Shown piece after piece: positions 1 to 64,000 of a stretch of DNA of 64,000 nt (positions within the stretch are counted from its first letter, which is position 1; every line of letters begins with the position of its first letter). The stretch is from Desulfosporosinus sp. FKB (GTDB lineage Bacteria; Bacillota; Desulfitobacteriia; Desulfitobacteriales; Desulfitobacteriaceae): the NCBI RefSeq assembly GCF_002196705.1, contig NZ_NADJ01000039.1:245631-309630 (forward strand). The letters run 5' to 3'. The notes under the pieces are model-generated. The model saw only the letters and a list, made by a program, of their open reading frames with translations, was not told the origin of the DNA and did not search any database. The translations under genes and the position numbers were made by a program.

Positions 1-777
1 TTTAAGATCGGGAAATACTTCAAAAGGGCTTTCCTCCGTGTAATTCACATGCATCAGAGACAAGCCATGAGCGGGAGCAATCAAGCGGGCACGTCTCCGC
101 TCCTGACTCATAATAATATCCGGTATCTCTTCCGGGACAATTCGCCCTCTTCCCACATCAACGAGTGTGCCAACAATAATCCGTACCATATGATATAAAA
201 ATCCATCTCCAACACAGGTTACACGGATCAAATCTTGATCAAACCGTACCTGACAGCGATAAAGCATTCTTTCAAAGGTTTTGCTGTCACCTCCGGCGGC
301 AGCGAAAGTTTTAAAATTATGCCTTCCTTCCAGGAAGTTTGCAGCCGCTTGCATGTCGGAAATATTAAGAGGTACGGGAATGTGCCAGGAATAGAACCGT
401 TTAAAGACATCCGGTATCCGCCGATTATCGATCTGGTAATCATAGCGCTTCCACACAGCAGACCAGCGTGCATTAAAATCGAAAGGGACGTTCTCTGCCA
501 GAAGAATGCGTATATCCTTAGGGAGCAAACTATTAAAAGCCTTAGGGATTTTATCTTCCGGTATTCTTGCTACTGTTTCAAAATTAACAATTTGGCCGGA
601 GGCATGAACACCGGCGTCAGTCCGTCCAGCCATAGCTAGAGTTACCTTTTCATCCACCAGTCGTTTCCATACGTCTTCTAAGGTTCCTTGGATCGTAGGA
701 CCGGCTGTTTCGATCTGGCGCTGAAAACCATGATAATTTGTACCGTCATAGGCTACCTTGAGCCGTATGTTTCGCAT
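1..777 (-). CDS. truA: tRNA pseudouridine(38-40) synthase TruA (3' end cut by window)
   Basis: The protein isomerises uridines 38-40 in the tRNA anticodon arm to pseudouridine. Reading back from the ATG at 775-777, the product begins MRNIRLKVAYDGTNYHGFQ, the TruA N-terminus, and holds AGRTDAGVHASGQ, whose Asp is the family's catalytic residue. The frame stays open for 259 codons to base 1, so the end of the gene lies outside the window. It follows ecfT by about 30 bp on the same strand, the usual Firmicutes order rplQ-ecf-truA. Recognition is firm. Confidence 0.93.
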   Translation of the reverse strand, partial: MRNIRLKVAYDGTNYHGFQRQIETAGPTIQGTLEDVWKRLVDEKVTLAMAGRTDAGVHASGQIVNFETVARIPEDKIPKAFNSLLPKDIRILLAENVPFDFNARWSAVWKRYDYQIDNRRIPDVFKRFYSWHIPVPLNISDMQAAANFLEGRHNFKTFAAAGGDSKTFERMLYRCQVRFDQDLIRVTCVGDGFLYHMVRIIVGTLVDVGRGRIVPEEIPDIIMSQERRRARLIAPAHGLSLMHVNYTEESPFEVFPDLK

Positions 778-808
778 CGTATGCCACCAACCTCCACGAA
801 GTCCCGTT

Positions 809-1573
809 TTAGTGCCAGATTAACAGCAGCAATCCCCATAGTCCAACAGCAATTCCGCCCCAACGGTCCAGAGCGGTTCTTTCATGAATTAAGAATGTTC
901 TAAAGCTGCCTGAACCATATCCGCGGGCTAACATAGTTTCCCCAAGTTCTTCTGCTCGCTTTAAACTAATAAGAATTATGGGAACTACAAGCTGGCATAT
1001 CTCCCATGAGCGCCGCAGCCATGTGGTTGGCCAATTTCCCTTTATCATTCTCGCCTTCCAGATTAACACAGCTTCTTCACCCAGGAGCGGAATAAAACGC
1101 AGGGTCAGAGTCAGCAAAAGAGCAAATTCTGCTGCTTTAGTTGAAAGTCGAGTCAGGGGTGCGAAATAATAAACAATTCCCAGGCCTTGTTCCATGGGAA
1201 GTGTTACTGCCGCAAAAAGCCTGGTCAAACCAAAAATTAAGGTTATACGCCAAAGCATTAAAACAGCCTGCAATAAACCAACCTTCGACCAGTGCCCCTG
1301 CCAGAAGGAAGCTGATTGACCCCAGACCCACCCCGAAGCGAAACCATAAAATAATCCTAACCATAGGAGAACAAAAGTCATCCCCCGAAATAACCTCAAA
1401 GGCGTATTGCTTATGATCACCAGCCCCATTAATGCCAATGACGTCAGAAATAACCCCTGCCAACGAGTCAGCGTCAGGAGGAGTGACAAAATCGCTAATC
1501 CGCCCACCTTTAGCCTTGGGTCCAGCCGATGGAGAACACTATCGCTGAACCAATAGAGTTCATGAGAATTCAT
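809..1573 (-). CDS. ecfT: ECF transporter transmembrane subunit EcfT
   Basis: This is the integral membrane T component that couples EcfA ATPases to vitamin- or metal-binding S components. The 254-residue product has several hydrophobic spans and two short Ala-Arg-Gly coupling-helix motifs of the family: KARMIKG about two thirds along and LARGYGSG near the C-terminus. I chose the ATG at 1571-1573 (MNSHELYWF) because GGAGAGG lies just upstream; an in-frame extension to 1651 would overlap the end of the ATPase gene. It sits 14 bp after that gene, so the two should be made as one complex. The substrate cannot be told, since no S component is here. Confidence 0.9.
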   Translation of the reverse strand: MNSHELYWFSDSVLHRLDPRLKVGGLAILSLLLTLTRWQGLFLTSLALMGLVIISNTPLRLFRGMTFVLLWLGLFYGFASGWVWGQSASFWQGHWSKVGLLQAVLMLWRITLIFGLTRLFAAVTLPMEQGLGIVYYFAPLTRLSTKAAEFALLLTLTLRFIPLLGEEAVLIWKARMIKGNWPTTWLRRSWEICQLVVPIILISLKRAEELGETMLARGYGSGSFRTFLIHERTALDRWGGIAVGLWGLLLLIWH

Positions 1574-1587
1574 CGCCTCTCCTCCTC

Positions 1588-3036
1588 TTAACAACGCACC
1601 CCAGAGCGGATGAATTTGTCCTGATAGCTGCTCCACTCCTCGGCGAGACAATCAAGCACGACTTCGCCGTTCTCGACGAGCCAAATCCGGTCTGCCGCCC
1701 CCAACACGTCTCTAAGATCATGGGTTACGAATAGAATTGTAATGTCCTGGAGAGAGAAAATTAGCCTCTGTATACTCTCCCTGCTCTTTGCATCCAGGCC
1801 GAGCAATGGTTCATCCAAAAGCAGAATCTCCGGTAAGGTCCTCATAGCGGCTGCCAACGCTGCTTTTTGCCGCTCGCCGCCGCTTAGCCTTTCAGGAGCA
1901 ACCCTTGCCAGATGAGCAGGGATTCCATAGCGGTTCAAATACAATTCCTGCTCTGGGCTGAGAGATTTTGGAGCAGACTTTTGCTGGCCGTAAAATATTT
2001 CTCCGGAAACACTGCGGCCGATAAGATATTCTCCCGCCTCTTGCAGAACGAAGCCCATTTTTCGCCGCAAATCGCTGATATTATGCTTGTTCATTACTTT
2101 CCCGTTAACCGATAATCGCCCTTTTGACGGCAGGGTAAAGCCATAAACGCTTTCTAAAATTGTTGTTTTACCAGCTCCCGAAGGTCCCACAATTGCCAAA
2201 AATTCACCAGGCCTTATGGCCCTATCAATCTTCAGACGTGAAATAAAATCTGCCTCTTCCCATACTAAAATCGGATTTTGATCCTCTTTCACTGGTCTGG
2301 CTTTCAACTCTAAAGATCCTTGACTTTGCAGCTTCGTTTCAAACATTGAGAGCTCAGCATAATGGTTCTTAAAGGCATCTCTGGGGTTGCCCCAATCGAC
2401 AAGAAATCCATCATCAAGGACAAGCAATCTGTCTGCCTGACGGGCCAGTTCCGAATCGTGGGTAATCCATAGCTGTCCTGTCGTAGACCGTGCTTGTCTT
2501 AGGATCTCTAAAATCCTCTCTTGAGCTTTGGCATCAAGCATGCTTAACGCTTCATCCAGGATTAAAAAGGATGGTTGAAGAGCTAAAATCGCTGCTGTGA
2601 CAAGTCTTTGGCGTTGTCCACCGGATAGTGTCGCGGGAGATTGATTCTCTTTCCCCTGCAGACCAATCTCATTTGTCAATTGGGACACATGATTACGCAC
2701 AGTTTCTTGATCCATTCCGAGGTTAATTAATCCGAAACCCAACTCTTCAGCAACTGTTGCCCCGATTGTCTGACGCCGTGGATGTTGGCCTATAAAACCT
2801 ATCTCCCGCCATCGTTCAACACTCTCCCAGGGAAGAAAAATTTCATTTTGCCGTAAGCGGATCTCACCTTTATTGGGTGCAATTAGACCAGCAAGCAAAC
2901 GAGCTAAAGTCGATTTACCGGCACCGTTCAAACCCATCAGGGCAAGGATTTCTCCTTGCCGCCAGTTCATGGTAACTCCTTTGAGGATGTTACCATAGCA
3001 CACGTTTTGAAGTTCGAGAACCTTCGGTGAGTACAA
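1588..3036 (-). CDS. Fused two-domain ECF transporter ATPase (EcfA1-EcfA2 type)
   Basis: This ATPase energises ECF uptake transporters. One 482-residue chain holds two complete ABC domains: Walker A at about 35-42 (GLNGAGKS) and 284-292 (GPSGAGKTT), signatures LSGGQ near 137 and LSGGE near 384, and Walker B LDE near 160 and 407. In most Firmicutes these are two genes, ecfA1 and ecfA2, at this same site after rplQ. I chose the TTG at 3034-3036, which follows AGGGAG at good spacing; the TTG at 3060 would lie inside the rplQ terminator. It is cotranscribed with ecfT. The fusion looks genuine, with a linker of about 50 residues and no frameshift. Confidence 0.88.
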   Translation of the reverse strand: MYSPKVLELQNVCYGNILKGVTMNWRQGEILALMGLNGAGKSTLARLLAGLIAPNKGEIRLRQNEIFLPWESVERWREIGFIGQHPRRQTIGATVAEELGFGLINLGMDQETVRNHVSQLTNEIGLQGKENQSPATLSGGQRQRLVTAAILALQPSFLILDEALSMLDAKAQERILEILRQARSTTGQLWITHDSELARQADRLLVLDDGFLVDWGNPRDAFKNHYAELSMFETKLQSQGSLELKARPVKEDQNPILVWEEADFISRLKIDRAIRPGEFLAIVGPSGAGKTTILESVYGFTLPSKGRLSVNGKVMNKHNISDLRRKMGFVLQEAGEYLIGRSVSGEIFYGQQKSAPKSLSPEQELYLNRYGIPAHLARVAPERLSGGERQKAALAAAMRTLPEILLLDEPLLGLDAKSRESIQRLIFSLQDITILFVTHDLRDVLGAADRIWLVENGEVVLDCLAEEWSSYQDKFIRSGVRC

Positions 3037-3058
3037 GATACCACTCCCTAAAGTTAAC

Positions 3059-3096
3059 AAAGGCCGGGCGCTTAACCTGTAAGCAACCCGGCCTTT
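3059..3096 (-). terminator. Hairpin terminator after rplQ
   Basis: The arms AAAGGCCGGG and CCCGGCCTTT pair perfectly, with an inner GCTTA/TAAGC stem. On the minus strand it follows rplQ by about a dozen bases, but the T-run after it is short (TTTGTT), so some readthrough into the ecf genes is likely. Confidence 0.65.
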
Positions 3097-3108
3097 AGCA
3101 ACTCGCTT

Positions 3109-3447
3109 CTAGACGAGTTCAACGATAACCAATGACGCAGCATCTCCCCGGCGCATGCCGAGTTTCATAATACGAGTATAGCCTCCCTGACGGTCAGCAT
3201 ACTTTGGCGCAATGGTATCAAATAACTTTTTAACAACATCCTCATCCATCAGATAAGACATCGTTAAGCGACGTGCTGCCAGATCGCCTTGCTTTCCAAG
3301 CGTAATCATCTTTTCAGCAATTGAACTAAGTTCCTTGGCGCGTGCTTCGGTCGTTTCAATACGTTCGTGTCGTAATAGGGAAGTGACAATGTTGCGTAAC
3401 ATTGCTCCGCGATGACCCGAGTTTCTTCCCAACTTGCGGTAAGCCAT
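3109..3447 (-). CDS. rplQ: 50S ribosomal protein L17
   Basis: L17 is a structural protein of the large subunit near the exit tunnel. The 112-residue product has the typical start [13 protein letters not shown] and the RGDAA segment near its C-terminus, at bacterial length. It is the last gene of the rpsM-rpsK-rpsD-rpoA-rplQ group, follows rpoA by 24 bp, and is closed by a hairpin. Confidence 0.97.
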
Positions 3448-3471
3448 TACATTCCCTCCTTTTGCACCGAA

Positions 3472-4419
3472 TTAGTCCTCAGACGGGCGGAACGATAAAC
3501 CTAAGTCTTTAAGCTTGAATTCCACTTCTTCTAAAGACTTACGACCAAGGTTACGTACTTTAATCATGTCCTCCTCCGTTTTCTGAGTCAACTCTTCAAC
3601 GGAGTTAATTCCTGCACGTTTCAGGCAATTGTAGGAACGGACAGACAGATCCAATTCCTCAATCGTCATCTCGAGGATTTTATCTTTGGCTTCTTCTTCT
3701 TTTTCTACCATGATTTCAACATTATTGAGTTTATCTGTAAGTCCCATAAAGAGGCGCAGATGGTCGCTCAAAATTTTTGCAGCCGAACTTGTAGCCTCTT
3801 CTGGAGAAATACTGCCATTAGACCAAACTTCAAGGGTTAACTTGTCATAATCCGTAGTTTGCCCTACCCGAGTGTCCTCTACGGTATAGTTAACCTTGTA
3901 AATAGGAGCAAAGATAGAGTCAATAGGGATAACTCCTATAACTTGATCAGGCTTTTTATTTCGGTCTGCAGAAACGTAACCACGTCCGCGTTCTACAGTC
4001 ATTTCCATAAATAATCGGCCATCATGGTCTAAAGTAGCAATTTTTAAGTCACGGTTTAGAATCTCAATATCTGGGTCGGTTATGATATCTCCCGCCGTCA
4101 CAATCCCTTCATGTTGGGATTCTAAACGAATGACTCTGGGTTCGTCAGTATAGCCTTTTAAGGCTAAGGACTTTAAATTAAGAATGATGTCAGTGACATC
4201 TTCTAAGACACCCGGAATCGTGGAAAACTCATGGAGTACCCCTTCAATTTTGACTGATGTAACCGCTGACCCTTCAAGAGAGGATAACAGGATCCGTCTT
4301 AGTGAGTTTCCTAAGGTGATCCCGTAACCCCTTTCCAAAGGCTCAACTACAAATTTTGCATAGGAGTCATCTTCAGAACGCTCGACACACTCGATTCTGG
4401 GCTTCTCGATTTCTAACAT
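3472..4419 (-). CDS. rpoA: RNA polymerase alpha subunit
   Basis: Alpha scaffolds polymerase assembly through its N-terminal domain and contacts UP elements and activators through its C-terminal domain. The 315-residue product has the N-terminal [17 protein letters not shown] helix region and the C-terminal helix-hairpin-helix ([10 protein letters not shown]). The ATG at 4417-4419 (MLEIEKP) is preceded by AAGGTG at 7 bp; the frame is open further upstream without a better site. It sits between rpsD and rplQ, the standard alpha operon order. Confidence 0.97.
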
Positions 4420-4488
4420 CGGAATGCACCTTCTTTCTCGAGAACTTGATATACAAACCATCCGACCCAAAAGGGCAGAACGTCAACA

Positions 4489-5118
4489 TTAACGGGAGTA
4501 TTTCTCCACGATGAGGTGTTCTTGAATTGGCAGTTGAATATCTTCACGAGTAGGAAGCGCAACAACGGTTCCTGTAGCTGCATTTGCATCCAGGTTTAAC
4601 CATCCCGGTACAGAACGTGATCCCAAGTTTTCCAGAAGTTGTTTCACTCTGGGTGAACTCTTACTGCCTTCTTTGACAGCAACAACTTCACCAACACGTA
4701 CTGAATAGGAAGGTATATCGACTCGTTTACCATTCACGGTAAAATGACCATGACACACGAGTTGACGGGCTTCCGGACGGGATGAAGCAAAACCCAAGTG
4801 GAATACGACATTATCTAAGCGTCGTTCTAACAAGACTAATAAGTTCTCACCGGTAACTCCTTTACGGCGAGCTGCCTCATCAAAATAGTGTTGGAATTGT
4901 TTTTCCATGACACCATATAAACGACGGGCTTTTTGTTTTTCACGCAACTGAAGACCATACTCAGTAGGCTTCTTGCCACGAGCCTGACCGTGTTGTCCGG
5001 GGGCGTAAGCACGACGGTCAATAGCACATTTTCCAGTATAGCAACGTTCCCCTTTAAGGAACAACTTCATACCTTCACGCCGACATAAGCGACAAACTGG
5101 TCCAGTATATCTAGCCAT
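4489..5118 (-). CDS. rpsD: 30S ribosomal protein S4 (zinc form)
   Basis: S4 is a primary 16S rRNA binder and in many bacteria a translational repressor of its own operon. The 209-residue product starts [16 protein letters not shown] and has cysteines at about 9, 12, 26 and 31, the zinc-binding (C+) form, followed by the S4 domain ([13 protein letters not shown]). The ATG at 5116-5118 has a GGAGGTG site. It is 13 bp after rpsK. Confidence 0.96.
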
Positions 5119-5131
5119 GATTACACACCTC

Positions 5132-5521
5132 CTATACCCTTCTGCGTTTTGGTGGCCGACAACCATTATGTGGAATCGGCGTCACATCTTTAATCAAATT
5201 AACTTCTAACCCTGCAGCTTGCAGAGCACGAATGGCAGCCTCACGTCCTGCTCCAGGACCTTTTACATAACATTCAACATCTTTCAAACCATGTTCCATT
5301 GCAACCTTTGCACAAGTCTCAGCAGCCATTTGTGCTGCAAATGGTGTGCTTTTACGTGAACCTTTAAACCCTAAGGAACCCGCACTTGACCAGGAGAGTG
5401 CGTTCCCGCTGGTATCCGTAATGGTCACCATGGTATTGTTGAAGGTGGACTTGATATGGGCAATTCCACTGTCAATATTCTTACGTTCCCGGCGCTTTGT
5501 CCGGACAACTTTACGTGCCAT
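5132..5521 (-). CDS. rpsK: 30S ribosomal protein S11
   Basis: S11 lies on the small-subunit platform near the mRNA exit. The 129-residue product has the conserved [16 protein letters not shown] segment, [13 protein letters not shown], and the C-terminal [15 protein letters not shown]. It sits between rpsM and rpsD in one transcript with gaps under 20 bp. Confidence 0.97.
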
Positions 5522-5539
5522 CTCGGTTATCCCTCCTTA

Positions 5540-5911
5540 TTACTTCTTACGTTTTGCTCCAACAGTTTTAGCCGGACCCTTGCGAGTACGAGCATTGGTT
5601 TTCGTGCGTTGTCCTCTTACGGGAAGTCCCCGACGATGACGCAAACCACGATAGCAACCAATTTCCATCAGACGCTTGATATTGAGGGAAACTTCGCGAC
5701 GCAAATCGCCTTCAATTTTAAACTCTTTATCAATAACTTCCCGAAGCTTGCCGACTTCGTCTTCTGACAAGTCACGCACTCGGACATCTGGACTCACACC
5801 TGTTTTGGCGAGAATCTTATGTGAAGTCGGAAGCCCAATGCCATAAATATAGGTCAAGGCAACTTCTATACGTTTCTCGCGCGGTAAATCAACCCCAGCG
5901 ATACGTGCCAT
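5540..5911 (-). CDS. rpsM: 30S ribosomal protein S13
   Basis: S13 is in the small-subunit head and contacts P-site tRNA and the L5 bridge. The 123-residue product begins [14 protein letters not shown], has the YIYGIG helix-two-turn-helix start, and ends in the usual basic tail ([14 protein letters not shown]). A GGAGGTG site precedes the ATG. About 90 bp without a gene separates it from rpmJ. Confidence 0.97.
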
Positions 5912-6004
5912 CTAAAATTTACACCTCCATTGTTTTCAGCTCTTACCATTATAAAAATCGGTGCATTAGAGAAAATCTCCAATCAGCCGCGCAACCGAAA
6001 CTGT

Positions 6005-6118
6005 TTACCCTTGGCGTTGTTTGTGCTTTGGGTTTTCGCAAATGACCATGATCTTGCCATGTCTGCGAATAATTTTACATTTTTCGCAGATGGTTTTAAC
6101 AGAAGGCTTTACTTTCAC
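6005..6118 (-). CDS. rpmJ: 50S ribosomal protein L36 (zinc form)
   Basis: L36 is a 37-residue zinc-ribbon protein of the large subunit. I read it directly: GTG at 6116-6118 gives [14 protein letters not shown] and the stop is TAA at 6005-6007. The Cys11/Cys14/Cys27/His32 set is complete, so this is the C+ version. GGGAGGG lies 6 bp before the GTG. It is in its standard place between infA and rpsM. Confidence 0.95.
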
Positions 6119-6136
6119 CGTAATCCCTCCCTTGAC

Positions 6137-6355
6137 TTACTTAAACCTATAAGTGATTCTGCCCCGTGACAGGTCATAGGGAGAAAGTTCCACCGTCACC
6201 CGATCACCAGGAAGAATCCTAATAAAATTCATGCGTATTTTACCAGAGACATGGGCCAATACTTTGTGTCCGTTGGGTAATTCAACGGAAAACATGGCAT
6301 TTGGCAATGGCTCTAATACTTTACCTTCTACTTCAATAACGTCTTCTTTAGACAT
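6137..6355 (-). CDS. infA: Translation initiation factor IF-1
   Basis: IF-1 blocks the A site of the 30S subunit during initiation. The 72-residue product has the S1/OB-fold sequence ([19 protein letters not shown], then [14 protein letters not shown]) at exact family length. The ATG at 6353-6355 follows AGGAGGGG by 9 bp; eight upstream in-frame codons include that site and are not coding. There is no KOW-domain gene between map and infA, unlike some Clostridia. Confidence 0.96.
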
Positions 6356-6394
6356 ACTTAAATTCCCCTCCTCTGACAATCCTACGGTATAGAC

Positions 6395-7141
6395 CTAACT
6401 TCGAGTCAGAATTTCCAAGCCATTTTCCGTAATTGCGACTGTGTGCTCGAAATGAGACGACGGCTTCTTATCTTTCGTGACCACAGTCCAGTGATCCTTC
6501 AGCGTCAGCACTTCATACGTCCCCATGTTTACCATGGGCTCAATAGCCAAGGCCATACCTACCTCGAGTCGTGGCCCCCGGCCAGGCTTGCCAAAATTAG
6601 GGATCTGCGGATCCTCGTGCATGGCTCGGCCAATTCCGTGCCCGACATAATCACGCACAACCGAAAAGCCGTTGTCTTCTACATGCTTTTGAACTGCGTG
6701 TGATATATCATAAAGTCGATTTCCAACTTTCGCCTGAGCAATACCGAACATTAATGATTCTTCAGTTACCTTCAAGAGTTTTAAGAGATTTTCATCAACA
6801 TCTCCAATTGCCAGAGTTACAGCAGCATCTCCGAAATATCCATCAATGACCGCTCCGCAATCAATACTGATAATATCTCCAGATTCTAAACTCCTTAAAC
6901 TTGGTATTCCATGAACAACCTGTTCATTAACGGATGTACAGAGAGTCGCCGGAAACCCATTGTAACCTTTAAATGCAGGAATTGCACCTTGAGCACGAAT
7001 ATATTCCTCTGCCTTGCGATCCAGTTCGAGGGTTGTAATCCCAGGCCTTGCGACCTCCCGCATTAATGCGAGGGTATCTGCCACAATTTTTCCTGCCTTA
7101 CGCATCCTCTTAAACTGGCTTGCATTTTTAAGCTCTATCAT
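6395..7141 (-). CDS. map: Methionine aminopeptidase, type I
   Basis: The enzyme removes the initiator Met from new proteins. The 248-residue product has the pita-bread fold with metal ligands visible in DCGAVIDGYFGDAA (two Asp), GHGIG (His) and two Glu further on (AIEPMVNMG and the C-terminal EHTVAITENG). It lacks an N-terminal zinc finger, as type Ia enzymes do. It follows adk by 6 bp, the usual secY-adk-map-infA order. Confidence 0.96.
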   Translation of the reverse strand: MIELKNASQFKRMRKAGKIVADTLALMREVARPGITTLELDRKAEEYIRAQGAIPAFKGYNGFPATLCTSVNEQVVHGIPSLRSLESGDIISIDCGAVIDGYFGDAAVTLAIGDVDENLLKLLKVTEESLMFGIAQAKVGNRLYDISHAVQKHVEDNGFSVVRDYVGHGIGRAMHEDPQIPNFGKPGRGPRLEVGMALAIEPMVNMGTYEVLTLKDHWTVVTKDKKPSSHFEHTVAITENGLEILTRS

Positions 7142-7147
7142 GGTTAA

Positions 7148-9089
<1,942 letters not shown>

Positions 9090-9090
9090 C

Positions 9091-9531
9091 CTACTCCACC
9101 TCTACTTTGCCACCAGCTGCAACTATCTTTTCTGCCGCGGCAGGACTGACTTTGTCAATCTTGACGGTCAGAGCTTTGGTTAATTCCCCCGTTGCTAAAA
9201 TCTTGACACCATCTTTTACAGCCTTAATAAGACCGCTCTCTAAGAGGCTTTCAAGAGTGATTACTGTCCCGTTCTCAAAACGTTCTAGATCACGAACATT
9301 CAGAGCAACAATTTCTTTTCTGGAAATATTTTTAAAGCCACGTTTCGGCATTCTGCGGTAAAGTGGATTTTGTCCGCCTTCAAAACCAGGACGGACACCT
9401 CCGCCTGCACGGGCATTTTGTCCTTTATGCCCTTTGCCGGCTGTTTTGCCGTTACCCGATCCTATTCCACGCCCGAGACGTTTCGGGGCATGAGTCGATC
9501 CTTCAGCAGGCTTAAGATCATGCAGTTTCAT
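9091..9531 (-). CDS. rplO: 50S ribosomal protein L15
   Basis: L15 is a late-assembly large-subunit protein. The 146-residue product has the Gly/Arg-rich N-terminal extension ([20 protein letters not shown]) and a globular C-terminus. I chose the ATG at 9529-9531 ([11 protein letters not shown]), matching the family; four in-frame codons upstream overlap the ribosome binding site. It lies directly before secY. Confidence 0.96.
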
Positions 9532-9549
9532 ACTCGCCCACACCTCCTT

Positions 9550-9729
9550 CTATTGAACTTGTTCGACTGTTACTAAATGCATACATTTATGAATCATCCC
9601 TAAAATGCTTGGGGAGTCTTCATGAACAGCACTTGAGCCAACTTTTCCCAGGCCAAGTGCTTGCAAAACTTTATGCTGCGCCTTTGAATAACCAATCGGA
9701 CTCTTCGTCAGCGTCACTTTAATTTTCAT
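9550..9729 (-). CDS. rpmD: 50S ribosomal protein L30
   Basis: L30 is a small large-subunit protein. The 59-residue product ([13 protein letters not shown]...) has the conserved LGLGKVGSS and the C-terminal HLVTVEQV. The ATG at 9727-9729 follows GGAGGG at 6 bp, which decides against the TTG two codons upstream. It lies between rpsE and rplO. Confidence 0.95.
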
Positions 9730-9741
9730 GACCAACCCTCC

Positions 9742-10242
9742 TTAACCTAGAATTTCTTCTACGTTTTTACCTCGGAGTTTGGCAATCTCATCTGGACGCT
9801 TAAGAGATTTTAACGCAGCCATTGTCGCATTGACCATATTATGCGCGTTTGCCGAACCCAAAGACTTTGCTAAGATATCATGCACGCCTGCGGCTTCAAG
9901 AACCGCACGAACTGCGCCTCCTGCAATAACACCAGTTCCTTTGGAAGCTGGCTTTAACAAAACTTGTCCCGCGCCGAATATTCCCAAAATAGGATGGGTA
10001 ATGGTCGAACCATGCATAGGAATGGAAAGAAGGTTCTTCTTCGCATCTTCGACTCCCTTGCGGATAGCCTCAGGAACTTCACTAGCTTTGCCTAATCCTG
10101 CTCCTACACGTCCATGACCATCACCAACAACAACGAGGGCACTGAAACTAAAACGGCGTCCGCCCTTTACAACTTTAGCAACCCGGGCTATATGAACAAC
10201 CCTCTCATTCAACTCCGACTTGTTTGCTTCGAATTTCGCCAA
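9742..10242 (-). CDS. rpsE: 30S ribosomal protein S5
   Basis: S5 acts in translational accuracy and mRNA unwinding at the entry channel. The 166-residue product has the double-stranded RNA binding N-terminal domain ([19 protein letters not shown]) and the C-terminal domain with [16 protein letters not shown]. It is placed between rplR and rpmD as usual. Confidence 0.97.
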
Positions 10243-10269
10243 TTTGATTTTTCCCTCCTTTACCCTAGC

Positions 10270-10638
10270 TTAAAAGCTGAGTCCAGCTTCACGTGCTGAT
10301 TCTGCTAATGCAGAGATTCGGCCATGATAGAGATTGCCTCCACGATCGAAAACAACCTGCGTAATCCCTTTTTCAAGAGCTTTTTTTGCGATCATCTCGC
10401 CGACTTTTTGAGCCCCAGAAGTATTTCCACCGGACAGGTTTGCTGCTTTAAATTCCGGATCAAGGGAAGAAGCAGCTGCCAGTGTCACACCAAGCTCATC
10501 ATTGATCACTTGAGCGTAGATATGATTCAAGCTTCGAAATACAGCCAAACGCGGACGATCTGCGACGCCGGTTATTGCTTTGCGGATACTCTTATGCTTT
10601 TTGATGCGAAGAGCCTTTCGATCAATGCGCTTAATCAA
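10270..10638 (-). CDS. rplR: 50S ribosomal protein L18
   Basis: L18 binds 5S rRNA together with L5. The 122-residue product has the family pattern ([18 protein letters not shown] and [12 protein letters not shown]). I chose the TTG at 10636-10638 ([11 protein letters not shown]), which lies 9 bp after AGGAG; a GTG three codons upstream is only 1 bp from that site. It lies between rplF and rpsE. Confidence 0.94.
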
Positions 10639-10691
10639 AGGGTACACACTCCTTTCAGAACTGCAAGAGATTTGGCCCTTGCTATTTTGGA

Positions 10692-11249
10692 TTATTTCTT
10701 AGCGCCGCCCTTTTTACCGCCGGTCTTACCAACTTTACGACGAACAACTTCAGTTTCATACTTAATTCCTTTGCCTTTATAGGGCTCAGGCAGTCGTTCT
10801 GAGCGGACAACAGCCGCAAAAGCTCCGACAAGCTCCTTATCCATTCCTTTAATTAGGATCTTATTGGGAGCTGGAACTTCGAAATCAATACCTTCAAAAG
10901 GTACTAATTCCACAGGGTGGGATTTACCGACCGTTAAAACAAGCTTGTTACCTTGCTTGGCTGCACGGTATCCAACCCCAACCATATCAAGTCCTTTTGT
11001 GAACCCGTTTGTCACACCTTCTACCATATTGGCAATCAAAGTGCGAGACAACCCATGTAAGGATCGGCTCAAAGGTTCATCATCGGCTCGAGTGACAGTG
11101 ACCTGTGAATTTTCTACTGTGACCGTCATTAACGAATGAATTTGTCTGCTCAGGGTGCCTTTAGGACCCTTCACAGTGACCAAGTTATCCTCTATTTTGA
11201 TGTCGACGCCATTGGGGATTCCAATGGGACGCTTACCAATTCTGGACAT
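10692..11249 (-). CDS. rplF: 50S ribosomal protein L6
   Basis: L6 lies near the factor-binding centre of the large subunit. The 185-residue product starts [15 protein letters not shown] and has two repeated L6 domains, the second with [15 protein letters not shown], plus a Lys/Gly-rich C-terminal tail. It follows rpsH by 24 bp. Confidence 0.97.
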
Positions 11250-11273
11250 TCACTGCACCTCCCATTGCGATAA

Positions 11274-11672
11274 TTACCAAATATAGGAGATTACTTCTCC
11301 TCCAAGACCCTCTTTACGGGCTTTCCTATCCGTCATAATCCCCTTTGAAGTTGAAATAATGGCAACTCCGAGGCCTCCGAGGACTTTGGGAATTTCATCC
11401 TTTTTCGCATAGACACGCAATCCTGGACGGCTTATTCGCTTAAGCCCAGTAATAACGCGTTCACGATTGGGACCATATTTCAAATACATCCGGATAACAC
11501 CTTGTTTGTCGTCCGCAATATACTCTACGTCTTTAATGTAGCCTTCGGCTTTAAGCAACTCCGCAAGTTCCCGTTTAATCCGTGATGATGGTACCTCAAC
11601 CTTATCGTGATAAACCATCCCAGCGTTGCGGATACGTGTTAGAAAATCTGCAATCGGATCTGACATTGACAC
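11274..11672 (-). CDS. rpsH: 30S ribosomal protein S8
   Basis: S8 is a primary 16S rRNA binder and spc-operon regulator in enterobacteria. The 132-residue product has [14 protein letters not shown] at the start and [13 protein letters not shown] with GGEVISYIW at the end. A GTG at 11670-11672 is 9 bp after AAGGGGG, while the ATG two codons later is 15 bp away, so GTG is preferred. It lies between rpsZ and rplF. Confidence 0.96.
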
Positions 11673-11701
11673 TTCAGTCGTCCCCCTTCCTTACAATAGT
11701 A

Positions 11702-11887
11702 TTACCAACTGGCCTTCGTGACCCCAGGAAGTTCACCTTTGTGAGCCAACTCCCGGAAGCAAACCCGGCATATACCAAACTTCCGAATATAAGCATGGGG
11801 ACGTCCACAAAGCTTACAACGGTTATGCGAACGTACGGCGAACTTTTGCCCGCGATTTTGGCGGACAACCATCGATGTTTTAGCCAC
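11702..11887 (-). CDS. rpsZ: 30S ribosomal protein S14, type Z (zinc-binding)
   Basis: S14 sits in the small-subunit head. This is the short 61-residue zinc type with CKLC and CRVC motifs (about Cys24, 27, 40 and 43) and the typical [13 protein letters not shown] segment. It belongs to the zinc-replete form found in most Firmicutes spc operons, here between rplE and rpsH. Confidence 0.96.
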
Positions 11888-11907
11888 GCTCTTGAACCTC
11901 CCTTTCT

Positions 11908-12447
11908 TTAATCACGATACGGCATTCCGAATCCGCGAAGCAACTCACGCGCTTCTTCATCGGTCTTTGCCGTCGTTACGAAAACTACATCCATGCCGCG
12001 GAGCTTATCGATCTTGTCATACTCAATTTCTGGGAAAATCAATTGCTCCTTGATCCCTAAAGTGTAGTTTCCTCGTCCGTCAAACGCCTTACCTGAGATT
12101 CCGCGGAAATCACGAACGCGGGGTAATGCTACACTTAAGAGGCGATCCATAAATTCATACATTCTTTCACCGCGAAGAGTTACCTTGCATCCGATGGGCA
12201 TACCTTCACGAAGTTTAAAAGCTGCAATTGATTTTTTAGCTCTGGTCACAATGGGTTTTTGCCCTGTGATAATCATAAGATCTCCTACAGCAGAATCAAT
12301 CGCTTTGGAGTTTTGAACAGCTTCTCCCACACCCATGTTGACCACAATCTTTTCAAGTTTAGGGATTTGCATAACATTTTTATAAGCAAACTTCTGCTGC
12401 AGCGCAGGAGCTATTTCACTAATGTATCTGTCTCTTAGACGAGCCAC
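11908..12447 (-). CDS. rplE: 50S ribosomal protein L5
   Basis: L5 binds 5S rRNA and forms a bridge to S13. The 179-residue product has [11 protein letters not shown], the [21 protein letters not shown] region, and the C-terminal [19 protein letters not shown]. It lies between rplX and rpsZ with gaps near 20 bp. Confidence 0.97.
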
Positions 12448-12467
12448 TGGGGTCCCTCCTTTCGCGA

Positions 12468-12836
12468 TTAGTGTTTATCTGGAAGATTCACTCCGCAATG
12501 TTTGCAGACGCGAACTTTTCCGTTATCCGTCAACTTGAAGCTTACACGAGTCACGGAATTACACTCTTGGCAATATAGCATAACGTTAGAACTGGCCATC
12601 GGAGCTTCCTTGGAAATAATGCCGCCTTGAGGCATTGCTTGAGAGGGTTTCGTGTGACGTTTAACAATATTAGCCTTTTCTACGACAACACGGCCCTTTT
12701 TCGGGAATACTTCGATTACATTACCTTTTTTACCAGCATCTTTACCGCTGATGACCATGACATAATCGCCTTTTTTAACGTGTAGTTTATTCGGTTGTAC
12801 TTTATGCTTAGTAGCAGTCACTTTCTTCACCTCCAT
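12468..12836 (-). CDS. rplX: 50S ribosomal protein L24
   Basis: L24 starts assembly of the large subunit. The 122-residue product has the KOW motif ([18 protein letters not shown]) and a C-terminal segment with CQEC and CKHC, a four-cysteine pair seen in some L24 proteins and able to bind zinc. The first ~15 residues before LHVKKGD are longer than in many homologues. It lies between rplN and rplE. Confidence 0.95.
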
Positions 12837-12849
12837 CTATCATGGGGTC

Positions 12850-13215
12850 TTAGATAACTTCCGGTGCCAGGGAAATAATTTTCATATAATTATCACGCAG
12901 TTCACGTGCAACAGGTCCAAAAATACGTGTTCCACGAGGACTCTTGTCATCTCTGATAATGACGGCAGCATTCTCGCTAAAACGGATATATGAACCGTCT
13001 GTACGCCGAATTTCTTTCTTTGTGCGGACAACGACAGCCTTAACAACGTCACCCTTTTTAACAACGCCCCCTGGCGTTGCCTCTTTAACAGAAGCTACAA
13101 TAATATCTCCAATTGATGCATACCGACGCATTGAGCCCCCGAGCACCCGAATACACATCAATTCTTTTGCACCAGAGTTGTCTCCAACCCGAAGCCTGGT
13201 TTGTACCTGGATCAT
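12850..13215 (-). CDS. rplN: 50S ribosomal protein L14
   Basis: L14 lies at the subunit interface. The 121-residue product starts [19 protein letters not shown] and has [18 protein letters not shown] and [13 protein letters not shown], all family-typical. It lies between rpsQ and rplX. Confidence 0.97.
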
Positions 13216-13251
13216 TCCCTTTGACCCCCTTCCGAACTAAATATCAGTAAA

Positions 13252-13512
13252 TTAGAGCGCAATAGCCCTTTCCAGAACTTTAACCATGCGCCAGCATTTA
13301 TCCTTGCTTAAACGGCGAGTTTCCATGATTGTAACAGTGTCGCCGATATGAGCTTCATTATTCTCGTCATGAGCCTTAAATTTCTTCGTGCGAGTAAATG
13401 TCTTTTTATATAGAGGGTGGCTTTCAGTAATTTCTACAGAGACAACAATGGTTTTATCCATCTTATCGCTGACTACTTTGCCGATCCGAACTTTACGCTG
13501 GGCTCTTTCCAC
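13252..13512 (-). CDS. rpsQ: 30S ribosomal protein S17
   Basis: S17 is a primary 16S rRNA binding protein with an OB fold. The 86-residue product has [17 protein letters not shown] and [19 protein letters not shown]. It lies 23 bp after rpmC in the standard order. Confidence 0.96.
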
Positions 13513-13535
13513 GCTAAAAAGCCTCCTTTCTCAAC

Positions 13536-13739
13536 TTAAGAACGTTCAATCTTTAATTCACGTTCGCGCAAAATCGTCTTGCCACGAGCAATTCCTTTGC
13601 GGATTTCACGGATTCGCATCGGGTTATCAAGTTGTCCCGTTGCCAATTGGAAACGCAAATTAAACAGTTCGGTTTTGTAATCGTCAATCTGCTTAACGAC
13701 TTCATCATCTGTCAGATCACGGAAATCCTTAGTTTTCAT
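13536..13739 (-). CDS. rpmC: 50S ribosomal protein L29
   Basis: L29 lies at the peptide exit and helps form the docking site for trigger factor and SRP. The 67-residue product ([13 protein letters not shown]...) has the [15 protein letters not shown] core. The ATG at 13737-13739 follows AGGAGG by 8 bp and lies inside the end of rplP, an 11-nt overlap that suggests coupled translation. Confidence 0.95.
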
Positions 13740-14166
13740 TTGCGTCACCTCCTAGTAAATCTGCACGGGAAGCGATCTTACATTTGATCGGGAGTTTATG
13801 CATTGCTAAACGAAGAGCTTCGCGAGCCACGTCCTCAGCAACACCGTCGAGTTCAAACATGACACGACCTGGTTTAACAACGGCTACCCAATATTCCGGG
13901 GAACCTTTACCACTACCCATACGAGTTTCAGCAGGTTTAGCCGTAATTGGCTTATCCGGGAAAATCTTTATCCATACTTGACCGCCCCGTTTAATATATC
14001 GAGTCATAGCAATACGTGCAGCTTCAATCTGACGATTGGTAATCCAGCCGCTTTCCAGGGCTACAAGACCGTATTGACCAAAGGTAATCGTGGTACCGCG
14101 AGTTGCTTTACCAGACAGCCGACCACGATGCTGTTTTCTATGTTTCACTCTGGTTGGGACTAACAT
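13729..14166 (-). CDS. rplP: 50S ribosomal protein L16
   Basis: L16 organises the A-site tRNA region of the large subunit. The 145-residue product starts [15 protein letters not shown] and has RKIFPDKP-like and [21 protein letters not shown] segments. It abuts rpsC and overlaps rpmC by 11 nt. Confidence 0.97.
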
Positions 14167-14829
14167 TTAGTTTCCTCCTTCCACCTGAGCGACGACCTTC
14201 TTCGCTGGAAGAACCTCACCTTTATAAATCCAAACTTTGATACCAATTTTACCGTACGTTGTATTAGCTTCGGCAAACCCGTAGTCAATATCAGCACGCA
14301 AGGTGTGAAGGGGCACTTTACCTTCATGATACCATTCTGTTCGGGCAATTTCGGCTCCAGCCAGACGACCGCTGCATTGAATTTTAATTCCCAATGAACC
14401 TTGGCGCATGGTCCTGCCAACCGTTTGTTTCATGGCACGACGGAAGGATACACGCTTTTCCAGTTGTTGGGCTATATTTTCGGCAACTAATTGCGCATCC
14501 AACTCAGGCTTTTTAACTTCGACAATGTTAACAGCAACTTGCTTGCCAGTCATGGCTTCGAGCTGCTTCCGCAAATTTTCAACTTCTGCACCACCGCGAC
14601 CGATAACAATCCCCGGTTTAGCAGCATAGACTGATATCTTGATACGGCTTGCCGCACGTTCAATCTCAACTTTGGGACAACCAGCTTGTTTAAGCTTGTT
14701 TTTTACGAATTCACGAATTTTTAAATCTTCGTGAAGAAGTTCTACATAGTTTTTATCTGCATACCATCGGCTTTCCCAATCACGGATTATCCCGATGCGG
14801 AGGCCTTTGGGATTAACCTTTTGACCCAC
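14167..14829 (-). CDS. rpsC: 30S ribosomal protein S3
   Basis: S3 forms part of the mRNA entry helicase with S4 and S5. The 220-residue product starts [14 protein letters not shown] from a GTG at 14827-14829, with GGAGG 9 bp upstream inside the end of rplV. A KH domain ([19 protein letters not shown]) and the C-terminal domain ([14 protein letters not shown]) are clear. The open frame extends into rplV but that part is not coding. Confidence 0.96.
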
Positions 14830-14833
14830 AGTT

Positions 14834-15175
14834 TTAGTCCTCCTTCTTCTCGCCGACAACCACGGTAATGTGACTGGTCCGTTTCCGGATTTGATCAGCA
14901 CGTCCCATAGCTCTTGGCTTAATGCGTTTTAAAGTTGGTCCTTCATCCACACAAATTTGAGTGATGATAAGTTCATCCGTATCCATGTCATAATTATGCT
15001 CTGCATTTGCAACTGCTGATTTGAGCACCTTTGTAACATCAGCACTTGATCCCTTAGCAGTAAATTGTAGAATGGCGAACGCATCACTAACCTTTTTGCC
15101 GCGGATCAAATTTACAACTTGGCGCACCTTACGAGGAGAGATACGTACGTATTTTGCCACTGCTTTTGCTTGCAT
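14834..15175 (-). CDS. rplV: 50S ribosomal protein L22
   Basis: L22 lines the exit tunnel, where its loop is a site of macrolide resistance changes. The 113-residue product has [17 protein letters not shown] and the tunnel hairpin region [15 protein letters not shown]. It lies between rpsS and rpsC. Confidence 0.97.
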
Positions 15176-15197
15176 GTGTCTTTAGCCTCCTCTCGAA

Positions 15198-15479
15198 TTA
15201 TCGTAGACCGCTGGACTTTTCACTGCCAGCATGGCCCTTATAGGTGCGAGTCGGCGCGAACTCGCCAAGTTTATGCCCTACCATATCTTCGGTAATATAG
15301 ATAGGGACATGTTTCCGTCCATCATGAACTGCAATAGTAAAACCAATCATTTGCGGGAAAATTGTTGAGCGTCTGGACCATGTCTTGACAACGCGCTTGT
15401 CACCGGATTCGTTCATCGCGTCAACACGTGCGAGGAGACGAGCTTCGACGAAAGGTCCTTTTTTTACAGATCTGCTCAT
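15198..15479 (-). CDS. rpsS: 30S ribosomal protein S19
   Basis: S19 lies in the head of the small subunit with S13. The 93-residue product starts [16 protein letters not shown] and has [16 protein letters not shown] and [16 protein letters not shown]. It follows rplB by 18 bp. Confidence 0.97.
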
Positions 15480-15497
15480 TCATGGGCCTCCTTTCGA

Positions 15498-16325
15498 CTA
15501 CTTACTGCGCCGTTTCACAATAAAGCGATTCGACAAATTCTTTTTCTTCCGAGTCTTTGCACCAAGAGCTGGTTTTCCCCAAGGTGTAACAGGGTTACGA
15601 CCGATCGAGTTACGACCTTCTCCACCGCCGTGAGGGTGATCACAAGGGTTCATAACAGAACCACGGACCGTCGGGCGTATTCCCAGCCAGCGCGAGCGTC
15701 CGGCTTTACCAATGTTAATATTTTCATGGTCTAAATTTCCAACCTGGCCAATGGTAGCACGGCATTCGAGCCGAATCATACGCATTTCTCCGGAAGGGAG
15801 ACGTAATGTGGCATAAGCGCCCTCTTTAGCCATTAATTGAGCCGAAACTCCAGCTGTTCGAACCATTTGGGCTCCTTTGCCGGGTTTCATCTCAATGTTA
15901 TGCAATAAAGTACCAACCGGTATATTTTGCAGCGGCAGTGCATTTCCCACCTTGATATCCGCCTCCGGTCCGGATACGATCATTTGATCGATTTCCAATC
16001 CATTGGGAGCAAGGATATAGGCTTTGAACCCATCTCTGTAATTGAGCAGTGCAATATTAGCAGATCGGTTAGGATCATATTCAATACTGGCCACCCGAGC
16101 CGGAATACCATCTTTATTCCGCTTAAAATCAATTTCGCGGTACATTCTCTTATGTCCGCCGCCTTTATGGCGTACGCTTAGACGACCTTCGCTATTACGA
16201 CCGGCTTTCTTGCGCAACGGCTTTAACAAGGAACGTTCCGGCTCAGTTCTAGTGATTTCTTCAAACGTCGAAACAGTCATTTGACGTCGACTGGCTGACG
16301 TTGGTTTAAATGACTTCAGTGCCAT
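15498..16325 (-). CDS. rplB: 50S ribosomal protein L2
   Basis: L2 is needed for subunit association and peptidyl transferase activity. The 275-residue product has the RNA-binding core and the C-terminal [14 protein letters not shown] with the conserved His-rich loop near the active centre. It lies between rplW and rpsS. Confidence 0.97.
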
Positions 16326-16355
16326 AGGTTTCTTTCCTCCTTTGCTTTAAGCTGC

Positions 16356-16643
16356 TTACAGGCCTGCGAAGTTTTCGATTCTATCTCCAGCTTTAAGCGT
16401 AGCAATCGCTTTTTTACGGTTCGGGGTCTTTCCGGCATACTTGCCTACCCGTTTCATTTTTCCACGAACATTGATCGTGCGAATTTCAACCACTGAAACC
16501 TTGAACATTTTTTCCACTGCGGCTTTAATTTCGATTTTGTTGGCAGCCGGATTTACCCAGAAGGAGTATTTGTTTTCCTCAACAAGACCAACGGATTTTT
16601 CAGAAATAACCGGGTTTTTGAGGACCTCACGTGCGTCGCGCAT
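16356..16643 (-). CDS. rplW: 50S ribosomal protein L23
   Basis: L23 is the trigger factor and SRP docking protein at the tunnel exit. The 95-residue product has VLKNPVISEKSVGLVEENKY and the KMKRVGKYAGKTPNRKKA loop. Its ATG overlaps the rplD stop by one base (TAATG), so translation is probably coupled. Confidence 0.96.
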   Translation of the reverse strand: MRDAREVLKNPVISEKSVGLVEENKYSFWVNPAANKIEIKAAVEKMFKVSVVEIRTINVRGKMKRVGKYAGKTPNRKKAIATLKAGDRIENFAGL

Positions 16644-17266
16644 TACGCAAACACCTCCTCTGTTTTTGATACAGCAGCCTTGGTCATCACTAGAACATCA
16701 TGATTGAGCAGGTCTACAACATTCATTCCGGCAACATCCATTGAGATTACGCCCTCGATGTTGCGAGCCGAACGAAATACTGCTTCGTCAGTCTCATCCG
16801 TGACAATCATGGCCTTCTTGTTAACTTGAAGAGCCTTGAGGAGCTTGACGATTTCACGAGTCTTAACCTCTGCGAGGTTAAGATCATCCAAAACAATGAG
16901 CTGTTGCTCTATAACCTTCGAAGAGAGTGCCGAATGCAAAGCCAAACGACGAACTTTCTTCGGTAATTTAAATCCATATTTCCGTGGTTTCGGCGCGAAT
17001 ATAACACCGCCGCCTCTCCAAACCGGGGAGCGTGAGCTACCAGAACGCGCACGGCCAGTTCCCTTTTGACGCCAAGGTTTACGTCCGCCTCCGCGTACTT
17101 CACCACGCAGCAGAGCAGATTGTGTTCCCTGCCGAAGAGAAGCTAATTGGGAAACTACAGCCGAATGAAGAACATGAACATTTGGTACTATTCCAAAGAC
17201 ATTATCACTAAGTTCAATTTCACCAACGGGTGCGCCTTGCATATTTACTACTTGAACTTTAGGCAT
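16643..17266 (-). CDS. rplD: 50S ribosomal protein L4
   Basis: L4 lines the exit tunnel and in some bacteria regulates the S10 operon. The 207-residue product has the tunnel loop [20 protein letters not shown] and [16 protein letters not shown], followed by the Rossmann-like body. It lies between rplC and rplW. Confidence 0.97.
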
Positions 17267-17289
17267 TGCTTATTCCTCCTTTCTCAGTG

Positions 17290-17928
17290 CTACTTCGCCT
17301 TGACAGAAGGCTTCAGAATGAGCAATGATTTTTTCGCTCCCGGGACAGCCCCTTTGATCAAGATCAAATTTTTATCCAAGTCAACTCGGATGACCTCCAA
17401 GTTTTGTACAGTTACACGTTCGCCGCCCATTCGGCCTGGCAAAACACGTCCTTTAAACACTCGAGCCGGACCCTTCGCGCCAAGGGAACCCGAACGGCGA
17501 TGATACTTAGATCCATGAGCCATCGGTCCACGACTGGCACTATTGCGTTTGATCATGCCTTGAAAACCTTTACCTCTTGAAGTACCAACGACATCCACTT
17601 TGTCGCCGACTGCAAAAAGGTCCACATTGACTTCTTGGCCGAGTTCATAATTGTCAATGTCATTAACTTTAAATTCACGGACATAGCGCATAGGCTTTAA
17701 ACTTGCCTTCTGGAAATGTCCTTGTCGAGGCTTGTTTACCAGGCTTTCACGAAGTACGGAAAAGCCCAATTGGATAGCATTATATCCGTCTGAGGCAACC
17801 GTTTTCTTTTGAACTACCGGGCAGGGACCTGCTTCCACGACTGTGACCGGAATAACTTTGCCTTCACTGGTGAAGACTTGAGTCATCCCTATTTTTTTAC
17901 CTAGAATTCCTTTTGACACGAATGCCAC
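17290..17928 (-). CDS. rplC: 50S ribosomal protein L3
   Basis: L3 starts large-subunit assembly and reaches the peptidyl transferase centre. The 212-residue product has [13 protein letters not shown] at the start and the loop [30 protein letters not shown] site precedes the start at 17928. Unlike the tight spacing after it, 172 bp separate it from rpsJ upstream. Confidence 0.97.
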
Positions 17929-17946
17929 CTCCTAGACGCTTTGAAG

Positions 17947-17970
17947 TGCGCCAGAATACTCTGGTGCACG
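17947..17970 (-). promoter_or_regulatory. Hairpin in the rplC leader
   Basis: GTGCRCCAGA and TCTGGYGCAC arms around a 4-base loop form a near-perfect stem about 20 bp before rplC. It could be an mRNA regulatory hairpin, for example for ribosomal protein feedback, but no known motif is recognised. Confidence 0.4.
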
Positions 17971-18044
17971 AGAGCGTCACCTTATTTATCTTACCGCGAT
18001 ATTTTCTACACGCTACCGGGTGTTTCTCGCGACAAGCACATCCT

Positions 18045-18087
18045 ATTATATCATAAGTTTTTTTATTAAGCTACAAAAACTTATGAT
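18045..18087 (-). promoter_or_regulatory. Inverted repeat overlapping a TATAAT box between rpsJ and rplC
   Basis: A 13-bp perfect inverted repeat (ATCATAAGTTTTT with its complement, 18050-18087) lies after rpsJ. Its last bases merge into TATAAT at 18045-18050 on the minus strand. No good -35 box sits at 17 bp, so a promoter for rplC is only possible. No T-run follows the stem, so it is not a clear terminator. Confidence 0.4.
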
Positions 18088-18100
18088 TTTAAAGCTTTAT

Positions 18101-18406
18101 TTAAAGCTTTATTTCAATGTCTACCCCTGCAGGCAGATCCAAACGCATTAATGCATCCACAGTTTTTGATGTTGGTTCAAGGATATCGATTAGACGCTTA
18201 TGGGTCCGCATCTCAAATTGTTCCCTTGAGTCCTTATTAACGTGGGGCGAACGCAAAATCGTGTAAATATTCTTCTCCGTCGGGAGCGGAATCGGGCCAC
18301 TGACCTGAGCGCCGGTACGTTTTGCTGTGTCTACAATACGTTCTGCAGATTGATCTAACGTTTTGTGATCGAAAGCTTTCAAGCGAATTCTAATCTTTTG
18401 ACTCAT
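18101..18406 (-). CDS. rpsJ: 30S ribosomal protein S10
   Basis: S10 is in the small-subunit head and also pairs with NusB in antitermination. The 101-residue product ([15 protein letters not shown]) has the conserved [24 protein letters not shown]. The ATG at 18404-18406 has AAGGAGG upstream at good distance; 20 in-frame codons upstream are leader. It lies 230 bp after tuf, as in many Clostridia. Confidence 0.96.
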
Positions 18407-18584
18407 TGTTTCTTTTACCTCCTTAATTCCCGTTACACGGGTCGAGCGCAAAAATTCCCCAGACAAGCGGAGTCACCTGCCCAGCAACCTTTTACGCCAT
18501 TCCAGATATCAGCGGTCAGATGTCGTAGATCTGATTGACGAGTATGACTACGGCAATCGACGTTCCTTTACCTGACCTTCACAA

Positions 18585-18613
18585 TTAGAGAGGAAGAATC
18601 TCTTCCTCTCTAA
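18585..18613 (-). terminator. Hairpin after tuf
   Basis: TTAGAGAGGAAGA and its complement form a 13-bp perfect stem with a 3-base loop about 25 bp after the tuf stop. The sequence after it on the minus strand is TTGTG, not a T-run, so it may be a partial terminator or an mRNA 3' stabiliser. Confidence 0.45.
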
Positions 18614-18636
18614 ATCTCGTGCCTTGAATGCATTAA

Positions 18637-19839
18637 TTAGGCGTAAATCTTAGCAACGATTCCTGAACCAACGGTACGTCCGCCTTCACGGATAGCGAAG
18701 CGAAGTCCTTCTTCCATAGCGATTGGAGTGATGAGCTCAACGTCAATCGTTACACGGTCTCCAGGCATAACCATTTCAGTTCCTTCAGGAAGGTTGATGA
18801 CACCGGTTACATCCGTTGTACGGAAATAGAATTGGGGACGATAGTTGTTAAAGAAAGGAGTATGACGTCCGCCTTCTTCTTTATTCAGGATGTAAACCTC
18901 GCCGGAAAATTTGGTGTGAGGCTTAATGGATCCAGTTTTAGCTAAAACTTGGCCACGTTCAATGTCTTTACGCTCAACACCACGGAGAAGTGCGCCAATG
19001 TTATCGCCGGCTTGCGCTTGGTCTAAGAGTTTGCGGAACATTTCAACACCGGTTACAACTGTCTTACGAGCAGCCGTGCTTAAGCCAACGATCTCAACTT
19101 CGTCGCCAACCTTTACTTGACCACGCTCAACACGGCCGGTAGCAACAGTACCACGACCGGTAATCGTGAAAACGTCCTCAACAGGCATTAAGAAAGGCTT
19201 ATCGGTATCGCGTTCAGGAGTAGGAATGTAGGAATCAACAGCATCCATGAGATTCCAGATCTTTCCGCACCACTCGCACTCACGTTTACCGCAGCCACAT
19301 TGAAGGGCTTTAAGTCCGGAACCGGGAATGATGGGGATATTGTCGCCATCAAATTCATAAGAGCTTAAAAGTTCACGGATTTCCATTTCAACAAGCTCTA
19401 AGAGTTCAGCGTCGTCAACCATATCAGCTTTGTTAAGCCAAACAACAATGCTGGGAACACCAACTTGGCGAGCCAAGAGGATGTGTTCACGAGTTTGCGG
19501 CATCGGGCCGTCAGCAGCTGATACAACGAGGATTGCGCCATCCATTTGAGCAGCACCGGTGATCATGTTCTTAACATAGTCAGCGTGCCCTGGGCAGTCA
19601 ACGTGTGCATAGTGACGAGTTTCTGTCTCATACTCAACGTGAGCTGTAGAAATGGTAATACCACGTTCGCGCTCTTCCGGAGCCTTGTCAATTTGGTCAA
19701 ATGCAGTAGCAATAGCACCGCCGACTTTAGAAAGAACAATTGTGATTGCAGCAGTAGTGGTAGTTTTACCATGGTCTACGTGTCCGATGGTTCCAACGTT
19801 AACGTGAGGTTTTGTACGTTCATATTTCGCTTTTCCCAT
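18637..19839 (-). CDS. tuf: Elongation factor Tu, with a four-Cys insertion
   Basis: EF-Tu delivers aminoacyl-tRNA to the ribosome as a GTPase. The 400-residue product has the P-loop [10 protein letters not shown] (19-28), DCPGH (81-85), NKAD (136-139), and domains 2 and 3. The G domain carries Cys181, Cys183, Cys188 and Cys191 in a CxCx4CxxC segment, where E. coli EF-Tu has a shorter loop without cysteines (EGDAEWEAK). The ATG at 19837-19839 has GGAG upstream. It follows fusA with a 107-bp gap holding a CCGAGG/CCTCGG hairpin. Confidence 0.97.
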
Positions 19840-19946
19840 GTTTTTCACTCCTTTAAATTATTTCAGGGATTTATAATTCAGTGAGGTGCCGAGGTTGTGA
19901 TCATAACTTATCAGCTTAAATCGCAGCCTCGGACTTCAAACCTCGC

Positions 19947-22025
19947 TTACGAACCTTGACGTTTAGCAATAATTCCATCAGCGATGGTCTTTGGAACTTC
20001 TTCGTAATGGTCAAATTGCATCACGTAAACACCGCGGCCTTGAGTGGCTGAACGCAAATCAGTCGAATAGCCAAACATTTCGGCAAGAGGGACAAAACCG
20101 CGAACAACCTGGGAATTTCCGCGGGCTTCCATACCTTCAATACGTCCGCGGCGAGAGCTGATATCACCAATAACATCGCCCATATATTCCTCAGGAACCG
20201 TTACTTCAACTTTCATTACAGGTTCCAAAATTACCGGATCAGCTTTTAGGGCACCGGCTTTGAAAGCCATAGAACCGGCAATCTTAAAGGCCATTTCCGA
20301 AGAGTCAACATCGTGATAGGAACCGTCAACGACTGTAGCCCTGATATCGAGAGCAGGATATCCTGCGAGGATACCGTTTTGCATGGCTTCTTCGATACCA
20401 TCACCAATCGGGTTGATGTATTCGCGAGGAATAACCCCTCCGACGATCTTGTTGACAAATTCGAAACCAGATCCTGGTTCCAGAGGTTGAAATTCAACCC
20501 AGCAGTGTCCATATTGTCCACGGCCGCCGGACTGCCTTACAAATTTACCTTCAGCTTTAACTGTTTTGCGGATGGTTTCCTTATAAGCAACCTGCGGACG
20601 TCCAACATCACATTGAACCTTAAATTCGCGCTGCAGACGGTCAACAATAATCTCCAGATGGAGCTCGCCCATTCCGGCAATAATTGTTTGCCCTGTCTCA
20701 ACATCTGTACGCATTCTGAACGTCGGGTCTTCCTCAGCCAAACGCGAAAGCGCACCGCCCATTTTTTCCTGGTCGGCTTTTGTTTTCGGCTCAATAGCAA
20801 CGTCAATAACCGGTTCCGGGAAGACCATTTTTTCAAGGATAATCGGTATTTTTTCGTCACAAAGAGTATCTCCTGTAGTCGTTTCTTTCAAACCGACTGC
20901 AGCGGCGATATCGCCCGAACGAACCTCAGGAATATCTTCACGGTGGTTAGCGTGCATTTGGAGAATACGTCCAATACGCTCCTTCTTGCCTTTCGTTGAG
21001 TTAAAGACATAGGAACCTGCACTCAGTACACCGGAATAAACGCGGAAGAAAGCCAGTTTCCCGACAAAGGGGTCTGCCATGATCTTAAAGGCCAAAGCAG
21101 AGAATGGTTCCTCATCGGATGCGGTTCGATGATCCTCTTCGCCTGTATCCGGATTAACCCCTTTAATGGGGGGGACATCCAAAGGAGACGGCATATAGTC
21201 TACTACTGCATCCAAAAGAGGTTGAACCCCTTTATTTTTAAAAGCGGAACCGCACAATACCGGAATAAAGGTATTGCTGATAACTCCTTTGCGTATGCCG
21301 GTTCGTATTTCTTCTTCCGTTAATTCTTCACCTTCGAGATACTTCATCATGAGCTCTTCGTCGGTCTCTGCAACTGCTTCAACAAGCTTCTCGCGGTATT
21401 TATTTGATATTTCCTGTAAATCTTCAGGAATCGCGTTATGCTCTGCGGTTGTTCCTAAGTCATCCGTGTAAATGATCGCAGACATTGTTACCAAATCCAC
21501 GACACCTTTAAAGTTGTCTTCTACTCCAATAGGCACTTGAATTGGTACAGGCTTAGCACCCAATCTATCCGCGATCATAGAAACGCCACGGAAGAAGTCG
21601 GCTCCCATCCGGTCCATTTTATTAATATATGCAATACGCGGAACTTTGTATTTGTCCGCTTGACGCCAGACGGTTTCAGACTGCGGTTCGACTCCGCCGA
21701 CTGAACAGAATACTGCTACAGCACCATCAAGTACCCGCAGAGAACGTTCAACTTCGACGGTGAAATCCACGTGCCCTGGTGTGTCAATGATGTTAATCCG
21801 ATTATTTCTCCATTGGCAGGTAGTTGCTGCTGAAGTAATCGTGATACCGCGTTCTTGCTCCTGAACCATCCAGTCCATTGTTGCTGCGCCATCATGTACT
21901 TCACCAATTTTGTGCACGCGTCCTGTATAGAATAGAATACGTTCTGTCACCGTCGTTTTTCCAGCATCAATATGGGCCATAATCCCAATATTACGCGTAT
22001 TTTCAAGCGAGTTTTGTCTTGCCAC
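19947..22025 (-). CDS. fusA: Elongation factor G
   Basis: EF-G is the translocase GTPase. The 692-residue product has AHIDAGKTT (P-loop), [18 protein letters not shown], and domains III-V with the domain IV tip segment ([16 protein letters not shown]). It is a full-length classic FusA between rpsG and tuf in the str operon order. Confidence 0.97.
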
Positions 22026-22064
22026 TGCGATTCCCCCTTTCTGTCAAAATCAGTGTGCCTCAAA

Positions 22065-22559
<495 letters not shown>

Positions 22560-22578
22560 TCAAGCACTCAAAGCAAAA

Positions 22579-22998
22579 TTAGGCTTTTTTCGGACGTTTT
22601 GCCCCGTATTTCGAGCGGCCTTGTGCACGTTTTTGCACAGCCGTTGTATCAAGGGCGCCGCGAATTACGTGATAACGTACGCCTGGCAGATCCTTAACAC
22701 GACCTCCACGGAGAAGAACCACGGAGTGCTCTTGAAGGTTGTGACCAATACCCGGAATATATGCAGTAACTTCGAGTTGATTTGTCAAACGAACACGGGC
22801 AACCTTACGAAGCGCAGAGTTAGGCTTTTTAGGAGTGGTAGTATAAACCCTCGTGCACACCCCTCTCTTTTGTGAGGAGCCGCCAGACGGGAATTGTTTA
22901 CGTTTTAAAGAGTTATAACCCCACTGTAATGCCGGAGCTGTCGACTTTTTCTGAACTGAAGTACGACCTTTACGAATGAGTTGGTTAATTGTCGGCAT
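22579..22998 (-). CDS. rpsL: 30S ribosomal protein S12
   Basis: S12 controls decoding accuracy and is the streptomycin resistance locus. The 139-residue product starts [12 protein letters not shown] and has the decoding-site segments [12 protein letters not shown] (Lys of classical Str alleles present) and [16 protein letters not shown]. Its length fits Firmicutes, which have a longer N-terminal loop. Confidence 0.97.
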
Positions 22999-23033
22999 GT
23001 CTTTACCTCCTTTCTGATCAAATCAATATACAA

Positions 23034-23068
23034 GGAATTGCTTGCTTCAGCATCCAGCAAGCAATTCC
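23034..23068 (-). terminator. Hairpin between the L7Ae-like gene and rpsL
   Basis: GGAATTGCTTGC and GCAAGCAATTCC form a 12-bp perfect stem with an 11-base loop, followed on the minus strand by TTGTAT. It lies 20 bp after the L7Ae-like gene and 35 bp before rpsL, so it may attenuate readthrough from rpoC into the str genes or act in mRNA processing. Confidence 0.45.
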
Positions 23069-23087
23069 AAAACCAGCAGTGAATAAA

Positions 23088-23342
23088 TCAGTCTTTCAAA
23101 ACAGCCGCCACAGCTGTTCCTACTTCAATCCCGCAGGCCTTGCCAAGATCCTTCATTGTAGGCACCTCAAGATGTTCAACATCATGGGTACTGCACCACT
23201 CGATAATCGGGCGCAAGACTTGGGACTCCGCATCTTTAGCCACATATACGCGCCGTACAAGTCCTTTTTCCAAGGCGCGTTGAGTCTGCTTTAAGCCAAC
23301 GGTTTTATTTTTAGCCTGTTTGAAGGTTTCATCAAGCAACAA
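23088..23342 (-). CDS. L7Ae-family kink-turn RNA-binding protein (YbxF/RplGB-like)
   Basis: Members of this family bind kink-turn RNAs; B. subtilis YbxF at the same site associates with ribosomes. The 84-residue product has the pattern VGLKQTQRALEKG, VYVAKDAES and MKDLGKACGIEVGTAVAA, which matches YbxF closely. I chose the TTG at 23340-23342, 8 bp after AAGGAGG; a GTG at 23366 would put that site inside the gene. It sits between rpoC and rpsL, the normal Firmicutes place. Confidence 0.88.
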   Translation of the reverse strand: MLLDETFKQAKNKTVGLKQTQRALEKGLVRRVYVAKDAESQVLRPIIEWCSTHDVEHLEVPTMKDLGKACGIEVGTAVAAVLKD

Positions 23343-23406
23343 TATGCTTTCCTCCTTAGCACACACTATAGTAGTTTAGCATTTGCATTCAAAGGTGTCA
23401 ATAATT

Positions 23407-26400
23407 TCAAACCAGATTTGTTTCAGAGGTTTTGATATTGCGGTAACGAGCCATCCCCGTGCCTGCAGGAATGAGCTTTCCAATGATGACGTTCTCTTTG
23501 AGTCCCAAGAGAGGATCCACCTTTCCTTTAATGGCTGCCTCAGTGAGGACTCGAGTCGTTTCTTGGAAGGAAGCCGCAGACAGGAAGGAGTCTGTCGCCA
23601 AAGAAGCCTTGGTAATTCCCAGCAGAACGGCATGTGCAACAGCCGGTTCTCCTCCGTTGGCAATCGCTGTAGCGTTTTCATCTTGGAAATCAAATATATC
23701 TATAAGGCCGCCCGGAAGCAGGCTTGTGTCCCCAGCGTCATCTATTTTCACCTTACGAAGCATTTGACGAACCATGACCTCAATATGCTTATCGTTAATG
23801 TCAACCCCCTGAAGGCGATAAACACGCTGAACTTCACCTACGAGATAAACCTGAACCCCTCTCAGGCCCTTTACCTTCAGCATATCGTGAGGGTTAATAC
23901 TTCCTTCTGTCAGTTCATCCCCTGCTTCAACCATCTGCCCGTCCCGCACTCTGAGACGTGATCCATAAGGTATTGTATAGGTTACATGTTCATCGGATTC
24001 GGTAGAGATCTCCACTTCCCGGCGTCCCTTAACTTCACTGACCGCTACTTTTCCTTTGACTTCAGATATTATCGCTTGGCCTTTTGGTTTACGGGCTTCG
24101 AAAAGCTCTTCAACCCGCGGAAGACCTTGAGTAATATCGTCACCGGCTACACCTCCGGTATGGAATGTCCGCATTGTCAGCTGCGTACCCGGTTCACCGA
24201 TAGACTGTGCCGCGATAATCCCTACTGCTTCGCCCATTTCAACCGGACGTCCAGTAGCTAAGTTTCGTCCATAGCATTTCTTGCAAACGCCATAACGGGA
24301 AGTACAGGCCAGAACGGAGCGAATAACCACCGAATCAAATACAGAGGCGATTTCTTTAGCTTGCTCTTCCGTCATTTCCTTATCCGGAGCAGCAAGGAGT
24401 TTTCCTGTTGTAGGATGGTATAACTCTTCCAGCACGAAACGGCCCACTAGTCGTTCTTCCAAGGACTCAATGATTTCCGGACCATCCTTGATATCTTCGA
24501 CAATAATACCAGTCGTTGTTCCGCAGTCCTCTTCACGTACAATGACATCTTGAGAAACATCGACCAGACGGCGGGTCAGATACCCCGAGTCTGCCGTCCT
24601 TAGAGCTGTATCAGCCAGACCTTTCCGGGCACCGTGGGAGGAGATGAAGTATTCCAAAACCGTCAGTCCTTCACGGAAATTGGCCTTAATCGGCAATTCA
24701 ATGGTACGTCCGGATGGATCCGCCATAAGGCCCCGCATTCCGGCCAGCTGCCGGAGCTGTTGAATATTACCCCGTGCTCCTGAAGTTGCCATCATATAGA
24801 CAGGATTGAACTGATTTAAGCTTTCCATCAAGGCATCGGTGACTGTCTTAGTCGCTTTAGCCCAAGTATCAATAACTAAATTATAACGCTCTTCATCGGT
24901 AATTAAACCTCGGCGATACTGCAATTCTGTTTTGGCAACGGCCTGGTCGGCGTTGGAGAGAATTTCCGTTTTCGCTTCAGGAACGGTGATATCCATTAGA
25001 CCAACGGTCATCCCTGCACGGGTCGAGAACTTAAATCCTTGACTTTTCAGTCCGTCCAGCAGTGCGGCGGTTGCTTCATATCCGGCAATTCTGTAGGTCT
25101 TGGCCACAATCTCACCTAGACCCTTTTTGCCGACAACTTCATTGAAGTAGCCGATCTCTTTAGGGATTACAGAATTAAAGATCAGACGACCGACTGTTGT
25201 CTCCAAAAGTCCATCATCACGGCGAACCTGAATCTTTGCTTGTAAATGAACTTCACCCGAATCATAGGCTAAAACTGCTTCATCGAAGTCTTTGAATATT
25301 TTTCCTTCACCAAAAGCCCCCGGTCGTTCCATCGTTAAGTAATAGGAGCCTAAGACCATATCCTGGGTAGGAGTTTGTACGGGCCGGCCATCCTTAGGAT
25401 TTAAGATGTTATGAGAGGCCAGCATTAACAAACGTGCTTCGGACTGAGCTTCTGCAGACAATGGGACGTGAACAGCCATTTGGTCTCCGTCGAAGTCAGC
25501 ATTATAGGCTGTGCAGACGAGAGGGTGGATCTGTAAGGCACGTCCTTCAACTAAGCTAGGCTCAAAAGCCTGAATTCCCAAACGGTGAAGGGTCGGAGCA
25601 CGATTCAAGAGGACCGGATGATCGGTAATAACCTCCTCCAAAACGTCCCAAACTTCAGGGCGTACGCGCTCAACCATTCGTTTAGCGCTTTTAATATTAT
25701 GGGCATGCCCTTCATTAACGAGCTTCTTCATAACAAAGGGTTTAAAGAGTTCTAAGGCCATTTCCTTAGGAAGGCCGCATTGGTGCAATTTAAGGTTTGG
25801 CCCGACCACAATAACAGAACGTCCCGAATAGTCTACGCGTTTTCCTAAAAGGTTTTGACGGAAACGCCCTTGTTTTCCTTTCAGCATATCGCTCAGGGAC
25901 TTCAGCGGACGGTTCCCCGGTCCTGTCACTGGACGACCGCGCCGTCCATTGTCAATCAGAGCATCAACCGCTTCTTGGAGCATTCGTTTCTCATTGCGAA
26001 CGATGATATCCGGAGCCCCCAAATCCAAAAGACGTTTCAGTCGATTGTTACGGTTGATCACGCGTCTGTAAAGGTCATTAAGGTCTGAAGTAGCAAATCT
26101 GCCGCCGTCCAATTGAACCATAGGACGCAGTTCAGGCGGGATTACCGGCACGACATCCATAATCATCCATTCCGGACGATTACCTGATTGCTTAAAGGCT
26201 TCAACGACTTCTAAGCGACGAATAGCGCGAATTTTTCGTTGCCCGGAAACTTCTTTCAGTTCGCCGCGCAGTTCATCATTAAGTTTATCCAAATCCATTT
26301 CTGCGAGTAGAAGTTTAATGGCTTCAGCACCCATACTTGCTTGAAAACGGTCATCATACTTCTCCCGGTATTCACGATATTCTGTTTCAGTCAAAAGCTG

Positions 26401-26841
26401 CTTTTTCATGAGGGAAGTATCCCCTGGATCGGTAACAATGTAGGAAACAAAATAGAGGACTTTTTCCAAAGCGCGGGGTGACATATCCAAAAGCAGACCC
26501 ATGCGGCTTGGAATCCCTTTAAAATACCAAATATGAGAAACGGGAGCAGCCAGAACAATATGCCCCATCCGCTCACGGCGAACCTTCGATCGAGTTACTT
26601 CAACTCCGCAGCGATCGCAGACAATACCTTTGTAGCGGACCCGTTTATATTTTCCGCAATGACATTCCCAATCCCTTGTCGGACCAAAGATCTTTTCACA
26701 AAACAATCCTTCCCGTTCCGGCTTTAAGGTCCGATAGTTAATGGTTTCAGGCTTCTTTACTTCTCCATAGGACCAATCTCGGATCATATCCGGGGAAGCT
26801 AAGCCGATACGCATACGGTCGAAGTTATTGACGTCTAGCAA
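23407..26841 (-). CDS. rpoC: RNA polymerase beta' subunit
   Basis: Beta' carries the catalytic Mg of RNA polymerase. The 1144-residue product starts [18 protein letters not shown] from a TTG, as in B. subtilis, with AAAGGAG upstream. It has the N-terminal zinc site (CHCG and CDRCG), the catalytic [12 protein letters not shown], the bridge and trigger regions ([30 protein letters not shown]), and a second cysteine set ([13 protein letters not shown]). The length is normal for Firmicutes, with no large insertion. Confidence 0.97.
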
Positions 26842-26868
26842 TCCTTATCGCTCCTTTCCTCCGGGGGA

Positions 26869-29800
26869 CTATTTGAGATCGTCGAAATCTATTTCCTCTT
26901 CTTCGAGGACTTCTTCATTCAGATCTTCAAGAGGGTCTTCTTCATCCACAGTTTCTTCTACATCCTCATCTTCGGTTTCTACGAGACGAGGGCCTGGAGC
27001 CGGAAGCTCCTCATGCAGATCGATACCAAGTTCTTTAGCAGTTTCCGCGATATCCTCATCCGTATCATGGATCTCAATTTCCTGATCATCTGAGGAGAGC
27101 ACTCGAACATCCAATCCCAAACTCTGCATCTCTTTAATCAATACTTTAAAGGACTCAGGAATTCCCGGTTCGGGGATATTTTCTCCTTTAACAATAGCTT
27201 CGTAGGTCTTAACGCGGCCGACAACATCGTCAGATTTAACGGTCAGGATTTCTTGGAGAGTATAAGATGCTCCATAGGCTTCCAGAGCCCAAACCTCCAT
27301 TTCTCCAAATCGCTGTCCGCCGAATTGCGCTTTCCCTCCCAAGGGTTGTTGCGTTACCAGGGAATACGGACCTGTCGAACGGGCATGGATCTTATCATCA
27401 ACCAAATGGTGCAGCTTCAGTACATACATATAGCCTACAGTAATCTTACTGTCAAAAGGTACTCCCGTACGTCCGTCGTACAACATCGTCTTGCCGTCTT
27501 TGGGAAGCCCGGCCTTTTCCAAGGTTTCAAAAATATCCTCTTCTCGTGCACCATCAAAAACCGGAGTAGCAATGCGAATACCCAGAGCTTTGGCCGCCCA
27601 GCCTAAGTGGGTTTCCAAAACCTGACCGATATTCATCCGCGAAGGAACACCCAGAGGATTCAATACAACCTCGATCGGCGTGCCATCCGGCATGAAGGGC
27701 ATATCCTCCTGACGCATAATCCGGGAAATAACCCCTTTGTTTCCATGCCGGCCTGCCACCTTGTCCCCAACAGAGATTTTACGTTTCTGAGCAATATAGA
27801 CACGTACCAGCTGGTTAACGCCCGGTGACAATTCGTCTCCGTTTTCGCGGGTAAAGACCTTGACATCAACAATTTTTCCGGCCTCACCATGAGGAACCCG
27901 TAAAGAAGTATCCCGAACCTCGCGGGCCTTTTCGCCGAAAATAGCACGCAGCAAGCGTTCTTCAGCTGTCAGTTCCGTTTCTCCCTTGGGAGTAACTTTA
28001 CCGACTAAAATGTCTCCAGGACGAACTTCCGCACCAATGCGAATGATTCCACGTTCATCGAGATCCTTCAGAACATCTTCTCCGACGTTAGGAATATCCC
28101 GAGTAATTTCTTCAGGCCCCAGCTTCGTATCCCGTGCATCGGATTCATATTCTTCAATATGAATTGACGTATAATAATCTTCTCGGACAAGCTTTTCATT
28201 AATCAGAATAGCGTCCTCATAGTTATACCCTTCCCAAGTCATGAAGGCCACTAAGACATTTCGTCCCAGAGCAAGTTCACCATAGTCGGTGGAGGGTCCG
28301 TCAGCAACGATCTGACTCGCCTCAACTTTCTCGCCCTTCTTGACGATCGGCCTCTGGTTAATACATGTTCCTTGGTTCGAGCGCAGGTACTTAAGCAGTT
28401 TATGCCGTTCCGTAGTGCCATCGTCATGAAGGACTACGATCTCATCCGCTGTTGCCCGTTCGACAACCCCAGCTTGTTTGGTGATCGCACAAACCCCTGA
28501 GTCTTTAGCAGTCTTATATTCCATCCCTGTTCCCACATAAGGAGAGTCTGTGCGCAAGAGGGGAACAGCTTGACGCTGCATGTTTGAGCCCATTAGAGCA
28601 CGGTTAGCATCATCATGCTCTAAAAATGGAATCAAAGCGGTAGCAATTGAAACCATTTGCTTCGGAGATACATCCATGTAGTCCACTTGGCTCGGTGAAA
28701 CATGCACGAAATCCGGACCGTGCCGCCCGTCAATTTTATCTAAGAGGAAATTGCCACTTTCATCAAGAGGCGCATTGGCCTGAGCGACAACGTACTTTTC
28801 TTCCTCATCTGCCGTTAAATAGTGAATCTCATCGAGAACTCTGCCGTTTTCTTTATCTACCTTACGATATGGAGCCTCTATAAAACCGTAAGGATTAATG
28901 CGGGCAAAGGTACTTAAGGAACCGATTAAGCCAATATTCGGACCTTCAGGGGTTTCTACAGGACACATCCGCCCATAATGGGAGTGATGAACGTCACGAA
29001 CTTCAAAGCCAGCCCGTTCACGGCTTAAGCCACCCGGTCCCAAAGCACTTAAACGCCTTTTATGAGTTAACTCAGCTAAGGGATTCGTTTGATCCATGAA
29101 CTGTGACAATTGGCTGCTGCCGAAGAATTCCTTAATCGCCGCCACAACAGGACGGATATTTATTAAAACTTGTGGAGTTATGACTTCGACGTCCTGAATA
29201 GTCATTCGTTCACGGACAACACGCTCCATTCGCGATAAACCAATACGAAATTGATTTTGGAGCAGTTCTCCTACCGAACGCAAGCGGCGATTTCCTAAGT
29301 GGTCGATGTCATCCTTAAATCCATCGCCTTCCATCAGGTCTAACATTCGTTGTATACTCGCCACGATATCCCCACGGGTCAGATGACGAACCTCCATGGG
29401 AATGTCTTGACCCAGCTTCTTATTAAGCTTGTAACGGCCAACCTTTGCCAGGTCGTAACGCTTAGCATCAAAAAATAATGCTTCTAACAGCGAGCGGGCA
29501 CTGTCGACAGTTGGAGGTTCTCCTGGCCGTAATCGTTTATAGATTTCAACGAGAGCTTCTTCGGTAGATTCCGAATTGTCTCTTTCCAGGGTAGCACGAA
29601 TATATTCGTTATCATTGAACAACTCCAGAATTTGTCCATTGCTGGAATATCCCAAAGCACGGATGAGTACCGTGCCCGGAAGCTTACGTGTACGGTCAAC
29701 CCTTACAAAAATATTATCATTAATATCCGATTCAAATTCCAACCACGCTCCACGGTTTGGAATCACCGTAGCCCCATAAAGTTTCTTACCACTCGGATCA

Positions 29801-30243
29801 ATTTGTTCCGCATAGTAAACACCGGGTGAACGAACAAGCTGACTGACAATAACACGCTCAGCACCATTAATAATAAAGGTGCCTTTGTCTGTCATTAGCG
29901 GGAAATCGCCCATGAAGACTTCTTGTTCCTTAACTTCCCCGGTTTCTTTGTTAATAAGGCGTACTTTTACCCGCAGAGGAGCCGCAAACGTTACATCTCG
30001 CTCTTTACACTCCTCAACCTGGTACTTGGGTTCTCCTAAGCTGTAATCGATAAATTCCAAAACGAGATTGCCAGTAAAGTCTTGAATCGGGGAAATATCG
30101 CGAAACATATCGCGCAATCCTTCATCAAGAAACCATCGATAGGAGTTCTGCTGGATTTCAATTAGATTTGGCATGTCAAGGACTTCCCGGATTCTGGAAT
30201 AACTCCAGCGCTCCCGTACCCCGACCTTAACAGGATAGAACAT
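26869..30243 (-). CDS. rpoB: RNA polymerase beta subunit
   Basis: Beta forms the other half of the polymerase cleft. The 1124-residue product has the rifampicin pocket ([30 protein letters not shown]), [19 protein letters not shown], and [13 protein letters not shown]. It ends in a strongly acidic tail of about 45 residues, rich in Glu and Asp, seen in other Clostridia. It forms an operon with rpoC 27 bp downstream and has its own consensus promoter. Confidence 0.97.
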
Positions 30244-30306
30244 TAACGCTTCACCCCTCAGTGCGCATTTCTCTCATTGAGGTATAATATATTGACATAG
30301 ACAGCC

Positions 30307-30337
30307 AAAAGCAAGGCCTTTAAATAAAACCTCGCTT
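30307..30337 (-). promoter_or_regulatory. Possible attenuator hairpin in the rpoB leader
   Basis: On the minus strand AAGCGAGG and CCTTGCTT pair around a ~15-base AT-rich loop, followed by TT. It lies about 65 bp before rpoB within a leader of some 220 nt. It could be a weak terminator in the leader; the T-run is short. Confidence 0.4.
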
Positions 30338-30471
30338 AACTATCTATGGTATTCCGCATCATTGTGACAATTCCAAACTACTATCTCCTTATTATCCAAT
30401 GCTTTCTAGTAATTGCCATAGCATGGAAGAATCAAGCAAATACCGTCATCTATGTATAGTAACAGTTATAA

Positions 30472-30500
30472 ATTATACCAAATCCATCATACACTGTCAA
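30472..30500 (-). promoter_or_regulatory. Consensus sigma-A promoter of rpoB-rpoC
   Basis: TTGACA (30495-30500) and TATAAT (30472-30477) with exactly 17 bp between them match the vegetative consensus perfectly. It faces rpoB and gives a leader of about 220 nt, so the polymerase genes have a promoter of their own below the rplL terminator. Confidence 0.85.
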
Positions 30501-30645
30501 GAAAATCTTCAGAGTTAGAGGAATAAATAATGAAGATATGACACTAATAATGGCGTTGGCGGTGAAGATTGCCGCCTTGCGGCGTGGACTTGATAGGATA
30601 AAAAATGGATTTTTGCCGGATAAAATTATTCTGCTTGTAATTAAA

Positions 30646-30675
30646 GAAGGCGCTCTCTTCTTAGAGAGCGCCTTC
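30646..30675 (-). terminator. Terminator after rplL
   Basis: GAAGGCGCTCTC and its exact complement form a 12-bp stem with a 6-base loop, 14 bp after the rplL stop, followed by TTT on the minus strand. It separates rplJL from rpoBC. Confidence 0.75.
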
Positions 30676-30689
30676 CTATATTCTCTAAA

Positions 30690-31070
30690 CTATTTAACTT
30701 CAACAGTTGCGCCAGCTTCAGTTAATTTAGTTTTTACAGCTTCAGCCTCATCTTTAGCAACCTTTTCTTTAATAGGTTTCGGAGCATTATCTACGAGATC
30801 TTTAGCTTCTTTTAAGCCTAAACCAGTTACTTCGCGAACAACTTTAATAACATTGATTTTAGATGCACCGCAGTTGGTAAGGATAACATCAAACTCAGTT
30901 TTTTCTTCAGCAGCTTCACCTGCAGGTGCAGCAGCTCCGCCAGCAGCTGCGACAGCTACAGGAGCTGCAGCACTGACACCGAATTCGGTTTCAAAAGCTT
31001 TAACGAGTTCAGAGAGTTCGAGGACAGTTAAACCTTTAACTGCTTCGAGAATTTCATTAACTTTAGACAT
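30690..31070 (-). CDS. rplL: 50S ribosomal protein L7/L12
   Basis: L7/L12 is the stalk protein that recruits translation GTPases. The 126-residue product has the dimerisation N-terminus ([21 protein letters not shown]), an Ala-rich hinge, and the C-terminal domain ([23 protein letters not shown]). It follows rplJ by 51 bp. Confidence 0.97.
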
Positions 31071-31121
31071 TTTTTATTTCCTCCTTAAACTATGAAACAT
31101 TTTATGTTTCTGACATCAAAA

Positions 31122-31649
31122 TTATTGAGCTTCTTTAAGCTTACGCACTTCTTCGAGAGCGTAACCCATTTTGCGAATAGGCCCTTGCAGAACATTGGCC
31201 ATACCTGCCAAAGGCGCTTGCATACCGCGCAGAACCATGGCCAGCAATACTTCCCGTGACGGCAGATCGGCAAGATTTTTAACGCCGTCAGGTCCGATTA
31301 CTTTGCCTTCTAAAACTCCAGCCTTAATGGCAAAGCTCTTAAGCTTATTTGCTTTGGCAAAATCCAATAAGATTTTAGCAGGAGCAACAGGATCTTTGCT
31401 GAAAGCAAGCGCTGTTGGTCCTTCTAAATAGGACTCAAGTCCTTCGACTCCCACTTCTTGAGCTGCTCGTCGTACAAGAGTGTTTTTTAACACCTTATAC
31501 TCCACGCCAGCCTGACGAAGCTGCGCCCGTAATTGAGTCACTTGAGCTACTGTTAGTCCGCGGTAATCAGCTAAAACAACCCCTGAAGATTGTTGAAACT
31601 TCTCTTTAATCTCTGAGACAACCTGGCTTTTTTCCTCGATATTAGGCAT
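31122..31649 (-). CDS. rplJ: 50S ribosomal protein L10
   Basis: L10 anchors L7/L12 dimers on the ribosome. The 175-residue product starts MPNIEEKSQVVSEI and has VVLADYRGLTVAQVTQLR and the C-terminal helix that binds L12. The ATG at 31647-31649 follows GGAGGT; a few in-frame codons upstream are leader. An L10-type leader precedes it. Confidence 0.96.
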   Translation of the reverse strand: MPNIEEKSQVVSEIKEKFQQSSGVVLADYRGLTVAQVTQLRAQLRQAGVEYKVLKNTLVRRAAQEVGVEGLESYLEGPTALAFSKDPVAPAKILLDFAKANKLKSFAIKAGVLEGKVIGPDGVKNLADLPSREVLLAMVLRGMQAPLAGMANVLQGPIRKMGYALEEVRKLKEAQ

Positions 31650-31842
31650 TCTGTGTACCTCCTTCCTATAGGGCAACTCAGCAAAAAACCTCCGCAGCTG
31701 CAGAGGTTAAGAATGCCAAGTATATCTATCGGCACGTTTTCCAACCTCGGCAGGAAATTAAGCTCAACGGCACCTGCTATCTACAGCGGATATTTAATTC
31801 CTGATAAGTGTACCCTCATTGTAGAATACTGTCAAGAGAACT
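31650..31842 (-). promoter_or_regulatory. L10 leader with attenuator (rplJL)
   Basis: The space between rplA and rplJ holds no gene. On the minus strand it contains a terminator-like hairpin at 31687-31708 (AACCTC...GAGGTT arms around GCAG/CTGC) followed by a run of six Ts at 31683-31688, just before the rplJ binding site. This is the position and form of the Firmicutes L10 leader, which lets L10-L12 adjust its own synthesis. I did not match the kink-turn base by base. Confidence 0.7.
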
Positions 31843-32535
31843 TTAGAGAGCCTTCAGCGGATTGATTCTTACGCCGGGACCCATAGTCGAACTAACCGTT
31901 ATGCTGCGGATATATTGACCTTTAGCAGCAGCAGGTTTTGCTTTAGCGATGGTTTCCCCTAACGTACGATAGTTCTCTAACAGCTGTTCTGCACTGAAAG
32001 ATGCTTTGCCAATGGGAGCATGGATAATTCCAGCCTTTTCGGCACGATATTCAATCTTACCAGCTTTGATTTCCTTGATGGCACGAGTTACATCCGGGGT
32101 AACGGTTCCAGTCTTAGGGTTTGGCATTAAGCCTTTAGGCCCGAGTACACGGCCCAATCTACCGACCATTCCCATCATATCCGGAGTAGCTACTACGACA
32201 TCAAATCCGAACCAGCCTTGATCAATCTTAGCGATCATGTCTTCAGCACCCACAAAATCTGCGCCTGCTGCTTCTGCTTCTTTCGCTTTGTCTCCTTTGG
32301 CGAAGACCAAAACAGAACGAGTTTTTCCGGTTCCATTAGGGAGCACAAGAGCACCGCGAATTTGTTGGTCTGCATGACGAGTGTCAATTCCTAATTTAAA
32401 AGCAACTTCGATCGTCTCATCGAATTTTGCTTTGGCATTAGCCTTCACGAGCGTTAATGCTTCAAGTGGTTCGAAATATCCTGTGCGATCAAAGGTCTTT
32501 ACGGCCTCTTGATATCTTTTTCCAACCTTAGCCAT
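31843..32535 (-). CDS. rplA: 50S ribosomal protein L1
   Basis: L1 forms the mobile stalk near the E site and is a translational repressor of its operon in many bacteria. The 230-residue product has [41 protein letters not shown], and a C-terminal [11 protein letters not shown]. It lies 49 bp after rplK. Confidence 0.97.
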
Positions 32536-32584
32536 TCTTTTACCTCCTTGTGGTTATGCGGGTAAAACCCTCCCACAATTCATT

Positions 32585-33013
32585 TTAGCCTTCAACAACA
32601 TCGATACCCATGCTTCGGGCTGTACCTTCAACCATCCGCATTGCTGCCTCTATACTTGCTGCATTCAGATCTTTCATCTTCATGTCCGCAATTTCGCGAA
32701 CTTTAGATTTAGGGATCGTGGCAACCTTCTTGCGATTGGGTTCAGATGAACCGGAATTAATATTGGTCATCTTTTTAAGTAAGACAGACGCAGGCGGAGT
32801 TTTGGTAATAAAGGTAAAGGAGCGATCTTCATAGACCGTGATTTCCACCGGAATAATAAGCCCAGCTTGATCCTTTGTGCGCTCATTGTACTCTTTACAG
32901 AAGGCCATAATATTGACCCCATGTTGACCAAGAGCCGGACCAACCGGAGGTGCCGGTGTAGCTTTACCTGCAGTGATTGCTAATTTGACCAAACCAATTA
33001 CTTTCTTTGCCAT
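32585..33013 (-). CDS. rplK: 50S ribosomal protein L11
   Basis: L11 binds the GTPase centre rRNA and is the thiostrepton site. The 142-residue product has [26 protein letters not shown] (proline-rich hinge) and the C-terminal RNA-binding domain ending [11 protein letters not shown]. It follows nusG by 34 bp. Confidence 0.97.
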
Positions 33014-33047
33014 AGTTTAACACCTCCTTGATAGAATAATCCCTATT

Positions 33048-33575
33048 TTAGTCGAGTTTTTGAACCTGTCCGAAATCTAATTCCACAGGCGTCTCTCTTC
33101 CAAACATCGATACTTCCACACGCAACTTGCCCTTATCGGGGAATATTTCTCGAACCACTCCGACAAAGTCTTTAAATGGCCCAGCTATAACCTGAACCGT
33201 TTGATTAACCTCAAAATCAATTTTAGCACGCAGATCATCCATTCCCATTTGCTGGAGAATCTGGACAACCTCTTGTTCAAGGAGCGGAATCGGTTTAGTC
33301 CCTGTGCCCACAAAGCCCGTTACTCCCGGCGTGTTGCGAACAACATACCATGAGTCATCGGTCATTTCCATTTCAACAAGAACATATCCGGGATAAACCT
33401 TACGCTTCGTTACTTTTTCCTTCCCATTTTTGAACTCAACCTCGTCTTCCATGGGAACAAGAACGCGAAAGATCTTCTCCTCCATATTCATGGATTCTAC
33501 GCGTTTTTCGAGATTCATTTTAACTTTATTTTCATAACCCGAGTACGTATGAATAACAAACCAGTCTTTAGCCAT
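33048..33575 (-). CDS. nusG: Transcription elongation/antitermination factor NusG
   Basis: NusG binds RNA polymerase and affects pausing and Rho termination. The 175-residue product has the NGN domain (WFVIHTYSGYENKVKMNLEKR; VYPGYVLVEMEM; TPGVTGFVG) and a C-terminal KOW domain (VIAGPFKDFVGVVREI). It is in the standard secE-nusG-rplK order. Confidence 0.97.
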   Translation of the reverse strand: MAKDWFVIHTYSGYENKVKMNLEKRVESMNMEEKIFRVLVPMEDEVEFKNGKEKVTKRKVYPGYVLVEMEMTDDSWYVVRNTPGVTGFVGTGTKPIPLLEQEVVQILQQMGMDDLRAKIDFEVNQTVQVIAGPFKDFVGVVREIFPDKGKLRVEVSMFGRETPVELDFGQVQKLD

Positions 33576-33617
33576 TTCTCAGGGACCTCCTCAGACACTG
33601 CCGCAGAAACTCGCAGT

Positions 33618-33839
33618 TTAGGGCACTAGCTTGGTTAAGGCAATACTTAAACCGCCGTCCACAGCCCACATGAGAACAGAAACAATCCCCACCGCAACAA
33701 ATACTACACCCGTGTAGGCAAGCAATTGTTTACGACTTGGCCAGTGAACTTTTTTTAATTCACTCAGAACTCCGCGAAAGTAGTCTTTCGTCTTATCCGC
33801 TTGCTTCTGAGTATTAGCTGGTTTTTTCAACGCGCCCAT
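33618..33839 (-). CDS. secE: Protein translocase subunit SecE
   Basis: SecE clamps the SecY channel. The 73-residue product has the amphipathic SELKKVHWPSRKQLL segment and one membrane helix (VVFVAVGIVSVLMW), as in short Gram-positive SecE. I chose the ATG at 33837-33839, spaced better from AAGGAT than the GTG one codon upstream. Confidence 0.95.
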   Translation of the reverse strand: MGALKKPANTQKQADKTKDYFRGVLSELKKVHWPSRKQLLAYTGVVFVAVGIVSVLMWAVDGGLSIALTKLVP

Positions 33840-33924
33840 CACTTCACATCCTTAAACGACATCGGTGTCCTCGACATTGTGACAACGCTTCCTGGCGTAC
33901 AGTTTAAAACGTCACAAAAAAAAA

Positions 33925-34074
33925 TTACTTGGTTTCTTTATGGAGAGTATGGCTTTTGCAGAACTTACAATACTTTTGGACTTCTAAACGATCAGGATTA
34001 TTCTTCTTGTTCTTCATCGTAGCATAGTTACGGTGCTTGCAATCCGTACACGCTAAAATAATGCCCACACGCAC
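33925..34074 (-). CDS. rpmG: 50S ribosomal protein L33 (zinc form)
   Basis: L33 is a small large-subunit protein. Read directly, the GTG at 34072-34074 gives 49 residues starting [17 protein letters not shown] and ending at TAA (33925-33927). CTDC and CKFC are both present, so it is the zinc-binding form. GGAGGTG lies 7 bp before the start. It opens the rpmG-secE-nusG transcript. Confidence 0.95.
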
Positions 34075-34129
34075 TCACGAACACCTCCCAGACAACAGTA
34101 GGACGCTGCATTTATTCCATTACTCAAGT

Positions 34130-34158
34130 ACTGTATCACAAGATGATTACCCTGTCAA
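34130..34158 (-). promoter_or_regulatory. Sigma-A promoter of rpmG-secE-nusG
   Basis: TTGACA (34153-34158) and TACAGT (34130-34135) are 17 bp apart, with a TGA extension before the -10 box. It lies about 55 bp before rpmG. Confidence 0.75.
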
Positions 34159-34203
34159 GAAAATACGGGATGAAGCAACTTGGCCAGCGTTCTTAGTGAA
34201 TAA

Positions 34204-34230
34204 AACAAAAAGACAGCAGCGCTGCCTTTT
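34204..34230 (-). terminator. Probable terminator after tRNA-Thr
   Basis: On the minus strand AAAAGGCAGC and GCTGCTGTCTTTTT form an imperfect hairpin ending in a T-run, 15 bp after the tRNA. The stem has a mismatched bulge. Confidence 0.5.
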
Positions 34231-34244
34231 AACTTCAAAATAAA

Positions 34245-34320
34245 TGGAGCCAACGATGGGACTCGAACCCGCAACCTGCTGATTACAAATCAGCTGCTCT
34301 ACCAATTGAGCTACGTTGGC
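34245..34320 (-). tRNA. tRNA-Thr (anticodon TGT)
   Basis: The 76-base gene folds as a full cloverleaf. The acceptor arm GCCAACG pairs with CGTTGGC, the D arm is GCTC...GAGC, the anticodon stem GCTGA/TCAGC encloses TTTGTAA with anticodon TGT, and the T arm is GCGGG TTCGAGT CCCAT. The 3' CCA is encoded. It lies between sigH and rpmG, as tRNA genes often do in Clostridia. Confidence 0.95.
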
Positions 34321-34359
34321 ATTTTGTTTAGTACCTCTCTTGTCGAAGGGGACTCATAT

Positions 34360-34388
34360 AATCTAGCACTTTTTATAAAAAAATGCAA
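34360..34388 (-). promoter_or_regulatory. Promoter of tRNA-Thr
   Basis: TTGCAT (34383-34388) and TAGATT (34360-34365) are 17 bp apart, about 40 bp before the tRNA. An AAAAATG/CATTTTT hairpin of the sigH 3' end overlaps the -35 box. Confidence 0.6.
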
Positions 34389-34418
34389 GCATTTTTCTTT
34401 CCAGGAATTTATGTAAAA

Positions 34419-35069
34419 TTACCCATCCCGACGTTCAAGATAGCGTTCAAGTTTCCTCTTCACTCTCTGCAACGCGTTATCGATTGATTTCACATGTCTT
34501 TTCAAGTCAACAGCAATTTCCTGGTAGGACTTCCCTTCCAAGTAGGACATCAGTACCTTCCATTCTAAGGAACTGAGAATCTCACCCATCTTTTCCTCAA
34601 TGTCATCGAATTCCTCTCGGCTGATGATCAGTTCCTCCGGATCCGTAATACGAGTTCCTGAGATAACATCAAGCAATGTCCGATCAGAATCTTCGTCATA
34701 TATTGGCTTATTGAGTGAGACATACGAGTTAAGGGGAATGTGTTTCTGCCTTGTAGCTGTTTTAATAGCAGTAATAATCTGGCGGGTTATACATAACTCC
34801 GCAAATGCCCTGAACGATGAGAGCTTATCGCCGCGAAAGTCTCTTATGGCCTTATAGAGTCCAATCATTCCTTCTTGAATAATATCTTCGCGATCCGCAC
34901 CTATGAGAAAATAGGAACGAGCCTTTGCCCTAACGAAGTTCTTATATTTGTTGATTAGATACTCTAGTGCTGTAGCGTCGCCTTCCTTGGCAAGCTCAAC
35001 CATCTCTTCATCTACGATAATGTCGATGATTTCGCACTCTGGTAGTTCTGGTTGGGCTTGAAAAGTCAA
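34419..35069 (-). CDS. sigH: RNA polymerase sigma-H (stationary phase/sporulation)
   Basis: Sigma-H directs early sporulation and stationary-phase genes. The 216-residue product has region 2 (YKNFVRAKARSYFLIGADRED, EGMIGLYKAIRDFR) and region 4 (YLEGKSYQEIAVDLKRHVKSIDNALQRVKRKLE) closely matching B. subtilis SigH at the same length. I chose the TTG at 35067-35069, after a GGGGGG site. It lies upstream of the tRNA and the ribosomal superoperon, as in other Firmicutes. Confidence 0.95.
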   Translation of the reverse strand: MTFQAQPELPECEIIDIIVDEEMVELAKEGDATALEYLINKYKNFVRAKARSYFLIGADREDIIQEGMIGLYKAIRDFRGDKLSSFRAFAELCITRQIITAIKTATRQKHIPLNSYVSLNKPIYDEDSDRTLLDVISGTRITDPEELIISREEFDDIEEKMGEILSSLEWKVLMSYLEGKSYQEIAVDLKRHVKSIDNALQRVKRKLERYLERRDG

Positions 35070-35141
35070 GTTGATCCCCCCTACAATGTCGTCATGAAGA
35101 AGACGCAATCTCGCCTAGCCCTTGTCCATGGGAACATTCTC

Positions 35142-35171
35142 ATTATACCCGACCCCTAAGAAAAGCGTCAA
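35142..35171 (-). promoter_or_regulatory. Sigma-A promoter of sigH
   Basis: TTGACG (35166-35171) and TATAAT (35142-35147) with an 18-bp spacer face sigH, about 70 bp from its start. Confidence 0.8.
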
Positions 35172-35326
35172 GGCGAAGTTTTGGTTGTTCTGTCGCATGG
35201 GCGTCATTTGAGTCCTGATATTCAATGTCCGAAGTTCAATATTGAGTGAAAGCGACTCTTTTAGAAGTATCATAACCAGTGACGTCCAATCTTTCAAGTC
35301 TAATTTTTATCCAATCGTACTTTCTT

Positions 35327-35388
35327 CGATGGGGGGCTCCGGCCCCCCACTGAAGTTTCGATGTTCAGCTTTAGCTGAACAATTTCAC
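35327..35388 (-). repeat. Short copy of the GTGA-flanked hairpin repeat
   Basis: On the minus strand it starts at GTGA (35385-35388), then has the 18-base GTTCAGC/GCTGAAC hairpin and ATCGAAACTTCA, as in the long copies (ATCGGGGCTTC). It ends in a different GC hairpin (GGGGGGC CGGA GCCCCCC). It lies 21 bp after rlmB. The rest of 35172-35326 shows nothing I can name. Confidence 0.7.
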
Positions 35389-35408
35389 ATTCCTACAACT
35401 TCTCTAGT

Positions 35409-36158
35409 TTATGGCTTTATAGATCTTTGCCTCAAGACCTCATAGAGCATGACTGATCCTGCGACACTGGCGTTAAGTGAAGTTACCTTGCCTTTCATAG
35501 GCAAACTGACAATTTCGTCGCAATTCTCCCTTAAGAGACGGCTAATCCCCTTGCCTTCACTGCCAATAACGATAACTCGCGGGCCTGTGAGATCTGCTGT
35601 AAATACATGACCTCCTCCGGCTTCCGCTCCGGACACCCAGCAGCCTTTCTTTTTCAAATCCTTAATGGTTTGGACTAAATTACTCACACGAGCAACCAGA
35701 ACATGCTCAACCGCTCCGGCCGATGTTTTAGCAACAGTTCCGGTCAAAGAAACACTGCGGCGTTTCGGAATAATAACCCCATGGGCCCCGACAGCATCAA
35801 CGGTTCTCAGCAAGGCACCCAAATTATGCGGATCTTCAATTTCGTCCAGCATCAGAATAAAGGGGTCTTCCTGCCGTTCTTCAGCCAGTGCCAGAATGTC
35901 CTCCACTTCAGCGTATTCCCTGGCAGCAACATAAGCCAAAATACCTTGATGGCTTTCCTTCTGCACTAAGCGGTCAAGAACCTGTCGTTTAACAAACTGA
36001 TAGGGAATGTTCCGTTCCTGCAGCAGAGAAAGGATTTCATGATTCCTCTCGCTGGTATTCTCCGAAACCATAAGTACTTTATTGACAGGTTTACCGCTCC
36101 TCAGCAGTTCAATAACCGGATTTTTGCCATAAACGATTTCATCGTTCAACTTGTTCAC
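35409..36158 (-). CDS. rlmB: 23S rRNA (guanosine-2'-O)-methyltransferase RlmB/TrmH family
   Basis: This SPOUT methyltransferase modifies a guanosine in 23S rRNA (Gm2251 in E. coli). The 249-residue product has an N-terminal RNA-binding substrate domain and the three SPOUT motifs DPHNLGALLRTVDAVGAHG, VIVIGSEGKGIS and SLPMKGKVTSLNASVA. The GTG start at 36158 overlaps the thyX stop by 4 bases, so the genes are coupled. RlmB is the usual member of this family at this site. Confidence 0.92.
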   Translation of the reverse strand: MNKLNDEIVYGKNPVIELLRSGKPVNKVLMVSENTSERNHEILSLLQERNIPYQFVKRQVLDRLVQKESHQGILAYVAAREYAEVEDILALAEERQEDPFILMLDEIEDPHNLGALLRTVDAVGAHGVIIPKRRSVSLTGTVAKTSAGAVEHVLVARVSNLVQTIKDLKKKGCWVSGAEAGGGHVFTADLTGPRVIVIGSEGKGISRLLRENCDEIVSLPMKGKVTSLNASVAGSVMLYEVLRQRSIKP

Positions 36159-36835
36159 GTCTTCTTTCCTTTAAGGGTTTTTAATCTTCCACAGCTATAG
36201 GCGCCCTGATGACATACTCCCTGAGTAACACAGGTCGGTCCCGCTTCGCTGAAAAGGTTTGGAGCTGGGACCCGTACCAGGTCCAGCATCTTATCTGCCA
36301 GAGCGCGAATTTCCCATTGAGCCCTCATGCAGGTTCGATGTTCAAAGAAATTTAATAAGGAGCGAGCGTTAAAGGTAGCCATTAAAGAGGTGGTACAGGC
36401 GTTGGGCAGGACAAAACGAGCATCTTCTGCAGGCACCATAGCCTGAAGGGCTTGATATTCTTCTTGAAGGTTTGCCATAACCTTTGCAAAACGCTCCATA
36501 GCCTCAGGGCTGCGCTGAATGCTGGGGGGAACGACATATTCAAAGCCATTCTCTTTGACATAACGCTGAGAGCGCTGAGAGTAGCTGGCGATTCTATGAC
36601 GCACTAATTGATGGGACAAGACCCGCGAGACACCATCGATTGAAAACTGGAAGCTCACATGTTCAAAGGGCGATAAATGTCCCATATCACGCAGTTTACG
36701 CACAAAGCGCGCCACCGTCTCATCCTCTAAGCGATCCAAAAGTTCAGGCACAGGATCTGCCGAATAACACAACCGAGCAGCAGCGGCCACCACCTTTTCC
36801 GGATCTGGCGTGTATTGAATTAGATCCACTCTCAT
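36155..36835 (-). CDS. thyX: Flavin-dependent thymidylate synthase ThyX
   Basis: ThyX makes dTMP from dUMP using FAD and methylenetetrahydrofolate. The 226-residue product has the ThyX motif RHR-x7-S at 79-89 (RHRIASYSQRS) and the flanking FEHVSFQFSI region. It lies between mrnC and rlmB in a compact operon. No thyA is visible here. Confidence 0.96.
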   Translation of the reverse strand: MRVDLIQYTPDPEKVVAAAARLCYSADPVPELLDRLEDETVARFVRKLRDMGHLSPFEHVSFQFSIDGVSRVLSHQLVRHRIASYSQRSQRYVKENGFEYVVPPSIQRSPEAMERFAKVMANLQEEYQALQAMVPAEDARFVLPNACTTSLMATFNARSLLNFFEHRTCMRAQWEIRALADKMLDLVRVPAPNLFSEAGPTCVTQGVCHQGAYSCGRLKTLKGKKT

Positions 36836-36859
36836 CTCGACGGCCTTCTTTCCTCTTCA

Positions 36860-37264
36860 TCATTCTTCTAAACCGATTTCGCCGGGCCCTTTGCCAATAA
36901 TTCCATCAACTTGACTAAAGGCCCACTGCATACGCTGAGCTTGTCCGCTTAATTGCCAATATCCAACTAAACTTTCAAAGGCCGTAGCATAACGATAGGT
37001 TACAACGTCAACATTTTTCGGGTACCCGCCTTTAGCATTTCTACCACGTAAAACAACCTTCCGCTCAACATCATCAAGTTCCGGAAAAAGGACTTGTAAA
37101 ATCTGCGCTTGAGCCCCCGCCCGAACATAACTAATTGCTTGTTTGTGAAGTTCCTTAACTTTTTCATTCCCTAACTCCAGCAAATGAGTTCGTACCCATA
37201 ATTCGTAGACAGCATCTCCCAAATACGCCAGGGTTAAAGGATTCATCTCTTGCCAACTGCGCAT
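36860..37264 (-). CDS. mrnC: Mini-ribonuclease III
   Basis: Mini-III trims 23S rRNA ends; it has the RNase III catalytic domain without the double-strand RNA-binding domain. The 134-residue product has LTLAYLGDAVYELWVRTHLL (catalytic Asp) and GRNAKGGYPKNVDVVTYRYATAFESLVGY. I chose the ATG at 37262-37264, preceded by AAAGGTG. It follows cysS by 17 bp, the normal Firmicutes neighbour. Confidence 0.94.
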   Translation of the reverse strand: MRSWQEMNPLTLAYLGDAVYELWVRTHLLELGNEKVKELHKQAISYVRAGAQAQILQVLFPELDDVERKVVLRGRNAKGGYPKNVDVVTYRYATAFESLVGYWQLSGQAQRMQWAFSQVDGIIGKGPGEIGLEE

Positions 37265-37281
37265 ACGGTCACCTTTCAAAC

Positions 37282-38712
37282 CTATTTAATCTTCCACCTC
37301 GCACCTTGTGGAGTATCCTCAATTACAATTCCCTGAGCCTTAAAAACATCCCGGATAAAGTCCGACATTTCCCAGTCTTTTTTCTGTCGGGCTTTAGAGC
37401 GGATCTGAAGAACAAGATCCATTACCTTAGAGAGCATCTCTTCATTTTCTACCTGAACTTGAGCCGGATGCAGAAAATCGAATCCTAATATTTCTCCCAG
37501 TTCAATGAGAGTTTTTTGAGCTTTAGCCAGACCTTCTGAAAAAGCAGGATGTTCTTGAACAGATCCGTTCATCGTCTTGGCTAATTCAAAAAGCGCCGCA
37601 TAAGCCAAAGCTGAATTAAAATCGTCATCCATCGCCTTTTCAAAGGCCTGGCGTGCTTCTTCTGCAGCCTTGATTAATCCCTGCTCAGCCTGCTCATTTT
37701 TAGCGGATTCAGTCCTTTCCAGGGCTTGTTGGGCTAAGCGAACGCTTGTCTGTAATCGTTCAAGCCCTTTTTGGGCCATTCCCAAATTCTCGTCGTTAAA
37801 ATCCAGCGGACTGCGATAATGAGTTCCAAGTAAATAAAAACGAATCACTTCTCCGGAATTTTTGGCCAACAGTTCCCTGGTCGTAAAGAAATTTCCTAAG
37901 GACTTAGACATCTTTTCCTGATTAATCGTCAGGAAAGCATTATGCATCCAATAATGAGCAAAGGTTTGGCCACCTAAATAACCTTCCGTCTGGGCGATTT
38001 CATTTTCATGGTGCGGGAAAACCAAATCTCCGCCCCCGCCATGAATGTCGAAGCCCGCTCCTAAATATTTCAGAGACATAGCCGTACATTCAATATGCCA
38101 TCCGGGACGTCCCATACCCCAGGGACTTTCCCAGGCCGGTTCTCCCGGTTTGGCCTTTTTCCAGAGAGCAAAGTCCATAGGATGGTGTTTGCGTTCATCC
38201 ACTTCAACCCTTGCACCGGCCTTCATATCCTCTAATGTTCTGCCCGAGAGCTTTCCATAACCAGGAAATTGATCTACAGCAAAATACACATCTCCATCGA
38301 CATCATAGGCAAGGCCTTTTTTAATCAACCCCTGGATAATTTCGAGCATTTCCGGTATATGTTCCGTGGCTTTGGGATGAACCGTAGCCGGGAGAATGTT
38401 AAGAGCTTTGGCATCTTTAAAATACTCATCGATATACTTTTGTGCTAAGGCCAGAGGGTCCATTCCTTCAACATTGCCCCTCTGAATAATTTTGTCATCG
38501 ACATCCGTAAAATTTTGTACATAGCGGACCTCATATCCTTTATAAATAAAGTAACGCCTTATCATGTCAAAAACGACAAACATCCGTGCGTTTCCCGCAT
38601 GAAAGTAATTATACGTCGTCGGACCGCAGACATACATCGCAACTTTTCCGCTCTCTCGGGGCTTGAACTCCTCTTTCTGTCGGGTCATGGTGTTGAATAA
38701 TTTCAAAGACAT
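37282..38712 (-). CDS. cysS: Cysteinyl-tRNA synthetase
   Basis: The enzyme charges tRNA-Cys. The 476-residue product has the class I HIGH-like HAGNARM near residue 37, zinc ligands ([24 protein letters not shown]), and KMSKSLGN. The ATG at 38712 is preceded by GAGGAGAG at 8 bp, inside the end of cysE, giving a 104-nt overlap. The T-box upstream of cysE should control both genes. Confidence 0.97.
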
Positions 38713-39358
38713 TGTATCGACTCTCCTCTTCTTTTAAACGTTTTTCCAAATAGTCTACTCGCTGCATTAAACATCGGAGCATTTCATTGACTGGGTCCGG
38801 AAGATCGTCATGTCTCAAATCAGGATCTTTAATGGGAACCCCATGATGAAGGACAATCTTACCAGGTATACCTACGACAGTTGTATCACTGGGAACAGAT
38901 TTATTTACAACAGATCCCGCTCCTATTTTAACATTATCTCCAACTTTGAATGAACCTAAAATCTTAGCCCCCGTTCCAATAACAACATTATTGCCAATGG
39001 TCGGGTGCCGTTTGCCTTTTTCTTTTCCGGTTCCCCCAAGAGTAACCCCTTGATACAGAGTAACATTATCGCCAACTTCCGCAGTTTCACCAATCACCAC
39101 GCCGCTGCCATGATCAATAAAAAAGCCTTGCCCGATTGTAGCGCCCGGATGAATCTCAATTCCCGTGAGGAACCTTGAAAATTGAGAGATCATCCTCGGT
39201 AACAGTACAAAATTGCGTTTATATAACCAATGAGCTAGGCGGTGAAAAAGAACCGCATGAAAGCCCGGGTAACAGAAGATAACCTCTAGTATACTTTTAG
39301 CAGCAGGATCCCGTTCAAAAATAACGCGAATATCGCGCCGAAGTTGCCCAAATATCAT
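38609..39358 (-). CDS. cysE: Serine O-acetyltransferase, with C-terminal tail overlapping cysS
   Basis: CysE acetylates serine in the first step of cysteine synthesis. The 249-residue product has the N-terminal helical part and the left-handed beta-helix hexapeptide repeats with [22 protein letters not shown] and [20 protein letters not shown] (catalytic His). The ATG at 39356-39358 follows AGGGGTG. The last ~35 residues, beyond the usual end of CysE, are encoded over the start of cysS in another frame. Confidence 0.95.
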
Positions 39359-39415
39359 CGCTGACAGACACCCCTTTCCTTTATCATCGTATTCCATTAG
39401 CCAAAAATTGGACAC

Positions 39416-39655
39416 AAAAAAGCGGAATCTCCGTCCAGAGACGAAAGGTTCCGCGGTTCCACTCTGATTGAACGACCCAAGTCATTCCAGCTCAAAACTT
39501 TAACGCAGTTAACACGGAAAGGCATACTTTAATTCTGCCCTTCAGCTCAGAGATGCACTTCCAAAAATTCCTGCCGATGGCTTACACCAATCCCATCTTC
39601 GCTAAGGGCAATTCCTTTTTGTACTCTTTCTCATCATAGCCTTAATTATTAATTA
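39416..39655 (-). promoter_or_regulatory. T-box leader, tRNA-Cys responsive (cysE-cysS)
   Basis: The minus strand holds the T-box motif AGTGGAACCGCG (39453-39464), then a terminator hairpin (GCGGAATCTCC...GGTTCCGC, 39422-39454) and a T-run. Upstream is a stem I with GATGGGATTGGTGTAAGCCATC and a specifier region GAAGTGCATCTC in which TGC followed by A is the likely Cys codon. Uncharged tRNA-Cys should pair here and let cysE-cysS be read. Confidence 0.92.
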
Positions 39656-39662
39656 ATGCCCA

Positions 39663-39691
39663 ATTATAAGACAGATCCCTGCCACTGTCAA
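39663..39691 (-). promoter_or_regulatory. Consensus promoter of the T-box-cysES transcript
   Basis: TTGACA (39686-39691) and TATAAT (39663-39668) with 17 bp between them. It lies just upstream of the T-box stem I. Confidence 0.85.
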
Positions 39692-39741
39692 TAAACTGTC
39701 CTACCATTTTAGATGTCATTTCATATAATTCCAGTTTAATG

Positions 39742-41190
39742 TTATACTGATAATTTACTGACCCCAATATCCAGTCTGCGCAGAGTTTCTGTCTTACCTA
39801 ATATTTCGGCTAATTCAACACCACCGCCAGGACTTGACTCCTTGCCGGAAAGAGCAGTTCTAAGAGGCCAGAGAACTTGTCCATTTTTGACTCCAAGTTG
39901 TGAAATGACGTTGGCCAGAGTTTTCTCCAGTTCACTCAGGTCCCAGTTTTCCAGAACAGTTAAAGCCTCACGGGCTGCCTTTAAATTACTTAAAGAATTG
40001 ACAGCGTCTGTTTTCATCTTCTTATGAACAAATAGGTTAATATCATAATCCGGGAGGCTCTTGAAGAAATCAATTTTCTCCGGGATCTCATCGAGGATTT
40101 CTATTCTCTTTTGTAATAGGGCACTGACCTTTTGGACATCGATGCCTGCGCCAAGAGCATCTTGGTAATAAGGCAAGGCTAAAGCATTAAATTCTTCCAA
40201 ACTTAATCTCCGCAGGTATTCGCCGTTCATCCACTTTAATTTATTGACATCAAAGATTGCCGGAGACTTGCTTAAGCCTTCAACATTAAATAGTTTCTCA
40301 AGCTCTTGGAGCGTGAAGAATTCTTCATTAGTCCCCGGATTCCATCCCAACAAGACAATATAATTTACAATAGCTTCAGGCAGATACCCTTGAGAAATAA
40401 AATCCTCAAAGGAAGCATCACCTTCACGTTTGCTTAGTTTCTTTTCAGCCGTTTTCATAATTGGCGGTAAATGAATATACTCCGGAATGTCCCAGTCAAA
40501 GGACTTATAGAGTAAATTATATTTCGGTGTGGAGGAGAGGTATTCCGATCCGCGCACAACATGGGTGATTTCCATCAAATGATCATCAACTACATTGGCA
40601 AAATTATAGGTTGGCAATCCATCAGACTTTAAGAGCACTCCCTCATCGAGTTCTGAATTGGCGACGGAAACCGTACCATAGACAAGATCATGAAACTCTG
40701 TTATACCATCCTCAGGTATCCATTGCCGCACAACATAAGATTCATTATTGCTTAGCTTTTCCGAGATTTCCGCTGACTTTAAATGTTTGCATTGACAATG
40801 ATGCTTGATAGGAACAGTTGCAGATTGACTGTTGTTTCCTAAGCCTTCGCCTCGCTCTTTAGAGCAAAAGCAGAAATAAGCACCCTTTAATTCAACAAGC
40901 TTATCAGCATATTCCTTATAAATTGATTTCCTTTGACTTTGGACATAAGGCCCATAAGGTCCTCCGATATCAGGGCCTTCATCGTACTTTAAACCAACAA
41001 TATTCAGCGTTTTTAAAATCACTTCAACAGCGCCCTCGACAAAACGGGCTTGATCTGTATCTTCTACTCTTAACAAAAATTTTCCGCTCTGAGATTTCGC
41101 AATTAAATATTCATAAATAGCAGTTCTTAAGTTGCCAATATGCATATAGCCTGTCGGGCTTGGAGCAAATCTCGTCCTAACTTCTTTCAT
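39742..41190 (-). CDS. gltX: Glutamyl-tRNA synthetase
   Basis: GltX charges tRNA-Glu and, in many Firmicutes, tRNA-Gln. The 482-residue product starts MKEVRTRFAPSPTGYMHIGNLRTA with the HIGH-like HIGN. It has KLSKREG as the KMSKS motif and a Cys/His group (CFCS, HCQC) in the region where discriminating enzymes hold zinc. AAGGTGG precedes the ATG. It is separated from cysE by a promoter and T-box. Confidence 0.96.
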   Translation of the reverse strand: MKEVRTRFAPSPTGYMHIGNLRTAIYEYLIAKSQSGKFLLRVEDTDQARFVEGAVEVILKTLNIVGLKYDEGPDIGGPYGPYVQSQRKSIYKEYADKLVELKGAYFCFCSKERGEGLGNNSQSATVPIKHHCQCKHLKSAEISEKLSNNESYVVRQWIPEDGITEFHDLVYGTVSVANSELDEGVLLKSDGLPTYNFANVVDDHLMEITHVVRGSEYLSSTPKYNLLYKSFDWDIPEYIHLPPIMKTAEKKLSKREGDASFEDFISQGYLPEAIVNYIVLLGWNPGTNEEFFTLQELEKLFNVEGLSKSPAIFDVNKLKWMNGEYLRRLSLEEFNALALPYYQDALGAGIDVQKVSALLQKRIEILDEIPEKIDFFKSLPDYDINLFVHKKMKTDAVNSLSNLKAAREALTVLENWDLSELEKTLANVISQLGVKNGQVLWPLRTALSGKESSPGGGVELAEILGKTETLRRLDIGVSKLSV

Positions 41191-41202
41191 AACAAACCAC
41201 CT

Positions 41203-41224
41203 TAAAAAAATTCTCTGAGAATTT
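41203..41224 (-). terminator. Possible terminator between ispF and gltX
   Basis: AAATTCTC/GAGAATTT is an 8-bp palindrome followed by a run of seven Ts on the minus strand, ending just before the gltX binding site. The stem is AT-rich, so it may be weak. Confidence 0.4.
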
Positions 41225-41259
41225 CCGTCTCTTAGGGCAAAAGAATTCTTAAAACATTT

Positions 41260-41748
41260 TTATCGCTTATCCTTTACGACATTAACAATAGCCTGGGCCC
41301 CAATGCCTTCACTTCGTCCTTCAAAGCCCAGTCGTTCCGTAGTTGTTGCTTTCACGGATACGCTTTCAAGGTCAACATCTAAAGCCCGAGCGAGATTTGA
41401 GCGCATCTGGGGTATAAAAGGAGCAAGCTTCGGACGCTCTGCTACGATAAGACTGTCAATATTTCCAACGCAGTAACCCTGACCTTTAATCAGTTCGACA
41501 ACTCGCTCCAACAAGAGAAGACTGGAAATTCCGGCATACCGGGGATCATGATCAGGAAAATGAGACCCTATATCTCCAAGTGCCAATGCCCCTAACAAGG
41601 CATCCATAAGAGCGTGAATTAAAACATCCGCATCCGAATGTCCAAGCAAACCTCTTTCATAGGGAATTTCCACGCCGCCCAAGATCAAAGGTCTCCCCTC
41701 AACCAAAGCATGAACATCATAACCTATTCCAACTCTAATTTTCAACAC
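41260..41748 (-). CDS. ispF: 2-C-methyl-D-erythritol 2,4-cyclodiphosphate synthase
   Basis: IspF makes the cyclic diphosphate in the non-mevalonate isoprenoid pathway. The 162-residue product has the metal ligands of GIGYDVHAL (Asp, His) and [20 protein letters not shown], and the C-terminal [14 protein letters not shown]. It starts with a GTG 6 bp after ispD. Confidence 0.96.
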
Positions 41749-41754
41749 CCCAAT

Positions 41755-42453
41755 CTATGTTTCGCGCATTGTTAAAATGCGTTCCGCTAACCAGAGGTCC
41801 TCCGGCGTAGTAACCTTGATATTCTCCCGAGAGCCCTCAATTACCTGGACCGGATACCCCATCCATTCTAACAAAGATGCGTCATCTGTGCCATAGTACC
41901 CTTTAGAAGCGGCACGAAGATGTGCTGCCTCTAACGTCTGACGTTCAAAAATTTGAGGTGTTTGTACTGCCCGTAAACGTTCTCTGGGCAGGGTATCTGT
42001 CACACTTCCGAAATCATTAATCTGCTTAATGGTATCTTTGACCTGAATCCCCATAGTCGCTGCCGCAAACCCTTCGGCGGCTTGTAAAAAGCGATGAAAA
42101 TCCTTCAATGTCAAAAGGGGCCTAGCCCCATCATGAACCACTACTCGTTGAATAGTGGAACTGAGCGCTAGTACCCCTAAGCGAACGGAATCTTGACGTT
42201 GGACTCCACCTTGGCAAATCCTTGCTACTTTATCTAACTTATACTGAATAACAAGGTCTTTGATCAAAGCAAGGTCGTTTTCTGCCCCAACGATCACTAT
42301 TTCCGAGACGCAGTCGGACATTTGAAATACTCTTATCGTATGGACTAAAATAGGTTGTCCCCTTAAGCTAAGAAATTGTTTATTGCCTTCGGCCCCCATC
42401 CGTTTACCTTGACCCGCTGCAGGAATAACGATGCCTAAATCAGCCAATCGCAT
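41755..42453 (-). CDS. ispD: 2-C-methyl-D-erythritol 4-phosphate cytidylyltransferase
   Basis: IspD couples CTP to methylerythritol phosphate. The 232-residue product has the glycine-rich CTP loop PAAGQGKRMGAEGNKQFL, VVVHDGARPL, and the conserved VQTPQIF segment. Its start overlaps the end of the PIN/TRAM gene by 14 nt, and ispF follows at once. Confidence 0.96.
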   Translation of the reverse strand: MRLADLGIVIPAAGQGKRMGAEGNKQFLSLRGQPILVHTIRVFQMSDCVSEIVIVGAENDLALIKDLVIQYKLDKVARICQGGVQRQDSVRLGVLALSSTIQRVVVHDGARPLLTLKDFHRFLQAAEGFAAATMGIQVKDTIKQINDFGSVTDTLPRERLRAVQTPQIFERQTLEAAHLRAASKGYYGTDDASLLEWMGYPVQVIEGSRENIKVTTPEDLWLAERILTMRET

Positions 42454-43618
42454 TCACCTCATCCGTTGGACGAAGACCCATCGACTTTTTTTCCAGAGAA
42501 CTTTTAGGTTTTGCGAAAATCATGCGGCCGGCAGCTGTTTGCAGAACACTGGTTACTAATACGGTAATATTTTGTCCCATATAACGGCGACCCGTATCCA
42601 CTACAATCATCGTTCCGTCATCCAGATATGCCACCCCTTGACCCGGTTCCTTTCCTTCTTTCATGACTTGAACCAGCATCTCTTCCCCAGGGAGAACAAT
42701 TGGTTTCAGGGAATTGGCTAATTCATTAATATTCAAAACCTTGACGCCCTGAAGTTCAGCGACTTTATTTAAATTATAGTCATTGGTTAAAAGAGGCGAA
42801 TCCAAAACTTGACCCAAACGAACCAGTTTACTGTCGACCTCGTTAACATCATCGAAATCCTGCTCGTGTATATGAACCCTAATGGCTGTTTCCTTAGAGA
42901 TCTGATTAAGAATATCCAGCCCTCGGCGTCCTCGATTTCGTTTCAACAGATCAGAAGAATCTGCTATATGGCGAAGCTCTTCTAATACAAAGCTTGGAAT
43001 AAGTAAGGTTCCCTCAATAAACCCTGTTTTTACAATATCAGCAATTCTGCCGTCTATAATTACGCTTGTGTCAAGAATTTTATAGTGAGGGCCCTCAACA
43101 TCAATACTCTCCCCAGTCTCCAAAATCTGATCGGCCTTTACTTCCTTCTGTTTTTCTCCACGATCTCTGAATTTAGGAATGAAATTAAGGAATCCCAAAA
43201 CATCCTCTTTGCGTTTCATACCTATTGTAACGCCAAGATAACCTAAGAAAAGACTTAAAAGTACCGCAAGGAGCGGACCGAAAAAGGTGATACTAATAAA
43301 CGAATTACTAAATAAACTTGAAATAATAAGTCCAATAATTCCACCAATAGCCCCACCCATCAAATCATGAGTCGGGACTCTGGTTAAGCGGGAATCCAGC
43401 CACCGCATCAGTTTAAGAACAGAACGAATAGTCACAGGTGCCACTAGAAAACCCAGACAAGCAAAGAGGAAAATCATAGCAACATAGGTCCAAACAGGGG
43501 AGAAATTCCATTTAAACGATTGTAAAAGATTAAGACGCAGTAATAGGTAATCTACATAAAATCCTAAAGCGCCAAATAATAGGGTGATGATCCCGCGAAT
43601 TAAATTGCGAATCATCAT
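42440..43618 (-). CDS. Membrane PIN/TRAM-domain protein (YacL family)
   Basis: The function of this family is not established; the PIN fold suggests nuclease activity on RNA. The 392-residue product has about four membrane helices in the first ~150 residues, a PIN domain (YKILDTSVIIDGRIADIV with the acidic residues; SPLLTNDYNL), and a C-terminal TRAM domain (EGKEPGQGVAYLDDGTMIVVD). It is the usual gene between carD and ispD in Firmicutes (B. subtilis yacL). Confidence 0.92.
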   Translation of the reverse strand: MMIRNLIRGIITLLFGALGFYVDYLLLRLNLLQSFKWNFSPVWTYVAMIFLFACLGFLVAPVTIRSVLKLMRWLDSRLTRVPTHDLMGGAIGGIIGLIISSLFSNSFISITFFGPLLAVLLSLFLGYLGVTIGMKRKEDVLGFLNFIPKFRDRGEKQKEVKADQILETGESIDVEGPHYKILDTSVIIDGRIADIVKTGFIEGTLLIPSFVLEELRHIADSSDLLKRNRGRRGLDILNQISKETAIRVHIHEQDFDDVNEVDSKLVRLGQVLDSPLLTNDYNLNKVAELQGVKVLNINELANSLKPIVLPGEEMLVQVMKEGKEPGQGVAYLDDGTMIVVDTGRRYMGQNITVLVTSVLQTAAGRMIFAKPKSSLEKKSMGLRPTDEVNAIG

Positions 43619-43663
43619 TTCACCTCCTTTTCTTTTATCATAGTCTGACTAAAAGTCTTTCCA

Positions 43664-43692
43664 ATTATACAGTTAATTCCATTTATTTTCAA
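43664..43692 (-). promoter_or_regulatory. Promoter of the PIN/TRAM-ispD-ispF operon
   Basis: TTGAAA (43687-43692) and TATAAT (43664-43669) with a 17-bp spacer, 45 bp before the gene. Confidence 0.75.
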
Positions 43693-43711
43693 GCAAAGGG
43701 AATATAATCCT

Positions 43712-44188
43712 TTAAGCCAGGGCTTTAGAAACCCATTGCCTAACCGCATCCTCTTCAGATCCTTCCGTCAGAACAAGCTCACTAATCAAGATCTGGCAAG
43801 CGTTTTCAAACATCTTCTTTTCCCCGGTTGAAAGTCCTTTTTCATTTTCCCTTTGAGCAAGGCTGCGTACTACATTAGCAACTTCAAAAATATTGCCGCT
43901 CTTTATCTTTTCCAGATTGGCACGATAACGTCGATTCCAGGCCAGGGTCGTCGCCGTGTCTTTTGTCTTTAATACCTCTAAGACGTCTTTAACCATGGAC
44001 GGTGATATAACTTGCCGCAAGCCCAAGTTTTCAACATTTTTCAAAGGTATAAATAACTTCATATTACCCACAGGCAGATGCATGACATAATATTGGCTTA
44101 TTTCGCCGAGAACTTCCCGTTCCTCAATGGATTCAATGATCCCGGCACCATGCATTGGATAAACAACTTTATCACCAACATGAAACAT
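43712..44188 (-). CDS. CarD/CdnL-family RNA polymerase-binding regulator
   Basis: CarD-like proteins bind the polymerase beta subunit and stabilise open complexes, mainly at rRNA promoters. The 158-residue product has the N-terminal RID Tudor-like domain (GDKVVYPMHGAGIIESIEER; YYVMHLPVGNMKLFIPL) and a helical C-terminal DNA-binding domain (TATTLAWNRRYRANLEKIKSG). A GGGGGTGG site precedes the ATG. Two tandem sigma-A promoters drive it. Confidence 0.93.
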   Translation of the reverse strand: MFHVGDKVVYPMHGAGIIESIEEREVLGEISQYYVMHLPVGNMKLFIPLKNVENLGLRQVISPSMVKDVLEVLKTKDTATTLAWNRRYRANLEKIKSGNIFEVANVVRSLAQRENEKGLSTGEKKMFENACQILISELVLTEGSEEDAVRQWVSKALA

Positions 44189-44208
44189 TCAGCCACCCCC
44201 TTCTTACC

Positions 44209-44237
44209 ATTATAACAAGTTACCATGTCCGGGTCAA
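44209..44237 (-). promoter_or_regulatory. carD promoter, proximal
   Basis: TTGACC (44232-44237) and TATAAT (44209-44214), spacer 17 bp; the -10 box is about 20 bp before the carD start codon, so the leader is very short. Confidence 0.7.
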
Positions 44238-44246
44238 AATTTTAAA

Positions 44247-44276
44247 ATTATATCACACAAGTCTTAAGCCTGTCAA
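44247..44276 (-). promoter_or_regulatory. carD promoter, distal
   Basis: TTGACA (44271-44276) and TATAAT (44247-44252), spacer 18 bp, with TGA directly before the -10 box (extended -10). Confidence 0.75.
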
Positions 44277-44308
44277 TTTCCCTTTTTGTTCTCTTACGCT
44301 CCTGAAAA

Positions 44309-44338
44309 TTGACAACGACCTAACCATCTCGTTATAAT
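44309..44338 (+). promoter_or_regulatory. Promoter of the MazG-like gene
   Basis: TTGACA (44309-44314) and TATAAT (44333-44338) with 18 bp between them, divergent from the carD promoters, about 30 bp before the gene. Confidence 0.75.
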
Positions 44339-44368
44339 AGAAATGGCAGAAAGGAGTGAGGATACTCG

Positions 44369-44761
44369 GTGGAACAACTCACTGACCAATTCCAAAATAT
44401 CGTGAAGTCTCTGTTAATCCGACACCAAAGTATTTTGGACATCCTGTCCAAAGGCCAAGAAACTTCAGCACGTGTTAACAGAGCCGTTGTCAAATCGGTA
44501 ACCAATTGCGGTTGTCATTCAGTGAATGCGCACAAGAAGTCAATCCCCCCCGATGCAAGCCTTGCCGATTTAAAAGACCTCTTAGACAGCCAACTCGAAG
44601 GGGATCTCTGCGATAACTGCAGAGACATTATAGAGGCGGAAATGGGCAAACAACTCTTTTACATAGCTGCCTTAGCTAATGCCTTGAACATTTCCCTGTC
44701 GGATGTCCTCAACCTGGAATGCAAGAAATTACAGACCCTTACCATTTTTAATTTAACCTAA
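44369..44761 (+). CDS. Uncharacterised protein with MazG-like C-terminal helix
   Basis: I do not recognise a named family for certain. The 130-residue product starts at a GTG after AAAGGAGTG. Its C-terminal part (EMGKQLFYIAALANALNISLSDVL) resembles the second helix of MazG-type nucleotide pyrophosphohydrolases, where ExxD binds Mg; here the Asp is Lys, so catalysis looks doubtful. The middle has CGCH and CDNC, four cysteines and a histidine that could bind a metal. It is divergent from carD, has its own promoter and terminator, and is monocistronic. Confidence 0.75.
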   Translation: MEQLTDQFQNIVKSLLIRHQSILDILSKGQETSARVNRAVVKSVTNCGCHSVNAHKKSIPPDASLADLKDLLDSQLEGDLCDNCRDIIEAEMGKQLFYIAALANALNISLSDVLNLECKKLQTLTIFNLT

Positions 44762-44776
44762 AAACAGCGTTCATTG

Positions 44777-44800
44777 AGCTCCTGCTTAGCGGGAGCTTTT
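44777..44800 (+). terminator. Terminator after the MazG-like gene
   Basis: AGCTCCTGC TTA GCGGGAGCT forms a stable stem followed by TTTTA, 15 bp after the stop codon. Confidence 0.75.
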
Positions 44801-44867
44801 ATATTTTGCTTCTAAACACTAAACAAAAAATTATTGCTGCCTGATTCTTTAAATCACAAGTTTCGTT

Positions 44868-44898
44868 CCTTTCACATAGGATAACTTGATGTGAAAGG
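44868..44898 (+). promoter_or_regulatory. Inverted repeat covering the sigK ribosome binding site
   Basis: CCTTTCACAT and ATGTGAAAGG form a perfect 10-bp stem with an 11-base loop. The second arm includes most of the AAAGGAG binding site of sigK, so in mRNA the stem would hide it. It could equally be a DNA dyad for a regulator. Confidence 0.55.
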
Positions 44899-44908
44899 AG
44901 TGAAACGG

Positions 44909-45658
44909 ATGTTTCTACAGGCTCTTCTAGTCAGTTTTGCCCTCTCTGTCCTAAAAGGCGCCAGTCTGCTCGTTTCCTATGTTAACAATAACGCATTCCC
45001 ACATCCTCTTAACAAAGACGAAGAATTACACTACCTACAATTATTAGAAACAAGTCGCGCAAACCCTTCTCCTGAAGACACCGCTCTCAGCAGGAGCATT
45101 GAAACTGCTCGCAATAAATTAATCGAGCACAATTTACGTTTAGTCGCTCATGTTGTTAAAAAATATGAAGGTCCTGAAGAAAGAACCGAGGATTTGTTTT
45201 CCATCGGTATTGTTGGCTTAGTTAAAGCTATTAATACTTTTAATCTGAAAAAAGGGGCCAAGTTAAGCACCTATGCAGCTCGCTGCATTAATAACGAAAT
45301 CCTGATGCACTTTCGCATCTTAAAAAAGCGCCGCGGCGAAATGTCCATCTATACACCCATTGGTCAAGATACTAGTGATGGCGAATTGAGTATTTTAGAA
45401 AGCCTTTCGGCTGATACTACCCCCATACCTGAACAAATCGCTGACGAAGAAGATCAGCGTCTATTACTGGAAAATGTTAAAAAGCTCCCGCCTCTTGACC
45501 GTCAAGTTCTTCATTTAAGATTCGGATTATTGGAAGAGAACGAACATTCACAACAAGAAATAGCCGACATTCTCGGGATATCTCGTTCTTACGTCTCGCG
45601 AATTGAAAAGAGGGCTATTCAGACCTTAACTCTGGAAATGAAAGACAGCCTCCCCTAG
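44909..45658 (+). CDS. sigK: RNA polymerase sporulation sigma factor SigK (pro-form)
   Basis: Sigma-K directs late mother-cell genes such as coat and cortex genes. The 249-residue product starts with a hydrophobic pro-sequence (MFLQALLVSFALSVLKGASLL) and VSYVNNNAFPHPL, matching B. subtilis pro-sigma-K. Region 2 (LRLVAHVVKKYEG, AARCINNEILMHFR) and region 4 (QEIADILGISRSYVSRIEKRA) follow. The gene is intact with no skin-type insertion. The ATG at 44909 is 8 bp after GGAG. The pro-sequence implies membrane cleavage by SpoIVFB. Confidence 0.95.
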   Translation: MFLQALLVSFALSVLKGASLLVSYVNNNAFPHPLNKDEELHYLQLLETSRANPSPEDTALSRSIETARNKLIEHNLRLVAHVVKKYEGPEERTEDLFSIGIVGLVKAINTFNLKKGAKLSTYAARCINNEILMHFRILKKRRGEMSIYTPIGQDTSDGELSILESLSADTTPIPEQIADEEDQRLLLENVKKLPPLDRQVLHLRFGLLEENEHSQQEIADILGISRSYVSRIEKRAIQTLTLEMKDSLP

Positions 45659-45685
45659 TTTATCTGAAGTACTAACAGTTATTGG

Positions 45686-45736
45686 TTATGTAAGTAACGG
45701 TAAAGCTTAAAAAAGGTTTTACCGTTACTTACATAA
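45686..45736. repeat. 19-bp perfect inverted repeat after sigK
   Basis: TTATGTAAGTAACGGTAAA and its exact complement are separated by 13 bases, about 30 bp after the sigK stop. No T-run follows, so it is not a standard terminator, though the long stem could stop or protect the transcript. Confidence 0.65.
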
Positions 45737-45834
45737 TTGGATCAATCCAGAACCATACTTAGCTATATTAGGTTAAAACCTATTTGACTATAAGCTGTCA
45801 AAACACACAAATTCCAAAAAGGAGGAACTGTAAA

Positions 45835-45990
45835 TTGAATCAAAATTGGAATAAAGTGCCCCAGCAAAGGACTAATAAACCTGCCTCTATGCAAAATCCT
45901 AAAAACTCGCCCTCTAATACCAACGAAAAAGAGAGAGACACCCTAAACCCGACGAAAGACAAAAGTCCGGATGATTTGGAAATATTTTAA
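45835..45990 (+). CDS. Small hydrophilic hypothetical protein (51 aa)
   Basis: No family is recognised. The TTG at 45835 is 9 bp after AAGGAGG, which supports real translation. The product is 51 residues, very rich in Asn, Lys, Pro and Gln, with no hydrophobic segment, so probably disordered. It lies between sigK and the spoVA operon and is followed by a clear terminator; a spore role is only a guess from position. Confidence 0.55.
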   Translation: MNQNWNKVPQQRTNKPASMQNPKNSPSNTNEKERDTLNPTKDKSPDDLEIF

Positions 45991-46018
45991 ACTATAAACC
46001 ATAACCAATAACCTAAAT

Positions 46019-46052
46019 CAAGGCCAGCTTCAGCTTCAGCCTTGTTTTTTTT
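46019..46052 (+). terminator. Terminator after the 51-aa gene
   Basis: CAAGGC and GCCTTG close a stem over a CTTCAGCTTCAG loop, followed by eight Ts. From here to 46284, about 230 bp hold no gene that I can see; a short GAGAG/CTCTC dyad lies just before the next binding site. Confidence 0.75.
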
Positions 46053-46293
46053 ATCCTTATAGTTTGGACAAGGGCTCAAGTGTCTATGCTCCTATATTCG
46101 ACAAGAATTCCGCAAAACCTTTGGCCATTTGACTAATTCACAAAGTTATCACACAATTTCCAACGATAATTGCCTCTTGCTCATGGTCTTGTCACTCTAA
46201 TTTGATGTTTATACGAACTGCCTTCACTTTCCAGCTTTGTTAAGGCATTAAAAAATAACCAAGAGAGATAATAACTCTCGGGAGGTGATAATT

Positions 46294-46500
46294 ATGACGG
46301 TTGCTTCTCAGGTAAAGCAAACCTTAGCAACCTTAAAAGGAGTTCAAGGAACATTAAGAACCTATAACGTTCAAGCAAAGGATGAAAATGCTCAGTCCGT
46401 TTATAATAATTCCTTAGAAATTACCAATGTGATCATTAAAGATTTGGAAGATCGAATCAAGGTTCTTGAATTTGAAGAGCCGCAATACAAAGGCAATTAA
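46294..46500 (+). CDS. DUF1657 protein, first of the spoVA-type operon
   Basis: The function is unknown. The 68-residue product (MTVASQVKQTLATLKGVQGTLRTY..., ending EEPQYKG) is of the DUF1657 family, small helical proteins found beside spoVA genes of the mobile spore heat-resistance type. The ATG at 46294 follows GGGAGGTG. A paralogue with the same ends closes the operon at 49325. Confidence 0.85.
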   Translation: MTVASQVKQTLATLKGVQGTLRTYNVQAKDENAQSVYNNSLEITNVIIKDLEDRIKVLEFEEPQYKGN

Positions 46501-46515
46501 AAAGGCGGGTACGGT

Positions 46516-47373
46516 ATGCAGGAAACTCTTTATTTAATTTTAAAATCGCTCGCGTTATTTTGTATAGCTTGGTTATCTATGCGGCTTATTGGCAAACGGA
46601 ACATTACTAAAGTAAAACCTTTTAATTTTCTATCTTATATCATTATAGCCGTTGTAGTAACATTAATGTCCTTAAACCTTATAAACCTGAGCTCGGGATT
46701 TGTCGTTTTAATAACCTGGGTTGTTCTTCCTCTGGCCCTTGATTTTCTGGGTATCAAGAGTCAGGTAATTCACCAGTTTATTAACGGAAGGGAAACTGTT
46801 TTAATTAAACACGGAAAAATTATGGAAGAAAATCTTCTTCAGGTCCGAATGACAGGAGAGGATCTGTTGGCCGAACTGCGGTCAAAGAATATTTTCAACC
46901 TCACTGATGTTGAATTCGCTGTAATGGAATCTAACGGTGAAATTAATGCTTATTTAAAAGCTGACAAGAAGCCAATTACCGCCCATGATGTCGGACAGAA
47001 GGTGGCCCCACAAGCTGAACCTCAAACTGTTATTATGGACGGGAACATCCTTGCCGAACCTCTTTCCTCCCTGGGACTTAATCAAGATTGGCTGAAAACT
47101 GAACTTGACAAAATGGGAGTAGCTCTTGAGAACGTATTTATTTGCCAGGTTGATTCCTCCGGTGAATTATTCCTTGACCTCTTCAACGATGCTGTTGAAA
47201 TTCCCCAGCCTAAAGTTAGGGAATTACTCTATGCCAACCTGGAAAAAATTCAGGCAGACCTCTTAGCCTTTTCTTTGCAAACGGAAAACAAAAGCGCTAA
47301 AGGTATGTATCTCCGCAATTCTCAGAAGCTTGATCATCTTATTAATAAATTACGTCCTTACTTATTACATTAA
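46516..47373 (+). CDS. YetF-like DUF421 membrane protein
   Basis: The biochemical role is unknown. The 285-residue product has three membrane helices in the first ~85 residues, then a soluble DUF421 domain (VLIKHGKIMEENLLQVRMTGEDLLAELRSK; INAYLKADKKPIT) and a C-terminal extension of about 100 residues. It is 15 bp after the DUF1657 gene and 11 bp before spoVAC. Such a protein is part of spoVA2mob-type operons of bacilli. Confidence 0.88.
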   Translation: MQETLYLILKSLALFCIAWLSMRLIGKRNITKVKPFNFLSYIIIAVVVTLMSLNLINLSSGFVVLITWVVLPLALDFLGIKSQVIHQFINGRETVLIKHGKIMEENLLQVRMTGEDLLAELRSKNIFNLTDVEFAVMESNGEINAYLKADKKPITAHDVGQKVAPQAEPQTVIMDGNILAEPLSSLGLNQDWLKTELDKMGVALENVFICQVDSSGELFLDLFNDAVEIPQPKVRELLYANLEKIQADLLAFSLQTENKSAKGMYLRNSQKLDHLINKLRPYLLH

Positions 47374-47384
47374 GAGGTGTTACC

Positions 47385-47864
47385 ATGTCCGACAAAAAGA
47401 AGAAGAAATTATCTCCCACTCAACAGGAGTACCAGAAATTCGCCCAGGACAGAGAGCCTAAGAGGCCTATTTTTCTTAACTGCGTAAGGGCTTTCTTCGT
47501 AGGAGGTCTGATTTGCGTCATTGCTCAGGGGATACAAATGTTTTTTATGACCTATTATCATTTTTCCCAAGAGAATGCTGGAAATCCCACTGGGGCAGTT
47601 ATTATTATAATCACGGTCTTGCTTACCGGGTTCGGCGTTTTTGATCATATCGCTCAATGGGCAGGAGCCGGCACCATAATTCCTGTAACCGGTTTTGCCA
47701 ATACCATAGCTTCATCTTCTATTGAACACCGAAGTGAGGGATTTGTTCTTGGAGTAGGCGGCAATATGTTTAAACTAGCTGGCCCTGTTATTGTCTATGG
47801 CGTTTTTTCTGCCTTTGTAGTCTCACTAGTCGTCATAACGTTAAGAGCATTGGGTGTGATGTAA
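47385..47864 (+). CDS. spoVAC: Stage V sporulation protein AC
   Basis: SpoVAC is an inner spore membrane protein of the channel that moves dipicolinic acid into the forespore and out at germination. The 159-residue product has a basic N-terminus (KKKKLSPTQQEYQKFAQDREPKRP), about four membrane helices, and the family segment WAGAGTIIPVTGFANTIASSSIEHRSEGF. Its stop abuts the spoVAD start. Confidence 0.95.
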   Translation: MSDKKKKKLSPTQQEYQKFAQDREPKRPIFLNCVRAFFVGGLICVIAQGIQMFFMTYYHFSQENAGNPTGAVIIIITVLLTGFGVFDHIAQWAGAGTIIPVTGFANTIASSSIEHRSEGFVLGVGGNMFKLAGPVIVYGVFSAFVVSLVVITLRALGVM

Positions 47865-48869
47865 ATGTTGCATGGTCATCAGTCATGGATTTTTGATTCC
47901 AAACCTACCATAATTGCTTCAGCTGCTGTCGGCGGGCCTCATGAAGCCCGTGGTTCATTAGCTGACGATTTCGATCTTCTTCACGAAGATATATGGCTGG
48001 GGCAAGACAGCTTTGAAAAGGCTGAGCGAAAACTGCAAGAACAGGCTGCTGAATTGGCTATCAAAAAAGCGGCGCTAAAAAAGGAAGATGTTCAGTTTTT
48101 ATTAAGCGGAGACTTAATCAATCAAACAGTTCCCAGCAGTTTTGCTGCGCGCACTCTCGGAGTTCCTTTTCTCGGGCTTTATGGCGCCTGCTCTACCTCA
48201 ATGGAGGGCTTAGCCCTGGCCTCTCAGCTTGTCGACAGCAAATTTGCCAAACATGTTCTTGTTTGTACTTCGAGCCATAATGCTGCCTCAGAAAAACAAT
48301 ACCGATACCCCACGGAATACGGAGCGCAAAAGCCTCCTACAGCACAATGGACCGTTACAGGGGCTGGAGCGGCCTTGGTATCCGATCAAGGAGAAGGCCC
48401 AAAAGTTACGTCAGCAACCATTGGCAGAGTTATCGATATGGGATTGTCCGACCCCTTTAATATGGGGGCTGCCATGGCACCGGCAGCAGTAGATACTATT
48501 GAAGCTCACTTTAGAGACTTAAACAGAGAACCGTCCTATTATGATGTCATCGCTACAGGCGATCTGGGCAGAGTAGGACATAGGATCGCCGGAGACTTAT
48601 TAAAAAAACACGGTTTAGAAATACCGGAAGAAATTTTTACAGACTGTGGAATTCTAATCTATAAAGAAGACCAGCCTGTCGTTTTAGCAGGAGGAAGCGG
48701 ATGTGCCTGTGCGGCAACAACAACCTTTGGACATTTCTTAAAGCGAATGAGAAAAGGAGACTTAAAGAAGCTTTTGGTTGTAGCTACAGGAGCCTTATTA
48801 TCCCCCATGTCCTTTCAGCAAAAGGAAAGTATTCCTTGTGTTGCTCACGCGGTAAGTATTGAACTATAA
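47865..48869 (+). CDS. spoVAD: Stage V sporulation protein AD
   Basis: SpoVAD is a soluble thiolase-fold protein that binds dipicolinic acid at the inner spore membrane. The 334-residue product has LGLYGACSTSMEGLALASQLV, QWTVTGAGAALVSDQG, and DVIATGDLGRVGHRI, matching the family. It lies between spoVAC and spoVAEb in the usual order. Confidence 0.95.
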   Translation: MLHGHQSWIFDSKPTIIASAAVGGPHEARGSLADDFDLLHEDIWLGQDSFEKAERKLQEQAAELAIKKAALKKEDVQFLLSGDLINQTVPSSFAARTLGVPFLGLYGACSTSMEGLALASQLVDSKFAKHVLVCTSSHNAASEKQYRYPTEYGAQKPPTAQWTVTGAGAALVSDQGEGPKVTSATIGRVIDMGLSDPFNMGAAMAPAAVDTIEAHFRDLNREPSYYDVIATGDLGRVGHRIAGDLLKKHGLEIPEEIFTDCGILIYKEDQPVVLAGGSGCACAATTTFGHFLKRMRKGDLKKLLVVATGALLSPMSFQQKESIPCVAHAVSIEL

Positions 48870-48882
48870 GGAGCGCGGTACA

Positions 48883-49236
48883 ATGGAAAAATTTATCTGG
48901 GCTTTTCTGATCGGAGGAGGCATTTGTGTCATCGGACAACTCTTATTAGACGGGCTTAAACTAACTCCTGCTCATACAACATGTGCATTAGTTGTAGTTG
49001 GAGCAATACTTGGAGGGCTTGGTCTTTACGATCCTCTGATTAAATTTGCCGGTGCCGGAGCATCTATTCCTATCAGCAGTTTCGGAAATTCCCTGGTCAA
49101 AGGAGCCTTGAATGAATATGCGGGAGTGGGTCCCATTGGAGTCCTTACGGGCATTTTTGAAGTCACGAGTGCAGGAATATCGGCGGCGATCATCTTTGGC
49201 TTCATGGGAGCACTTATTTTTAGGCCTAAAGGATAA
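48883..49236 (+). CDS. spoVAE: Stage V sporulation protein AEb
   Basis: SpoVAEb is a small inner spore membrane partner of SpoVAC. The 117-residue product has about three to four membrane helices and the shared SpoVAC/AE segment KFAGAGASIPISSFGNSLVKGALNEY. I chose the ATG at 48883, after AAGGAGCG. It follows spoVAD by 13 bp. Confidence 0.94.
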   Translation: MEKFIWAFLIGGGICVIGQLLLDGLKLTPAHTTCALVVVGAILGGLGLYDPLIKFAGAGASIPISSFGNSLVKGALNEYAGVGPIGVLTGIFEVTSAGISAAIIFGFMGALIFRPKG

Positions 49237-49324
49237 GAACTAAAGTATATAAGATTTTTGTTTAAAACTCTGTTGGACCTGATTATTCAGCCTTTGGATA
49301 TTTTATTAAGGAGGTGATTGAGAA

Positions 49325-49528
49325 ATGACTGTTGGAACACAAATGACACAAGCGATTGCTACAGTTCAAAGCGCAGCAGCAACCATGAAAACATTTGCTT
49401 TAGAAACCCAAGATCAGGAAGCAAAAAAGACCTTTGAACAGCTTGCCCAAACCTTTGATTCTGCTCTTAACGTTTTAAAAGGCAGAGAGCAATACATTCA
49501 ACAACAAGAACCCCAATATAAACAATAG
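49325..49528 (+). CDS. DUF1657 protein, last of the spoVA-type operon
   Basis: The 67-residue product (MTVGTQMTQAIATVQSAAATMKTF..., ending QEPQYKQ) is a paralogue of the gene at 46294, with a shared MTV start and EPQYK end. AAGGAGGTG precedes the ATG. It is 88 bp after spoVAEb, so it may be expressed partly on its own. Confidence 0.85.
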   Translation: MTVGTQMTQAIATVQSAAATMKTFALETQDQEAKKTFEQLAQTFDSALNVLKGREQYIQQQEPQYKQ

Positions 49529-49549
49529 CCGTGTATTAAAACAATTAAT

Positions 49550-49575
49550 AACCCTAGGCCAACAGGCTTAGGGTT
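49550..49575 (+). terminator. Probable terminator after the spoVA-type operon
   Basis: AACCCTAGGCC and GGCTTAGGGTT pair with one mismatch and are followed by AAATTAATTTT. It lies 21 bp after the stop. Confidence 0.5.
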
Positions 49576-49648
49576 AAATTAATTTTCTTTGAGACTGCAC
49601 TCAAGTAAGTTGCAATTGTCATTGACATCATCCAAAAGCAACGCTGCT

Positions 49649-50050
49649 TTATGCTTTTACAATCTGTGACTTTAGCTTTTCTGCCAAAGGGATATCTGCC
49701 GGAGCAAAATCATAGTTGTCTAATTCGTCATAACTAATCCAGGCAATCTGGCTATGAACATTTAGCGTAAAAACACCCGAAAGCCATTGGCATCTGAATG
49801 CAAGCAGTTTGATAGTGCCCTGAGGATAATCATAAATACTTTCTCCGAAAAAATCCAGGACTTTGATCTCCACCTCAAATTCTTCCCGGATTTCACGTTT
49901 TAAACAATCTTGCGGAGTTTCGCCGGGTTCAATCTTCCCCCCCGGGAACTCCCATTTCCCCTCTAAATTCTCACCCGGTGCCCGTTGAGCGATCAAAATG
50001 TTCTTATCCCTGATAATGATAGCAGCGCCTACTTCTACCGTAGTCTTCAT
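49649..50050 (-). CDS. Nudix hydrolase, MutT/8-oxo-dGTPase type
   Basis: Enzymes of this kind hydrolyse nucleoside triphosphates, often oxidised dGTP. The 133-residue product has the complete Nudix box GGKIEPGETPQDCLKREIREEFEVEI-like pattern (residues about 38-60) with all catalytic Glu present, and the MutT-like QRAPGENLEGKWEFPGG before it. It lies 27 bp after the aldolase gene. The exact substrate is inferred. Confidence 0.88.
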   Translation of the reverse strand: MKTTVEVGAAIIIRDKNILIAQRAPGENLEGKWEFPGGKIEPGETPQDCLKREIREEFEVEIKVLDFFGESIYDYPQGTIKLLAFRCQWLSGVFTLNVHSQIAWISYDELDNYDFAPADIPLAEKLKSQIVKA

Positions 50051-50077
50051 CCTGGTTTCACCTTCCCATCCGTCCGA

Positions 50078-51115
50078 TTAGGGCAAAACTTGCAGCGCAG
50101 CCTTTAAATCCTTGATAAAAGCTAACACTTCTTCTTCTTTGGTTGCCCAAGAGGTAACGAGACGAACTGCCGAATGATTGATGTCAACCTTTGACCAAAC
50201 ATAAAACGCATAGTTCTTTTGTAATTCAGAGATTATTATATCCGGAAAGATAGGAAAAATTTGATTCGAAGGTGAATGTACCAAAACGTTAAAGCCGGCT
50301 TTCGTTATTTCATCCCGAAGCAAACCGGCCATTTTATTAGCATGTCTAGCCATATCAAAGTATAAATCATCTCGGAAAAGCTCAAGAAATTGAATACCCA
50401 GGATCTTACCTTTAGCAAGCATAGCTCCTTTCTGCTTCATATGGAATCTAAAATCTTCCTTAAGTGATTCGCGACAAATTACAAGAGCTTCTCCTAAAAG
50501 TGCTCCATTTTTAGTTCCGCCGATATAAAAAGCATCTACGAGATCTGCCAAGACGGAGAGCTCCAGATCATTTTCATCTGAACACAGGGCTGAGCCCAGT
50601 CTTGCTCCATCCATGTATAGAAATAGATTATTGTCGTGACAACAGACACTGATCTCTTCGAGTTCCTTCTTTGTATAGATCGAACCAATTTCAGTTGGAT
50701 TTGAAATATAAACTAATTTTGGTTTTACCATGTGTTCATCTGTATGTAAATCAAGAGCACCTTTGATATGCAAAGGATTTAGTTTTCCATCCCCTGCTTC
50801 AACCGAAATGATTTTATGTCCCGTTGCTTCAATGGCTCCCGTTTCGTGAACCAATATGTGTCCGGTGTTGGCCGCAATGATTGCTTCATGAGGTCTTAAG
50901 AAGGCTGAGATGGCGGTAAGGTTTGTTTGTGTCCCCCCCGAAAGCAGGTGAATGTCAATGTCATCTCTCCCTATTGTTTGCTTTAACAATTGAACCGCTT
51001 TTTGTGAATAGAGATCTTCCCCGTAGCCTTCAACCTGTTCAAAATTTGTTTCACCCAAAGCTTTTAATAATCTTGGATGGGCACCTTCACTATAGTCGTT
51101 TTTAAAACTGTACAT
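50078..51115 (-). CDS. PLP-dependent threonine aldolase-like lyase
   Basis: Enzymes of this fold-type I group cleave L-threonine or allo-threonine to glycine and acetaldehyde. The 345-residue product has SGGTQTNLTAISAFLRPHEA, the active-site region YMDGARLGSAL, and the PLP lysine in IGGTKNGALLGEAL. AAGGAG precedes the ATG. It is cotranscribed with the Nudix gene. Substrate preference cannot be read from sequence. Confidence 0.87.
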   Translation of the reverse strand: MYSFKNDYSEGAHPRLLKALGETNFEQVEGYGEDLYSQKAVQLLKQTIGRDDIDIHLLSGGTQTNLTAISAFLRPHEAIIAANTGHILVHETGAIEATGHKIISVEAGDGKLNPLHIKGALDLHTDEHMVKPKLVYISNPTEIGSIYTKKELEEISVCCHDNNLFLYMDGARLGSALCSDENDLELSVLADLVDAFYIGGTKNGALLGEALVICRESLKEDFRFHMKQKGAMLAKGKILGIQFLELFRDDLYFDMARHANKMAGLLRDEITKAGFNVLVHSPSNQIFPIFPDIIISELQKNYAFYVWSKVDINHSAVRLVTSWATKEEEVLAFIKDLKAALQVLP

Positions 51116-51275
51116 TGCTAAGACTCCTTTGTATATTCTTTGGAGGGTATGGGCTTAACATCGTAATTATTGCTGGTATATACCTGCAGGATATTTAATA
51201 TCTTAACCCTCTAAGCAAACTAATTCAACGGCTGGTTGACAATAATTGCAAAAGCCTCTTACAAGCCATAAAACA

Positions 51276-51444
51276 GTGAACTCGTTCAGCTAAAGCTGAA
51301 CATCGGGGCTTCAGATACAATAATGTCCAGTGGACATTATTGCCGAGCCGCCTTTCCCAATAGGAATACTTAGCGGCGAAGGAGGACTCTACCCCACCTG
51401 AAGTTAACGAAGGACCCACCCCCACTTATAGAAGCGGGGGTCTC
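51276..51444 (+). repeat. Full copy of the GTGA-flanked structured repeat
   Basis: In plus orientation it begins GTGA then ACTCG, a GTTCAGC/GCTGAAC hairpin (51284-51301), ATCGGGGCTTC, a 10-bp hairpin AATAATGTCC/GGACATTATT (51319-51341), a GCCGC/GCGGC stem with an inner TTCC/GGAA (51347-51377), GAAGGAGGACTCTAC, and a final CCCCC/GGGGG hairpin (51419-51440). The copy at 60388 has the same plan with compensating changes. It has no ORF. Bases 51116-51275 before it show nothing else I can name. Confidence 0.8.
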
Positions 51445-51493
51445 AAAAACCGAATGAAGCCCGTTCTTCGCATCGCAAAAAACGGGCTTCATT
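51445..51493 (-). terminator. Terminator after acs
   Basis: AATGAAGCCCGTT and its exact complement form a 13-bp stem (51453-51493) with a 15-base loop, followed on the minus strand by CGG and TTTTT. It lies 38 bp after the acs stop. Confidence 0.75.
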
Positions 51494-51530
51494 ATTAAGG
51501 GATTTTGGGAAATGCTTAGTCTACACCTTC

Positions 51531-53840
51531 TTAACCCGCTGAGCCACAGAAGCAAATTTGTCCTTCTTCAGATAAGTCATCCTTAATATTCCCCTCATTG
51601 ATTAGTGCATTGCTAAAATCCGGTTCTCCATTACCAAATATTGCATCGCAGGCGCTAGTATTATTGATCATAATGTTGGAGATTGCCAGTGCCACTTCCG
51701 CCGGGAGGTTTAATCGTCCTATCCACTTAAAACAATAAAAGTTAGTAACTGGATGAAGTGAGCCATCTTTGGCAGGAGTTGAAAACCATACGGTATAACT
51801 ATACCCATCATAGGACTCTTCTTGGCAATGGTTAAAAATAGCTGTATCAGGAATCAAAATTCTATTTCCTAATCTCATTGCAGCCTTACGAGCATCGCGA
51901 ATCTTTTGAGCATCGATATTCTTTTTAAGGAAATTAATGACCGTAGCGTCGGCCAGAGTCGTTGTATCACCCATGGTTCGGCCCTCAGCAATATCTTTGA
52001 GAAGCCGTCTCATGATCTTTCCGCTTCGGGTCTTGGGTAATTCAGCTGTCAAAAAAATATCATCCGGTCGAGCTAACGAACCAATTTTCAGCACAACATG
52101 AGATTTAAGTTCATTAATAAGTTGATCTCCTATCTCGATTCCCTCTTTGATACTGACAAAGGCAAATACTGATTGACCTTTGATTTCGTGAGTTTTGCCA
52201 ACACAAGCAGCTTCGGCAACTGATGGATGATCAACCAAAGCACTTTCTACTTCAGCTGTTCCGATTCTGTGCCCTGAAACATTAATAACGTCATCGGCAC
52301 GCCCAATTATCCAGAAGTATCCATCTTCATCCCACTTTGCTTCATCCCCGGTGAAATAAACACCTGGAATATCGCTCCAATAGGTATCTACATAACGTTT
52401 ATCATTGCCATAGACTGTTTTCAGCATTGCCGGCCATGGCTCACAAACTACTAAATACCCGCCCTCGCCTTTAGGAACCGGATTACCTGAGGGATCGACT
52501 ATTTGAACACGAACACCCGGAAAGGAGGTTGTGCACGACCCCGGCTTTAAAGGAGTAATCCCAGGGACAGGCGTCATCATAATCATACCGGTTTCTGTCT
52601 GCCACCAGGTATCAACTATTGGGCAGCGCTCTCCCCCAATATGTTTGTAATACCACATCCAAGCTTCAGGATTAATCGGTTCTCCTACCGACCCTAAAAG
52701 CCGCAGGCTTGAGAGATCCCTGCCCGCAGGATAGTTTTCCCCCCATTTCATAAAGGTACGAATCGCAGTTGGAGCCGTATATAAAATGCTTATTCTGTAT
52801 TTTTCAATGATTTCCCAATAACGGTCTTTTTCAGGGTAATCAGGTGCTCCTTCGTACATTACTACTGTTGCCCCATTTGACAAAGGGCCATAAACCAAAT
52901 AGCTATGCCCCGTTATCCAGCCGATATCAGCCGTACACCAATAAACATCTTCTTCCTTAATATCAAATACCCATTCGTGAGTTGTCGATACACCTACCAT
53001 ATAACCGCCGACTGTATGAACCACCCCTTTAGGTTTACCGGTCGTTCCACTGGTATAGAGAATAAAAAGCATATCATCGGCTTCCATGGGTTCTGCGGGA
53101 CAAACATAAGGCACATTCCTGATGACTTCATGATACCACAAGTCTCTTTCGGCTTTCATGTCCACAGGGTGTCCCGTCCGCTGAATAACTACAACTTTTT
53201 CCACGCAATTAACACCACGTAACGCTTGATCCACATTTTCTTTTAAAGGTATAATATTTCCACGACGATAGCTCCCATCTGAGGTAACGACCACTTTTGC
53301 CTGAGCATCAAGAATTCTATCTTTTAAAGCATCAGAACTAAAGCCCCCAAAAACGACACAATGGGCAGCGCCGATTCGGGCACAAGAGAGCATCGCAATA
53401 ACAGCCTCAGGTATCATCGGCATATAAATTGTCACACGGTCGCCCTTTTCTACCCCAAATGACTTTAGAACGTTGGCAAACTGAGATACCTCACGCTGAA
53501 GATCTTGATACGTTAAAACTCTCCGGTCACCCAATTCCCCTTCGAATATCAAGGCCGCTTTATTTCTGCGCGCACCTTCTAAATGCCGGTCCAGGCAATT
53601 ATAGGCTGCATTTATTTTTCCGCCGACATACCACTTGGCGAAAGGAGGGTTCCATTCTAAAACTTTGTCCCAAGGTTGAAACCAGTCCAGCCTGTTCCCT
53701 TGTTCGCTCCAAAACTTCTCCCGATCATGGGCAAGTTCATGAACTTCCGAATTTTGAATAACGGCTTTTGAACGGAACTCTAAAGGAGGGAAAAACAACC
53801 GTTTTTCCTCCAATAATCCCTCACGGCGTTTCTCTTCCAT
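51531..53840 (-). CDS. acs: Acetyl-CoA synthetase with a C-terminal extension
   Basis: The enzyme activates acetate to acetyl-CoA through acetyl-AMP. The 769-residue product has [15 protein letters not shown] (phosphate loop), [38 protein letters not shown], and [11 protein letters not shown] with the acetylatable Lys. Known Acs enzymes end about 30 residues after that; here about 115 more follow, ending CFCGSAG, with no motif I recognise. I chose the ATG at 53838-53840, 9 bp after GGAGG; other in-frame starts lie too near it. Confidence 0.94.
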
Positions 53841-53870
53841 AACCATATTCCTCCTATCGTTTATTTGTAT

Positions 53871-53899
53871 ATAATACACTATATTATTTAGAATGTTAA
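53871..53899 (-). promoter_or_regulatory. Probable acs promoter
   Basis: TTAACA (53894-53899) and TATTAT (53871-53876) are 17 bp apart, giving a leader of about 25 nt. The rest of the space to 54134 is AT-rich and shows no gene. Confidence 0.6.
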
Positions 53900-54134
53900 G
53901 AATATTTAGTTTATGGCTTAATAATAAGCACTTATCGTTATTTTCTTACAAACTACTTTCACTCGTCTCAATCTAACTTCACTTCTTTCTGGTCAAGGTC
54001 AACAAGAAAGAGGTGAAAGAAAAGGCATTAACAAACTCCTGCATTGATTCAACCAACTTACAAAAAAAACATATAATTTCTTGCAACTCTGCTCCCCCAA
54101 GCCCGTACTATGATATAAAAGGGGGAGTATCATT

Positions 54135-55079
54135 ATGCCCGAACAGTTAACGCTATTTAACAGCGGAATTTTTTCAGGGGGAAGCTACGACAAATTAGCA
54201 TCTATTCCTGATGAGACAGGGAATAAAACACTTGATGAAATAATAGAAATTTCCGGTTATTCTTATGATCCTAACCAGGATATTTTTTATTCAAATATGG
54301 ACCCCTGGCAAAGGAAGATCGGCTATTGTCATTTTTTCGATGTGGCAGCCGCACCAATGGGAATGATCATTGACTGCGAACCTATTTTCTTTGACTATAA
54401 CGACAAGCAATGGATGATCGGCTTTTGGAAAGGTCAGTATGATTTAGTTTCCGGAGCAGAAATTGGGGTCTATAGAAGGACTCCGAATCGCAATCCCCTG
54501 AGTTATATGCTGGGTTCTTATTATAAAAGTGCTGACGACAATGAACTCTTGCAAATGTCCTTTACGTTAAGGAAAAACGGGAACGTACTTTTTACCAGAA
54601 AAGACCGTCACTGGTGGTTAACAGGTTTCAAACTGGGCGAATTCTCTCAACCATCGGAATTATCCATGGCCATCAATATTACTTTAGATAACACAATTAT
54701 GCGTGATGCCTTTATTGATGGGCTGAGAAATGCCGGTTACTCCGATGAGGAATTTACTCATTTCGGAACAACCGTGAGCTTCAATTTTGACGCACCTCAT
54801 ACCCCCCAGCCAATTACCCGAAATAAAGCCCTTGAGTGGATTATTCAGTGGAAAAATGAGCAATTATGCAATGAATTCGAGGATATTACAGGAGATTCGA
54901 ATACAGTACCGGAAAAATTGAAGGTTCTTGAAGAATTAGCGCCAGAACTTTACAAAAGAATCCTCAGAATGGGGAGATCAAAACCCTTATATAATTTGTT
55001 TCAAAGTGGTTTAACAGCGGCAATAGCCTTATTGGTAATCATTATCGGCACCGTTTTTTATAATATTGTTTTACTCTAG
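54135..55079 (+). CDS. DUF4474-family membrane-anchored protein
   Basis: The function is unknown. The 314-residue product has the DUF4474 core from about residue 45 to 255 (YDPNQDIFYSNMDPWQRKIGY; AAAPMGMIIDCEPIFFDY; WMIGFWKGQYDLVSGAEIGVYR) and one C-terminal membrane helix (ALLVIIIGTVFYNIVLL), so a tail-anchored protein facing the cytosol is likely. GGGGGAG precedes the ATG. It is monocistronic, facing the HD-GYP gene. Confidence 0.8.
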   Translation: MPEQLTLFNSGIFSGGSYDKLASIPDETGNKTLDEIIEISGYSYDPNQDIFYSNMDPWQRKIGYCHFFDVAAAPMGMIIDCEPIFFDYNDKQWMIGFWKGQYDLVSGAEIGVYRRTPNRNPLSYMLGSYYKSADDNELLQMSFTLRKNGNVLFTRKDRHWWLTGFKLGEFSQPSELSMAINITLDNTIMRDAFIDGLRNAGYSDEEFTHFGTTVSFNFDAPHTPQPITRNKALEWIIQWKNEQLCNEFEDITGDSNTVPEKLKVLEELAPELYKRILRMGRSKPLYNLFQSGLTAAIALLVIIIGTVFYNIVLL

Positions 55080-55098
55080 CCGACCAAAACACCCAAAC

Positions 55099-55148
55099 GA
55101 ATAACAAACGAAGGCCTTGAACTCAGTCAAGGCCTTCGTTTGTTATTC
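55099..55148. terminator. Bidirectional terminator between DUF4474 and HD-GYP genes
   Basis: A 22-bp perfect inverted repeat (GAATAACAAACGAAGGCCTTGA and complement) with a 6-base loop lies between the convergent genes and covers the stop codon of the HD-GYP gene. Confidence 0.85.
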
Positions 55149-56207
55149 GATAATATACTCCACAAATAATGTTCGCTCTTCAACAAGATCGCGTTCGACA
55201 ACCCGCACTTGCTTCAGGTTAACTTTTCCTTCAAAAACACGCACGATAGGACGAGTTGGCAAGCCTTTATTTTGTCCCACTATGACTCCGGTTTCTCCAT
55301 TGTTAAGCTTCACCGTGTATCCGGTTGGGTAGGCTGCTATATGCCTTAAGAAGACATTTATCAATTCATGGCGAAAACGAACACCGGCGTTAGCCATCAC
55401 TATTTCACAAGCCACATGGGGCAATACCCGAGGAATACCGGGAGAACCATGAATCAGACAATCATAGAAATCGGCAACGGCAATAATTTCCGCCAAGGGA
55501 TGAATTGAGGTGCCTTTCAGCTGCCGAGGATAACCTTTACCATTTGTCCATTCATGATGCTGATAAGCCATATGGGCGGTTATAATGCTGCTTTCAGGCC
55601 TTTTACGGATAAGTTCATAACCTTGAATTGTATGAGTCTGGTATATCTCTTGTTCTTCCTTTGTCAGGGGACCTCGTTTATTAATAATTTCTTTCGGCAA
55701 AGTGGTAATTCCCACATCGTGGAGAAGAGCACCTTGAGCAAGATCATTGAGCTTCTCCACCGGAAGACCGAGCCCTTTGCCCAAGACAGTAGCCAACACA
55801 CAAACATTAACAGAATGAAAGTACACCCGATTATCCAAACTACGCATATCCATTAGGCTAATCATTATATCCTTTTGAAAGAGAATATCCTGTACGATAT
55901 TACTTACTGATTCTTTGATATCTATTTCTTTATCTTTATTTTTATCACTTTGAATCGTTTTACAAGAGCTCTCGATTGCTTTCAAAGCATCGAAGCGGTG
56001 TTGATCAGAAATAACATCTTCTATGATAACATCATTTGTTAATTCATCTTCGATATATATGCTATAAATCCCCATATCTTTTAAGCGATCAATGTAGGGC
56101 TTTTTTAGCACGACACCTTTTCCAAGCAATATTTTGCCATAGGAAGTGTAAATTTCTTTTGCCAGAACATCACCATCATTAAGACGTTCAACACTTACTT
56201 CTCTCAC
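55143..56207 (-). CDS. HD-GYP domain protein (probable c-di-GMP phosphodiesterase)
   Basis: HD-GYP proteins hydrolyse cyclic di-GMP. The 354-residue product has an N-terminal region of ~100 residues (VLAKEIYTSYGKILLGKGVVL), then the HD-GYP domain with HSVNVCVLA, ALLHDVG, and HHEWTNGKGYPRQLKG, where Asn replaces the usual Asp of DGxGYP, and ADFYD. The metal His and Asp set looks complete. I chose the GTG at 56205-56207, 7 bp after GAGG; an upstream GTG at 56231 has a weak site. It overlaps a small ORF upstream. Confidence 0.88.
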   Translation of the reverse strand: MREVSVERLNDGDVLAKEIYTSYGKILLGKGVVLKKPYIDRLKDMGIYSIYIEDELTNDVIIEDVISDQHRFDALKAIESSCKTIQSDKNKDKEIDIKESVSNIVQDILFQKDIMISLMDMRSLDNRVYFHSVNVCVLATVLGKGLGLPVEKLNDLAQGALLHDVGITTLPKEIINKRGPLTKEEQEIYQTHTIQGYELIRKRPESSIITAHMAYQHHEWTNGKGYPRQLKGTSIHPLAEIIAVADFYDCLIHGSPGIPRVLPHVACEIVMANAGVRFRHELINVFLRHIAAYPTGYTVKLNNGETGVIVGQNKGLPTRPIVRVFEGKVNLKQVRVVERDLVEERTLFVEYIIE

Positions 56208-56337
56208 GTTGTTTCCTCTCTTCTTTCCCACGTCCTAAATTTCGCAAGCCCCAATACAAACTATAACTAATCAGCGAAGTGAATACAAGCATGAGAAAAC
56301 TCCGAATTGGATCTCTAAAGCCAAAACCTATGATCAT
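56188..56337 (-). CDS. Small single-helix membrane protein (49 aa), coupled to HD-GYP gene
   Basis: No family is recognised. The ATG at 56335-56337 follows GAGGTGATC, and 49 codons run to TGA at 56188-56190. Residues about 11-30 (IRSFLMLVFTSLISYSLYWG) form one membrane helix, followed by a very basic tail. It overlaps the HD-GYP start by 20 nt in another frame, so translation is probably coupled. A chance ORF cannot be excluded. Confidence 0.55.
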   Translation of the reverse strand: MIIGFGFRDPIRSFLMLVFTSLISYSLYWGLRNLGRGKEERKQRERSKC

Positions 56338-56460
56338 TTTTGATCACCTCAATACAATCTTTATACATTTTACCATAGGTTTAAGCTTAGCAAAAATTAA
56401 CGTGAAGATTTTGTGAATCGACATTTAGAAGGTCTACTTTTCCAAGAGGTTTGCCCTAAT

Positions 56461-57126
56461 TTAATCAATTCTATTAATAAAATCCTGAAAATTATCAGCA
56501 TGAACTCCCGGATTTAAATAGTTACTGCAGTTCTCTAAAAATGCTATAATACTTTTTTCCTCTTCTAATTTTTTATCAGGGGTCATATTACCTCTTCCTA
56601 AACGATCACATAACCCTAAAAGAGCGATCTCATGGATAGAAACCTCTGACGACATCTTTCCTATATCGGCAAAAGGCAATTTCTTGGTCACGAATAGAAT
56701 TTGCATATGCCAACGTACTAATTTGGAAACCCGGCTTATAAAATCCCTATCATTTGTGAGCTCCTGAAGAAATTTTGCCGAAAGACTCTCTCCCAATTTA
56801 TCATGATCATAAGAAGTAATCCGCCCCTTTTTAAACTTGGTAGCAGGGGCTTTGCCTAAATCGTGGAGCAATGCTGCCCACATAAATGCCTTCGGATTTT
56901 GGCTTAGATCTTTTCTTTCCGCTGCATTGTCCAGAACCATCATTGTATGGTTCCAAACACTCCCTTCGGGATGATGTTTTGGTGATTGAGGCGTACTCAT
57001 TAAGTCACCGAGCATTGTATAAGGATATTCCTGAGAAAATATCCCTGTTCTGCTTAATTCATCAAAATAGTTGGAGGGTTTACGGTCATTTAACAAATGG
57101 TTCTCAAATTCAATAAACATTTGCAT
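56461..57126 (-). CDS. HD-domain phosphohydrolase, CCA-adding enzyme HD-like
   Basis: The HD domain indicates a metal-dependent phosphohydrolase; the substrate is unknown. The 221-residue product has GSVWNHTMMVLDNAAE (His), WAALLHDLGKAPATKFKKGRITSYDHDKLG, and LVRWHM, the pattern of the HD domain in bacterial tRNA nucleotidyltransferases, but without a nucleotidyltransferase domain. GGAG lies 8 bp before the ATG. It is 120 bp upstream of the small ORF. Confidence 0.8.
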   Translation of the reverse strand: MQMFIEFENHLLNDRKPSNYFDELSRTGIFSQEYPYTMLGDLMSTPQSPKHHPEGSVWNHTMMVLDNAAERKDLSQNPKAFMWAALLHDLGKAPATKFKKGRITSYDHDKLGESLSAKFLQELTNDRDFISRVSKLVRWHMQILFVTKKLPFADIGKMSSEVSIHEIALLGLCDRLGRGNMTPDKKLEEEKSIIAFLENCSNYLNPGVHADNFQDFINRID

Positions 57127-57254
57127 GGTATTTTCTCCATCTTAAATAGTTTACTTTATAGTTACCCGAATTCCAGGAATCTACTCTGTATATACTTAAT
57201 ACCACCGCCATAGCCTTCCGTTGCACTTCAGAGTAAAATGTAACTACTATGACA

Positions 57255-57283
57255 TTGTTAAATGCTAGAAAAAGAAGTATTAT
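57255..57283 (+). promoter_or_regulatory. Probable promoter of the LysR-type gene
   Basis: TTGTTA (57255-57260) and TATTAT (57278-57283) are 17 bp apart, about 45 bp before the start. Confidence 0.5.
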
Positions 57284-57326
57284 AATTAGAATCTAACTCA
57301 GAATTCAATTGATAGAGGTGTAAACT

Positions 57327-58268
57327 ATGATCAACGATCCCATAAAAACTTTCGTTACCGTAGTTGAACTCAAGAAATTCTCTCACACTGCTGAAGAACT
57401 TTATCTTTCCAATACCAGCGTGAATGCACAAATTGAATGTTTAGAGCAGGAACTCGAGGCAAAACTCTTTAACAATTCTTCCGACTCCTCCAACCATCTG
57501 GAACTTACGCTGGCTGGTGAGATTTATTATAAATATGCCAAACAAATTATTAGTTTACAGGATAAGTCGAAAGAAGAAATTAAAAATTTGACCAACATGG
57601 TTACAGGCAGCCTGAGAGTTGGGGGAAGTTATACCATTGGTGAATACATTTTACCTTTTGCCGTCACTGAATTCGCCGCCCACTATCCAGGGGTGGAAAT
57701 TGAAACTTCCATCGCTAATACGGAAGAAATTATTCAAGCAGTTCGAAGGAATCAATTAGACGTTGCCCTTGTGGAGGGAGAAGTCAATCATACGGACATT
57801 CAAATCCATTCTATTATGGAGGATGAAATTATCCTAGTCGTTCCCAACCAACATCCCTTAGCCAAACTTCCTATTGCCACCTCTGAGCATCTCCAGGATC
57901 AAGTATGGATACTCCGGGAAAGCGGTTCGGGAACCCGCGCTTTTAGCGACAAACTTATTAAAGAATGGGGTATAAACGTCAGAAAAAGTTATGTTTTTGG
58001 CAGTGGTCAAGCAGTTAAACAAGCTGTTATTGCTGGTTTAGGCATTGCCCTTGTCTCGCGCTGGATCGTACGGAAAGAATTAAATGCTAAAGAATTAAAG
58101 TCTCTCAGAATTAAAGGAAAACGACTTACTCGTTCCTTTTACTTAATAGAACCAAAGAATCAAAACCAAGAGACAAATGAAGTAACGGAAGCGTTCACAG
58201 AACAGCTCCTCGGTCAAGATCTTATTACATCGTGGAGAAAATTAACCAAAAAAGGAATTGATCTATAA
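57327..58268 (+). CDS. LysR-family transcriptional regulator
   Basis: It should bind DNA through an N-terminal winged helix and sense a small ligand. The 313-residue product has the LysR helix-turn-helix in residues ~1-60 (FVTVVELKKFSHTAEELYLSNTSVNAQI) and the periplasmic-binding-like effector domain from ~90 (GSLRVGGSYTIGEYILP; SRWIVRKELNA), close to CysB/YwfK-like regulators. It is followed by a hydrolase and an alcohol dehydrogenase on the same strand, which may be its targets. Confidence 0.9.
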   Translation: MINDPIKTFVTVVELKKFSHTAEELYLSNTSVNAQIECLEQELEAKLFNNSSDSSNHLELTLAGEIYYKYAKQIISLQDKSKEEIKNLTNMVTGSLRVGGSYTIGEYILPFAVTEFAAHYPGVEIETSIANTEEIIQAVRRNQLDVALVEGEVNHTDIQIHSIMEDEIILVVPNQHPLAKLPIATSEHLQDQVWILRESGSGTRAFSDKLIKEWGINVRKSYVFGSGQAVKQAVIAGLGIALVSRWIVRKELNAKELKSLRIKGKRLTRSFYLIEPKNQNQETNEVTEAFTEQLLGQDLITSWRKLTKKGIDL

Positions 58269-58324
58269 ATAGAATTTTGACAGAATACGCAGCATTATTA
58301 TTTACAGGTTACAGGAGGAGAATT

Positions 58325-59104
58325 ATGCCATTTATTCCTAACAATGATATAAAAATCAATTATGAAATTGAGGGAACACCCCAGGGAGAGTGCCTGGTTC
58401 TTCAGCATGGCTTTTTTGGCGGTATAGAGGATTGGTATGACTATGATTATGTTGAACGGCTTAAGAAAACCTTTAAATTAATAGTAATTGATGCTAGAGG
58501 GCATGGCAAGAGCGATAAACCTCATCGTTCAGAGCAATACTCTTTATATCTACGGGCCCAGGATGTAATTAAGGTACTTGATGCTGAGAAAATTGACAAA
58601 TGTCATTACTTCGGTTATTCAATGGGAGGCTGGATTTCCTTTGGATTAATGAAGTGGTTCACATCGCGCTTTAAATCTTTTATTCTGGATGCCATCCACC
58701 CTTACGAAAATGATATGCTTTCTTTACGGGACTCTGTCGTAAACCTTGAGCATTGGGTTCCGAACCACCATGTCTCTGAAGAGCATAAACGACGGTTTTT
58801 ATTAAACGATAGAATGGCGTTATTAGCGGCAGTCGAAGAACCAAGAACTAATAACACTGAGCTCTTAAGGACTCTGTCAGTACCATGCCTGATGCTGGCT
58901 GGAGAAAATGATCCTATTTATGGGAAAGTAAAAGAAAGTTCGAAATTATCCCCATTAATTGAATTTGCAGCAATTCCTGAAGCCGATCATTGGTTTTCTT
59001 TGTATAAGAGCGGCTTCACTATTCCTCAAATAGAAGGATTTATTGAAAAGGTAACATTTAAATCTCATTTTCGCAACGACTATAATTCAGAGGATCAGCC
59101 TTAA
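58325..59104 (+). CDS. Alpha/beta hydrolase
   Basis: A cytosolic esterase-type hydrolase of unknown substrate. The 259-residue product has HGFFGG (oxyanion loop), DARGHGKSDKPHR, the nucleophile elbow GYSMGGW (Ser), an Asp in ENDPIYG, and a final His in ADHWF, a full catalytic triad. I chose the ATG at 58325 after GGAGGAG; the open frame upstream overlaps the space after the LysR gene. Confidence 0.88.
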   Translation: MPFIPNNDIKINYEIEGTPQGECLVLQHGFFGGIEDWYDYDYVERLKKTFKLIVIDARGHGKSDKPHRSEQYSLYLRAQDVIKVLDAEKIDKCHYFGYSMGGWISFGLMKWFTSRFKSFILDAIHPYENDMLSLRDSVVNLEHWVPNHHVSEEHKRRFLLNDRMALLAAVEEPRTNNTELLRTLSVPCLMLAGENDPIYGKVKESSKLSPLIEFAAIPEADHWFSLYKSGFTIPQIEGFIEKVTFKSHFRNDYNSEDQP

Positions 59105-59149
59105 TCCATAATGTTATTTCAACAGAACTAAGAGAAAGGAGTCTAAATT

Positions 59150-60313
59150 TTGTTAAACTTTGATTACTCAATCCCCACTAAAATTTTCTTTGGCAAAGAC
59201 CAGATTCAGAAACTACCAGGACAAATTTTAGAATTTGGTTCACGGGCACTTCTTATCTACGGCGGAGGAAGTATTAAAAAAATCGGATTATATGATCAGG
59301 CAATAAAGCTATTAAGGGAAACTAACATCCCCTTTTGGGAACTTTCCGGAGTAGATCCGAATCCAAAGATTGAGAGTGTTCGCCGCGGAATTGACCTTTG
59401 CCATAACCATCAAATCGATTTCGTCTTAGCTATTGGAGGAGGAAGTACCATTGATTGCGCGAAACTCGTTGCCGCAGGTTATTATTATTCCGGCGATCCT
59501 TGGGATTTGATGATTGGTAAAGGACAATTTGAGAATGCCCTGCCCATCGGCACAATTCTAACTCTAGCTGCGACAGGCTCCGAAATGGATCCTATCGCAG
59601 TCATCAGTAATCCTGAGACAAACCAAAAACTTGGAATGGGACATCCCCTAATGGCGCCTAAGTTCTCAATCCTTGACCCAACTTACACCTATTCTGTCCC
59701 CAAAAGTCAAACTGCTGCAGGCATTGCTGACATTATGAGTCATGTTTTCGAAGCATATTTCAGCAATATAAAAAGTGCATATTTACAGAACCGATTAGCC
59801 GAAGCTATCTTGAAAACTTGTATTCATTATGGCCCCATCGCTCTGGAGGAACCCGATAATTATGAAGCTCGGGCTAACTTAATGTGGGCCTCTAGTTTAG
59901 CTATCAATGGGCTTCTGTCTTACGGAAAAATGCGGAAATGGAGCTGTCATCCTATCGAACACGAGCTGAGCGCTTATTATGATATCACTCATGGGGTGGG
60001 ACTTGCCATTATCACACCGCATTGGATGGGACATGTCTTAGAAGATAGTACCGTTGAAGTCTTTAAGAACTACGGTATCAACGTTTGGGGCTTAAACCCT
60101 AATGAAGATAATTATACAATAGCGAGAACAGCCATCTCCAAAACGAAAGAATTCTTTGTCACCTTAGGGCTTCCCACAACACTAAGATCAGTCAATATTG
60201 ATGAAGAAAAGCTTGAACTCATGGCCAACGCTGCCACAAAAAATGGGACTTTAGGTGAATTTCGCCCCATTAATAGTCAGGACGTCCTCCAAATCCTAAA
60301 GTCCGCTTTATAA
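59150..60313 (+). CDS. Iron-containing alcohol dehydrogenase (butanol dehydrogenase-like)
   Basis: The enzyme interconverts alcohols and aldehydes with NAD(P)H. The 387-residue product starts FDYSIPTKIFFGKDQI and has GGGSTIDCAK (dinucleotide loop) and the metal site in MSHVFEAYF and HPIEHELSAYYDITHGVGLAI, with the Asp/His ligands of BdhA/YugJ-type enzymes. It starts at TTG 59150 after GGAG. It ends the LysR-hydrolase-dehydrogenase cluster. Confidence 0.9.
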   Translation: MLNFDYSIPTKIFFGKDQIQKLPGQILEFGSRALLIYGGGSIKKIGLYDQAIKLLRETNIPFWELSGVDPNPKIESVRRGIDLCHNHQIDFVLAIGGGSTIDCAKLVAAGYYYSGDPWDLMIGKGQFENALPIGTILTLAATGSEMDPIAVISNPETNQKLGMGHPLMAPKFSILDPTYTYSVPKSQTAAGIADIMSHVFEAYFSNIKSAYLQNRLAEAILKTCIHYGPIALEEPDNYEARANLMWASSLAINGLLSYGKMRKWSCHPIEHELSAYYDITHGVGLAIITPHWMGHVLEDSTVEVFKNYGINVWGLNPNEDNYTIARTAISKTKEFFVTLGLPTTLRSVNIDEEKLELMANAATKNGTLGEFRPINSQDVLQILKSAL

Positions 60314-60345
60314 GTCCGCTTTAACCTTTATAAATTATAACTAGT

Positions 60346-60385
60346 ATGGAAATCCCTTATTCGCAAAGGATTTCCATTTTTGTTT
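60346..60385 (+). terminator. Terminator after the alcohol dehydrogenase gene
   Basis: ATGGAAATCC and GGATTTCCAT form a perfect 10-bp stem with a 12-base loop, followed by TTTTTGTTTT. Confidence 0.8.
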
Positions 60386-60387
60386 TG

Positions 60388-60555
60388 ATCCCACTTCTTC
60401 TAGTGGGAGTGGTTCCCATACCTTGCTTCGGTGAACGTAGAGTCCATCCTTCAGCGCGATAGCATTTGTTATGGGCTAGGCGCTTTCGGCAAAGTGTCCA
60501 CAGGACACTTTCGTCATCGAAGCCCCGCTGTTCAGCTTTAGCTGAACGAGTTCAC
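60388..60555 (-). repeat. Full copy of the structured repeat, abutting the ferredoxin stop codon
   Basis: On the minus strand it starts at GTGA (60552-60555), whose TGA is the stop codon of the ferredoxin gene. It then has ACTCG, the GTTCAGC/GCTGAAC hairpin, GCGGGGCTTC, a 9-bp AAAGTGTCC/GGACACTTT hairpin (60491-60511), an AGCGC/GCGCT stem with inner TAGC/GCTA (60453-60484), GAAGGATGGACTCTAC, and a final CCCAC/GTGGG hairpin (60390-60407). It has no ORF. Confidence 0.8.
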
Positions 60556-60737
60556 TCGCTTACTTGAAAAGCTCCCATCGGACAATATTTCACACATTTT
60601 TTACACCTGATACATTTATCCTGATCGATCTTTGGAGCATTAAAACCAATTTGTTCAATCGCCCCCACTGGACAGACCCTTATTGAAGGACAAGGATGAT
60701 TTTGAGGACATCTATCTTTGTTAATGGACACATTCAT
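60552..60737 (-). CDS. Small ferredoxin-like 4Fe-4S protein
   Basis: A probable electron carrier. The 61-residue product has one canonical cluster motif, CIRCKKCVKYCP, and a first half with CPQNHPCPSIRVCPVGAI, whose first cysteines are spaced unlike CxxCxxC, so the first cluster may be altered. The ATG at 60735-60737 follows GGAAGGTG. A promoter with a GGTAT-type dyad lies upstream and a structured repeat begins at its stop codon. Confidence 0.88.
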   Translation of the reverse strand: MNVSINKDRCPQNHPCPSIRVCPVGAIEQIGFNAPKIDQDKCIRCKKCVKYCPMGAFQVSE

Positions 60738-60788
60738 AAAAACACCTTCCTTGCAAATAAATAATAGCAACGGTTATATTTATTACGG

Positions 60789-60807
60789 TATACCCCTATT
60801 AGGTATA
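60789..60807 (-). promoter_or_regulatory. TATACC-N7-GGTATA dyad at the ferredoxin promoter
   Basis: The dyad (ATACCCCTATTAGGTAT core) lies directly after the -10 box, over the expected start of transcription. It resembles operators of CsoR/CstR-family repressors (ATACCC-N5-GGGTAT type). Which protein binds it is inference. Confidence 0.5.
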
Positions 60808-60836
60808 AGTGTACTTGAATCATAGTATCCTGTCAA
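60808..60836 (-). promoter_or_regulatory. Promoter of the ferredoxin gene
   Basis: TTGACA (60831-60836) and TACACT (60808-60813) with a 17-bp spacer, about 70 bp before the start codon. Confidence 0.7.
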
Positions 60837-60983
60837 GATGCTGATCTCAATTCAATGTTTAATAACAAAAATTCACTGGAAAAAAACTTTATTTGATTTT
60901 TTAAGACAATCAAGTTATTCTTGTTATTATTATATTTTCCTAAACTTACAAGGAATTTTTCATGGGAGGAGGGAATTGTCATT

Positions 60984-61556
60984 ATGCAGCTTTTAAAAGA
61001 TAAAATCAGGAACGAAGCAAAAATCATTGAAAATCGCATTATTAAGGTTGATAACTTTTTAAATCACCAGTTAGATATTTCGCTATTCAATGAAATAGGT
61101 AAGGAATTCAAACATAGATTTGCAAATAAAGAGGTTACAAAAATAGTTACCATCGAAACCTCTGGTATTGCTATTGCAAGTATTGTTGCTCAATACTTTA
61201 ACTTTGTACCCGTTGTATTTGCTAAAAAACATGCTGGTATTAACATGACTCAAGATGTTTACGAAGCAAAAATTTATTCCTATACCAAAGAACAGGAATA
61301 TACGATAAAGATATCAAAGGAGTTCTTAACTCCTAATGACAAGGTATTAATTATCGATGATTTTTTAGCTAGTGGAAGTGCACTTATCGGATTGATTAAT
61401 TTGCTGTCCCAGAGTGATGTGGAAATTGCCGGAGCAGGAGTCGTTATTGAAAAAACATTTCAAGAAGGCAGAAAACGCATCCTCGAAAAAGGTATTCAAT
61501 TAGAATCTTTGGCCATCATCGACTCAATCGAAAATGGACAAGTTATCTTTAAGTGA
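60984..61556 (+). CDS. xpt: Xanthine phosphoribosyltransferase
   Basis: Xpt converts xanthine and PRPP to XMP in purine salvage. The 190-residue product (MQLLKDKI...) has VDNFLNHQLD, TKIVTIETSGIA, PVVFAKKHAG, and the PRPP loop VLIIDDFLASGSAL, close to B. subtilis Xpt throughout and of the same length. The ATG at 60984 follows GGAGGAGGG at about 11 bp. No purine riboswitch is visible upstream. Confidence 0.93.
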   Translation: MQLLKDKIRNEAKIIENRIIKVDNFLNHQLDISLFNEIGKEFKHRFANKEVTKIVTIETSGIAIASIVAQYFNFVPVVFAKKHAGINMTQDVYEAKIYSYTKEQEYTIKISKEFLTPNDKVLIIDDFLASGSALIGLINLLSQSDVEIAGAGVVIEKTFQEGRKRILEKGIQLESLAIIDSIENGQVIFK

Positions 61557-61581
61557 TAGATAGCTCATTTAAATCCTGCCA

Positions 61582-61620
61582 GTGAACTCGGACCCACCCC
61601 CACTTATAGAAGTGGGGGCC
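61582..61620 (+). repeat. Deletion derivative of the structured repeat
   Basis: GTGAACTCG, the 5' end of the full copies, is joined directly to GACCCACCCCCACTTATAGA, their 3' end, with the final hairpin CCCCCAC/GTGGGGG. About 130 bp of the full copy are missing. It lies 25 bp after xpt. Confidence 0.75.
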
Positions 61621-61622
61621 TT

Positions 61623-61679
61623 AAAAACAAAATAGAAAGAGACCGCTCTTAAGTGAGTGGCCTCTTTCTATTTTGTTTT
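61623..61679. terminator. Bidirectional terminator after xpt
   Basis: AAAACAAAATAGAAAGAG and its complement CTCTTTCTATTTTGTTTT form a long stem with a short imperfect top, with As before and Ts after, serving xpt on the plus strand and the gene at 61710 on the minus strand. Confidence 0.8.
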
Positions 61680-61709
61680 GTTCGTAATCGTTTAGCTAAT
61701 AGCATAAAA

Positions 61710-62378
61710 CTATGATCGAGCTTTGGATAATAACTGAAATCGTTCGGCAGATTTAGCTTTTTCATATTCCCTTTTTTCGGCATTAATAATATCGGTTGAA
61801 AGATGATTGGCAATTAGTTCAGCCTGCATCGCATCTAGAGTTCGGTAGAATTGATTGTCCACACTGGCCTCAAGCATGTTCCCGGCCTGAATATATTTTT
61901 CAGCAAGCGCAGAGCGATTTAATGTCCCGGATTTTTCCCCTTGTTTATACTCTTGCACAGCTGCTGCGTACAAAGCGTTTAAGCGGCTCAAGGCAAGATT
62001 TTGCAGATAACCAAACTGCGGCGTATATTTTTTAATGATCTCATCTTGCGTAAGCCCTTTGGCGCTCGTGGCTGCACTCGCAAACGTTGAGGTAAGTGAT
62101 TTTTTATCATCTTGCTCAGCTGCCGTATGTGACTGAGAATTTTCTCCCCTTGTATCACTCTGTCTGGTCTGGTCACTATCCGTTTTGCCATTATCAGCTG
62201 CATTTGAACCAGTTAACTCTTTGGGAAGGGCAATGTTAAAAAAATTGGTCCCAAACTGATTTTGCAGTTGTTTTTGAATTACAGGGTTGGGTCTGAAATA
62301 TTTATTATATCCCCATACTCCTCCAAAGGCTATTAACACGATAATAACCCCGGAAATTATCAAAAGCTTTTTTTTCAT
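61710..62378 (-). CDS. Membrane-anchored hypothetical protein
   Basis: No family is recognised. The 222-residue product has one N-terminal membrane helix (LLIISGVIIVLIAFGGVWGY), a Ser/Asp/Thr-rich low-complexity linker (~55-100), and a helical domain from ~105 (GLTQDEIIKKYTPQFGYLQNLALSRLNALY). Most of it should face outside. I chose the ATG at 62376-62378 after AGGAGAAG. It is monocistronic. Confidence 0.7.
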   Translation of the reverse strand: MKKKLLIISGVIIVLIAFGGVWGYNKYFRPNPVIQKQLQNQFGTNFFNIALPKELTGSNAADNGKTDSDQTRQSDTRGENSQSHTAAEQDDKKSLTSTFASAATSAKGLTQDEIIKKYTPQFGYLQNLALSRLNALYAAAVQEYKQGEKSGTLNRSALAEKYIQAGNMLEASVDNQFYRTLDAMQAELIANHLSTDIINAEKREYEKAKSAERFQLLSKARS

Positions 62379-62559
62379 AACTTCTCCTAACAATTTGGAT
62401 ATATTTACATAATTCAGTAAAAAGACCAGCTTCTTAGGTTAGAAGCAAAGAGTGTTCTTTAGCTGCAGTTTTTATCAAATTTTATGTTGTAATCTATTTC
62501 TAATATGATACCACAATTTGGTTATAGAGTATATATTTTCATGTAGTGTCCGATCGTGA

Positions 62560-62607
62560 GACTCCCACTTCTCGTGGGAGTGGTTCCCATACCTTGCATC
62601 GGTGCGA
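62560..62607 (-). repeat. Truncated copy (3' end) of the structured repeat
   Basis: On the minus strand, CACCGATGCAAGGTATGGGAACC and a CTCCCAC/GTGGGAG hairpin match the last ~48 bp of the copy at 60388 with few changes; the rest is absent. It lies right after the DUF3786 gene. Confidence 0.75.
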
Positions 62608-62608
62608 A

Positions 62609-63220
62609 TTATTTTTGTTTTGCTAGTTTTTCGGAAAGATACATACCAAGTCCAATAATACTCTCAATATGCAAAAAATCTTCAACAGAGGGATCGAATA
62701 GAATTGTGGCGTTAGCCTGGACTTCCTCGTCCCCTTCCCAAACGATTACACACATGGGAATCTCGGGAAAGGCTTGAAAAGTCACGGCTGTGTCACCAAA
62801 GTTCGTGGGTTTTCCATTCATGGTGGCAGCACTTACTAACAACTTCTGAGATTGCTGGCCAAATGCCTTGATAAGAGGAATAATCGAGTTCTTATGAAAT
62901 GCTGGATAAAACAATGCTCCACCATTAGCGATTTCTTTGAGGCTAACCCAGCTGTTTTCACTTTTTCTAAATGGCCCTGCATAAGCTAAATAATTCAACA
63001 TGATTATTGACCCCATAATATCGGGAACATACTTGTCTCCTTTACGACAAATCCTTTCACTGAGACAGTCTAAAACATATGTCGAACCAAAAAAGCTCAG
63101 TTCAAATTGATGGTTGACGCTGTTAAATGTTACAGCACGATAGGCGGCAACCTCCTCAGGAAGCTTTTTCTTTATGTCACTCCAATATTTGTCATAGGCA
63201 ACTCGATAATTGGTTTCCAA
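62609..63220 (-). CDS. DUF3786-family protein
   Basis: The function is unknown; the family is common in strict anaerobes, often near corrinoid or iron-sulfur genes. The 203-residue product has AVTFNSVNHQFELSFFGSTYVLD, the PDIMGSIIMLNYLAYA region, and a C-terminal AVTFQAFPEIPMCVIVWEGDEE. I chose the TTG at 63218-63220, 7 bp after GGAGG; a GTG at 63301 would add 27 residues but has no site before it. Confidence 0.75.
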   Translation of the reverse strand: METNYRVAYDKYWSDIKKKLPEEVAAYRAVTFNSVNHQFELSFFGSTYVLDCLSERICRKGDKYVPDIMGSIIMLNYLAYAGPFRKSENSWVSLKEIANGGALFYPAFHKNSIIPLIKAFGQQSQKLLVSAATMNGKPTNFGDTAVTFQAFPEIPMCVIVWEGDEEVQANATILFDPSVEDFLHIESIIGLGMYLSEKLAKQK

Positions 63221-63301
63221 TTTAATCCCTCCGCAATCTAAATACTTTTTACTATTGATATTAAGACTTGAACCTCCTCTATATTCGTTATCGTTATCCA
63301 C

Positions 63302-63743
63302 AACAAGAACGAATCAGGGATGAGTGTTCGGCAATAATTTGGGGGCGGCGATTCATCTCACCACCTCGTTTCAAAAAATGCTAAGTCGACCCTAACAACA
63401 ACGTGAGACTGTATCTGTTTAATTACACGTAGTTTAAGATATTTGCATTTGATATTATGATTTTTGCATTTAACTCATGACAAAAAAACTATTCTAATTT
63501 AATGAAACAAGTTAAAATGAAATATGCAAGAAATATAAGGAAAAAACCCGCAAAGGAGCGAAGCTGTTGGAAAATAAGGTAATTAATTCAAAAAGATGAT
63601 TATTGGAATAATAAATTTAATTTTGTAACAGAAAAAATTTTGTTTTATTTATATACAACATAAAACTCGACAATTTCTAAACTTCAACCTTATATTGCTT
63701 TGCGATTTGACGAATGACTATATAGAATAATTGGAGGCAAACC
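63302..63743. other. AT-rich intergenic stretch before the chemoreceptor gene
   Basis: About 440 bp with no ORF that I can support. It holds TTTGCATTTGATATTATGA-like AT-rich segments and a short AAACCCGCAAAGGAGCGAAGC stretch near 63545, but no riboswitch or promoter I can assign. Confidence 0.4.
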
Positions 63744-64000
63744 ATGAAAGGGTCAATGCAACGAAAATTAGTTGTCTTAATACTGGTCTTATCCCTAGTG
63801 CCAACTTCAATTTTAGGTTTCTATAGTTATGAGAATGCTAATTCAGTTCTTGCTTCAGAACTTAAAACCTCCACGTCTCAATCGGTCACTAAAGTCGAAG
63901 AAACAACGAACATGTTTATGAAGGGGATTGAGCAGGATGTCAACCGCTTAAGCAATGATCCCAGCGTTATGGGAATAACACCAGGGAGCGACGGATCTCA
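63744..64000 (+). CDS. Methyl-accepting chemotaxis protein, N-terminal part
   Basis: The gene runs off the window. From the ATG at 63744 (after GGAGG) 85 codons are seen: a basic start (MKGSMQRK), one membrane helix (LVVLILVLSLVPTSILGFYSY), then the start of an extracellular sensor domain (SVTKVEETTNMFMKGIEQDVNRLSNDPSVMG), the pattern of Clostridial dCache chemoreceptors. No signalling domain is visible, so the call rests on this start only. Confidence 0.7.
   Translation, partial: MKGSMQRKLVVLILVLSLVPTSILGFYSYENANSVLASELKTSTSQSVTKVEETTNMFMKGIEQDVNRLSNDPSVMGITPGSDGS

Follow-up and report, generated by a model that had tools for sequence, protein, structure and literature searches.

Passages of PMC7290912 give insertion without target duplication, subterminal hairpins and a fixed short target as habits of IS200/IS605 elements. 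For ribosomal RNA genes, an insert of 69 nt in helix IV of the D. dichloroeliminans 5S and further inserts in 5S pseudogenes of Desulfosporosinus are described by Stepanov and Fox (2021, PMC7812874), who suggest a spread with mobile elements; the main text of that paper contains neither "repeat" nor "transpos". No paper on the repeat described here or on its nesting was found in our search of earlier literature, which covered few subscription papers.

We analyzed a stretch of 64,000 nucleotides from Desulfosporosinus sp. FKB (the window), in which copies of a dispersed repeat had been noted from the sequence alone at 51276-51444 (+; copy A) and 60388-60555 (-; copy B). The repeat is probably a non-autonomous element of the IS200/IS605 type (PATE/MITE), moved in trans by a Y1 transposase and carrying an independently dispersed, self-nesting module. 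Both copies were found at these positions and each stands for one subfamily (A or B) of a repeat present in very many copies. A covariance model (R1, built from 24 copies) together with copy searches confirmed the dispersed family at a larger size than first noted. With copy A as query, at least 40 places in the window genome matched at 93-100% identity (best 40 candidates scored), two of the 40 spanning just 119 and 88 of its 169 bases; copy B retrieved, besides itself, a set at 77-95% identity among its best 40 candidates. Searching the genome and its relatives with R1 recovered further copies, with matches in all 29 genomes of the genus (Desulfosporosinus by public titles) and 1 to at least 90 matches per genome. 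R1 gave 35 matches, two of them counted as opposite-strand echoes, in 464 kb made up of the window and 20 stretches (400 kb) of its contig; with one contig taken as typical, the window genome would hold some 350 copies and fragments.

The repeat is about 180 nt long and has two layers, a carrier of about 120 nt and a structured module of 67-70 nt. In keeping with the sequence-only reading, no open reading frame of at least 90 aa overlaps copy A or copy B. Searches with Rfam 15 (4227 models) returned no match at the repeat within the window up to E 1, and when five loci with carriers or nested modules were searched, nothing that matched the repeat reached the gathering score. The exact module pattern had 0 matches in viral contigs, and copy A had no match among plasmid or phage records. 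Among public sequences, the module pattern occurred in at least 120 stretches, and 77 of 80 among the matches listed were titled Desulfosporosinus. The same type of search placed other structured RNAs: a T-box leader (window 39434-39646 (-)) and a ribosomal protein L10 leader (window 31674-31804 (-)), both above the gathering score, and, in a tnpB locus elsewhere in the window genome, a RAGATH-18 RNA (RF03064, 73.3 bits; L036:1363-1426 (-)) that is possibly a TnpB guide RNA.

Copy A, as a complete element of carrier and module, occupies 51275-51452 (+), its ends being taken from an empty site in genome G001, and is flanked by a predicted lyase gene on one side and an acetyl-CoA-synthetase-like gene on the other. 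It comprises a subterminal hairpin at the GTGAACT end (51284-51301 (+); right end in transposase orientation), an inserted module of 67 nt (51317-51383 (+)) with stems H1 (51318-51342 (+)) and H2 (51347-51351/51373-51377 (+)), and a subterminal hairpin at the far end (51419-51440 (+); left end in transposase orientation), and it is adjoined by AATGA (51453-51457 (+)) where ATAAA is usual. Carrier and module of copy B span 60378-60556 (-), with the start at 60556 and a degenerate far end placed approximately at 60378; its inserted module measures 69 nt (60446-60514 (-)). The window holds three further degenerate copies, namely a short copy at 35305-35388 (-) that has no far-end hairpin and ends in ATAAA, an internally deleted copy at 61581-61629 (+) in which the first 10 nt are fused to the far-end hairpin, and a far-end remnant at 62544-62605 (-), the limits of the latter two being set by eye. 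A 61-aa ferredoxin-like reading frame with two CxxCxxCxxxC-type motifs (by eye) lies at 60552-60737 (-); its stop codon, TGA, is supplied by the GTGA with which copy B begins, which puts the insertion exactly at the 3' end of the frame.

The module-less carrier of about 119 nt is found in the window genome and in other genomes. Carrier ends are sharp: 53 of 60 copies start with GTGAA, preceded by A in 52 of these 53, and at the far end the pentamer ATAAA stands in 24 of 32 scorable copies, the sequence beyond being random. At the site orthologous to copy A, G001 is empty and reads AAAAC/AATGA, versus AAAAC-(AGTGAACTCG...AAACCG)-AATGA in the window; this single case thus shows an insertion that left the target unduplicated, and it places GTGA within the element. 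Subterminal hairpins are present at both carrier ends, and no transposase gene lies inside. Fold energies compared with 60 dinucleotide shuffles gave z-scores of -5.0 for copy A, -3.8 for copy B and -5.3 for a bare carrier, and across the R1 matches (n = 37) double changes were seen in 22 of 37 pairs, in an alignment fitted to the model. The ends, the hairpins and the empty site without duplication support the link to IS200/IS605 that had been drawn from the sequence alone.

HEARO RNAs of three loci of the genus (L103, L104, L105) begin GTGAACTACC and continue into a hairpin, and three iscB-tnpA elements from two genomes of the genus (L103, L104, L236) end in hairpin-TTTTACGNCCATNCTT-ATAAA; only the tnpA of L236 is intact, those of L103 and L104 being broken, and in L236 the contig start cuts iscB. 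In common with the iscB-tnpA elements of the genus, the carrier has GTGAACT, ATAAA and, ahead of its left hairpin, CGTAARA. This likeness amounts to a few short motifs, because profiles of the carrier ends gave no match to the iscB-tnpA elements (nothing in L103 or L104). No autonomous parent turned up: among 51 Y1-bearing loci examined, out of 100 Y1 matches in the genus, none had a TnpA between carrier ends. The window genome has just two Y1 proteins, both RAYT-like by our reading. A Y1 transposase probably acts, or acted, on the carrier in trans, by a single-stranded DNA route. Three candidate parents were rejected: in L172 an IS608-like tnpA-tnpB element adjoins a carrier but has other ends (TTAC-like left, TCAA right), L249 has carrier pieces flanking an IS608-like remnant, and L198 holds a fragment of a carrier end.

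Carriers occur both filled and empty. An A-type bare carrier in the window genome (L133:11634-11752), from which the module of copy A is absent, reads CTTCAGAT-GG-GGACTCTACC, versus CTTCAGAT-(67 nt)-GGACTCTACC in copy A, and L144:13690-13808 is a bare B-type carrier of the same genome with which copy B can be compared. Modules also stand inverted in the other carrier arm (L172, L241, L079), fill both arms at once (in G038, as many near-identical copies) and lie within other, unrelated repeats (L095, L158, L267, L268). Of 121 distinct carriers, 51 had a forward module, 26 an inverted one and 12 both, 15 were bare and 17 unclassified, by a rough regular expression that misses some forward modules; a rough classifier that misfiles some placed 98 of 202 distinct modules in carriers and 50 in other modules, with 54 lying elsewhere. 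These filled and empty versions probably arose through insertion and not through loss. Model R2 was derived from 14 modules, all of the CCGAA type. Under strict filters it had matches in 45 of the 82 genomes searched from the class; within the family these were 41 of 45, elsewhere in the order 4 of 28, and elsewhere in the class 0 of 9. Modules adjoin 5S-like sequence, as judged by eye, in L164, L255, L256, L263 and L270, the intact 5S gene of L164 being assigned by Rfam. In that locus (L164:14954-15760, genome G028), an intact 5S gene stands downstream of a 23S gene, and beyond it lie 5S-like fragments that modules and further hairpins interrupt. Another hairpin unit, CCACACTGCAGGAGT...GCAGTGTGG, was repeatedly seen beside modules (L158, L164, L165, L317) and may itself be dispersed as an element.

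In carriers and in other modules alike, the module occupies a site of the form (A/G)GT^GG, where it replaces two to four bases. The carrier site CGGT^GGGG shares its core with a site in the H1 loop of the module, and the presence of the same kind of site in the module's own H1 loop accounts for modules nesting within modules. At 40 distinct loci modules were nested, their H1 5' arms stacked two to four deep with the junction TCC(A/G)GT-(G)ACGAWAG; this frequency is not representative, since the loci were mostly picked by a module pattern. A script found at least one matching outer 3' arm in 32 of the 40 stacks and a full series in 30; the other 8 had no outer 3' arm. One context was found both ways, un-nested in L164 (TCCAGT/GGAC/AGTATCG) versus nested in L270 (TCCGGT/GACGAAAG...GTAGGATG/AGTATCG). 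Fold energies of three nested loci gave z-scores of -7.7, -2.6 and -1.8 against 60 dinucleotide shuffles, two of them little better than shuffles.

The module combines an 11-bp hairpin, H1, whose loop is NGT, with a CC/GG clamp and with H2, a stem of 5 bp that encloses a conserved, asymmetric loop; its linkers are CCGA or CCGAA. A first alignment was made from 28 regular-expression matches minus two, a false one (window 29330-29412) and a long one in L080. Paired changes in the stems, which the sequence-only reading had seen between copies A and B, recur on the larger scale: of the 18 pairs, 13 showed double changes across 144 module matches, 133 of them distinct. Double-change cells numbered 181 compared with 55 ± 4.9 in shuffles, and 92.7% of cells paired compared with 83.1% in shuffles; 0 of 500 shuffles reached either value (alignment fitted to the model, kinship uncorrected). 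The internal stems of that reading do covary, but they belong to a distinct module, which is found in other places too. In the loop, 107 of 111 rows retained the G and 110 of 111 the T, and other unpaired bases are equally conserved. G-U pairs outnumbered A-C mismatches (28 versus 11, kinship uncorrected), which favors the strand shown as the folded one. At H1 columns 9 and 41 of alignment A5, a G-G mismatch was commoner than any standard pair (78 of 116 rows).

The repeat had been proposed to be an orphan OMEGA (IscB/HEARO) guide RNA; the copies would then be transcribed, take their guide from the DNA upstream of GTGA and serve an IscB in trans. ATAAA is a target motif used by some IscB, and the proposal draws on the GTGAACT start of the repeat, the ATAAA on its far side, the ATAAA-ending iscB-tnpA elements of the genus and a strong RNA-like covariation. 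The likeness of the GTGA end to HEARO/IscB holds for the shared GTGAACT start, but GTGA itself belongs to the element and is missing from the empty site. Model RF02033 (HEARO), searched up to E 10, found nothing in the window genome; in a positive comparison, 8 of 10 IscB loci of the family passed its gathering score. This absence is not proof, because the model misses about a third of cases, matching just 65% of HEARO nuclease 5' UTRs in one study as given in part of PMC9755519. The IscB model NF040563 had 0 matches in the window genome and exceeded its cut-off in 6 of 45 family genomes; the PF14239 model was uninformative, matching none of the control genomes. Against ten IscB loci and their HEARO RNAs, R1 matched only a separate carrier copy in L105, and R2 gave nothing better than E 0.3. 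A carrier end joined to a HEARO core (GTGAACT paired with a downstream AGTTCAC, the pairing that HEARO RNAs of the genus have) was found in 0 of 82 genomes, by a strict pattern that had no positive control. The covarying core, moreover, is found in unrelated contexts too. With no HEARO match, no IscB in the genome and no link to TnpB, an orphan OMEGA RNA is unsupported and highly unlikely. Reading the opposite strand as a TnpB guide RNA (reRNA) or its remnant would suit the general IS200/IS605 end architecture, yet the repeat was present at 0 of 8 TnpB loci examined, out of nine TnpB matches in the window genome, and L172, the single IS608-like tnpA-tnpB element read over its whole length, ends differently; we regard this origin as extremely unlikely.

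For the module, the bare and filled carriers could also be related the other way round, the module being an ancient part of one structured RNA that bare carriers lost, and internally deleted copies do exist. Loss hardly fits modules that stand in unrelated repeats, in both carrier arms in mirror orientation and inside other modules, which makes this history improbable. We give a similarly low probability to the module being a REP-like element moved by RAYT transposases: it is small, abundant and palindromic, GWAG adjoins H2, and RAYT-like genes are present in the genus, but no module was found within 1.5 kb of nine RAYT-like loci examined, genome G011 has 31 modules and no Y1 match, and the two-stem build of H1 and H2, with its conserved asymmetric loop, differs from the single tagged palindrome described in sections of PMC3733652. 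Template switching that corrects palindromes could be the source of part of the covariation, yet it would hardly explain the conserved asymmetric loop and the single entry sequence. Insertion of the module may also have occurred at the RNA level.

Under the preferred reading, a non-autonomous IS200/IS605-type carrier hosting a mobile module, a Y1 transposase supplied in trans would recognize the two subterminal hairpins of the carrier, which would be, or would formerly have been, excised and inserted as a single strand beside TTTAT (ATAAA on the strand shown). The module would enter (A/G)GT^GG sites of carriers and offer a like site in its own H1 loop, in which the next module would come to sit. 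Tentatively, we regard the module as a minimal mobile element: a gene-less structured RNA or single-stranded DNA of about 67 nt that may enter (A/G)GT^GG, nest in itself and colonize element hairpins and 5S-like sequence, with its fold kept by compensatory change across the family. If so, a structure of less than 70 nt that recreates its own target can drive dispersal and nesting, and IS605-type mini-elements, palindromic repeats and rRNA-gene inserts, so far noted apart, would be united. The exact entry site and the conserved unpaired bases make a search for the mover directly testable.

Among known systems, the carrier resembles the PATE/MITE derivatives of IS200/IS605 treated in part of PMC7290912 in consisting of ends only, with hairpins, no duplication, a fixed target and no gene; it differs from them in its hundreds of copies, in an extra central hairpin that hosts the module and in having a parent that was not found. 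HEARO RNA (RF02033) is alike in its GTGAACT start with a hairpin and in the ATAAA at the far end of the iscB-tnpA elements of the genus, whereas the repeat has no match to that model, a different core and a genome without IscB. The nearest general kind to the module is the REP superfamilies, going by sections of PMC3733652: the REP/REPIN elements of the GTAG and CGTC superfamilies are likewise small, abundant, gene-less and palindromic, and some lie within longer palindromes, whereas the module has two stems and an asymmetric conserved loop, nests in its own hairpin loop and showed no RAYT link. The 5S expansion segments of Peptococcaceae, as reported in part of PMC7812874, include an insert of 69 nt, near the module in size, and modules adjoin 5S-like sequence; these 5S inserts may be the same as the module.
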